DNA of 32,677 bases, taken from the IMG/VR virus record IMGVR_UViG_3300036806_000298, positions 1 through 32,677 of that record; one strand, written 5' to 3'. The notes beneath the pieces are model-generated. The model saw only the letters and a program-made list of their open reading frames with translations, was not told the DNA's origin and made no database searches. Made by a program: the position numbers and the translations under genes. This document shows positions 1 through 32,677 of this stretch, in pieces. Numbering within the stretch: the stretch's first letter is position 1; each line of letters starts with the position of its first letter. Source of the stretch: a virus.

Positions 1-483
1 GAACGGCAGGCCGGTGACGAGCAGCTCCCCATGGACCTGCACTTTGTAGCTCTCCGGCAGCCGGCCCTCGATGAGGTATTCCGCCTGCGCCGCGGCCTGG
101 GGCGCTTTCAATTCGAGTGCGCCCGCGTAGCTGCCTGAATCAGCGACGAGCAATCCATCGGTTGACGAGCAAAATCGTCCGCAGTCGGAGACTGCGAGTC
201 CGATTTGCTCGACCTCGAATTCGGTAAACGATTCGTACCACCGCCGGGCGTGCGGCTCGTTGCGAATGCCTTCGCGCATGGCCTCGCTGATGTACTCGTC
301 GGCCGGCCCCGGCGCCCGGTTCGACATCCGCTCGGCGATCAGTTGGTAGACGTACTTGTCCATCGACCTCGACAACTCACCTTTGACCGGCGTTATGATC
401 TTGTCCATCGAAGACGAGCACGGCAGGCCCCTTCGAGCCAACCACCATTCCGGGCTTTTTTGCGGCATCTTGAGGATTTTCAC
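1..483 (-). CDS. YqaJ-type viral recombinase/exonuclease, 3' end cut by the window edge
   Basis: A 161-codon reading frame, open to the left edge, carries the layout of YqaJ/lambda-exonuclease nucleases (PD-(D/E)XK fold). Seen: SPEWWLARR near residues 10-18; a helix with NEPHARRWYE (Glu76); STDGLL with Asp109; ALELKAP with Glu124-x-Lys126; and KVQVHGELLVTG with Gln149. These are the metal-binding and catalytic positions of the family. By family knowledge, such enzymes degrade one strand of duplex DNA from ends and hand single strands to an annealing partner, here the ERF gene just upstream. The start is taken as GTG at 483, overlapping the ERF stop as GTGA and preceded by a purine-rich GGCGGGAA; the ATG at 468 is the alternative. 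The C-terminus lies outside the window, so total length is unknown. Confidence 0.88.
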   Translation of the reverse strand, partial: MKILKMPQKSPEWWLARRGLPCSSSMDKIITPVKGELSRSMDKYVYQLIAERMSNRAPGPADEYISEAMREGIRNEPHARRWYESFTEFEVEQIGLAVSDCGRFCSSTDGLLVADSGSYAGALELKAPQAAAQAEYLIEGRLPESYKVQVHGELLVTGLPF

Positions 484-1283
484 TTCCCGCCTGCCTTTCG
501 CGCCTTGGCGTTCTTGAGCTTGAACGTCAAGTTTTCCATGCCCGGCCCGTAGCGATCCTGCGGAGAATGAGCGAGCGTCCGGTCGCCGCGTTCTTCACCC
601 TTTTCGAGGCCGAGCATGAAAGCCAAAAACTTCGTTTCATCGAACGGGGCGCCGAGTTCGCGAATCTCGGAAATCAGTTCGTTCATCGATTCGATTTGAG
701 TACTCGTCAGCAGTTCGCCGCCGGACTCGGCGCTGCCGTCATTGTCCTCGTCGGCGACCGTCAGATTGAAAACCAAATACAGTAGGTAACGGCGCCCGTA
801 GGAATCGGTCGATCCTTCTGCCTGGATCGGCGTCATTGCGAGTTGACCGCCTTGCGGTCCTTTGCCGAGGTCTGGCGTCAGGTCTCGCCAATACGATTTC
901 ACGTGACCGAGTTCGTGCGTCACTTCCGCGACGATTCGGATTTTGCCAGGCAGTGACGCCTGCCCTTCCGTGAACGAAACGGAAAATCCCTCTTCGGTGT
1001 AAACCGGGACGATCGCCGCGTTGACCGTTTCGAGCTTGGGATAACGCGACCTGGTGTTTTTGTTTATCGCGTCGCGAACGATCGCCGGCAAACGCTGCTG
1101 GCAACGCACCATGGCCGCCGCGAAGGCTTCGATCGCCTGCATCTTTTTCCAGTGTTCGGCCATGTCCATCATCTTGCCGAGCGCTACGACGTCCGTTCCC
1201 CGCTCGATCATCTTGTCGAGCAACGGAAACGGATTGTCCACGCGCACCAACGGCAGTTCGGCGGGTTCTTTTTGGTCAGACAT
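480..1283 (-). CDS. erf: ERF-family single-strand DNA annealing protein
   Basis: 267 aa. The ERF (essential recombination function) signature is clear. It has an N-terminal helical stretch (LDKMIERGTDVVAL), then an AIEAFAAAMVRCQQRLPAI segment, the SRYPKLETVNAAIVPVYTEEGFSVSF core, and the QAEGSTDSYGRRYLLY motif followed by the acidic ADEDNDG. ERF proteins form rings that anneal complementary single strands during phage recombination and genome circularisation. The acidic, lower-complexity C-terminus is also usual. The ATG at 1283 was chosen because GAGGGCGACCTC precedes it and it overlaps the upstream stop by 8 bases; an upstream in-frame ATG at 1421 would extend deep into the neighbour. Translationally coupled to the exonuclease at its 3' end, it makes a two-gene recombination module. 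Confidence 0.92.
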   Translation of the reverse strand: MSDQKEPAELPLVRVDNPFPLLDKMIERGTDVVALGKMMDMAEHWKKMQAIEAFAAAMVRCQQRLPAIVRDAINKNTRSRYPKLETVNAAIVPVYTEEGFSVSFTEGQASLPGKIRIVAEVTHELGHVKSYWRDLTPDLGKGPQGGQLAMTPIQAEGSTDSYGRRYLLYLVFNLTVADEDNDGSAESGGELLTSTQIESMNELISEIRELGAPFDETKFLAFMLGLEKGEERGDRTLAHSPQDRYGPGMENLTFKLKNAKARKAGGK

Positions 1284-1533
1284 TGAGGTCGCCCTCGCTC
1301 GCGAGTTCGGATTGCGAGGCCGTCCGCTCTTGCAGTTCCCGGCACTCATGCACGATCTCGTAACCGAGGTCGAGCAATTGCTCGATTGCTCGCGGACCTC
1401 GGCGAAAAATGTTGATTTCAACGATCATGCCTCCGGCGCGAATGCACAGAAAAGACACGTCGCTCGTGGCGGTCGGCCCCTGCAGGGTGGCGCTCAAGCC
1501 GTCATGCTCGGACCCAATGCTCATGCTAATCAT
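1276..1533 (-). CDS. Small early protein, function unknown
   Basis: 85 aa, beginning MISMSIGSEHDG. GGAG lies 7 bases before the ATG at 1533; an in-frame upstream ATG at 1584 lacks such a site. The 3' end overlaps the ERF start by 8 bases, so the two are probably co-translated. Nothing in it matches a family I know. It is mixed alpha/beta with a hydrophobic centre (CIRAGGMIVEINIF) and an acidic, charged C-terminus. Its position next to ERF suggests an accessory role in recombination, but that is only a guess from context. Confidence 0.6.
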   Translation of the reverse strand: MISMSIGSEHDGLSATLQGPTATSDVSFLCIRAGGMIVEINIFRRGPRAIEQLLDLGYEIVHECRELQERTASQSELASEGDLNV

Positions 1534-1624
1534 GTCGTATCTCCAGTGGGAAAAAGGGAAAAGGCGATCCATCGCCGGGAGCATCCGGCTCCAAGTCCTC
1601 GGCTCAGCCGGCCGGCGTCCGTGG

Positions 1625-1837
1625 TCAACGATTGCTTTCGATCAGGTTTCGCAGCGCCGTCGCGATCTCAGCGTCTTCGGCGTCGCTCGTAAATGTAGCC
1701 AAGCCGTTCTCTTCGACGCCGAGAACCTCCAGGCACTCGCGCTGACCCGGATCGTACATATCGGGCCGGTAAGCTCGGTAATGCCGACAATCGACGTCGA
1801 CGATGCGGCCGTTGGCGAGCGTGATGGTTGCGGTCAT
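1625..1837 (-). CDS. Small early protein, function unknown
   Basis: 70 aa, starting MTATITLANGRIVDVD. The ATG overlaps the preceding gene's stop as ATGA (1834-1837), and AAGGCG lies about 10 bases upstream, which favours this start over the ATG at 1897. The first half looks like a compact beta sheet; the second half is acidic (SDAEDAEIATALRNLIESN) and probably helical. No recognised domain. Part of the leftward early operon. Confidence 0.6.
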   Translation of the reverse strand: MTATITLANGRIVDVDCRHYRAYRPDMYDPGQRECLEVLGVEENGLATFTSDAEDAEIATALRNLIESNR

Positions 1838-2178
1838 TTGGGTTTCGCCTTGAATAATGCGACTCGACATTTCATATATGCGCCAATTTTTGGGCAACCT
1901 GAACTGTGCCGGCCAAGTCCTAAACGGTCCGCGCGATCACAACACGGTTGATTGTCGGCCGCAAACGCGTCCGCCATCGCCTCACAGGCGGCGAGCAAAT
2001 CTGGAGCGGCCGCGATGAGCCGTAAATTCTCAAGGTCGCAGTCCTTTGGATGCCAGATTTCAATAACTAAGCAATTGTCTTCATCGAGAACTTCCGCGAC
2101 TTGTTGGCTTTTGACAGTGCGGTCAAAACTCTGCACCGCCGAATGTCGAAACGTCCATTGCCGGATTTTATCTTTCAT
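1834..2178 (-). CDS. Small early phage protein with the LIAAAPDLLAACEA helix
   Basis: 114 aa. It contains LRLIAAAPDLLAACEAMADAF, the short helical motif (RLIAAAPDLLEAL type) found in many small phage-encoded proteins of unknown role, often in early regions. The N-terminal half is a charged beta-like segment (VAEVLDEDNCLVIEIWHPKD). A strong GGGAGGGGTGAG ribosome site precedes the ATG at 2178. The stop overlaps the next start as ATGA. Function unknown; recognition is of the motif only. Confidence 0.65.
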   Translation of the reverse strand: MKDKIRQWTFRHSAVQSFDRTVKSQQVAEVLDEDNCLVIEIWHPKDCDLENLRLIAAAPDLLAACEAMADAFAADNQPCCDRADRLGLGRHSSGCPKIGAYMKCRVALFKAKPK

Positions 2179-2181
2179 CTC

Positions 2182-2454
2182 TCACCCCTCCCTTGCAAGT
2201 ACATCGCCGAGCGACCATTCTTCCCCGTCGAGGCCGACGACGACTGCCGGTGCGGCGTCTTCCTCGAACTCGGCCGCAAGCTCATTGACCTCCGCGCACA
2301 GTGCGTCGGCCGTGGCGACCGCGTCCCGCACCTCGCACTCGATCCTGTCCAGGCCGTCGAGCGCTCGGCTTAAGGCGGCCCGCGTCTCCGGTTCGTCGTT
2401 TGACGCTTGCGCGCGGCGGATTTGCAGGCGGACGTAGTTGATTGACGAAAGCAT
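2182..2454 (-). CDS. Small acidic helical early protein, function unknown
   Basis: 90 aa. Long helical stretch rich in Arg, Glu, Asp and Ala (ALSRALDGLDRIECEVRDA then LCAEVNELAAEFEEDAAP), likely coiled coil, ending in a short beta-like tail (VVVGLDGEEWSLGDVL). GAGGAAG lies about a dozen bases before the ATG at 2454. It ends 3 bases before the next gene starts, so it belongs to the same transcript. No family recognised. Confidence 0.6.
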   Translation of the reverse strand: MLSSINYVRLQIRRAQASNDEPETRAALSRALDGLDRIECEVRDAVATADALCAEVNELAAEFEEDAAPAVVVGLDGEEWSLGDVLAREG

Positions 2455-2468
2455 AATTTGTTACTTCC

Positions 2469-2780
2469 TCAAAGAGCCGCGATCTCGTCACGTACCCTAA
2501 AAAGCTCTTGGGTCGCGAGCTGTTTTGCAAATACAAGCATCTTCGATTTGTCGAGTCCCCCGACGCAATCGCGGCCGTTCTCATTCCGCGCGAAAAGTGT
2601 CACGCACCGATCTCGTGGGTCAGTCCTGGGCAATTCGGCCTGCGTCGGATCGATGTGAATCCAAATATCCGCGTTGGTATTGACTCCGTCCAAGAACTCT
2701 TGCAGTTTAGTGGCGCGAGCAGTGAGGCTCGCGAACAGGTCTAGCCGAACTCTTGCCGTAGCTGCATCGTGATCTGTCAT
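2469..2780 (-). CDS. Small early protein, function unknown
   Basis: 103 aa. AGGAAA lies 7-8 bases before the ATG at 2780. N-terminal helix (LDLFASLTARATKLQEFLDGV), a beta-like central part (ADIWIHIDP, DRCVTLFARNENG) and a helical C-terminus (KMLVFAKQLATQELFRVRDE). No recognised motif. It is the first protein-coding gene after the tRNA-like pair on this strand, with about 40 bases between them. Confidence 0.6.
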   Translation of the reverse strand: MTDHDAATARVRLDLFASLTARATKLQEFLDGVNTNADIWIHIDPTQAELPRTDPRDRCVTLFARNENGRDCVGGLDKSKMLVFAKQLATQELFRVRDEIAAL

Positions 2781-2817
2781 TAGCGTTTCCTAAAAATGGT
2801 GCCGGGACGCAAATAAA

Positions 2818-2927
2818 TCGAGAGAGTCCGAATCGAACGGACACTGGCGGCTTGTCTTTTGGCGAATCACTCCAAAGATTCCACCGCCGGCGGAGTCTCC
2901 GCTGGCTTCCCATTCGCCCATCTCTCG
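2818..2927 (-). tRNA. tRNA-like gene with long variable region; anticodon not assignable
   Basis: Read on the minus strand, the ends form a perfect 7-bp acceptor stem (CGAGAGA with TCTCTCG, 2921-2927 and 2819-2825). A perfect 5-bp T stem encloses the canonical loop TTCGATT (2826-2842). TG at positions 8-9 and a 3-bp GGC/GCC D stem with a GG-containing loop follow the acceptor, as in class II tRNAs. The centre is odd: a hairpin GCGGA-GAC-TCCGC stands where the anticodon arm should be, without U33. A second arm (GAATC, loop TTTGGAGT, GATTC) nested inside GGCGG/CCGCC could instead hold the anticodon. Total length about 110 nt; no CCA is encoded. It may be a functional class II tRNA with unusual inserts or a decayed one. 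Confidence 0.5.
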
Positions 2928-2929
2928 AC

Positions 2930-3013
2930 TAACCGGGGCGGGAGTTGAACCCGCCGCAGAGCGCCTAGGACTACCCTGCCCCTGGAATGCCGTCCAGTGC
3001 CACCCCGCCGGCC
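2930..3013 (-). tRNA. Second tRNA-like element, degenerate
   Basis: Only 2 bases separate it from the other tRNA-like element. Seen on the minus strand: a perfect T arm GCGGG-TTCAACT-CCCGC (2938-2954) followed by CCCGGTT and an A in the discriminator position. A GGCCGGC at 3007-3013 could pair with CCCGGTT at six of seven positions, counting two G-U pairs, giving an 84-nt span typical of a tRNA. The anticodon arm is not convincing: CAGGG/CTCTG pair around a 12-base loop that includes GTCCTAG (possible CCT anticodon). I treat it as a tRNA-like or decayed tRNA gene; the T arm is the firm part. Confidence 0.35.
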
Positions 3014-3017
3014 AAGT

Positions 3018-3138
3018 GCCCGCTCCCCGCGAAAGCCAGCGGGGCGGGCGGCGTCGTAATTGCAGCGTGCCCGAGTTGCACCGGCGGCACGGCCAGATCG
3101 TGCCGAGTTGCCCCTGGGCGACCTTTATCGATCCCAGG
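3018..3138. other. Run of strong hairpins in a gene-free stretch
   Basis: This gene-free block (about 3014-3228) holds consecutive inverted repeats. GCCCG..CCCCGC pairs with GCGGGGCGGGC at 3018-3049 with a 2-base bulge. CGGCACG and CGTGCCG pair perfectly around a 7-base loop at 3085-3105. CCTGGG and CCCAGG pair around a 14-base loop at 3113-3138. A near repeat CCGAGTTGC occurs at both flanks of the middle hairpin. I see no convincing ORF. The spacing suggests a folded RNA rather than random GC-rich sequence; the strand is uncertain, but a terminator follows on the plus strand. Confidence 0.4.
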
Positions 3139-3151
3139 CTCAGGCCCTTTG

Positions 3152-3172
3152 CCCCACCGCGCGTGGGGTTTT
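3152..3172 (+). terminator. Rho-independent terminator, plus strand
   Basis: CCCCAC (3152-3157), loop CGCGC, GTGGGG (3163-3168), then TTTT. A 6-bp GC-rich stem with a U tract is the standard intrinsic terminator. No plus-strand gene lies upstream, so it either ends an unannotated RNA from the hairpin block or blocks read-through against the leftward early operon. Confidence 0.5.
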
Positions 3173-3228
3173 CTCGCGGGTCTTCCGCTCTCCGCTGCTG
3201 AGGCGGGCAGCGCGGGGGAGGGGGATAT

Positions 3229-3522
3229 TTATTTCATCGCCCGCAACTGTTTTTTCAAATCGGCGAGCCTGGATTTTTTTTCAGCCATCTCCTCGTGACC
3301 AATAGATCGCATTCGCCCCGGCGCGTCATTTTGATCCGGACCGATCTCCCGGCGCTGCCCACCCACGGTCTGATACACCTCTCGATTCGCGAAATATGGA
3401 TCGCCAGAGCCGACTTTGCGACAAGCCTCACTGGCTCCGTAGGTTCCCTGGTTGGTCTCCATGTGAACTTCACAAGCCGTCAAGCCATCGATTTCGTTTT
3501 GCAATTCGATTTTCGTTTTCAT
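3229..3522 (-). CDS. Small charged early protein, coiled-coil ends
   Basis: 97 aa, starting MKTKIELQNEIDGL. The ATG at 3522 is preceded by GGGAGA at a good distance; upstream in-frame codons overlap the neighbour without such a site. Both ends look like helical coiled coil (KIELQNEIDGL at the start, MAEKKSRLADLKKQLRAMK at the end). A polar central part follows (TYGASEACRKVGSGDPYFA). No family recognised. Confidence 0.55.
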   Translation of the reverse strand: MKTKIELQNEIDGLTACEVHMETNQGTYGASEACRKVGSGDPYFANREVYQTVGGQRREIGPDQNDAPGRMRSIGHEEMAEKKSRLADLKKQLRAMK

Positions 3523-3616
3523 TTTATCATCTCTCCCGGCTCCATCACGAGCCGACCTGCCGCTGTTCGCCGCGGCCAACGCGCCCCGCATTGCCGGCGG
3601 GTCGGACGGCACTTCG

Positions 3617-3910
3617 TCATGGTGCGATATTGCGAAAAAACGCATCAACCCCGAATTGTTCCTGATATCGTGCCGTAATGCTCGACCAATGATCCAAATT
3701 GTCGAACGTAACGTCGAAAAAATCGATTGCAAAAATGTCGTCAAACGAGTCATCAGGTCCGATGCCGAGCTTGACTGTGCGTTGGTTGACGTCGAATTTT
3801 GCAATGTGCAATGACCGACCATCCCGAAGTCCGAATCCGTGCCGCGAAGCTTTTGGATAACTATCGATCACGTCCTGGAGTCCGCGTCGAACCAATTGGT
3901 CTACCGTCAT
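3617..3910 (-). CDS. Small early protein, function unknown
   Basis: 97 aa. AAAGGTG lies about 6 bases before the ATG at 3910. Helical start (MTVDQLVRRGLQDVIDSYP), then alternating hydrophobic strands (KLGIGPDDSFDDIFAIDFFDVTFDNLDHW). Composition is soluble and rather acidic. No domain recognised. About 110 bases without a gene lie upstream before the next gene's stop; they contain a TTGACA on this strand but no matching -10 element at normal spacing. Confidence 0.55.
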   Translation of the reverse strand: MTVDQLVRRGLQDVIDSYPKASRHGFGLRDGRSLHIAKFDVNQRTVKLGIGPDDSFDDIFAIDFFDVTFDNLDHWSSITARYQEQFGVDAFFRNIAP

Positions 3911-4021
3911 TTTTGCACCTTTAATTTTGTGTCATGATGTCGCCCCGCGAAGGCCGGCGGCGTAATAGGTGTGGTGTCAAGCCAGCATTTCGCCGGCCTC
4001 AAGCCTGACGGGCTGACCGAA

Positions 4022-4378
4022 TCAAATCGTTTGGCCGCATGTCGGACAACACGGACATTCTCCGTCTTCGGCCTCCCGTATCGGCAACCAACGGACCCGC
4101 TTGCCGTTGGCCGTCTCTACCGATTTTCGATGGTCCGAGATTTTTGTGAACGCGACGTGGCTGTTCTCGTCGTCGTACATTTCCAGCGTCCCACCATTCG
4201 ATACGCCGACGTGCCAACCCTCCGGCGCGGTAATGACCATCGGCTTCGACGACCATCCCCCGCTTTCATTTTCCTCGCACGAGATGTGCGTGCAATATTG
4301 CTCTGGGTTGATGTCGGTCCAATAGACCAGGAACACCGGGATCGAACACGTTTTCGCGACATTAACCATTCTGCTCAT
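4022..4378 (-). CDS. Small protein with C-terminal Cys-rich zinc-ribbon-like tail
   Basis: 118 aa from the ATG at 4378, preceded by GGGGTGGATT. The C-terminus ends CPCCPTCGQTI, a cluster of closely spaced cysteines likely to bind zinc, close to the zinc tails seen in small phage proteins. The central part is beta-rich (IPVFLVYWTD, GWSSKPMVITAPEGWHVGV). The start overlaps the preceding small ORF stop as ATGA. Function unknown. Confidence 0.6.
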   Translation of the reverse strand: MSRMVNVAKTCSIPVFLVYWTDINPEQYCTHISCEENESGGWSSKPMVITAPEGWHVGVSNGGTLEMYDDENSHVAFTKISDHRKSVETANGKRVRWLPIREAEDGECPCCPTCGQTI

Positions 4379-4545
4379 AATCCACCCCTGGAACTGATAT
4401 GTCTGACGGTCAAGCCGTACGTCGGCTTGCAACGCTCCCGTTCTGCGAACCGTTTCCCCGGCACGGGAGTACACCGGGTAGGGGTGGATTCATTATCCAC
4501 CACGCCAAACCACACGGGCGCGCACAAGCTTTTGAGCGCCCGCAT
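4375..4545 (-). CDS. Possible 56-aa early protein
   Basis: An ORF starting MRALKSLCAPVW, ending in an ATGA overlap with the next gene. That coupling argues for it. Against it, the only purine-rich site (GGAGGAG) abuts the ATG, and a TTG 12 bases upstream has no clear site. Composition is basic with scattered Cys. It starts 14 bases downstream of the shared palindromic motif at 4559-4572. I rate it as possible only. Confidence 0.35.
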   Translation of the reverse strand: MRALKSLCAPVWFGVVDNESTPTRCTPVPGKRFAERERCKPTYGLTVRHISSRGGL

Positions 4546-4558
4546 CTCCTCCGCCAAA

Positions 4559-4572
4559 CAAGTGTCTTACAC
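4559..4572 (-). promoter_or_regulatory. Copy of the early-region palindromic motif
   Basis: On the minus strand this reads GTGTAAGACACTTG, identical over 14 bases to plus-strand 6533-6546 in the divergent promoter region. The core GTGT-AAG-ACAC is an inverted repeat. It lies between two early genes and faces the downstream genes in the same sense as the other copy does. A repressor or activator site is likely; I see no clear -35/-10 pair here. Confidence 0.45.
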
Positions 4573-4608
4573 CGGCGATTTCAGCGGTCGCCGTAAGCCG
4601 CCGCACAA

Positions 4609-4956
4609 TCAGCCAACCGTCAGCTCGATGCCGTCCCTGGACTCCGCCGGCACGGTGCCCGTTACCGTAACCGTCGTCGGCGCCGGCACTTGGAGCGCGA
4701 CGCATGCATTGGCAACTATCCGGGGATTCCGGACAGTTCGTTGCTGCACCAAAATTGCTGCTCCTGGCAGACGTTGCGATAGGTCTTGCACCGCGGCCCT
4801 CTCGTGGACGAGTTGGTAAACGCCGATTATCAGCCCTCGTTTGCCGCGATTCGCCGCCTTTACGCGATCGACCCGCTCTACAACGTTCAGGCGCCCATCC
4901 ATCGGACATAAGACTACGCGCCGCCGTGTCCCGAACACGCAATAATACGCCGCCAT
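4609..4956 (-). CDS. Small early protein, function unknown
   Basis: 115 aa, starting MAAYYCVFGTRRRVVLCP. The ATG at 4956 follows GGGGGTGTGTG, the same 14-base leader (including ATG) that precedes the gene starting at 5276. The N-terminus is beta-like and basic; the middle contains RGLIIGVYQLVHERAAVQDL, and the end is Thr/Val-rich (VPAPTTVTVTGTVPAES). No family recognised. It could also be longer upstream, but the ribosome site favours this start. Confidence 0.5.
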   Translation of the reverse strand: MAAYYCVFGTRRRVVLCPMDGRLNVVERVDRVKAANRGKRGLIIGVYQLVHERAAVQDLSQRLPGAAILVQQRTVRNPRIVANACVALQVPAPTTVTVTGTVPAESRDGIELTVG

Positions 4957-5036
4957 CACACACCCCCTGGACTTGGAACCAGTCCCCGAGCAACATGCCG
5001 GGGAGCCGCTTACGGCCCGCTGGGGCCGTCCTCGCG

Positions 5037-5276
5037 TCACCGCGTCCAACCAGGTCCACGAGACTGAGCCTCCGCAAGATCGTCTTCGTCATCGCTCACG
5101 TAAGGAACGAGCCACACAACCGGCCCGCTGACCGAGCTGACGAGATAATCGTCCAAATGCCAAAGCCCCGTCCGCAGCTCGCTCGCTTGGTCGAGGACGA
5201 GACTAACCGCGCCGCATTCGGTCGTCGGCTCCGTCATCAGCACGTCGGCCCGTTTGCACCATTCACGCAACGTCAT
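5037..5276 (-). CDS. Small early protein, function unknown
   Basis: 79 aa, starting MTLREWCKRADVL, with GGGGGTGTGTG right before the ATG at 5276. N-terminal helix, then a beta-rich middle (GAVSLVLDQA, VVWLVPYVSDD) and an acidic end (DDEDDLAEAQ). Part of the leftward operon. No recognised motif. Confidence 0.55.
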   Translation of the reverse strand: MTLREWCKRADVLMTEPTTECGAVSLVLDQASELRTGLWHLDDYLVSSVSGPVVWLVPYVSDDEDDLAEAQSRGPGWTR

Positions 5277-5328
5277 CACACACCCCCATAAGCCAAAGGA
5301 ACCAGCGAACCACTCGCCGATCCGAGAA

Positions 5329-5583
5329 CTACCGTCCTGATGCACGGCAGACGCTCTGATAGTGCCGCAATCGAATCTCGGCCGGAATGCCGATGAGCCG
5401 CGAAGGAGCAAGCATTCGTGCCGCAACCCGCGATGGACACCGCTTTGCAGCGTCAGCATGCGGCGAGCTGGTGTAAGCATACCCAGCGTTCTGCGACAGA
5501 TGGTCGAGAGCATAGAAGCCCCCACTGGCATCGAACCCGTAATCGATGATCGAATCCCCGATGGTCAGTGTTCCCGTCGCCAT
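5329..5583 (-). CDS. Small early protein, function unknown
   Basis: 84 aa, beginning MATGTLTIGDSIIDYGFD. GGGAGA lies 6-7 bases before the ATG at 5583. The first 40 residues look like a compact beta fold with aromatic residues; the C-terminal part is Arg-rich (PSRLIGIPAEIRLRHYQSVCRA). It overlaps the 3' end of the preceding gene by 19 bases. No family recognised. Confidence 0.5.
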   Translation of the reverse strand: MATGTLTIGDSIIDYGFDASGGFYALDHLSQNAGYAYTSSPHADAAKRCPSRVAARMLAPSRLIGIPAEIRLRHYQSVCRASGR

Positions 5584-5792
5584 GATCGTCTCCCTTGTGT
5601 TGGTCCGTGATGAGTGATGCGAGCCGCGGCGATAGAGAGGGGGTTGTCAAACCCTTCGCCCCCCCCACGATTTTCCCCCTCGTCGTTTTCGTCGATCCCC
5701 CCACAAAAGCCGTCGCTGTCAAGTTCCCCCCACAGCTCCTCGTCTGTTGGCCTGGCGGGCTGAAACCGATCAATGTCGTCGTCGCCGTTCAT
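5565..5792 (-). CDS. Small acidic early protein, function unknown
   Basis: 75 aa, starting MNGDDDIDRFQPARP. The ATG at 5792 follows GGTGGC. The N-terminal two thirds are strongly acidic and probably disordered (DEELWGELDSDGF, DENDEGENRGGG). The stop lies inside the start of the next gene. Upstream (5793-6032) is about 240 bases with no gene: pyrimidine-rich on the plus strand with T runs, and a TTGACA on the minus strand lacking a matching -10. Confidence 0.45.
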   Translation of the reverse strand: MNGDDDIDRFQPARPTDEELWGELDSDGFCGGIDENDEGENRGGGEGFDNPLSIAAARITHHGPTQGRRSWRREH

Positions 5793-6032
5793 CGAGCCAC
5801 CATATAAAAGGTTGTTTTTTCGTCGTCGAGAGATCGCTTTCGGTACAAGAGCGGCGATGTCAAGCCCTGGATAAAAGGATGGTCGGCCGGCAGCGGCGCC
5901 GGCCAGGACGGAACCCGGCCCCCGGTGGGGGTGGGACGCGGCGGGTGAGACTTGACCCTCCCCCATTTCCCCTTTTCTTTTCGATTTCGATTCTTTTTTT
6001 TCTGTTTTCCGACCGAAAAGTGTCAGACAGTT

Positions 6033-6062
6033 TCAGGTGAGTCACGTGACTCAGGGGAATTT
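6033..6062 (-). repeat. Left copy of a 30-bp inverted repeat pair
   Basis: 30 bases identical, apart from one position (6045), to the reverse complement of 23197-23226. Its centre is a perfect 16-base palindrome TGAGTCACGTGACTCA (6037-6052). It starts at the stop codon of the 6061-6495 gene, so in the transcribed sense it lies directly 3' of a gene, as does the right copy. Possible roles are terminator or RNA-stability hairpin, protein-binding site, or recombination site. Confidence 0.7.
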
Positions 6063-6495
6063 ACCGACCTGCAAAACGGTCAGGTGATGAGGGGTCATCA
6101 CCTGACGAATGGGGCCCGGCCTCGGCGTCGGAGCGGCCAGGCTTTTCGGCAGGTGTGGCGCTGCTACTTTGATCGCAGGCGTCATCCGCCTTCAGAGGCT
6201 TTTCGGGTGTGTTTGCGAAATCGCTGTATGTCGCGGTCTTGATCCACCACTCGCTTTGCGTGGGACGGAGTTCGACGATCTTGCCCTCGATATGATCGAA
6301 GAGATCGCGCGTGGGAATCCATCGCTGGGAGTCGCCGGGTAGGAGAACGGAGACGAGGTCGAGGCTGCCGGGTATGAAATCGATGATTTTGACGGGCAGC
6401 ATGAGGTCGGCGCCTTTGACATTGCGGTCGAGTCTGATGCAAGCGTAGCAGAGTTTGCCGATCCAGATGGATTTGGGAGTGAGGAAATTGGACAT
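6061..6495 (-). CDS. First gene of the leftward early operon, function unknown
   Basis: 144 aa, starting MSNFLTPKSIWIGKLCYAC, with GGAG 11 bases before the ATG at 6495. The first 100 residues look like a folded beta-rich domain (LPVKIIDFIPGSLDLVSVLLPG, WWIKTATYSDF). The last 45 are polar and low complexity (SSSATPAEKPGRSDAEAGPHSSGDDPSS), and part of that tail is encoded by the perfect hairpin at 6079-6106. As the first leftward gene behind a divergent promoter it could be regulatory, but no DNA-binding motif is visible. Confidence 0.65.
   Translation of the reverse strand: MSNFLTPKSIWIGKLCYACIRLDRNVKGADLMLPVKIIDFIPGSLDLVSVLLPGDSQRWIPTRDLFDHIEGKIVELRPTQSEWWIKTATYSDFANTPEKPLKADDACDQSSSATPAEKPGRSDAEAGPHSSGDDPSSPDRFAGR
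6079..6106. repeat. Perfect 12-bp stem-loop inside a gene 3' end
   Basis: GTCAGGTGATGA (6079-6090), loop GGGG, TCATCACCTGAC (6095-6106): 12 of 12 pairs. It lies within the coding region near the stop of the 6061-6495 gene and shares the half-site GTCAGGTGA with the repeat at 23209-23227. No U tract follows on either strand. Confidence 0.65.
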
Positions 6496-6525
6496 TGTGG
6501 GAATCTCCGAGTGGGCAGGGAAAGG

Positions 6526-6575
6526 TTGCAAAGTGTAAGACACTTGAGTATGGTTTATGGAAGAAGGGACGTCAA
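6526..6575. promoter_or_regulatory. Overlapping divergent promoters with palindromic operator
   Basis: Leftward: TTGACG (6575-6570), 17-base spacer, CATACT (6552-6547). Rightward: TTGCAA (6526-6531), 17-base spacer, TATGGT (6549-6554). The two -10 elements overlap, so polymerases would compete. A perfect inverted repeat AAGTGT-AAG-ACACTT (6531-6545) covers the expected leftward start site and the rightward spacer, the classic place for a repressor. Downstream of each promoter the first gene begins within about 50 bases. The promoter calls are by eye; the palindrome is certain. Confidence 0.5.
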
Positions 6576-6578
6576 GTG

Positions 6579-6842
6579 ATGAAAGAAATGGCGCACGACC
6601 GATCGGTTATCCGCGCGGCCAAGATCGCGGCTCGCTTTCGCCGCATTGCGGCCGGTAAACACTGGCGTTACGAATGGGGAGCCTCTTCCGAATGGTCTGC
6701 GGAAAGTGCCGCGATTAGGCGATCTGTGGCACGAATGTATGAAGAGCTTGACAGAAAGTCCGCTGAAAGGCGCCGGCTGACTTCATTGCTCTGCAGTGGC
6801 CTTCTACGACCCAGATTCGACGTGAACGTTCAGAAGGGGTAG
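6579..6842 (+). CDS. Small basic helical protein, first rightward gene
   Basis: 87 aa, starting MKEMAHDRSVIRAAKIAARF. AAGGGA lies about 10 bases before the ATG at 6579; an in-frame ATG at 6495 would cross the divergent promoter. Very rich in Arg, Ala and Glu, nearly all helical (SAAIRRSVARMYEELDRKSAERRRLTSLL). It could bind nucleic acid, but no defined motif is present. Confidence 0.5.
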   Translation: MKEMAHDRSVIRAAKIAARFRRIAAGKHWRYEWGASSEWSAESAAIRRSVARMYEELDRKSAERRRLTSLLCSGLLRPRFDVNVQKG

Positions 6843-6849
6843 GGGATCG

Positions 6850-7182
6850 ATGATTCGCCAAGTTATTTGGAAGAACCGTTTGGTGAAGATGCTCGATTTC
6901 AAGACGTGGGAGATGTCGCGGATTGGGGAACACGACGATTTCGACTACATGAGTGATCGAGAGCCGGCAACGCGGGCCGTTGCCGGAAGCCAGGCGCGAA
7001 ATATCGACGACGAAGCTCGTTACGTAGACGACGTTATCGAGGATTTGTTTATTTTGGACGAAGATCGGCTTGTTTTTGTCGTGAAAGACGGGTTTTGGGT
7101 TCTTCGTGGCGATCCGTGCGTCGATGGGAGTCTTTCGTTTCAAGAGGACGATCCAAGAGCGATTGGCGGTGATTTATGCTGA
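6850..7182 (+). CDS. Small acidic protein, function unknown
   Basis: 110 aa. AGGGGA lies a few bases before the ATG at 6850, 7 bases after the previous stop. The N-terminus (MIRQVIWKNRLVKMLDFK) is basic and hydrophobic; the rest is strongly acidic with a beta-like stretch (DEDRLVFVVKDGFWVLRGD). No family recognised. Confidence 0.6.
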   Translation: MIRQVIWKNRLVKMLDFKTWEMSRIGEHDDFDYMSDREPATRAVAGSQARNIDDEARYVDDVIEDLFILDEDRLVFVVKDGFWVLRGDPCVDGSLSFQEDDPRAIGGDLC

Positions 7183-7236
7183 TTTCGTGGAAGGAAGCTT
7201 GGCTTTCGCCGCCTTGGCTGGAATTGGAGGGGAAGC

Positions 7237-7494
7237 GTGCGAACGATTATGGCGAATTTCCGGCTGACGGAAAAGGAATTGCTGGAGTGGAAGGAGCGGG
7301 CGCGGGCAGAGGGGAAGAATTTGTCGGAGTGGATCAAGGAAAAGGTGACGGGGGCCGTCCCGGCGCCGGCGGTCTGGGGCAGGCCACGGATTCGTCTGGA
7401 GAAGAAAGAGTCGCCCGTTGCGCCGATCAGGCGCGAGTTGTGCGAGCGGTGCAAGAGGATGGGCGTTGCGATTTGCGCGGCATGCAAGGGGTAG
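7237..7494 (+). CDS. Putative ribbon-helix-helix protein with C-terminal zinc ribbon
   Basis: 85 aa. The N-terminus reads ANFRLTEKELLEWKERARA then EGKNLSEWIKEKV, the strand-helix-helix pattern of Arc/MetJ-type or MobC-like ribbon-helix-helix proteins. The C-terminus carries CERCKRMGVAICAACKG, two CxxC pairs that likely bind zinc. The GTG at 7237 is preferred because GGAGG lies 6 bases upstream; the ATG at 7249 is the alternative. Such a combination suggests a small DNA-binding protein, possibly a regulator of late genes. The RHH call rests on pattern, not on alignment. Confidence 0.55.
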   Translation: MRTIMANFRLTEKELLEWKERARAEGKNLSEWIKEKVTGAVPAPAVWGRPRIRLEKKESPVAPIRRELCERCKRMGVAICAACKG

Positions 7495-7518
7495 GATCTC
7501 TATGACCAGGGGTTCGTT

Positions 7519-7890
7519 ATGGTCCGCAAGAAGCCGTCCGCCTCGCAGGAACTCAAGTATCTCCGGACGGTGTTGTCCCAACCGGTGGAGAAAGATGATC
7601 CGGCCGACATCGAGTTGGCCCGTTACCGGGGCATGATGGAGACGGACCCCAAGTGGGTGCTTTCGCAGAAGCGGATCGCGGAGATCGAGTATCGGAACGC
7701 TTTGGACGTGTGGGATCAGGAGCGCAAGGCGAAGGAGGAGTTGGCGAAGCTCGAATCGAGACCGGCGGATTCGCCGCTCGAACGCGACGCCTGCGTGGCC
7801 CTGGTCGATAAGCTGCTCACGGATTGGACGAAGTACCGGGATGGGCAGATCGACGTCTTGGGCAATCCCATAGTGAAAGGCAAGTCATGA
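7519..7890 (+). CDS. Small helical protein upstream of terminase; terminase small subunit not excluded
   Basis: 123 aa, largely helical and charged (KYLRTVLSQPVEKDDPADIELARYRG, then NALDVWDQERKAKEELAKLESRP). AGGGG precedes the ATG at 7519. The stop overlaps the next start as ATGA. It sits three genes before the large terminase, where a small terminase subunit would be expected, but I see no helix-turn-helix signature, so the assignment is only positional. Confidence 0.55.
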   Translation: MVRKKPSASQELKYLRTVLSQPVEKDDPADIELARYRGMMETDPKWVLSQKRIAEIEYRNALDVWDQERKAKEELAKLESRPADSPLERDACVALVDKLLTDWTKYRDGQIDVLGNPIVKGKS

Positions 7891-8135
7891 TCGGCAGAAA
7901 CAGGCGCGAGCGGCATCGGATGTACATGGCAAGGTGTCGGTTGTCCGGGGCGAAAAGAGACAAGTGCGTCTTTTCGGACGGGTCGCAGGCGTCCCGCAAG
8001 GCCAAGTGCGTCCGGCTCGCCGGGCATCGTCCCTGCCCTTCGCGGCGCCAGAACATGATTCGTGGAATGCGCAATTCTTCAAGCGGCATAACGCCGTTTT
8101 CGCTAACTGGGAAAAGAGGCTCATATGAACGATGA
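7887..8135 (+). CDS. Small basic Cys-containing protein
   Basis: 82 aa, starting MIGRNRRERHRMYMARCRLS. The start overlaps the previous stop as ATGA, with GTGAAAGG upstream. Four Cys (ARC, DKCVF, AKCVRL, PCPSRR) and many Arg/Lys suggest a metal- or nucleic-acid-binding mini-protein. It overlaps the next gene by 11 bases. An ORF in another frame (7934-8128) covers the same DNA, but coupling favours this one. Confidence 0.5.
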   Translation: MIGRNRRERHRMYMARCRLSGAKRDKCVFSDGSQASRKAKCVRLAGHRPCPSRRQNMIRGMRNSSSGITPFSLTGKRGSYER

Positions 8136-8361
8136 AGACGAAACGGAGATCGGCAACGGCGATTTGGCGTACGTCAGAAAAATCGCGAAGGATCTTTTGA
8201 AGCACTTCGACGCGGTGCAAGTCTTTGCGACTCGTCAAGAAGGAAATAAGACGATAAATGTCACTGCCGGACTTGGAAATTGGTACGCTAATTTCGGTCA
8301 GGTTTCGCTATGGCTCGAATGTCAGAAAGTTCAGGATGTTAGGGATAATGTCGAGAAATAA
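8125..8361 (+). CDS. Small acidic protein, function unknown
   Basis: 78 aa, starting MNDEDETEIGNGDLAYVRKI. AGAGG lies 6-7 bases before the ATG at 8125. Helix (VRKIAKDLLKHF) followed by beta strands (AVQVFATRQEGNKTINVTAG, NWYANFGQVSLWLE). Directly upstream of the terminase gene with 14 bases between. No family recognised. Confidence 0.6.
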   Translation: MNDEDETEIGNGDLAYVRKIAKDLLKHFDAVQVFATRQEGNKTINVTAGLGNWYANFGQVSLWLECQKVQDVRDNVEK

Positions 8362-8375
8362 TATAGGGACCGCTC

Positions 8376-10229
8376 ATGGAATGGTTTCAGAGAGTCCCGA
8401 AGTCGCTTCACGACAATCTGCGGTTCCGCGAGATGCTTTATCTGCGGGCCGAACTCGATAAGGGACTCCAGCAGGGACTCAGGGACGTCTGCCGGGAAGA
8501 TATCTTGTTTTGGACGAATGCCTTTCTTTGGACCTACGATCCCAGGCTCGTTCAAAAGAAAGTCCCCTTCATCACTTACGAATTCCAGGACGACGGCATT
8601 TGCGCCATTCGGCAGGCGGTCATCGACGGCAAGAAGATCGTCGTCAAGAAATCGCGCGACATGGGCGCTTCCTGGCAAATGTTGGTCGTCTTCGATCACT
8701 TTTGCTCGTTCGAGACGGACTGCAATTTCTTTGTTATGAGCCGCAACAAGAAAATGGTCGATGCGCCGCGCGACCCGTTCAGTTTGTTCTGGAAGGTCGA
8801 TGAGATGCACCGCATGATGCCGCGCTGGCTCCGGCCGAACATCGAGCAGACGACGCACGGTCAGAGAAAGCAGCTCGAAATCAACTATCTGGATACGGGT
8901 TCTTTGATGACGGGCGGCGCCACGGTCAAGGCCGCCGCGATGGGCGGGCGCTGCACCGCCATCGGCGTGGACGAATTCTCCCTCTTCGAGATCATCAACG
9001 CGACCAGAATCAAATCCGGCCTGTCGGACGTTTCGAATTGCATCGTGTGGCCGTTCACGCGCAGCCCGGCCGGCATTCATCACCCTTCCAACGAGTTGAT
9101 CGAGTCCGCCGACAAGGGGTTCGTCAGGTGCATCGACCAGCATTGGCGCAAGCACCCGGTCAAGGCCCGCGGTCTGTACCACGTCGATCGTTCGTCCCGA
9201 AGGCTCACGATTATCGACAAGGAATACGTCTTTCCCGACGATTACCCGTTTCAGCTCGACGGCCGCTTTGAATACCACAGTCCGTGGTTCGATGCTTATC
9301 GCAACGAAAAGAACAACGACCGCGAGGTGTCGGAGAACCTCGAATTCGACGACACCATGGGCGGCAATCTCGTCTTCGATCCGATTCGCATCGCCGAATA
9401 TGCGTCGAAAAACGTCCGTTTACCGGACTTGGAGGGCGATCTCGTCTACGATCCGGACACCGGCGCGCCGGGCGACTTCTTCGAGAAGCGCGGCGGCGAC
9501 ATCAAGCTGTGGATGAGCCTCGACGTTCACGGCAAGCCTCCGAAAGTCGATTACGTCGCGGCGGCGGATACGTCGTTGGGATCGGGCAGAACGAATTCGT
9601 GCTTCTCGGCGGTTCGTTCGGATATCGGCGAGAAAGTTCTGGAGTTCGCCACGTGCCGGATGAAGCCGGACAATTTCGCGACGAAGTGCGTGGCGATTTG
9701 CCGCTGGTTGAGCAGCCCTTTGTGTCAAACGCTTTTGGGTTGGGAGAAGCAAGGCCCTGGTGAAACCTTTGGCACGCAGGTCATGACGCTCGCCTATTAC
9801 CCGGTGTACGAGAACGTCATCAACAAAATCGTCGGCGCCCAAAAAAGAAACCCCGGCGTACCCGCTCGGCAGATTCCCGGCCTCTTGGCGACTTACGAAT
9901 CCTCGCTCTACAACGGCACCTTCGTCAATCATTCCAAAGAGGCCCTCGAAGAGACGTTGGAGTTCGAGCATACGCCCTTGGGACCAAAGCACAAAGCCAA
10001 CAGAAACCGCGTCAACGATCCCTCGGGCGCGACTTTGAACCACGGCGACCGCGTGGTCGCGGACGCCATTTGCGAGATGCTTCTCCGGCATCGCGGGCGC
10101 GGCGCGGCGGCCCCCAAGGAAGTCATCCGTCCCGGCTGTCTCGCCTATTTCATGCGCGAGCGCGAGGCGGCCGAAGCTCGCGGCAAGACACTTTTCCCGA
10201 ATTGGGATCGGCGGCGATTCGCGTTATGA
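8376..10229 (+). CDS. terL: Terminase large subunit
   Basis: 617 aa. The ATPase part has a variant Walker A, KKSRDMGASW (residues 91-100), and Walker B CTAIGVDEF with Asp199-Glu200. The RNase H-like nuclease part has VAAADTSLGSG (Asp398), GWEKQGPG (Glu457) and GDRVVADA (Asp558/Asp563). These are the expected ATP-binding and metal-binding residues of phage packaging motors. The enzyme cuts concatemeric DNA and pumps it through the portal into the prohead. AGGGA precedes the ATG at 8376. Its stop lies in the first palindrome of the repeat-rich intergenic block. Among the most secure calls in the window. Confidence 0.95.
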   Translation: MEWFQRVPKSLHDNLRFREMLYLRAELDKGLQQGLRDVCREDILFWTNAFLWTYDPRLVQKKVPFITYEFQDDGICAIRQAVIDGKKIVVKKSRDMGASWQMLVVFDHFCSFETDCNFFVMSRNKKMVDAPRDPFSLFWKVDEMHRMMPRWLRPNIEQTTHGQRKQLEINYLDTGSLMTGGATVKAAAMGGRCTAIGVDEFSLFEIINATRIKSGLSDVSNCIVWPFTRSPAGIHHPSNELIESADKGFVRCIDQHWRKHPVKARGLYHVDRSSRRLTIIDKEYVFPDDYPFQLDGRFEYHSPWFDAYRNEKNNDREVSENLEFDDTMGGNLVFDPIRIAEYASKNVRLPDLEGDLVYDPDTGAPGDFFEKRGGDIKLWMSLDVHGKPPKVDYVAAADTSLGSGRTNSCFSAVRSDIGEKVLEFATCRMKPDNFATKCVAICRWLSSPLCQTLLGWEKQGPGETFGTQVMTLAYYPVYENVINKIVGAQKRNPGVPARQIPGLLATYESSLYNGTFVNHSKEALEETLEFEHTPLGPKHKANRNRVNDPSGATLNHGDRVVADAICEMLLRHRGRGAAAPKEVIRPGCLAYFMREREAAEARGKTLFPNWDRRRFAL

Positions 10230-10310
10230 AATGTCGACCGACATTTCAGTTGACATCGATGTCACTATTTTTGTCGGCTGGCCGACAACCGCCGACAACC
10301 GCCGACAATT
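10228..10310. repeat. Cluster of short-loop palindromes and a 10-bp tandem repeat
   Basis: Three back-to-back palindromes: GAAATGTCG-AC-CGACATTTC (10228-10247, over the terL stop), TGACATCGATGTCA (10251-10264, perfect) and TTGTCGGC-TG-GCCGACAA (10271-10288). The last runs into GCCGACAACC repeated as 10-mers (10281-10310; third copy ends in TT). TGTCG/CGACA half-sites recur in all but the middle one. This looks like a multi-site protein-binding region: a regulator site, a packaging site or an origin. Confidence 0.7.
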
Positions 10311-10332
10311 GTGGCCGAAAGCGTTGATTTCC

Positions 10333-10382
10333 TGTGGAATCTCTGTGGAATCTCTGTGAAATTCGTGGAATCTCTGTGAAAT
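10333..10382. repeat. Degenerate 11-bp tandem repeat
   Basis: TGTGGAATCTC occurs twice in tandem (10333-10354), followed by the variants TGTGAAATTCG, TGGAATCTC and TGTGAAAT. The array is non-coding in the rightward sense and lies between terL and portal. Iteron-like arrangement; role unknown. Confidence 0.6.
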
Positions 10383-10405
10383 AGGCGGGGGAGAGTCGAA
10401 AACAG

Positions 10406-10442
10406 AGAAACCTACGGTCGAAAACCACGCAAGGTTTCTTTT
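10406..10442 (+). terminator. Candidate terminator downstream of terL
   Basis: AGAAACCT (10406-10413) pairs perfectly with AGGTTTCT (10432-10439), followed by TTT. The 18-base loop is large and the stem is only half GC, so termination would be moderate. It would separate the terminase transcript from the structural operon, whose own promoter lies about 90 bases on. Confidence 0.4.
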
Positions 10443-10533
10443 GTACACCTGAATCTGAATAATTGGATACTCTTGTGGACGATAACGAATTCTGCGAAAA
10501 GCGTCTCGTTTACCGTTATCTTTCCTAAATCCA

Positions 10534-10562
10534 TTGACAGTATGAAATTGTTTGCCTACCAT
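10534..10562 (+). promoter_or_regulatory. Sigma70-like promoter for the structural operon
   Basis: A perfect -35 TTGACA (10534-10539), 17-base spacer and -10 TACCAT (10557-10562). It ends about 38 bases before the portal start and follows the terL terminator candidate, the position expected for a promoter of the head genes. Best promoter match in the window by eye. Confidence 0.6.
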
Positions 10563-10600
10563 CAGCACTAGCTTCGCCTCTATGAAGCTTTCTTGCCGCT

Positions 10601-12391
10601 GTGCTTTCCGTGGCAAAGCTTCCCGACATCGATTTGCCGAGACTACGCGAGACGATGCGTCGCGACTACGCGGAATTGCAATCGTTTCGCGAACGGCGCA
10701 TCCAGCACGTCGCCGAGTACCTGGGCGACCAGTACGGCAGCCGCGGCATCGAGAATCCCGTCAACGTCATTTCGCAATTCGTCAACACGGTCATTCGCCA
10801 ATTGGTCGGTTCCGAGCCGCGCGGCATGGTGACGACGTTCGATCGGACGCTTCGCCCTTTCGCCGAGGCGATGCAAGACGACATGAATCGCCGGCTCAAG
10901 ATGATGCGTTACGCCGATATTCTGCGGCGCGCCGTCGGCGACGCGCTATTCCTCATCGGCATCAAGAGGCGCGCCATCACGGCCCCCGCCGAGGCGCGCT
11001 TTGGGGGCTATGCCCGCACCGCCGGGGAACCGGGCATCTGGAACATCGACTTCGAAGACTTCATTTGCGACACGTCGGTATCGTGTTTTGCCGATTGCGA
11101 GTACCAGGGCCACTTCTACGATTGCATCCTGGACGATGTCAAAGGTTCGAAGCTGTACAAGGCGTCCGTCCGCAACAAACTCTCGCCGTCGCCTCCCAGG
11201 CTATTCAACGACGGCGGCGACCCGCGCATCGCCACCTTGGGCATGCGCAACGTCGGCACGTTCGAACGCTATGAAGAGTACGTTCGTCTTTGCGAAGTGT
11301 GGATGCCGCGTTACGGCGTGGTCGTCACCTTCGCCGTCGATCAAGACAATGACGAGCCGCTACTCGTACAGCCGTGGGTCGGACCGGACTGCGGACCGTA
11401 CGAGTTCCTGTGCCTTCAAGACGCGCCCGGCAAGCTGATGCCGAAATCGCCCGTCATGGACTTGATCGACGTAGCGCGTTCGATCAATCACCATTGGAAG
11501 CACCTCGACAACCAGGCATCTCAGCAAAAAGACATCCTCGCCTACGCCGATGAGACCGACGCCGAAGAACTTCAAAAGGCCGGTCAAGGCGAGTTCGTTC
11601 GCCTCCGCGATCCGTCGCGCGTCGTGCCCATCAAGATGTTCGGCGTCAACAACGAGTTGGCGACATGGGCGCAAATCGAGGCCGAGAAGTTCAACGATCT
11701 CTCCGGGACTCGCGCCCTCGGCGGATTATCGACATCGGCGAAGACGGCGACGCAAGAGAAGCTCATCGCCGACAGCGCATCGAGCCTCATCCAGGCGTGG
11801 GCCGGCCGCGTCATCGAGAGCGCCAAGCGCGACATGGAGGCGCTGGGCTGGTACTACTGGAACAATCCGCACCAGACGCTCCAATCGACGTATCAGCTTG
11901 CCGGGATGCCCGACGTCACCGCGGACCGCAGTGTGACTCCCGAGCAGCGCGCCGGCATTCCTTGGTCGGCTATGCAGCTCGACATCGACCCTTACTCATT
12001 CAACTTCGTGCCGCCCGCCCAGCGCGCTCAAATACTCGATCAGGTCGTGACCCAAGTCTTCGTGCCGATGGCGCCGCTCTTCGCCCAACCGGGCATCGGC
12101 GAACTGCTCGAAAAGTACACGAAGATGAAGGCCCAGTACATGAACATGCCAGAGATCGTGGAATTGGCCGAGAGCCTCATCGGCGCCCAAGGCGAGCCGG
12201 TGTCGAGTCCCGGCAACGCGCCGACGGGTCAGCCGATGCAATCGGGCAATCAGACGACGACGCACGTTCGCGAAAGCGTGCCCGGAATGAATCCGCAGGC
12301 GCACCAGCAGATTCTCCAGCAAATGATGGCCGGCGGTAAACCGCAAGCGGGCGCTCAGGGCGGCGGACTCGGTCAGATGGGGGCGGCGTGA
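10601..12391 (+). CDS. Portal protein
   Basis: 596 aa. Position directly after terL, size and composition fit the dodecameric portal through which DNA enters and leaves the capsid. Seen: helical N-terminus (LRETMRRDYAELQSFRERR), a conserved-looking ENPVNVISQFVNTVIRQLVG, a long clip/stem region (SPVMDLIDVARSINHHWKHLDNQ), a GLSTSAKTATQEKLIADSAS helix, and a Pro/Gln/Gly-rich tail (PGMNPQAHQQILQQMM to GGGLGQMGAA). Start uncertain: GTG at 10601 or GTG at 10610, neither with a clear ribosome site; an in-frame stop at 10583 rules out a longer form. Portal is inferred from context and architecture, not from a motif. Confidence 0.8.
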   Translation: MLSVAKLPDIDLPRLRETMRRDYAELQSFRERRIQHVAEYLGDQYGSRGIENPVNVISQFVNTVIRQLVGSEPRGMVTTFDRTLRPFAEAMQDDMNRRLKMMRYADILRRAVGDALFLIGIKRRAITAPAEARFGGYARTAGEPGIWNIDFEDFICDTSVSCFADCEYQGHFYDCILDDVKGSKLYKASVRNKLSPSPPRLFNDGGDPRIATLGMRNVGTFERYEEYVRLCEVWMPRYGVVVTFAVDQDNDEPLLVQPWVGPDCGPYEFLCLQDAPGKLMPKSPVMDLIDVARSINHHWKHLDNQASQQKDILAYADETDAEELQKAGQGEFVRLRDPSRVVPIKMFGVNNELATWAQIEAEKFNDLSGTRALGGLSTSAKTATQEKLIADSASSLIQAWAGRVIESAKRDMEALGWYYWNNPHQTLQSTYQLAGMPDVTADRSVTPEQRAGIPWSAMQLDIDPYSFNFVPPAQRAQILDQVVTQVFVPMAPLFAQPGIGELLEKYTKMKAQYMNMPEIVELAESLIGAQGEPVSSPGNAPTGQPMQSGNQTTTHVRESVPGMNPQAHQQILQQMMAGGKPQAGAQGGGLGQMGAA

Positions 12392-12393
12392 TA

Positions 12394-12444
12394 GTGAGCG
12401 CTCACAAGCTTGTGAGCGCTTGTGAGCGCTTGTGAGCGCTCACA
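12394..12444. promoter_or_regulatory. Array of lac-operator-like palindromes
   Basis: Starting 3 bases after the portal stop: GTGAGCGCTCAC (12394-12405, perfect palindrome), AAGCT, then TGTGAGCGCT three times in tandem (12411-12440) followed by CACA, which rebuilds a TGTGAGCGCTCACA palindrome at 12431-12444. This core equals the symmetric form of the E. coli lac operator core. LacI/GalR-family regulators bind such CG-centred palindromes. The array lies just upstream of the 12464 gene's ribosome site, so it may control the downstream head genes, or act as an RNA hairpin. Confidence 0.6.
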
Positions 12445-12463
12445 CGAAATCAGGAGCGTCATA

Positions 12464-12838
12464 ATGGCTAGGGGGAAGGTTGTTTATGGCCAAACGGTCA
12501 GGCAACCGAACCGCTATTTCATCGACGACAAGGAAGTGGCCAAAGCGAAGTTCGATGCGGCCTTCCCGAGCCATCCGATCGAAGGCGGTTTGTGCCCGAT
12601 GGCGATGATGGAGACATCGAAGTCTTGGCCGCGGATCTCCGACGCATGGGGCGTCGGCAAAGGACAGAAAAACAAGGCGGAAGAAGTCTTCCGCAAACGG
12701 GGCGTGCCGACCGAATTCGTTTCCGATGGCGCGGGCGGATTTTCGGCGGTGATCCGCAACAACGCCCATCAGCGCGACCTGCAAAAGGCGTTCGGACGGC
12801 ACAACAACGACGGCGGCTACGGCCAAGTGACGGGGTAA
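12464..12838 (+). CDS. Small head-region protein, function unknown
   Basis: 124 aa, starting MARGKVVYGQTVRQPNRYF. CAGGAG lies 8 bases before the ATG. It contains FIDDKEVAKAKFDAAFPSHP, a short pattern I associate with small phage proteins near portal or capsid genes, and a basic polar C-terminus (NNAHQRDLQKAFGRHNNDGG). Function unknown. Confidence 0.65.
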   Translation: MARGKVVYGQTVRQPNRYFIDDKEVAKAKFDAAFPSHPIEGGLCPMAMMETSKSWPRISDAWGVGKGQKNKAEEVFRKRGVPTEFVSDGAGGFSAVIRNNAHQRDLQKAFGRHNNDGGYGQVTG

Positions 12839-12842
12839 AGGA

Positions 12843-13214
12843 ATGGCGAACGAGCTCACGATCTCCGCTTCCGCCCAGTACGAGGACGACGACGGCGTTA
12901 CCGCCGGCCTCGAAGTCGCGGCCCTGACGCGCACGCTAACGACGAAGAAAGTGCTCAAGACCAAACAGACCGTCGGCACGAGCGCGGAAGCCTTGGTCAT
13001 CGGCGACGTCGCTTCGCTCGGCTTCCTGATGATCGTCAACCGCGACGTCACGAATTTCGTGAGCGTACTGACGGGCGACGGCGGGGATGTCGTAGGCAAG
13101 ATATTCCCCGGCGAGTCTTACGGTCCGGTGCGTCTTGGGGCCGATATGCAAGCCCCCTTCGTCCAGGCGGACACGGCCGACTGTGAGATCGAAGTTCTCC
13201 TTTGTGCGGTTTGA
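12843..13214 (+). CDS. Small beta-rich head-region protein
   Basis: 123 aa, starting MANELTISASAQYEDDDGV, with AAAGG just before the ATG at 12843. It reads like a beta-sandwich virion protein (LGFLMIVNRDVTNFVSVL, KIFPGESYGPVRLGADMQAPFVQAD), and similar short proteins in phages lie between portal and capsid genes. Head decoration or completion is plausible; no direct motif. Confidence 0.6.
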   Translation: MANELTISASAQYEDDDGVTAGLEVAALTRTLTTKKVLKTKQTVGTSAEALVIGDVASLGFLMIVNRDVTNFVSVLTGDGGDVVGKIFPGESYGPVRLGADMQAPFVQADTADCEIEVLLCAV

Positions 13215-13224
13215 GGATCGAGTC

Positions 13225-14115
13225 ATGGCCGAAGAAGTTGAAAAGAAACCCGATGAAACCGAAGCCGCGGCGGCCGTCGCCACGGAGCCGGACGATCCGT
13301 TTCCGGACATCGACTTCGGTGATCGCGACGAAGCGCCGGCCGAAGAGGAAGTCGTTGCCGAAGAGGCGGCCGCGCCGGTCATCGAGCATTCCCCGGAACT
13401 ACTCGACCAGGCCACGCGCTTGATGATTCCCGCGGATGAAGTCGCCGCGATGTCCTCGGACGAACTGCGCCGCCTCATCAAGCACGCGGATCGGGTGGGG
13501 CAGACCGTTTACAACGAGATGGCCGCGAAGAAGCCGGCCGAAACGAAACCCGCCGACAAACCGGCGCTCGCCGACGAACTGGCCGTTCTCGACGATCCCG
13601 AGAAGTACAACCAGGAACTCGTTCAGCCCCTGAAAGCGGTGTTGGTCAAACAAGCCAAAGAGAACGCGGCCCTGCTCAAGCGCTTGGAGCAACTCGAAGG
13701 CAAAACCGGCCAAACCGAGGCCCAAATGCTGCATTCCCGGCTGATGGTCGCCGCCGCCGAGATTTCGCCCGATCTTTTGAAGACCTTCGATCTCGGCACG
13801 AAGACCGGACAGGCCCGCTACCAGGAACTTCTCGACGAGATGGGCGTCAAGCAGCGGCACAACCGCACCTTGACCGAAAAACAGCTTCTCGCCAAAGCGG
13901 TCAAGGCGATGGAGTTGGTCACCGAGAAGCCGAGCGCCGCGGCCGCGGAAGTCGCCGAAAAGAAAAAACAGTGGTCGGAAGGCGCTCTTTCCCAGGGCAC
14001 GAGCCGCAAAGCCGCGAAGAGCGCATACGACGTCGTCGGCGAGATCATCGCCAAAGCGAACCGCGAAGCTCGCGGCAAGCCCGCAGCCAAACCGACCAAC
14101 GGGAGCGGCAAATAG
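13225..14115 (+). CDS. Candidate capsid scaffolding protein
   Basis: 296 aa, starting MAEEVEKKPDETEAAAA. Very acidic, low-complexity N-terminus (residues 1-60), then a long charged helical part with coiled coil (KAVLVKQAKENAALLKRLEQLEG) and a basic C-terminus rich in Lys/Ala (KANREARGKPAAKPTNGSGK). It ends 36 bases before the capsid gene. An acidic coiled-coil protein immediately 5' of the capsid gene is the standard scaffold arrangement; its basic C-terminus would bind the capsid subunit. GAGGATC precedes the ATG at 13225. Confidence 0.75.
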   Translation: MAEEVEKKPDETEAAAAVATEPDDPFPDIDFGDRDEAPAEEEVVAEEAAAPVIEHSPELLDQATRLMIPADEVAAMSSDELRRLIKHADRVGQTVYNEMAAKKPAETKPADKPALADELAVLDDPEKYNQELVQPLKAVLVKQAKENAALLKRLEQLEGKTGQTEAQMLHSRLMVAAAEISPDLLKTFDLGTKTGQARYQELLDEMGVKQRHNRTLTEKQLLAKAVKAMELVTEKPSAAAAEVAEKKKQWSEGALSQGTSRKAAKSAYDVVGEIIAKANREARGKPAAKPTNGSGK

Positions 14116-14151
14116 TCCGCCGCGAATTCATCCTTTTTGGAGGCCGAGACA

Positions 14152-15198
14152 ATGCCGTTCACCGTATTCCAGATCGCCGACATGATTACCGCGACCCTTT
14201 TCGACGAAAAGGACCATCGCCTTTCCGACCTGACACCGGACCTGCTCCGCAATTACGTGGCGGCCCGGCGATTGTTCACGGCCAGCAATAAGACGATGAT
14301 CGAGCAAGGCGGCAAGGCCGTCCGGTTCGACGTCAACGTCGCGCGCGGCAATGTCGCCGAATGGGTTCCGCCCTTCAAGGTGGAGCAAACGGCCATCGGC
14401 GACTCGATCCAACAGGGTAAGGACGAGATGCGATTCATCCGCACCTACTTCTCCTTCGACCAGATGGAAGAGGTTTTCAACAGCGGCAAATTCCAGATTG
14501 TGGACTACATCAAGAATCGGCATCAGAACGCGCTCATCGACATGACGCAGAAATGCGAAACCCAGTTCTGGGGCGAGACGGCGTACGCCGATCGAACGCT
14601 CAAGATGAACGGCATCTTGAACCTTCTGCCCTATGTTGCCACGGAAGGCTTCAACGGCACCTACGCCTCGGGCTACTCCAGCGTCCACGATCTCGATCCC
14701 ACGGTTTACGCGGGCTGGAAGTCCTACGGCGCGCCCTACGTCGCCATCACTCAAGACGACGTGGTCATCAAGATGCGCCGCGGCTGGTCGCGCACGCGCT
14801 TCGAGGCTCCGCTCGACGCCATGCTGATTCCGAACTACAAGGAAGCCGATCAGTACGGCCTTTACATGAACCTCGACACCGTCCAACAATTTGAGAATCA
14901 GCTTCGCTTGCAGAACGATTCCTTGGGCGATGACGTCGCCTACGAATCGGGCCGAGCGATGTTCAAGAACACGCCGTTGACGGACGTCGCCGCGCTCGAC
15001 TCGAACGCTCGCAATCCGATCTTCGGCATCAACTGGGGCTTGCTCGACGTCTATAAGCTCAAAGGTTGGTGGGATTATCCCATCGTGCAACCGGGGGCGA
15101 ATCAGCCTACTGTCGTCAACACGTTCATCTACCGCGCGCTGCAGCTCATCACCGAAGATCGTCGTCAACTCGGCTTCAACTTCGCTTTGGCGGCCTAA
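14152..15198 (+). CDS. Major capsid protein
   Basis: 348 aa, starting MPFTVFQIADMITATLFDE, with GGAGG 9 bases before the ATG at 14152. The protein has the size and layout of HK97-fold capsid subunits: helical N-arm, a beta-rich E-loop region (AVRFDVNVARGNVAEWVPPF), a long spine-helix-like segment (MRFIRTYFSFDQMEEVFNSG), aromatic-rich central domain and a C-terminal LINGLR-type strand region (LQLITEDRRQLGFNFALAA). Position after the scaffold candidate supports it. The fold assignment is inference. Confidence 0.82.
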   Translation: MPFTVFQIADMITATLFDEKDHRLSDLTPDLLRNYVAARRLFTASNKTMIEQGGKAVRFDVNVARGNVAEWVPPFKVEQTAIGDSIQQGKDEMRFIRTYFSFDQMEEVFNSGKFQIVDYIKNRHQNALIDMTQKCETQFWGETAYADRTLKMNGILNLLPYVATEGFNGTYASGYSSVHDLDPTVYAGWKSYGAPYVAITQDDVVIKMRRGWSRTRFEAPLDAMLIPNYKEADQYGLYMNLDTVQQFENQLRLQNDSLGDDVAYESGRAMFKNTPLTDVAALDSNARNPIFGINWGLLDVYKLKGWWDYPIVQPGANQPTVVNTFIYRALQLITEDRRQLGFNFALAA

Positions 15199-15231
15199 AC
15201 CCGAACTCTTCCGACTTCATGAGGATCGAAT

Positions 15232-16098
15232 ATGTCCACCGCAACTTATGGGCCGACATTCACGGCCGACACGAATCGCGAGCGTTCGGCGAACCTTTGG
15301 AATCAGGGCGGCGGCTGCCCGATCGAAAGCATTCGCAGCGGCCGCGTTAGCGGCGTCTATTTCGAGAACGATTACGCGAAAGTGCCGCTGCCTGGCACGC
15401 AAACGACGGAAATCAACGGCTTCGACGGCCTCAAATGGTTCAATACGGGCACGCCGAAGATCATCGGCGTCTCGACGATCAACTCAGTCGAAAAGGCCGG
15501 CGGTTTCCTGTCCGTGCCGCTCGACACCGACAACGACAGCGGCTCGTTCGGCCAAGCGAGTCCCAACTTCTTTCTGAGCGGTTCGATCAATACGTCGGGC
15601 AAGTTGTGGTTCGAGCACCGAATGTGCTTCACCGGCATCTTGACCAACGGTTTGGGTTGGATTTGCGGCTTGGCCGAAACCGACCTCTTTACGTTCGCTA
15701 CGGCTGTTCCGCTCAATGCCAGCGATGCCGTGACGGCCGACGGCGGCTTCATCGGTTTCAACAAGTTGGAGGACGGTCTCGGCGTCATCAACACTTGCAA
15801 AGCGGATCGGGCCGCGGCGGCGCCGACGAGCATCCAAGCGGCGGTCGGCTCCGTGGCCGCCTACGAGTTCTTCAAGCTCGGCATGTTCTACGATCCCAGC
15901 GATGCGACCAATACGATCCGGTTCTTCTTCAACGGTCTGCCGTGTTCGACGGTCATCAGCGCGGCGACGTTGGCGGCCTACACGTACATCGACGCGAACG
16001 CCTTGGGCTTCATCTTCGCTTCGGTGGCTGATTCCGCCGGAACGACGTCCGTGAGCTACCACGATTGGACGTCGATCTATCAGCTTCTTCCTTCGTGA
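15232..16098 (+). CDS. Lectin-like virion protein, possible head decoration or fibre
   Basis: 288 aa, starting MSTATYGPTFTADTNRERS. Mostly beta, Gly/Ser/Thr/Phe-rich, with stretches typical of concanavalin-A-like jelly rolls (GKLWFEHRMCFTG, WICGLAETDLFTF, YEFFKLGMFYDPSDATNTIRFFFNGLP). These folds bind sugars and occur in phage decoration and fibre proteins. It follows the capsid gene directly, which suits a decoration protein. GAGGATCG lies 6-7 bases before the ATG. Confidence 0.6.
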   Translation: MSTATYGPTFTADTNRERSANLWNQGGGCPIESIRSGRVSGVYFENDYAKVPLPGTQTTEINGFDGLKWFNTGTPKIIGVSTINSVEKAGGFLSVPLDTDNDSGSFGQASPNFFLSGSINTSGKLWFEHRMCFTGILTNGLGWICGLAETDLFTFATAVPLNASDAVTADGGFIGFNKLEDGLGVINTCKADRAAAAPTSIQAAVGSVAAYEFFKLGMFYDPSDATNTIRFFFNGLPCSTVISAATLAAYTYIDANALGFIFASVADSAGTTSVSYHDWTSIYQLLPS

Positions 16099-16105
16099 GA
16101 CGGAC

Positions 16106-16903
16106 ATGCCCGAATCGAGCCTGGCCGCGCCTTGGGACGAACTCCGCCAACGAGTCGCCTTCGACCGCGGCTACAATTCCGATAAGGCACAATGGACCGC
16201 CGAGCAAAAAACCATCCTGGAGATGGTGGTTCGCTCGGCGGCTCGCCTCTTTTACACGCCGCCCCCAAACGGCGAACCGCCGCACGAATGGACGTTCTTG
16301 CGGCCGAATTTCGAGTTGATTATTCCCGCCGATCAGGACGATATCGACCTGCCGGCCGACTTCGGGTTTCTCGTGGGCGATCTTTACTTCCTCGATCCGA
16401 CGACTTCTTGGGCGGTTCCCCTGCAGCGCAAGAACTCGGCGATGATTATGAAGTTCCGCCAGCACGCGCCGCTCATCAAGAGTCGGCCGGAATACTGCGC
16501 CACAGTGCCCAAGGGGCCTCCGGGCGTCCTCAAAGGCCAGCGGCAAATGCTGATGGTTTACCCGGTGCCCGTGCAGGATTACGCGATGCAAGGCCGTTAC
16601 TCGGTGCTTCCCGAAGCCCTCGATCCATCGCATCCCTATCCTTACGGTGGAGCGGCGCACTCGGAGACGTTGGTTCAAGCCTGCTTGGCGGCTTCGGAGC
16701 AACTGAATGGAACGCCGGGGCCGCACACGCAGCACTTTCGGGAATGCTTGGCGGCCTCGATCGAATACGACCGCCGGGTGGGAGCGACCTCGATCGACAA
16801 CCAAGACGGCCGGCGCTTTCAGCGAATGGGCCAAGACTGGCGGCGCGACGGCTTGACGTATCCGTTCCTCAGCGTGGCCACGTACAACGGGATGCACAAT
16901 TAA
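16106..16903 (+). CDS. Head-completion or neck adaptor protein candidate
   Basis: 265 aa, starting MPESSLAAPWDELRQRVAF. The TAEQKTILEMVVRSAARLFYTPP segment plus EHLVQ-like helices further on (HSETLVQACLAASEQLNG, HFRECLAASIEYDRRV) resemble the adaptor proteins that follow capsid genes in short-tailed phages and dock beneath the portal. Beta-rich middle (LIIPADQDDIDLPADFGFLVGD). No catalytic motif. Role inferred from order and helix pattern. Confidence 0.55.
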   Translation: MPESSLAAPWDELRQRVAFDRGYNSDKAQWTAEQKTILEMVVRSAARLFYTPPPNGEPPHEWTFLRPNFELIIPADQDDIDLPADFGFLVGDLYFLDPTTSWAVPLQRKNSAMIMKFRQHAPLIKSRPEYCATVPKGPPGVLKGQRQMLMVYPVPVQDYAMQGRYSVLPEALDPSHPYPYGGAAHSETLVQACLAASEQLNGTPGPHTQHFRECLAASIEYDRRVGATSIDNQDGRRFQRMGQDWRRDGLTYPFLSVATYNGMHN

Positions 16904-16912
16904 GGAGCGACC

Positions 16913-17770
16913 ATGACCGCGAACAAAATCGGCAACACCTTGTACTTGGCGCAGACCGAAATTCACGATCCGGGCGACGCCGGCACGATCTCCGTGGATC
17001 AATCGCTGGCGATTTGCAACCTCGTGTCGGCGGGGGCCGAGACGCGAACCTTGCCGCTGCCCTATCGCGAGGGCGTCATTATCACCTTTTTCGCGCGCAC
17101 GATTGCCGGGACGATCACGCTGACGGTGACGGGCGGCATTGACCTTAACGGTACGACGACCTTCGCGTTCACGGCGGTCGATCAATTTCTGGTCCTCGAA
17201 TCCTTCAAGAAAGCAGACGGTACGCTCATTTGGCTCAAAATTTCGGATTATACCATCGGAGCGCTTGCTTCGGGCCTCGGCCTCGACGGACTTCTCGCCA
17301 CTGCGGCGGAGATCAACGCCATTGCCGATGTGTCCGCCCGAATCGTCGCCACCGGCGTTTCGGCTACCACCCTTTCCGTGACTGCAACGCAACATGGAGG
17401 TCGTATCATCAGCGTCAATACAACCGTGCCGATCGCGCTCACTTTGCCTCAATCGCTCGGAACTGGAAACCGCTACGAGATCATCATTGCCACTCTGGCC
17501 ACGGCGACGCCGCATACGATCAAAGTCGCGAACGCAACGGATATTTTGGCCGGCATTTCGCTTGTCGCCCAAACCGACACGGCGCAAGTGAACGGATTTT
17601 TGACGACGGCGACGGACGACACGATCAGTCTCAATGGAACGACGAAGGGCGGAATCGTCGGCGACAAAATCGTCATCGTCGATATCGCGACGGGAGTTTT
17701 CCAGGTGACCGCGACGGTCGGATCGTCGGGCACGGTCGTTACTCCGTTTTCGGCAACGGTGGGCAGTTAA
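16913..17770 (+). CDS. Beta-rich virion structural protein
   Basis: 285 aa, starting MTANKIGNTLYLAQTEIHD, with AAGGAG before the ATG. Repetitive Thr/Ala/Val/Gly beta strands (TLTVTGGIDLNGTTTFAF, TTLSVTATQHGGRIISVN, GTTKGGIVGDKIVIVD) suggest a beta-solenoid or sandwich. Possible head fibre or tail component; nothing more specific is visible. Confidence 0.55.
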   Translation: MTANKIGNTLYLAQTEIHDPGDAGTISVDQSLAICNLVSAGAETRTLPLPYREGVIITFFARTIAGTITLTVTGGIDLNGTTTFAFTAVDQFLVLESFKKADGTLIWLKISDYTIGALASGLGLDGLLATAAEINAIADVSARIVATGVSATTLSVTATQHGGRIISVNTTVPIALTLPQSLGTGNRYEIIIATLATATPHTIKVANATDILAGISLVAQTDTAQVNGFLTTATDDTISLNGTTKGGIVGDKIVIVDIATGVFQVTATVGSSGTVVTPFSATVGS

Positions 17771-17781
17771 GGGAGATCGCC

Positions 17782-18483
17782 TTGGAATCTTGCCAAAAAG
17801 CCTTCGACATCGAAGGCTTGTCTCTGATGATCGCGACGCCCGTCATTGGAATGCTCGATCCGCGCTGCGCAATGTCGCAAATGGCCACAGTGACGGAACT
17901 TTTGCGACGTGGCATTCCATGCGAATTCGAGATGCTGGTTAGCTGCTCGTTGTTGGAAAAGGCACGCTCGATTATCGTCGAAAAATTTCTGGCGAGCCGC
18001 CACAATCGGTTGTTGATGCTCGACGCGGATCAGACTTTTGCGCCCAAGGATGTGTTGCGGCTCTTAGCGCTTTCAACGGAATTGCCCGTCGTTTGCGGCG
18101 CTTATCCCGCCAAGCTTGATCCGCCGACATTCATGGTGGCGACAGACCGCCAGATTCTTGAACCGGGGCCATTGGGGACTGTAAAAGTGGATGGCGTTGG
18201 CCTCGGTTTTGCAATGTTCGACCGGAGAGTTCTCGTTCAATTGGAGGCCGTGGCTCCCAGGGTCTTCTACGATGGCGATCCGATTTCGCACCCGATGATG
18301 TTTAGCACGTCGATTCGTGAGGACATGCGCTTCATGGGCGAGGACATGACATTCTTCGCGAACGTGCGGTCGCTCGGTTATGACGTCCTAGTCGATCCGT
18401 CTCTCGAAATTGGCCATGTCGGCATGAAAGAGTACAAGGCTCTTCTGCCGGCAACCAAAGAGGTCGAAAGGCACGCCGCATAA
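17782..18483 (+). CDS. GT-A type glycosyltransferase
   Basis: 233 aa. It starts at TTG 17782 with GGGAGA 6 bases upstream; the first ATG (17827) would cut into the fold. Seen: LSLMIATPVIG beta strand, a hydrophobic RLLMLDADQTFAP with Asp81-x-Asp83 (metal/nucleotide-sugar binding), LGFAMFDRRV, and GEDMTFFANVRSLGYDV with GHVG at residues 211-214, the acceptor-side ED and the late His typical of family-2-like GT-A enzymes. Such enzymes transfer a sugar from a nucleotide sugar. In this virion operon it could glycosylate virion proteins or alter the host surface against superinfection. No membrane segment. Confidence 0.8.
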   Translation: MESCQKAFDIEGLSLMIATPVIGMLDPRCAMSQMATVTELLRRGIPCEFEMLVSCSLLEKARSIIVEKFLASRHNRLLMLDADQTFAPKDVLRLLALSTELPVVCGAYPAKLDPPTFMVATDRQILEPGPLGTVKVDGVGLGFAMFDRRVLVQLEAVAPRVFYDGDPISHPMMFSTSIREDMRFMGEDMTFFANVRSLGYDVLVDPSLEIGHVGMKEYKALLPATKEVERHAA

Positions 18484-18496
18484 AGAGGTGGCAACG

Positions 18497-18652
18497 ATGA
18501 AGAAGCATCCTGGCTTCAAAGCGGTGCAAAGCAAGATCGCCAAGCAGTACGGCGGCAACATGAAGAAGGCGGGCGCAATCCTGGCCGCTCAGACAAGGAA
18601 AGCCGGCGCGCACGCGAGAAAGGTGAATCCCCGGCTTGGGAGGGTCAAGTAA
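18497..18652 (+). CDS. Tiny basic phage protein, type 1
   Basis: 51 aa, starting MKKHPGFKAVQSKIAKQYGG. Nearly all Lys, Arg, Ala and Gly, ending VNPRLGRVK. The pattern of a short amphipathic helix (KAGAILAAQTRKAGAHARK) is common among tiny phage proteins of unknown role. AAAGAGG lies about 6 bases before the ATG. The stop overlaps the next start as TAATG. Confidence 0.65.
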   Translation: MKKHPGFKAVQSKIAKQYGGNMKKAGAILAAQTRKAGAHARKVNPRLGRVK

Positions 18653-18792
18653 TGCCGGCCAAAAGTCAGGCGCAACGGGGCTATCTCGCTGCCCATTTCG
18701 GCGTCGCCTGGATGAAGAAACACGGCTTCGCGAACAAAGGAAAGCTGCCGGCGCGAGTTCGGCCGAAGGCGAAGAAGAGAAAGAAAGGCTAA
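18652..18792 (+). CDS. Tiny basic phage protein, type 2 (MPAKSQAQ family)
   Basis: 46 aa, starting MPAKSQAQRGYLAAHFG and ending KKRKKG. It begins in the TAATG overlap of the previous gene. The MPAKS-x-AQ start and GYLAAHFG-x-x-WMKKHGFANKGKLP layout are shared by small proteins of many phages (MPAKSKAQ type). Function unknown; strongly basic, may bind nucleic acid. Confidence 0.65.
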   Translation: MPAKSQAQRGYLAAHFGVAWMKKHGFANKGKLPARVRPKAKKRKKG

Positions 18793-18793
18793 C

Positions 18794-19003
18794 ATGCAAG
18801 CGAACGGGACTCAAATAACCGCGCAAATCCAAATCACGCTGCTCTCGAACGGGCAGATGCAGTTCGGCATGAACGTCCCTTCGCGGTTCGTGTTCAACGC
18901 CATGATGGAGACCGCGAAGCAAAATGGTCTTGCGCAGCTCCACGAGGCCGAGAGCCGCAAAGTCGCTCTGCCTGAACCCGACATTAGCCGCTTGAAAATC
19001 TAA
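18794..19003 (+). CDS. Small protein, function unknown
   Basis: 69 aa, starting MQANGTQITAQIQITLLSNG, one base after the previous stop, with AGAAAGGC upstream. Beta-like first half and a helical second half (FNAMMETAKQNGLAQLHEAE). No family recognised. Confidence 0.5.
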   Translation: MQANGTQITAQIQITLLSNGQMQFGMNVPSRFVFNAMMETAKQNGLAQLHEAESRKVALPEPDISRLKI

Positions 19004-19012
19004 AGGACCGCC

Positions 19013-19597
19013 ATGAAGCGCACCTCGCCACTCTCGAAGGCCTATGTCACGAATACGACCTCCGCGTCGTTTCCGTCCGACGTGCCGACTGTCACGGAGC
19101 CACTGGGCGTGAACGCGGGCGAGGCCGGCTCGGGAATCTTCAATCTCGTGCCGGGCGGCAGGGGCTTGGTTCCCGAATGGCTGCTCGTGTCGTTCTTCGG
19201 CGCCGGCAGCGATAATAACACGTTCGATTCGCGAATCATCGGCTGGGACCGGATCGGCAGTAGCCCGAATAACGTGCTTTGGGTTCCCAGGATTCTCGCC
19301 TCATTGAGTTGCACCGTTTCGGCGATGGTTGGAGTCGCCGGTCAACAGGTCGTCGATACGGACCGATTCGTCGATACCATCGTCGTCAATTCGGTCGCGC
19401 CGCAACCGTTCTATCCCGGCGTTGATGGCACGCCAGCGGCCTTCTACCGCGGCACGATCAAAGTGTTCTCGCCGGCGAACGATCTAATGGCGTGGGCGCT
19501 CGTGCCGCTCTACGGCTGCGAGAAGATTCAATTCGATTTCGATATGACCGGCGCTACGAACGGGAACGCTCTGTTCCGGTTCCTCCGCAAAGAGTAA
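19013..19597 (+). CDS. Putative virion protein, function unknown
   Basis: 194 aa, starting MKRTSPLSKAYVTNTTSAS. Beta-rich, no obvious repeats (GRGLVPEWLLVSFFGAGSD, TIVVNSVAPQPFYPGVDG, IKVFSPANDLMAWALVPL). AAAGGA precedes the ATG at 19013. It lies in the virion operon and has the composition of a soluble structural protein. Confidence 0.55.
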   Translation: MKRTSPLSKAYVTNTTSASFPSDVPTVTEPLGVNAGEAGSGIFNLVPGGRGLVPEWLLVSFFGAGSDNNTFDSRIIGWDRIGSSPNNVLWVPRILASLSCTVSAMVGVAGQQVVDTDRFVDTIVVNSVAPQPFYPGVDGTPAAFYRGTIKVFSPANDLMAWALVPLYGCEKIQFDFDMTGATNGNALFRFLRKE

Positions 19598-19641
19598 TTG
19601 CTGCATCAAGCACACTTTACAAACCCCACGGAGGAGAGATC

Positions 19642-20178
19642 ATGACCGCGGACAATCCCGAGCCGATGTGGAGCGCGCTAATGGCGATCGGAGTCGCCTT
19701 CACGTCTCTCATGACGGTCATCAACAGCTACATGACGCGCAAGGCCGCCAACAGCATCGATACGAAGATCGAGAAAGTCGATACGAAACTCGAAAAGAAC
19801 ACGGAAGTTAGCAATGCCGCTGCGACAAGCTCGGCAAGCGCGGATGAGAAAGCGACCGTCGCCGTCGCCGTTAGCAAAGCGACGAAAGAGGAACTGGCCG
19901 CGAAAGTCGATCATGCGAACGACATGCTCAACGGCCATACGCAAGACTTGATCGAAGCGGCCCGCAAGGCAGCTTACGCGAGCGGCCTCATGGACGGATC
20001 GAAAGTCCAAGAGGTCGTCACCGAGCGAGTTCAAAAACTCGAAGACGGACAAGAGACTTTGCAACAAGGGCATGAAATTTTGAAGCAAGGCCAAGTCGAG
20101 ATCAAAAAAGCGGTCGATAAGAACACGGAAATGGTCAACGTGCTGACGACCGAGATCAAGAAGCAATCCAAATACTGA
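19642..20178 (+). CDS. Membrane-anchored coiled-coil protein; holin- or spanin-like candidate
   Basis: 178 aa, starting MTADNPEPMWSALMAIGVAF. One hydrophobic segment (about residues 9-32) is followed by a long heptad-like coiled coil (DTKIEKVDTKLEKNTEV, QKLEDGQETLQQGHEILKQGQ). GGAGGAGAG is upstream of the ATG. A short N-terminal membrane anchor plus coiled coil fits a lysis accessory such as an i-spanin or antiholin, or a tail-associated protein. The lysis reading is inference from layout next to the peptidase. Confidence 0.5.
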   Translation: MTADNPEPMWSALMAIGVAFTSLMTVINSYMTRKAANSIDTKIEKVDTKLEKNTEVSNAAATSSASADEKATVAVAVSKATKEELAAKVDHANDMLNGHTQDLIEAARKAAYASGLMDGSKVQEVVTERVQKLEDGQETLQQGHEILKQGQVEIKKAVDKNTEMVNVLTTEIKKQSKY

Positions 20179-20188
20179 GAGGCAAGCC

Positions 20189-21409
20189 GTGAAGAAGATT
20201 ATCGCTTGTTTACTATTCCTGTCCGTCTTCGCGGGGTTTCTTCCGGAGGCTCCTACTCAACCCGGCAAGGTTCCGCCGCCGCCGATGTTCCCGCGCGGCG
20301 CCAGGCCGACGCCGTTCCCGAAAATCATCGCCGCCATCAAATCCGAAAAAGCGAAGATTTTCCGGGCGTCGGCGCCGCCGCCGAAGGTGATCGTCGTGCC
20401 GCCGCGACTGAGCTATTGGGGCAACAACCAGTACGGCGATTGCGTCACGGCCGAGAGCGTCTTCGCGATTGCCGGCTATTCGACTTACATCGGCATCGAC
20501 GAGATTTTCGTTACCGATTCGGCGACGACGTCTTGGGCGAACTCGCACGGATTTTTGAACGGGGCCGAGTTGCTCGAAGTGATTCAGGCGATGGGATCGG
20601 ATGGCATCAAAGATGAGAAAGGCACGCTTCGAAAGGCGGGCACGCCGTCTTCGGTCGATTTCAGCGTCGATGCCACTCTGCAATCGGCCATTGCCCAAGG
20701 CCCGGTGTCCATCGCGATTGATTCCAGCGGCCTTCCGTCCGGCGCCGGCAACAAAAGCGGCTTCTACGCTTTCGGCGGCAATTCGCACCGCAACTACGAC
20801 CATTGCGTGAGCTTGTGTGGCTACGGGCCGACTGCCGATCTCTTCAAAGCCCTCAACGTTTCGCCACCGTCGAACGCCCCGGCAGCGGGCTATCTGCTCT
20901 ACACCTGGAGTACGATTGGTGTGGTCGATCACGCCTGGTTGATGGCAAACACGACGGAAGCCTGGGTTCGAAACCCGACGACGACCGGCTTGACCCCGGC
21001 GCCGTCGCCGCCGGGCGCGATCACGGTGTCCATTGCTGATTCGAACGGCGCGATGCAAGTGCCGATGAAGTTCTCGCCGACGGCCTCAGGGGGAGTGTCG
21101 CCGTACATCTTCCTGTTTTCTTACGGCGACGGGATTCAAGACGCCGCAGGCACGCACACCTACGCCGCCGCCGGCTCGTACACCGTCAACGTGTCCGCAG
21201 TTGATAGCAAAGGGCAAGTTGGCCAAGGGACGTGTACCGCGACGGTCGGCACGACGCCGCTTCCGCCGACGCCGGGGCCGACTCCGGCGGGCGCGGGAAC
21301 GATCTCGTGGACCGTCAATGGGCAAACGAGCCAATATGAGCTCTTCCCAGTCGGAAGCAGGGATGCGCTGAAGAAACTTCAAGACCTCATCGGCTCCAGT
21401 TCCAAATAG
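20189..21409 (+). CDS. Secreted papain-like cysteine peptidase with PKD domain
   Basis: 406 aa; GTG start at 20189, with GAGG upstream. Residues 1-20 form a signal peptide (KKIIACLLFLSVFAGFL). A Pro-rich stretch to about 75 precedes a C1-like catalytic domain: WGNNQYGDCVTAES with Gln81 and Cys85 in oxyanion/nucleophile positions, and NYDHCVSLCGYG with His205. Residues about 277-350 form a PKD-like beta domain (FSYGDGIQDAAGTHTYAAAGSYTVNV). The C-terminus ends in a short helical tail (GSRDALKKLQDLIG). Family knowledge: C1 peptidases hydrolyse peptide bonds; PKD domains bind surfaces. It may act on the host envelope during lysis or entry. Catalytic residues are by pattern only; the canonical CGSCW is not present. 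Confidence 0.65.
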   Translation: MKKIIACLLFLSVFAGFLPEAPTQPGKVPPPPMFPRGARPTPFPKIIAAIKSEKAKIFRASAPPPKVIVVPPRLSYWGNNQYGDCVTAESVFAIAGYSTYIGIDEIFVTDSATTSWANSHGFLNGAELLEVIQAMGSDGIKDEKGTLRKAGTPSSVDFSVDATLQSAIAQGPVSIAIDSSGLPSGAGNKSGFYAFGGNSHRNYDHCVSLCGYGPTADLFKALNVSPPSNAPAAGYLLYTWSTIGVVDHAWLMANTTEAWVRNPTTTGLTPAPSPPGAITVSIADSNGAMQVPMKFSPTASGGVSPYIFLFSYGDGIQDAAGTHTYAAAGSYTVNVSAVDSKGQVGQGTCTATVGTTPLPPTPGPTPAGAGTISWTVNGQTSQYELFPVGSRDALKKLQDLIGSSSK

Positions 21410-21416
21410 GTGTTAC

Positions 21417-22163
21417 ATGCTCAAAGAGGCAGCCGCGTCTTACCGACCCGTCTTCAAAAGGCAGACTCCCGCATGGGTGCGATGGCTTGGCGGCCGAGAA
21501 AATCACGGCGAATATCGCGCACGCTGGGGCAGCATGGCGACTGATCGTTGTCAATTCGCTCTGCAGCTTTGCCTCTTTGAAGACGGTTATTCGCTCAATT
21601 TGGCTTTTCTCTGGCTCGCGGTCTACATCAATCTGCCGTTCCTGCGGCGATGGGTGCGCGACCCCGAAGAGATAATGGAATCGTGGGGCGCATCCTACAG
21701 CATGGAGTACGGCATCCATATGCGGTGGGCGCGGCGGTATAAGTTCATCGTCATGCCCTGGCGGAACTGGGAGCAAATATCGCACGACGTCTTGCGCCCG
21801 GATGGAAGGTGGGTGCCGTTCGTAGGCTCGTGGGAAGAAAGTCAAGACCATCGACTAGGCGGCAAGGAACCGGATGGGCGGCACGTCGAGACGCACCCCT
21901 ATAAGTACATGCTGTCGTCCGGCGAAGTCCAAGAACGGACAGCGACCGTTCATGCCGAGCGTCGTATTCGCCGCTTGAAGTGGCTATGGTGGACGTCGCT
22001 CTTTCAACGAGTCACACACGCCATCGACGTGTCTTTTAGCGACGAAGTCGGCGATCGATCAGGTTCGTGGAAGGGCGGTTGCATCGGATGCGGTTGGGAA
22101 TTGAAGCCCGACGAGACCATCGAGTGCTGCTTGAAAAGAATGGAACGGGAACGAAAATTCTGA
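21417..22163 (+). CDS. Widespread phage protein of unknown function
   Basis: 248 aa, starting MLKEAAASYRPVFKRQ. It has a WGASYSMEYGIHMRW region and a C-terminal part (ERTATVHAERRIRRLKWLWW; then DVSFSDEVGDRSGSWKGGC, IGCGWELKPDETIECCLKR) that I recognise from hypothetical proteins of many unrelated phages. The two CxxC-like Cys pairs near the end may bind metal. The ATG at 21417 lies 7 bases after the peptidase stop. Beyond its stop is a remnant of a second peptidase end, so it may be a recent insertion. Confidence 0.6.
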   Translation: MLKEAAASYRPVFKRQTPAWVRWLGGRENHGEYRARWGSMATDRCQFALQLCLFEDGYSLNLAFLWLAVYINLPFLRRWVRDPEEIMESWGASYSMEYGIHMRWARRYKFIVMPWRNWEQISHDVLRPDGRWVPFVGSWEESQDHRLGGKEPDGRHVETHPYKYMLSSGEVQERTATVHAERRIRRLKWLWWTSLFQRVTHAIDVSFSDEVGDRSGSWKGGCIGCGWELKPDETIECCLKRMERERKF

Positions 22164-22169
22164 GACGTA

Positions 22170-22229
22170 TTCGGCAGTCGTGATGCGCTCAAGAAACTGC
22201 AAGACCTCATCGGACCGATGGCAAAATAA
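22170..22229 (+). pseudogene. Remnant of a second copy of the peptidase 3' end
   Basis: The frame reads FGSRDALKKLQDLIGPMAK followed by TAA. It matches the peptidase's last residues (VGSRDALKKLQDLIGSSSK) over 14 consecutive positions, with several synonymous changes. It has no start and directly follows the stop of the 21417-22163 gene. Best read as the trace of a duplicated or recombined gene. Confidence 0.7.
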
Positions 22230-22425
22230 AAAAAGAGACAGGAGTGGATCAATGCTTGCTTACGGCGACGTCGAATCTGTGAATCTTGGCACTGGCGAAC
22301 AACAAAGACATGTCGCCGGGCATTCGCCGCTCCGGATATCAAAGAAAAAGTCAATTCACGATTCGCCAGAAGCATGGGAGAAATCTTTGTATGATCTTGA
22401 AAATCGTCAAAAAAGGAGAACGCAG

Positions 22426-22668
22426 ATGCATTATCGAAACGGTCGTGAAGCGAAGAACGGCGACAAAATCGTGTCTCTCGGATTTGATGGCGGAAAGATA
22501 GTCGCCTTCGGCATCCTGTATGATGCCGTGCCCGGCAACGATTATTGCAACGGAAGTATCGCGCCGACAGCAACGACCGGCGCTTGCCTGTGCGATTGTC
22601 TTCATGCCGACGACGTCGCGGAACTCATCAAAAAGGCCGGCCTCGATAAGCGGCCGGCGGGCAAATGA
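22426..22668 (+). CDS. Small MHYRNGREA-family phage protein
   Basis: 80 aa, starting MHYRNGREAKNGDKIV. This opening and the GGKIVAFGILYDAVPGNDYCNGSI, then LHADDV ending, fit a common small phage/plasmid family (MHYKNGREA type) of unknown function. AAAGGAG lies 8 bases before this ATG. An in-frame upstream ATG at 22252, also behind a good AGGAGTGG site, would add 58 residues that do not look family-like, so a longer form or a nested start is possible. Confidence 0.65.
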   Translation: MHYRNGREAKNGDKIVSLGFDGGKIVAFGILYDAVPGNDYCNGSIAPTATTGACLCDCLHADDVAELIKKAGLDKRPAGK

Positions 22669-22692
22669 AACATCCTTTTTAGGAGACAACAA

Positions 22693-22908
22693 ATGGCTTG
22701 GCTCAATGCAAGCGGCAACCCGGTCAAAATGGCTCCGGTGACGATTCAGTTGGACCTTCCTGCCGAGCAATCCGTCAACGTGGGCACTCCCAATTGGGCC
22801 GCCGTGCTCGGCGCGGGAATCCAGTTGATGCTCGCGATGATGACGGGCAATTCGGCGGGCATCGCGGCGGCTATCCAGGCGCTTATCAGCGCTTTTATGG
22901 GCGTCTGA
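22693..22908 (+). CDS. Small membrane protein, holin-like candidate
   Basis: 71 aa, starting MAWLNASGNPVKMAPVTIQL. Residues about 33-71 are hydrophobic (NWAAVLGAGIQLMLAMMTGN, then SAGIAAAIQALISAFMGV), enough for one or two membrane segments. AGGAG lies 8 bases before the ATG. Size and topology are holin-like but not diagnostic. The stop lies in the base of the hairpin at 22907-22932. Confidence 0.5.
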   Translation: MAWLNASGNPVKMAPVTIQLDLPAEQSVNVGTPNWAAVLGAGIQLMLAMMTGNSAGIAAAIQALISAFMGV

Positions 22909-22932
22909 GCATCTCCTTTTCAGGAGATGCTC
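22907..22932 (+). terminator. Perfect 10-bp hairpin after the small membrane gene
   Basis: GAGCATCTCC (22907-22916), 6-base loop TTTTCA, GGAGATGCTC (22923-22932), all ten pairs. The stem starts inside the stop codon. No U tract follows (TGCAAAAATC), so it may stabilise the RNA rather than terminate it. Confidence 0.45.
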
Positions 22933-22995
22933 TGCAAAAATCGAGCAAATAATGCGGTTTGTCGATGTCCGTTTCCATCCCCAGGAGTGATTCGC

Positions 22996-23187
22996 ATGAA
23001 GCTTTTCGCGTCCCTTTTCGTCTTCGCCATCGCTGCCGGGTCGGCGTTCGGCCAATGCGCCGCCGTGTCGTCCTGTCAGGCTTCGGCCTGCGCGCCACCG
23101 CAAGCGTCGGCTTGCTCCAGTTCGGCCGCTCCGCAGGCGCGCCGACCGATTTTCAATCGTCCTCGCATCATTTTCCGCCGGAGGTAA
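22996..23187 (+). CDS. Small secreted Cys-rich protein
   Basis: 63 aa, starting MKLFASLFVFAIAAGSAFGQ. Classic signal peptide with a cleavage site after AFG; the mature part is rich in Cys, Ala, Ser and Pro (CAAVSSCQASACAPPQASAC) and ends in a basic tail (RPRIIFRRR). AGGAGTG precedes the ATG. Six Cys in the mature peptide suggest disulfides or metal binding. Could be a lysis accessory; no family recognised. Confidence 0.55.
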   Translation: MKLFASLFVFAIAAGSAFGQCAAVSSCQASACAPPQASACSSSAAPQARRPIFNRPRIIFRRR

Positions 23188-23196
23188 GCCATCAGG

Positions 23197-23233
23197 AAAT
23201 TCCCCTGAGTCAGGTGACTCACCTGACAGTTTT
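23197..23233 (+). repeat. Right copy of the 30-bp inverted repeat, with terminator-like stem
   Basis: 23197-23226 is the partner of 6033-6062 (one mismatch, opposite orientation). In the sense strand, GTCAGGTG (23209-23216), ACT, CACCTGAC (23220-23227) form an 8-bp hairpin followed by AGTTTT, which could act as an intrinsic terminator. An alternative fold pairs TGAGTCA with TGACTCA (23206-23221). Confidence 0.65.
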
Positions 23234-23244
23234 GGAGACAGGCC

Positions 23245-23445
23245 ATGCCTCATTTTTGGCCGAGTGCTTGGAGTTTCGGCGACCTCGCGATCTTTATCGT
23301 GATGGTCGCCGCCGTCGTCGCCCTTGTTTACGTCGCGCTCCGCAAGTTCGGAGCCGCGATCCCGGATTGGGTCCAGCAAATTTTCTGGATCCTCGTCGTT
23401 GCATTCGTCGTCATCCTTGCAATCCGCTTCGTGATGTCGATGTGA
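23245..23445 (+). CDS. Two-helix small membrane protein, holin candidate
   Basis: 66 aa, starting MPHFWPSAWSFGDLAIFIVM. Two clear membrane segments (about 13-32 and 44-62) with a short positively charged turn (LRKFGAAIPDW) between them: the layout of class II holins. GGAG lies 7-8 bases before the ATG. Holins time lysis by making membrane pores. The call is by topology only; another small membrane protein lies 550 bases upstream. Confidence 0.5.
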   Translation: MPHFWPSAWSFGDLAIFIVMVAAVVALVYVALRKFGAAIPDWVQQIFWILVVAFVVILAIRFVMSM

Positions 23446-23454
23446 GGCCGTGCC

Positions 23455-23790
23455 ATGAAGTTTGAATTCACCCTGAACGCGAACCTCTATCATCACAATG
23501 TTGACTTGCTGGAGGTTCACAAAACCCTGGAGAAGATCATGAGCGCCATTTCCGATTTCGCCGCCAAGGTAACGGCCCATCAAGACGCGGAGGACGCGGC
23601 CATCGCGGGCCTGACCGCCGACGTGCAAAACCTCAACGATCAGATTACCGCCCTGCAAAACTCTCAAGGCGGCATCACGCCTGCCGATCAAGCCCTACTC
23701 GACGGCATTGAGTCTCGCGGGCAAGTCATCGCCGACAAGCTCGCGGCGCTCGACGCTCTGACGCCGCCCGTCGCGCCGCCGGCCCCGTGA
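23455..23790 (+). CDS. Coiled-coil phage protein, function unknown
   Basis: 111 aa, starting MKFEFTLNANLYHHN. A long heptad region (SAISDFAAKVTAHQDAEDAA, GLTADVQNLNDQITALQNSQ) is followed by a Pro/Ala tail (LTPPVAPPAP). This kind of short coiled-coil protein with AHQDAEDAA and a Pro-rich end recurs in phage tail regions; trimerisation is likely. An internal ATG at 23539 (MSAISDF) could be a second start. Confidence 0.6.
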   Translation: MKFEFTLNANLYHHNVDLLEVHKTLEKIMSAISDFAAKVTAHQDAEDAAIAGLTADVQNLNDQITALQNSQGGITPADQALLDGIESRGQVIADKLAALDALTPPVAPPAP

Positions 23791-23805
23791 TCGCCCTTCG
23801 ATTCT

Positions 23806-23870
23806 GACGGCCGCGTCCGGGAAATAGAGGCCCGGTTCCGCGGATTTCCGTGGCCGGCCGTCTTTCTTTT
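23806..23870 (+). terminator. Structured terminator upstream of the tail-hub genes
   Basis: GACGGCCG (23806-23813) pairs with CGGCCGTC (23855-23862) and is followed by TTTCTTTT. Inside, CCGGG/CCCGG and CCGCGG elements form further hairpins, so the RNA would fold as a branched stem. It sits in a 88-base gap and would split the operon; read-through may lower expression of the genes beyond. Confidence 0.5.
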
Positions 23871-23878
23871 GGTATCCC

Positions 23879-25168
23879 ATGGCAAAGCAGCAACAAGCAT
23901 CGGTGCAGGATGACATGACCGACGTCATGTTCCCCTATAGCGGCGTCGAATTAACGCATCCGTCGCTGATGGGCCGGCCCGACTCGACTCCTTTGGCTGA
24001 GAACGTCCGCACGTTCGAGCAGCTTACCGGCCGAGGCCGAGGCGGATCGCGTCCGGGTATCGACAAGTTCATCGACGAGCAGGTTTCGGGCGAGAATGGC
24101 ATTCAGCATTTGGGCTTCGTCGTGACGACTGACGGCGAATTGGTCGGCTGGTCTTTCGATGGCATCGACCAATCGTTTCCAGGCACGTATGGCGGCATCG
24201 GCTTCACGGAGTTCGGCGCGACGTTTTTGGGGCCGTTCGAGTTCGAGACTCCCAATTTTCCGCCGCTCATCGACTACGACGAAAGCGGCGTCGGCGTCGT
24301 TCCTTTCGTGGGCGGCAGCGGCTACGCGCCGAAGACGCCCAAAAACGAGAAGATCGTGCTCAACATCGATTCCGATGGCGGCACGGAGATTCACGTCACG
24401 GATACGACAGAGATAAACCTGTCGATGATCGCGGGAGACGGTTCCCAGCTTTCGCCCAACACGTTGGCCGGCAAAGTGATGACGCTTTACGCCGATCCGT
24501 CGGAAGAATTGGGCGACGGCGAGGCGAGCACGCCCGGCAGCGTGACGATGAACGTTCTGGTCGGCAGCTCGAAAGTTCAGAAAATCCACTACCATGGCGA
24601 AGTGACGTCGGCGCTCGGCAACACGGTCGCCGAGTCTGTGACCTTGACGATCAACTACGTTCCCGCGCCGCGAACGCCGATCATCCATTGGAGCAACCCG
24701 TCGCCGATCGTTCAAGGGACGGCGCTCAGTGCTATTCAACTCAACGCCACGGCGACCGATCCAGATTCGCCGTTCGCCTCGGTCAGTGGAGAGTTCACGT
24801 ACGATCCTCCCTCCGACACCGTACTCGCTACTGGCGACGCGCAGCCATTACACGTTGATTTCGCTCCCGACGACGACACTTCGTTCAACGCGGCCAGCGG
24901 CGACGTGACTATCGATGTCACCGAAACCAATCCTGACGTGCCGTCCTTACAGGTGAAAGTTACCGATACTGGCGGCGATTTTGGACCTGGCGATGTGCCC
25001 GTAACGGATATTCCAGGGCCGCCGAACAATTCGGCGGACGACTTGATGACTGCTTCGGATCTCGTCGGCCTTCCCACAAATACCTATTTTCTGGTAATGC
25101 GCCATTTGGATGACGGCTCGTATATCGGCACTACCTGGAATTGGGACACGATGCGATGGGAGTCGTGA
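23879..25168 (+). CDS. Putative tail protein sharing a GGSRPG N-terminal module with the next gene
   Basis: 429 aa, starting MAKQQQASVQDDMTDVM. The N-terminal ENVRTFEQLTGRGRGGSRPG resembles LNVRAYDVFAGKARGGSRPG in the next protein. The middle and end are Ig-like beta domains rich in Thr, Val, Asp and Pro (GSVTMNVLVGSSKVQKIHYH, VSGEFTYDPPSDTVLATGD). Ig-like domains are common in phage tail and fibre proteins. No clear ribosome site precedes the ATG at 23879, which follows the terminator. Confidence 0.6.
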   Translation: MAKQQQASVQDDMTDVMFPYSGVELTHPSLMGRPDSTPLAENVRTFEQLTGRGRGGSRPGIDKFIDEQVSGENGIQHLGFVVTTDGELVGWSFDGIDQSFPGTYGGIGFTEFGATFLGPFEFETPNFPPLIDYDESGVGVVPFVGGSGYAPKTPKNEKIVLNIDSDGGTEIHVTDTTEINLSMIAGDGSQLSPNTLAGKVMTLYADPSEELGDGEASTPGSVTMNVLVGSSKVQKIHYHGEVTSALGNTVAESVTLTINYVPAPRTPIIHWSNPSPIVQGTALSAIQLNATATDPDSPFASVSGEFTYDPPSDTVLATGDAQPLHVDFAPDDDTSFNAASGDVTIDVTETNPDVPSLQVKVTDTGGDFGPGDVPVTDIPGPPNNSADDLMTASDLVGLPTNTYFLVMRHLDDGSYIGTTWNWDTMRWES

Positions 25169-25171
25169 GTC

Positions 25172-26797
25172 ATGCCCGTCACGCTCCTCAAAACGCAAGA
25201 CACCGATGCCGTCTTGCATTTTCCATTGGCGGGCCTGAACGTCGTCTCGGCGTTCGCCAAACAGCCGAACATGCCCATCGACCAGAACATCGGCTGGTAC
25301 GCGCGAACGACGCCCTACGCCCTCAATGTGCGGGCCTACGATGTCTTCGCCGGCAAGGCGCGGGGCGGATCCAGGCCGGGACTCGGCAAATACGTCGCCC
25401 AGCGCCTGCCGGGTTCGGTGATGAACCTGAATTCGGTCGTCGGCGTTGGTTACGATGATCCGGGAGGGTCGATGCAGACGTCATCTTCGGGACGCTTGGT
25501 GACTCTCGTGGCCGTGGCGAACGGCGACATCCGCATCGCGAGCGCCGGCTCGGATTCCTGGGTTGTGCCGACGAACGGCAATGGAGCATTGAACGCGAGC
25601 GGCGTCGTTTTCTCGGCGCAGAATGGGCCGTACCTCTTCTTTGCCGATGGCGTTCACTCGAAGTATTACTCGCCAGCCGACAACACGGTTCACGATTGGG
25701 TGAACACGGCTGGCGAGCGCCCAACGGATGAAGACGGGAACAAGTCGCGGCTTATTACGACTTGGCAGGGATGTATTGTGGAGGCGGGGCTTCGCAAAGA
25801 TTCGCAAAATTGGTTTCTGACCGCGGTGGGTAATCCGTTTGACAATGACTACGCTCCCTTGTCCTCGACGCCGACGCAAGCCGTGGCCGGCAACAACTCG
25901 TCGCTCGGCAAGATCGGCGATGTCATCACTTCGCTGATGGCCTTCTCGGACGACGTGCTTATCTTCGGCGGCGATCATTCGATGTGGGCGATGCAGGGGC
26001 ATCCCGCCAATGGCGGCCAGATCATTCGCATCTCGGACGCCATCGGCACGGCCTGGGGCGCGCCTTGGTGTACCGACCCCTACGGCAACTTGTACTTCTT
26101 CTCGAACCGTTGCGGCATCTACCGGATCGATCCCACGGCGGCACGTCCGCAGCCGGTGCGGATCAGTCAGCCGATCGAGCCGCTCTTGGCGACCGTGAAC
26201 ACTGGAGCCAATACGATCAGCATGGCCTGGAGCGATGCGCGGCAAGGCATCCATCTCTTCGTCACCCGAACGTCCGGCCCTTTCCAGGCGACCCATCTCT
26301 TCTACGAGAGCCGAACGAACGCTTGGATCATGGACCGCTTCGCCAACAAGATGCACAACCCCCTGTGCTGCACGTCGTTCGATGGCAACAATGCCTCGGA
26401 TCGCGTGGTCCTCATTGGCTCTTGGGACGGCTTCGTCCGTTACCTGAATCCCGACGCGACGGACGACGACGGCGTGGCGATCCAGAGCGCGGTCATCATC
26501 GGCCCTTTGCTGACTGAGAATATGGATGAGATCATGGCGATGGAGATGCAGGGGGTTTTCGCCGAAGAGGGCGGTTCGGTGACGTGGGAAGCGTTCGTGG
26601 GCAAGACGGCGGAGAAAGCCCTGTCGTCGCCCGCCGTGCTTTCGGGAACCTGGGGGCCGGGCCGCAACTATACCGTGCCAGTGATGCGCTCTGGAAACGC
26701 GATCTACCTCAAGATTTTGGCGACGAATCCGTGGGCGATGGAATCGATCCGAGTGTCGCTGCGCGGCCTCGGCCCCGTTTTGCGGCGAGGAGCATGA
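25172..26797 (+). CDS. Putative tail hub/nozzle protein
   Basis: 541 aa, starting MPVTLLKTQDTDAVLHF. After the ARGGSRPGLGKYV module come repeated beta blades with aromatic turns (GPYLFFADGVHSKYYSP, DDVLIFGGDHSMWAM, YGNLYFFSNRCGIYRIDP, GIHLFVTRTSG), which looks like a beta-propeller. Short-tailed phages carry a propeller-like nozzle (T7 gp12 type) through which DNA exits. Role inferred from fold-like repeats, size and position before the Gln/Ala-rich ejection-type gene. The ATG at 25172 lies 3 bases after the previous stop. Confidence 0.62.
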   Translation: MPVTLLKTQDTDAVLHFPLAGLNVVSAFAKQPNMPIDQNIGWYARTTPYALNVRAYDVFAGKARGGSRPGLGKYVAQRLPGSVMNLNSVVGVGYDDPGGSMQTSSSGRLVTLVAVANGDIRIASAGSDSWVVPTNGNGALNASGVVFSAQNGPYLFFADGVHSKYYSPADNTVHDWVNTAGERPTDEDGNKSRLITTWQGCIVEAGLRKDSQNWFLTAVGNPFDNDYAPLSSTPTQAVAGNNSSLGKIGDVITSLMAFSDDVLIFGGDHSMWAMQGHPANGGQIIRISDAIGTAWGAPWCTDPYGNLYFFSNRCGIYRIDPTAARPQPVRISQPIEPLLATVNTGANTISMAWSDARQGIHLFVTRTSGPFQATHLFYESRTNAWIMDRFANKMHNPLCCTSFDGNNASDRVVLIGSWDGFVRYLNPDATDDDGVAIQSAVIIGPLLTENMDEIMAMEMQGVFAEEGGSVTWEAFVGKTAEKALSSPAVLSGTWGPGRNYTVPVMRSGNAIYLKILATNPWAMESIRVSLRGLGPVLRRGA

Positions 26798-26798
26798 A

Positions 26799-27719
26799 AT
26801 GGCCATCGACTATTCGAGCGTCATCAACAACATGACGAACGCTTACAACAAGACGGTGCAAGGCTACCAGACGACGCTTGCGCAGCAACAGCAGGCCCAG
26901 CAAGGCGTCATGCAAGGGTACAATTCGCTGCAAGCCAATGTCTTGGGAGGCTTGGAAGGATCGAGCAAGGCGGCGAGCCAAGCGGTCGCCGACCAGTACG
27001 CCCAACAATCCGGCCAAGCGGCCTTGGGATTGACGAGCCGCGGCCTCGGCAACACGACCGTGGCCAATTCGGTGCAGCGCGGCATCGGACTCGACGAGGC
27101 CAAAGCTCAAACCAACGTCGCCAACACTTACGCCAACACGGCGGCGGGCTATCAAACGCAAGTCGGCCTCGCCGGTCTGGGATACGCCGGCAACGCTTTG
27201 AACGCGAACATGAACTTCGCCGGTCAAGGCTTGCAGTACCAGGGACAAGGAGCCGCCCAGATCGGCCAACTCGCACAGGGATTCGCCGGCTACGAGAACC
27301 AAGCGGCGATGCAGCAAGCGGCCTTGGCTCAACAGCAGAACTTGCAGAACCAACAGCTCGCCCAGCAAAAGGCGATGCAGCAAGCCGATTTCCTGCATCA
27401 GAACCAATTGGCGCTGCTCGGCTTGCAGGGCAGAGGCGGTACGGGCGGCATTCAATATGGATCGGGAGGCGGCGGCGGAAGCTACCCGCACGATCCCGGA
27501 GGAAGCCCGTCGTATGCGAACGTGCCCAATCCTTACGGCCAAACGGGCGCGAATGCCAATGCCGCGACGTTCGGATACGGATCGCAAACCGTTTCGCCTT
27601 ACGGTTCCTATGTCGCTGGCGGTGGCAGTCTTGAAGGAGTTGAGACTTTCGGCGGCGAAGGCAACCTTGGACAAGGTGGCGAAGGGGCGGACCTGCAAGG
27701 CGTCGAAGAATTTGGTTGA
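26799..27719 (+). CDS. Gln/Ala-rich protein, candidate ejection protein
   Basis: 306 aa, starting MAIDYSSVINNMTNAYNKT. The first 210 residues are long helices of Gln, Ala, Asn and Leu (GYQTTLAQQQQAQQGVMQGY; NQAAMQQAALAQQQNLQNQQ), then a Gly-rich flexible tail. Such compositions mark internal virion or ejection proteins of short-tailed phages (P22 gp7 type), which enter the cell with the DNA. No motif. Located between nozzle and fibre genes, as in those phages. Confidence 0.6.
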   Translation: MAIDYSSVINNMTNAYNKTVQGYQTTLAQQQQAQQGVMQGYNSLQANVLGGLEGSSKAASQAVADQYAQQSGQAALGLTSRGLGNTTVANSVQRGIGLDEAKAQTNVANTYANTAAGYQTQVGLAGLGYAGNALNANMNFAGQGLQYQGQGAAQIGQLAQGFAGYENQAAMQQAALAQQQNLQNQQLAQQKAMQQADFLHQNQLALLGLQGRGGTGGIQYGSGGGGGSYPHDPGGSPSYANVPNPYGQTGANANAATFGYGSQTVSPYGSYVAGGGSLEGVETFGGEGNLGQGGEGADLQGVEEFG

Positions 27720-27820
27720 TTTCGAGGCGAGCACGTGACCGTGGGAAGTCCGTGCAGTGGTTGAGGGAAAGCTCGCCGTCCGCCGTTAGGAGCGGCGGCG
27801 AGCGAATTTTGCGAGGCGAT

Positions 27821-28591
27821 ATGAGCACGACGAAGACGATCGGCGCGAAGCCTCTGATTCACCTGGTGGCGCAATGCCTCGATTGCCGCGTGCGCCACGA
27901 GATCGCCCCAGTCGCCCACGGAACTCCCTTCCTTCGCGAGATGGACGAATGGAGCCAAAAGCACATCGGGCATCGCATTGAGTTCTTCTCGCCCCAGCGC
28001 AACATTCCCCGCGATCTCGACGATAAAGCGTGGATGTCCGCCGGCGAAGCTCCTTGGTGGCTGGCGCACGCCGAGTTCCGCCCCAACGCGAACATCAAGC
28101 TCGCCTGGGCGGCGTCGGTCGCCATGACGTTCACGAGCGTCAATAGTTTGGCATCGAGCAGCACGCTGGTCGCCGGGGCCTCGGCGCTCGCTGTGGACAA
28201 CACGAGCAATCTCTACCTCGATTATTTGCTTGGCGGATTTTATAAGAACAACACGAGTTCGACGCCGACGGTCTCGACGGAGATCGATACCTGGCTCTAC
28301 CGGGCCTTCGACGACACCCCGACTTACCCCGACACGATGGCGGGCACGGACGCGATCAAGACGGTGACGACGACGAACATTCTGTATACATTCGGCAAAC
28401 AATGTTCCAGCATCACGGTTGCCGCCACGCAGAGCCAGGTCAACAATTTCGACGCCGGGGCCGTCAGCGCTTACTTCGGCGGACTGACGCCCAAGCTCTG
28501 GTCGGTCTTCACGGTGCATAATTCGGGGCAGACGTTGGCGTCGTCGGGCAACACGGTGTCGTATCAAGGTTCTTATTTGACTTCGGTGTAA
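27821..28591 (+). CDS. Putative virion protein, function unknown
   Basis: 256 aa, starting MSTTKTIGAKPLIHLVAQC. The ATG at 27821 is preceded by GCGAGGCGAT. The N-terminal 90 residues have a soluble alpha/beta look (AQCLDCRVRHEIAPVAHG); the rest is beta-rich Thr/Ser/Gly (TVTTTNILYTFGKQCSSITV). The gap upstream (27720-27820) holds a GC-rich imperfect hairpin and no gene. Confidence 0.55.
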   Translation: MSTTKTIGAKPLIHLVAQCLDCRVRHEIAPVAHGTPFLREMDEWSQKHIGHRIEFFSPQRNIPRDLDDKAWMSAGEAPWWLAHAEFRPNANIKLAWAASVAMTFTSVNSLASSSTLVAGASALAVDNTSNLYLDYLLGGFYKNNTSSTPTVSTEIDTWLYRAFDDTPTYPDTMAGTDAIKTVTTTNILYTFGKQCSSITVAATQSQVNNFDAGAVSAYFGGLTPKLWSVFTVHNSGQTLASSGNTVSYQGSYLTSV

Positions 28592-28594
28592 CGC

Positions 28595-29440
28595 ATGGCA
28601 AGGCCGCGAAAACCAATGGGCGCTTTTGTCTTGAATCGCGATTCGATTCAGGCAAAGGGACTCGTCGGTTGGTGGCCTGGATTTCCGAGCGGCGGAATCG
28701 TCCTCAAGGACTGGTCGGGATACGCGGCTCACGGCGTCATCAGCTTTTTCGATCAGCCAAACACGGCAACGAGTGGATGGAAGGGCGGCAAAGACGGCGG
28801 CGGCCAGGCTCTCCTATTCGACGGAGTCGATAATTACGTAGACCTGGGAACGCCAGCGCAATTGAAGCTGACTGGCGACAAATCGGCGTTCTGTTGGGTC
28901 CGATCAGGCAATTTTGGCACGAGCTATCGCGACTTCATTTCCTACGACCATTACTTCACATTGAGTTGCAAGGCGAACGTTCTTTCAACCTACGACTGGG
29001 CGGGAACGGGAGACAAATTGTCGGGCGTGAATATCGCCGACGGTCTTTGGCACCACATAGGAGTTACAATCGTCGCCGGTGCGACGAATGGTTCGCAATT
29101 GTGGCTCGATGGCAAGCCCGCCGGTTCGGCGTTTACTTATTCCACGCAATTGGGATCGCTATCGGATTGCATTCTTGGATCGACGTGGAGCTTGATAGCG
29201 ATTCCGCATGGCATTCAGAACGAATACATTGCCGGCGCCATGGAAGACGCTCGCGTTTACAATCACGCTCTGACCGCCTCCGAAGTCTGGGCCATGTACG
29301 ATCCGCGTACGCGCTGGGAGCTTCGCTACGTGACGGGGCGGAAAGTGCCTGGGTATTCAGGAGCCGCCGGCTTCATCGCGCCGCCGATTGGACAAATTCG
29401 ATATGCAAACCAGGCGGTCGCTGTTGCGGCCAACTTCTAA
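28595..29440 (+). CDS. LamG-domain protein, candidate receptor-binding fibre
   Basis: 281 aa, starting MARPRKPMGAFVLNRDSIQA. Concanavalin-A-like LamG hallmarks are present: GLVGWWPGF start, AAHGVIS, GQALLFDGVDNYVDLG, FCWVRSGNFGTS, GLWHHIGVTIVAGA, QLWLDGKPAG, and AMEDARVYNHALTASEVWAM. The domain binds carbohydrate or protein ligands and is frequent in phage fibres. The last 50 residues (VPGYSGAAGFIAPPIG) look like a trimerisation or attachment tail. Family call is firm; role as fibre is inference. Confidence 0.8.
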   Translation: MARPRKPMGAFVLNRDSIQAKGLVGWWPGFPSGGIVLKDWSGYAAHGVISFFDQPNTATSGWKGGKDGGGQALLFDGVDNYVDLGTPAQLKLTGDKSAFCWVRSGNFGTSYRDFISYDHYFTLSCKANVLSTYDWAGTGDKLSGVNIADGLWHHIGVTIVAGATNGSQLWLDGKPAGSAFTYSTQLGSLSDCILGSTWSLIAIPHGIQNEYIAGAMEDARVYNHALTASEVWAMYDPRTRWELRYVTGRKVPGYSGAAGFIAPPIGQIRYANQAVAVAANF

Positions 29441-29452
29441 GGAGTTCGAGAT

Positions 29453-29965
29453 ATGCCATTGCTTTTGATCGCCAACGGCCCCATGCCGACGACGTCCGGA
29501 TTCGCCAAAGTCGCCACCGGGACGTCGGCTAAGACGATGCTCCAGGTGAAGCCGTCCGCGACGTTGATCGCCAAAATCGTCGAATGGGGCTGCTCGTTCG
29601 ATGGTTTCGCGGCGGCGCTGCCGGGCATCGTCGAGCTCATCGAAACCGACGTGGCCGCCACGGTCACGGCATGCGTCGCCGCCGACATCACCAAGGTTGA
29701 TGGCGACGCTCTGATGTGCGGCGACGTTACCACGAATCTCGTCCAAGTCGGCACAACGAGCACCGGCTACACGTCGTCTAACGAAGGTTCGATTGCGGCG
29801 GTTCGCAATCTCGATGGGCCGCAATTGATCGCGCCCACGAATCAGTTCTTCAAACAGTTCCCGCTCGGCAACGAACCGGTTATCCAGGTCGGCAAATTCG
29901 CGCGCATACGCATGACGTTTGGAACGTCGGTCAATGCGTTCTGCTACATGCTGTTGAAAATCTGA
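29453..29965 (+). CDS. Small beta-rich virion protein
   Basis: 170 aa, starting MPLLLIANGPMPTTSGFAK, with AAGGAG before the ATG. Alternating strands with Thr, Ala, Val (TMLQVKPSATLIAKIVEWGC; EPVIQVGKFARIRMTFGTSV). Similar short beta proteins occur beside fibres in phage genomes. Possible fibre cap or adhesin; not assigned. Confidence 0.55.
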   Translation: MPLLLIANGPMPTTSGFAKVATGTSAKTMLQVKPSATLIAKIVEWGCSFDGFAAALPGIVELIETDVAATVTACVAADITKVDGDALMCGDVTTNLVQVGTTSTGYTSSNEGSIAAVRNLDGPQLIAPTNQFFKQFPLGNEPVIQVGKFARIRMTFGTSVNAFCYMLLKI

Positions 29966-29972
29966 GGCAGCG

Positions 29973-30551
29973 ATGGCTCGTTTAGGGCGACGTCAGCCGA
30001 TCCGTCCCTTGGTGAACCGGCTGATTCAATATCAGCCGGTTCCGCCCCCTCCTGCCGCCAGTCCGCTGCCGTTGCGATGTTTCGCGGCCCTTCATTTCAG
30101 ACAGCACGCCCGGATTGTCACGCGCGGGCAAACGTTGACGGTCGAAAGTTTCGCCGTTACTGTTTTGCCGCCCGTTCCGCTTACGCTCGTCGCCGTTGTC
30201 AAGGCGGCGATCGCCGAAGCCGACAGGCAAGCCAGACTGCCCAGACAAAGCCGCTACGCGCTGCCGAAGATTCTGCACACGCCGATTGTCCGCGTGCAAC
30301 CGCCTTTCACGGTTCATCACGACGAAGACGCCCCCCAGCGCAGCCGCCGCAACCAACAGCAAGTCACTTCGGTCTTGAACGGTTTGCTGCGCAACGGCGA
30401 ACTCATCGGTTCGTTGACCGACCCGGCGCTTGGTTACAAAGCCGACAACCCTTTACAATGGGCCGGGGCGGGCGATGGCGACCCGAAGAGCCTGCACGAC
30501 GTTATCGAGCGGTTTCTCGCCGCGCTGAACGGACTTGGGATAAAGCCTTGA
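29973..30551 (+). CDS. Pro/Arg-rich protein, function unknown
   Basis: 192 aa, starting MARLGRRQPIRPLVNRLI. Pro-rich region at 20-32 (YQPVPPPPAASPLPLRC), a short beta part (TLTVESFAVTVLPPVPLTLV) and helices with Arg/Gln (RSRRNQQQVTSVLNGLLRNG). It begins 7 bases after the preceding stop. No recognised domain; virion location is inferred from context. Confidence 0.5.
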   Translation: MARLGRRQPIRPLVNRLIQYQPVPPPPAASPLPLRCFAALHFRQHARIVTRGQTLTVESFAVTVLPPVPLTLVAVVKAAIAEADRQARLPRQSRYALPKILHTPIVRVQPPFTVHHDEDAPQRSRRNQQQVTSVLNGLLRNGELIGSLTDPALGYKADNPLQWAGAGDGDPKSLHDVIERFLAALNGLGIKP

Positions 30552-30558
30552 GGGTGCC

Positions 30559-31848
30559 ATGGCATACGACGAAAACGACGACGAAAGAAGCCGCCAACTC
30601 GCGGAATGGGAGGCGTCGGTCAACCAGCGCCGCCCGCAAGCTCCCCAAGATGAGGCCGAGGCCGACGACAATCAGGAAGAAGAAGGCGGCGAAGCACCCG
30701 TTCAGCCGCCCACCCAGGTCGCCGCGGCGGACTTCGTCGGCCCCCAGGTTCCCGGCCCGGCGCCCGTGGCCTCGCCCGGGGCCTACAACGGCAGCGCCGC
30801 CGCGCCGCCATCCTTTCCCGGCCTGCCGGTCCTCATCGAGCACAACGGCTTTCAAGGCGACAACGTCACCTATAACGGCCAGATCATGCCGAGCTTGCAG
30901 GCGGCTTACGCGGCACGCGCGCAGCACGCGGCCGATCCGCAGGCTCAAGCGGCTTTCGCCAGAGCGCAACAGCAGCCCCAGCAAGTCGCCGAAGTCGATC
31001 CCTCGCAGATGAACTCGATTCAGCTTCAGAGGGAATACGACCGCCATCAACTCTCCGGCCCCCAGCGACTCGAAATGACGCAGTTGCAGACGGGCATTGC
31101 CCGGTTGCAGGCCGACGCTCGCGAGGGTCGGATTCCTACCGCGCAGGCCATTACGCTCGGCCAGCAATTGCAGGCTCGTTTGCAGCCGATGATGATAACG
31201 ATGGAGCAGGCGCATGGCATTCAGACGGCTTTGCAGATCGCCCACCTTCGCGAGCAAGTCATGCACGGTCAAATCAACAATTCGCGTGCGAGAGCCTACG
31301 ATGCTGCGCACGGCATGACGGCGCAATCATCGGTCAGGGATAGCAGCGGCAGGGAAATCGGCGTGACGATCAGGCATTCGGATGGGAGTAGTCACACGGT
31401 TTCGGTGCCACATGAGCCCGCCCAACGATCGCCTGCTCGCGACCAGAACCAATTGACGGCAGTAACCTTGAACCAAATTCACAACGACATCGAGCGTCGC
31501 GTTCACGCGATCATGAACCCATCTGGGGGTCGCAGTTTTCAAGTTCCCGACACCTTTGTTGCGATTCCAGGGGAATCGCCAGAATTAAGACGTGATCGCT
31601 ATGCTGAAGATTTGATTCAGCGAATGGTGAGCGCTCGAATCAGGCGACTCGGCGGCAATCCGGGGCAAACGAACACGATGTCCCAGCAAGAACAAAACCT
31701 GCAAAATCTCTCGAACGGCGTCCTCGGTAGAATTTTTGGACCGGGCGGCAACGGGTCGCCGCAACCGGTTCAACCGCCAGCCCCGACCTCGCCATCTGCG
31801 GTTCCACCGCCGGCGTATGAATCCCCAACATTTGGAGGAATGTCGTAG
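30559..31848 (+). CDS. Gln-rich helical protein, candidate internal virion protein
   Basis: 429 aa, starting MAYDENDDERSRQLAEWEA. Acidic, disordered N-terminus with Pro (about 1-75), then long Gln/Ala/Arg helices (AAYAARAQHAADPQAQAAFA, LARLQAD-like heptads, TLGQQLQARLQPMMITMEQA), and a Pro-rich tail (VQPPAPTSPSAVPPPAYESP). Composition is that of ejection or scaffold-like proteins. Followed two bases later by another acidic-N-terminus protein. Confidence 0.55.
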   Translation: MAYDENDDERSRQLAEWEASVNQRRPQAPQDEAEADDNQEEEGGEAPVQPPTQVAAADFVGPQVPGPAPVASPGAYNGSAAAPPSFPGLPVLIEHNGFQGDNVTYNGQIMPSLQAAYAARAQHAADPQAQAAFARAQQQPQQVAEVDPSQMNSIQLQREYDRHQLSGPQRLEMTQLQTGIARLQADAREGRIPTAQAITLGQQLQARLQPMMITMEQAHGIQTALQIAHLREQVMHGQINNSRARAYDAAHGMTAQSSVRDSSGREIGVTIRHSDGSSHTVSVPHEPAQRSPARDQNQLTAVTLNQIHNDIERRVHAIMNPSGGRSFQVPDTFVAIPGESPELRRDRYAEDLIQRMVSARIRRLGGNPGQTNTMSQQEQNLQNLSNGVLGRIFGPGGNGSPQPVQPPAPTSPSAVPPPAYESPTFGGMS

Positions 31849-31850
31849 CC

Positions 31851-32677
31851 ATGGATGAACTCGAAAACGAAAATGACGTCGCGACAAACGATTCAGAGAG
31901 TTCAGAGACTCCCGATTCCTCCGAACAGTCTTCTGCGCCGCAACAGCCGTCTCCAGGATCGCCGCCGTTAAGCGAGTCGTCTCCGCAAGTTCCCAATCTC
32001 CAATCGCAGGCGCCCAACAAAGATAATTCGACGATGCCGGCTTGGTCATCGGTGCGCGATCAGTGGATGGCGAATTTCCCCGACCTTTCCGAAGACCGCG
32101 TTCGGGGAACCTATGAAGGATTGGCGCACGCTGCGGATTGGCGCGAACGACTTCGCAATTCCGAAGAACGGACTGGCTCTTGGTTTTACCGACGCTCGCT
32201 GCCCTTCGCTTCTACCCAGCTTAACGTTCGCAACGCCCGTTACGTGGACCAGGCGCGACAGAGAATCGCCACGGGCCAAGGCACATCCGAAGATGCCGAG
32301 GTTATGGCCGTTCAGCATCGGCTTCAAGAAACCGACAGAAATGCGCCGACGAGCACAAGGATTGCCGGTGCAATAGCCGGTATTCCAGCAACACTTGGCG
32401 AAGCATACGCGGGCGGACGAATCCTGCGCCCAGTTCTCGGATTTTTCGGTATTGGCGCGGGAGCCGCTGGCGCTGGCATTGGTTCGCAAACGGCGGCTTC
32501 GGGAATAGGCCGCGCGCTCGCTTCGCGATTCGCCCAAGGGGCCGTGGCCACCCCATTGATGCCGAGCCTTTACGCTGAACGAGCGATCGAAAATAATCGC
32601 GCCGAAGGCCGTTCGGCAACTGACTGGCGAGGCTTTCCATCGGCAATAACCCTTGCCGCTATCCAGAATGGCGTCTT
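31851..32677 (+). CDS. Large internal virion-like protein, cut by the right edge
   Basis: Open to the end of the window (275 codons seen). Starts MDELENENDVATNDSESSE. The first 65 residues are acidic and Ser/Pro/Gln-rich. Then comes a helical domain (WSSVRDQWMANFPDLSEDRV), a Gly/Ala-rich hydrophobic stretch with amphipathic and membrane-like segments (GFFGIGAGAAGAGIGSQTAA, at about residues 200-220), and a continuing helical part. GGAGG lies about 13 bases before the ATG. Large proteins of this kind in short-tailed phages form the trans-envelope ejection channel, which is my best guess for this protein. Confidence 0.6.
   Translation, partial: MDELENENDVATNDSESSETPDSSEQSSAPQQPSPGSPPLSESSPQVPNLQSQAPNKDNSTMPAWSSVRDQWMANFPDLSEDRVRGTYEGLAHAADWRERLRNSEERTGSWFYRRSLPFASTQLNVRNARYVDQARQRIATGQGTSEDAEVMAVQHRLQETDRNAPTSTRIAGAIAGIPATLGEAYAGGRILRPVLGFFGIGAGAAGAGIGSQTAASGIGRALASRFAQGAVATPLMPSLYAERAIENNRAEGRSATDWRGFPSAITLAAIQNGV

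Follow-up and report, generated by a model that had tools for sequence, protein, structure and literature searches.

The gene at 20189-21409 of the window (the whole stretch of DNA that was analyzed, 32,677 bases long and recorded in IMG/VR as a linear virus sequence) is, on balance, likely to encode a secreted papain-fold (C1A-like) cysteine peptidase that works in a phage lysis cassette. Its assignment as a lysis-cassette enzyme is the most likely one because of the membrane-protein neighbors seen in its family, the cell-wall hydrolases beside a sister family, and a block of small proteins that recurs beside it, and the peptidase probably helps to break open the host cell.

Domains, fold, and active site of the peptidase

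The open reading frame starts with GTG at 20189, after GAGAGG, ends with the stop at 21409, and has a strong codon score; our home-made gene caller chose an internal ATG, at 20285, as the start. Because the N-termini of the sister sequences L004, L060, L055, and L002 are hydrophobic too, the signal peptide was taken as real. The gene has the following features.

20189..21409, plus strand: exported papain-fold cysteine peptidase with a C-terminal PKD domain, 406 aa
20189..20257, plus strand: signal peptide, about residues 1-23, sequence MKKIIACLLFLSVFAGFLPEA, with a hydrophobic segment at 1-19
20294..20974, plus strand: conserved N-terminal RGA motif (RGA-x-PTP) and papain-fold domain, residues 36-262, from the alignment, the model, and Foldseek
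20423..20443, plus strand: N79-x5-C85, candidate oxyanion residue and nucleophile, at the papain Gln19/Cys25 positions
20798..20806, plus strand: D204-H205-C206, catalytic His by position, at papain His159 in the alignments
20903..20908, plus strand: T239-W240, where papain has Asn175-Ser-Trp, with no catalytic Asn
21029..21241, plus strand: PKD domain, residues 281-351 (PF18911, E=1.3e-6)

The preliminary description of this DNA had named an exported C1-like peptidase with a PKD domain, and that picture was borne out by the signal peptide, the papain fold (E=4.7e-9, see below), and the PKD match, which at 28.8 bits exceeds the PF18911 gathering cut-off of 27. Its view of the PKD domain as a surface binder did not extend to the family, in which PKD is an occasional add-on found in three members (the window and L004 by Pfam, L060 by eye from similar sequence); the other members have Pro-rich linkers, amphipathic helices, Ig-like domains, or trypsin domains instead, or no add-on at all. 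We also identified a single protein, at 1917-3707 of L069, in which the papain-like domain is joined to a membrane segment and to a trypsin-like peptidase domain (Trypsin_2, E=3.4e-9).

The match of the window's protein to Peptidase_C1 (PF00112) lies below the Pfam gathering cut-off (E=0.06, 13.9 bits vs 20.7), and a profile of 16 relatives reached cathepsin L at E=3.8e-5, with DHC205 aligned to the papain-family DH. For the catalytic domain, AlphaFold2 gave a pLDDT of 89 and a pTM of 0.89 on the 16-relative alignment; from the single sequence, pLDDT was 34. Searched with the domain model, Foldseek returned cathepsins and papains as the top PDB matches (cathepsin L, E=4.7e-9; TM 0.57-0.63), and the best 50 of the 227 PDB matches at E<=0.001 were all papain-family enzymes. 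As read off the secondary structure of the predicted model, Cys85 is at the start of the long helix and His205 is on the strand expected for it, the positions occupied by the Cys and His of papain, so that the Cys85/His205 geometry, which had been put forward for checking by structure prediction, appears to fit papain.

Papain Asn175 and the oxyanion Gln19 are not kept in the alignments; the former position holds Tyr/Phe, followed by a near-invariant Thr-Trp, and the latter holds Asn79. Such replacements would suit a papain-fold binding protein that is catalytically inert, but this reading is highly improbable given the conservation of the remaining residues. Conservation of the Cys was judged with a His-motif search, which avoids the bias of Cys-motif searching and in which 29/29 matches were members of the peptidase family. 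C85 and N79 (Cys-6) were invariant, as was the His, in all 25 distinct sequences fetched in this way that cover the Cys, 19 of them from new phages.

Relatives of the peptidase

Close relatives of the peptidase came from environmental virus contigs and from three bacterial contigs; searches of INPHARED and PLSDB returned no close relative, and no full-length model for the family's catalytic domain was found in Pfam, PHROGs, or NCBIfam. This phage peptidase family is apparently large and uncatalogued. Profile comparison linked it (98.9% probability) to a sister family with the motifs GNDQYGDC ... GGH ... TWG, which occurs commonly in viral contigs; one motif gave 90 relatives, of which 80 were kept. 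In the tree, the signal-bearing window sequence forms a supported group with L004, L060, L055, and L002, and a separate branch holds the cellular homologues and the lysozyme-bearing phages. Most members beyond the signal-bearing group have no signal peptide, and export through an own signal peptide is not general in the family.

The bacterial homologues (Acidobacteria, Granulicella, and Mucilaginibacter) have ordinary chromosomal settings and lack a signal peptide (3/3). Homologues in Acidobacteria and Mucilaginibacter chromosomes, the movement of the gene among otherwise unrelated phages, and the variety of C-terminal add-ons are all consistent with an exported cargo or entry enzyme, a mobile and perhaps bacterial gene that would serve in surface remodeling, superinfection block, or adsorption and whose position near lysis genes would have other causes. 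We consider this explanation unlikely, as the cellular homologues are confined to one phage-rich tree branch and as both the enrichment of membrane genes in an independent set of phages and the cell-wall hydrolases beside the sister family (described below) argue against it.

Neighborhood of the peptidase gene

Early genes lie at the left of the window, for the most part on the minus strand, and the late module is on the plus strand. The late genes and the small genes around the peptidase are as follows.

8376, plus strand: terminase, late module
10601, plus strand: portal, late module
14137, plus strand: capsid protein, late module
16106, plus strand: adaptor, late module
19642..20178, plus strand: single-TM and coiled-coil protein, holin- or i-spanin-like, just 5' of the peptidase, without a family match
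22693..22908, plus strand: 71-aa amphipathic-helix protein with homologues directly 3' of the peptidase in L004 and L060 (phmmer 9e-13 and 9e-19)
22996-23187: small Cys-rich, Arg-ending exported protein with a signal, near the peptidase
23245..23445, plus strand: 66-aa two-TM protein, class-II-holin-like, with a homologue in L009 (phmmer 7e-9)
23455..23790, plus strand: 111-aa coiled-coil protein of the 22693-23790 block, with a homologue near the peptidase in L004 (phmmer 2e-34)
From 23879, plus strand: tail genes, late module

Several small membrane proteins had been noted near the peptidase, and the genes at 19642-20178, 22996-23187 (signal), and 23245-23445 agree with this. The L009 homologue of 23245-23445 lies directly downstream and overlaps the peptidase stop. 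The L004 contig otherwise has little in common with the window, and the peptidase and the block at 22693-23790 have relatives in phage G003, the other genes of which are mostly unrelated. As small-gene homologues occur beside the peptidase in otherwise dissimilar phages, the peptidase and the small genes travel together. Apart from the peptidase block, a pair of genes at 1-1283 (minus strand) is among the few window genes common to G003; the first is perhaps YqaJ, and the second aligns with the gene placed at the ERF recombinase match of G003.

Within the late module, 17782-18483 is possibly a glycosyltransferase-like gene (Pfam E=0.16 only). The gene at 21417-22163, immediately 3' of the peptidase, has a Pfam Acb3 match (CBASS inhibitor, PF25187, E=2.5e-44) and is about 35% identical to genes that lack annotation in phages of Vibrio, Sulfitobacter, and Caulobacter; it is likely an anti-defence gene. 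L005 encodes, at 6854-7090, a small exported Cys-rich, Arg-ending protein near the peptidase that resembles the window's 22996-23187, and a search for homologues of these two small proteins found none. A host among the Planctomycetes would be no more than a guess from the small Cys-rich exported proteins.

Enrichment was evaluated for small proteins with an N-terminal membrane segment encoded within two genes of the peptidase, a class that takes in holin-like, coiled-coil, lipoprotein, or signal-bearing genes (the TM test counts signal peptides too) and that was drawn from the calls of the home-made gene caller. In the first set, such a small membrane or exported gene lay within two genes in 9/13 phages, with 3.5 expected (p=0.0007), a test that was not blind, since the definition was set after viewing those loci; on its own, the test for a gene directly upstream did not reach significance (3 vs 1.0 expected, p=0.07). 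The second set comprised 18 phages that were retrieved once the test had been defined, with a same-strand rule added, and here 17 of the 18 had such a gene within two genes (6.4 expected, p<5e-5) and 10 had one directly upstream (1.95 expected, p<5e-5). For the sister family, the corresponding counts were 41/70 (23.1 expected) and 16/70 (7.2 expected). Moreover, 16 of 137 sister-family neighbors were cell-wall hydrolases by Pfam, compared with 2 of 148 control genes from the same contigs (Fisher p=3e-4); the 16 were GH25, Rv2525c-type GH, phage lysozyme, CHAP, glucosaminidase, and GH108, and the two controls were SLT. In the annotated phage MW202816, the sister-family gene overlaps an amidase gene.

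In L005, L011, and L013, the gene lies between those for the portal and the major capsid protein, where a capsid maturation (prohead) protease might be sought. We judge that role extremely unlikely: the window and sister sequences have a signal peptide, the fold is C1A-like, and the gene position is variable, since in the window and in L002 the gene follows genes of the tail region.

Directly 3' of the peptidase, a membrane or exported thioredoxin-fold protein is encoded in L003 (10743-11558, by Pfam) and in L012 (10840-11187, by sequence motif), an arrangement that would fit a thiol enzyme acting outside the cytoplasm. Immediately 5' of the peptidase, L002 has a cupredoxin-like gene at 9552-9824 (a weak match, under the Pfam cut-off).

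Endolysins, known lytic enzymes, and the proposed role

Consistent with the preliminary description, which saw no recognizable endolysin in the window, none of the endolysin families tested was found within the 32,677-base linear record, and no known lytic enzyme was recognized there. Neither the window nor nine relatives had a match to Amidase_2, M15_4, SLT, Phage_lysozyme, Amidase_3, or NlpC/P60. Twenty further family records gave Amidase_2 in 0/20 and Phage_lysozyme in 1/20, the latter in the record of L064, where a phage lysozyme (GH24) is two genes from the peptidase. In three long relatives (64-79 kb, contigs that may be partial), no lysis family was among the Pfam matches listed, which cover the called ORFs that lie whole within 20-kb pieces and, for one relative, the best 25 of 34 families. 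Across the records searched from the window's own clade, no canonical endolysin was found. The absence of GH24 and Amidase_2 is by itself weak evidence, because it is common among the sister-family phages too (GH24 in 3/42, Amidase_2 in 0/42).

A related pair of lysozyme-like genes without a Pfam match was observed near the peptidase in L051 (8351-8767, minus strand) and L065 (5902-6288, minus strand), the label coming from our reading of an AEGFG...NNPGD motif. That the peptidase always replaces an endolysin was dropped as an explanation, as L064 has GH24 and L051 and L065 have the lysozyme-like gene. The earlier suggestion that the peptidase could stand in for an endolysin survives in part: the lysis-cassette neighborhoods, the active-site geometry, and the lack of a canonical endolysin in the searched records of its clade favor it, and the lysozyme or lysozyme-like genes in these three phages count against it.

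The same genes bear on a reading that we regard as quite possible, namely, that the peptidase is an accessory lysis protease that only assists, for example, by cleaving envelope proteins, the ordinary endolysin being off the contig or too diverged. Because the record is linear, the window may be incomplete and an endolysin may lie outside it; the sister family often adjoins a muramidase, and the domain is fused to a trypsin-like protease in L069. Against this, neither GH24 nor Amidase_2 occurs in any searched record of the window's own clade, and no lysis family is among the Pfam matches listed for G003 and G005.

If the peptidase does act in lysis, its signal peptide would route it through the host Sec system late in infection. 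The holin-like proteins would damage and depolarize the membrane, and, after or together with them, the peptidase would cut envelope peptides, whether in peptidoglycan cross-links or in proteins. In this phage it may do most of the envelope degradation, because no other such enzyme was recognized, and in the lysozyme-bearing relatives it could be the second of two enzymes, the one that cuts peptides. Regarding the substrate, the papain-type fold and the trypsin-like fusion of L069 lean toward protein, and the muramidase neighbors lean toward peptidoglycan. That a C1A-type protease is the sole lytic enzyme here and in the signal-bearing relatives, opening the host by envelope proteolysis and not by cleavage of peptidoglycan glycans or amides, seems decidedly unlikely.

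Lytic cysteine peptidases have been described for other viruses. The pseudomurein endoisopeptidases PeiW and PeiP (C71; cited in PMC10318531) are cysteine peptidases with which archaeal viruses lyse their hosts; they are viral and lytic as proposed here, but their substrate is pseudomurein, and the likeness is one of description only. The window's peptidase resembles MEROPS C1A/Pfam PF00112 enzymes in its fold, its Cys-helix and His-strand layout, and a GYG motif after the His; it differs in falling under the Pfam cut-off, in lacking Asn175 and Gln19, and in being phage-borne and linked to a lysis cassette. The CHAP, NlpC/P60, and Amidase_5 endolysin domains are papain-like cysteine enzymes that cut peptidoglycan (PMC10318531, PMC8586454), whereas the peptidase has no Pfam match to them, its nearest structures are cathepsins, and no known peptidoglycan-hydrolase domain was found in the protein. 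Mycobacteriophage endolysins include papain-family N5 domains, some without any glycosidase or amidase (PMC3314691), and in Gordonia phage RedRaider, lysin A is divided between two genes, one for a C39 protease and one for a glycosyl hydrolase, with TM genes after them (PMC12821328). RedRaider gp55, the lysin A protease C39 (N5), is thus likewise a stand-alone papain-like gene beside glycosyl hydrolase and TM genes (PMC12821328, PMC3314691), but the actinobacteriophage C39 (N5) lysins have no signal peptide or PKD and belong to phages of other hosts, and profile comparison detected no homology to the RedRaider domain (hhalign probability below 1%). On present evidence, the peptidase family may work, by analogy, like these papain-type lysins.

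Many environmental phages have no recognizable endolysin, and this peptidase family is a concrete candidate for them. Annotators could use it to locate lysis cassettes in phages whose hosts are soil bacteria with few cultured representatives, and opening of the envelope by a protease could prove to be a new lytic chemistry.
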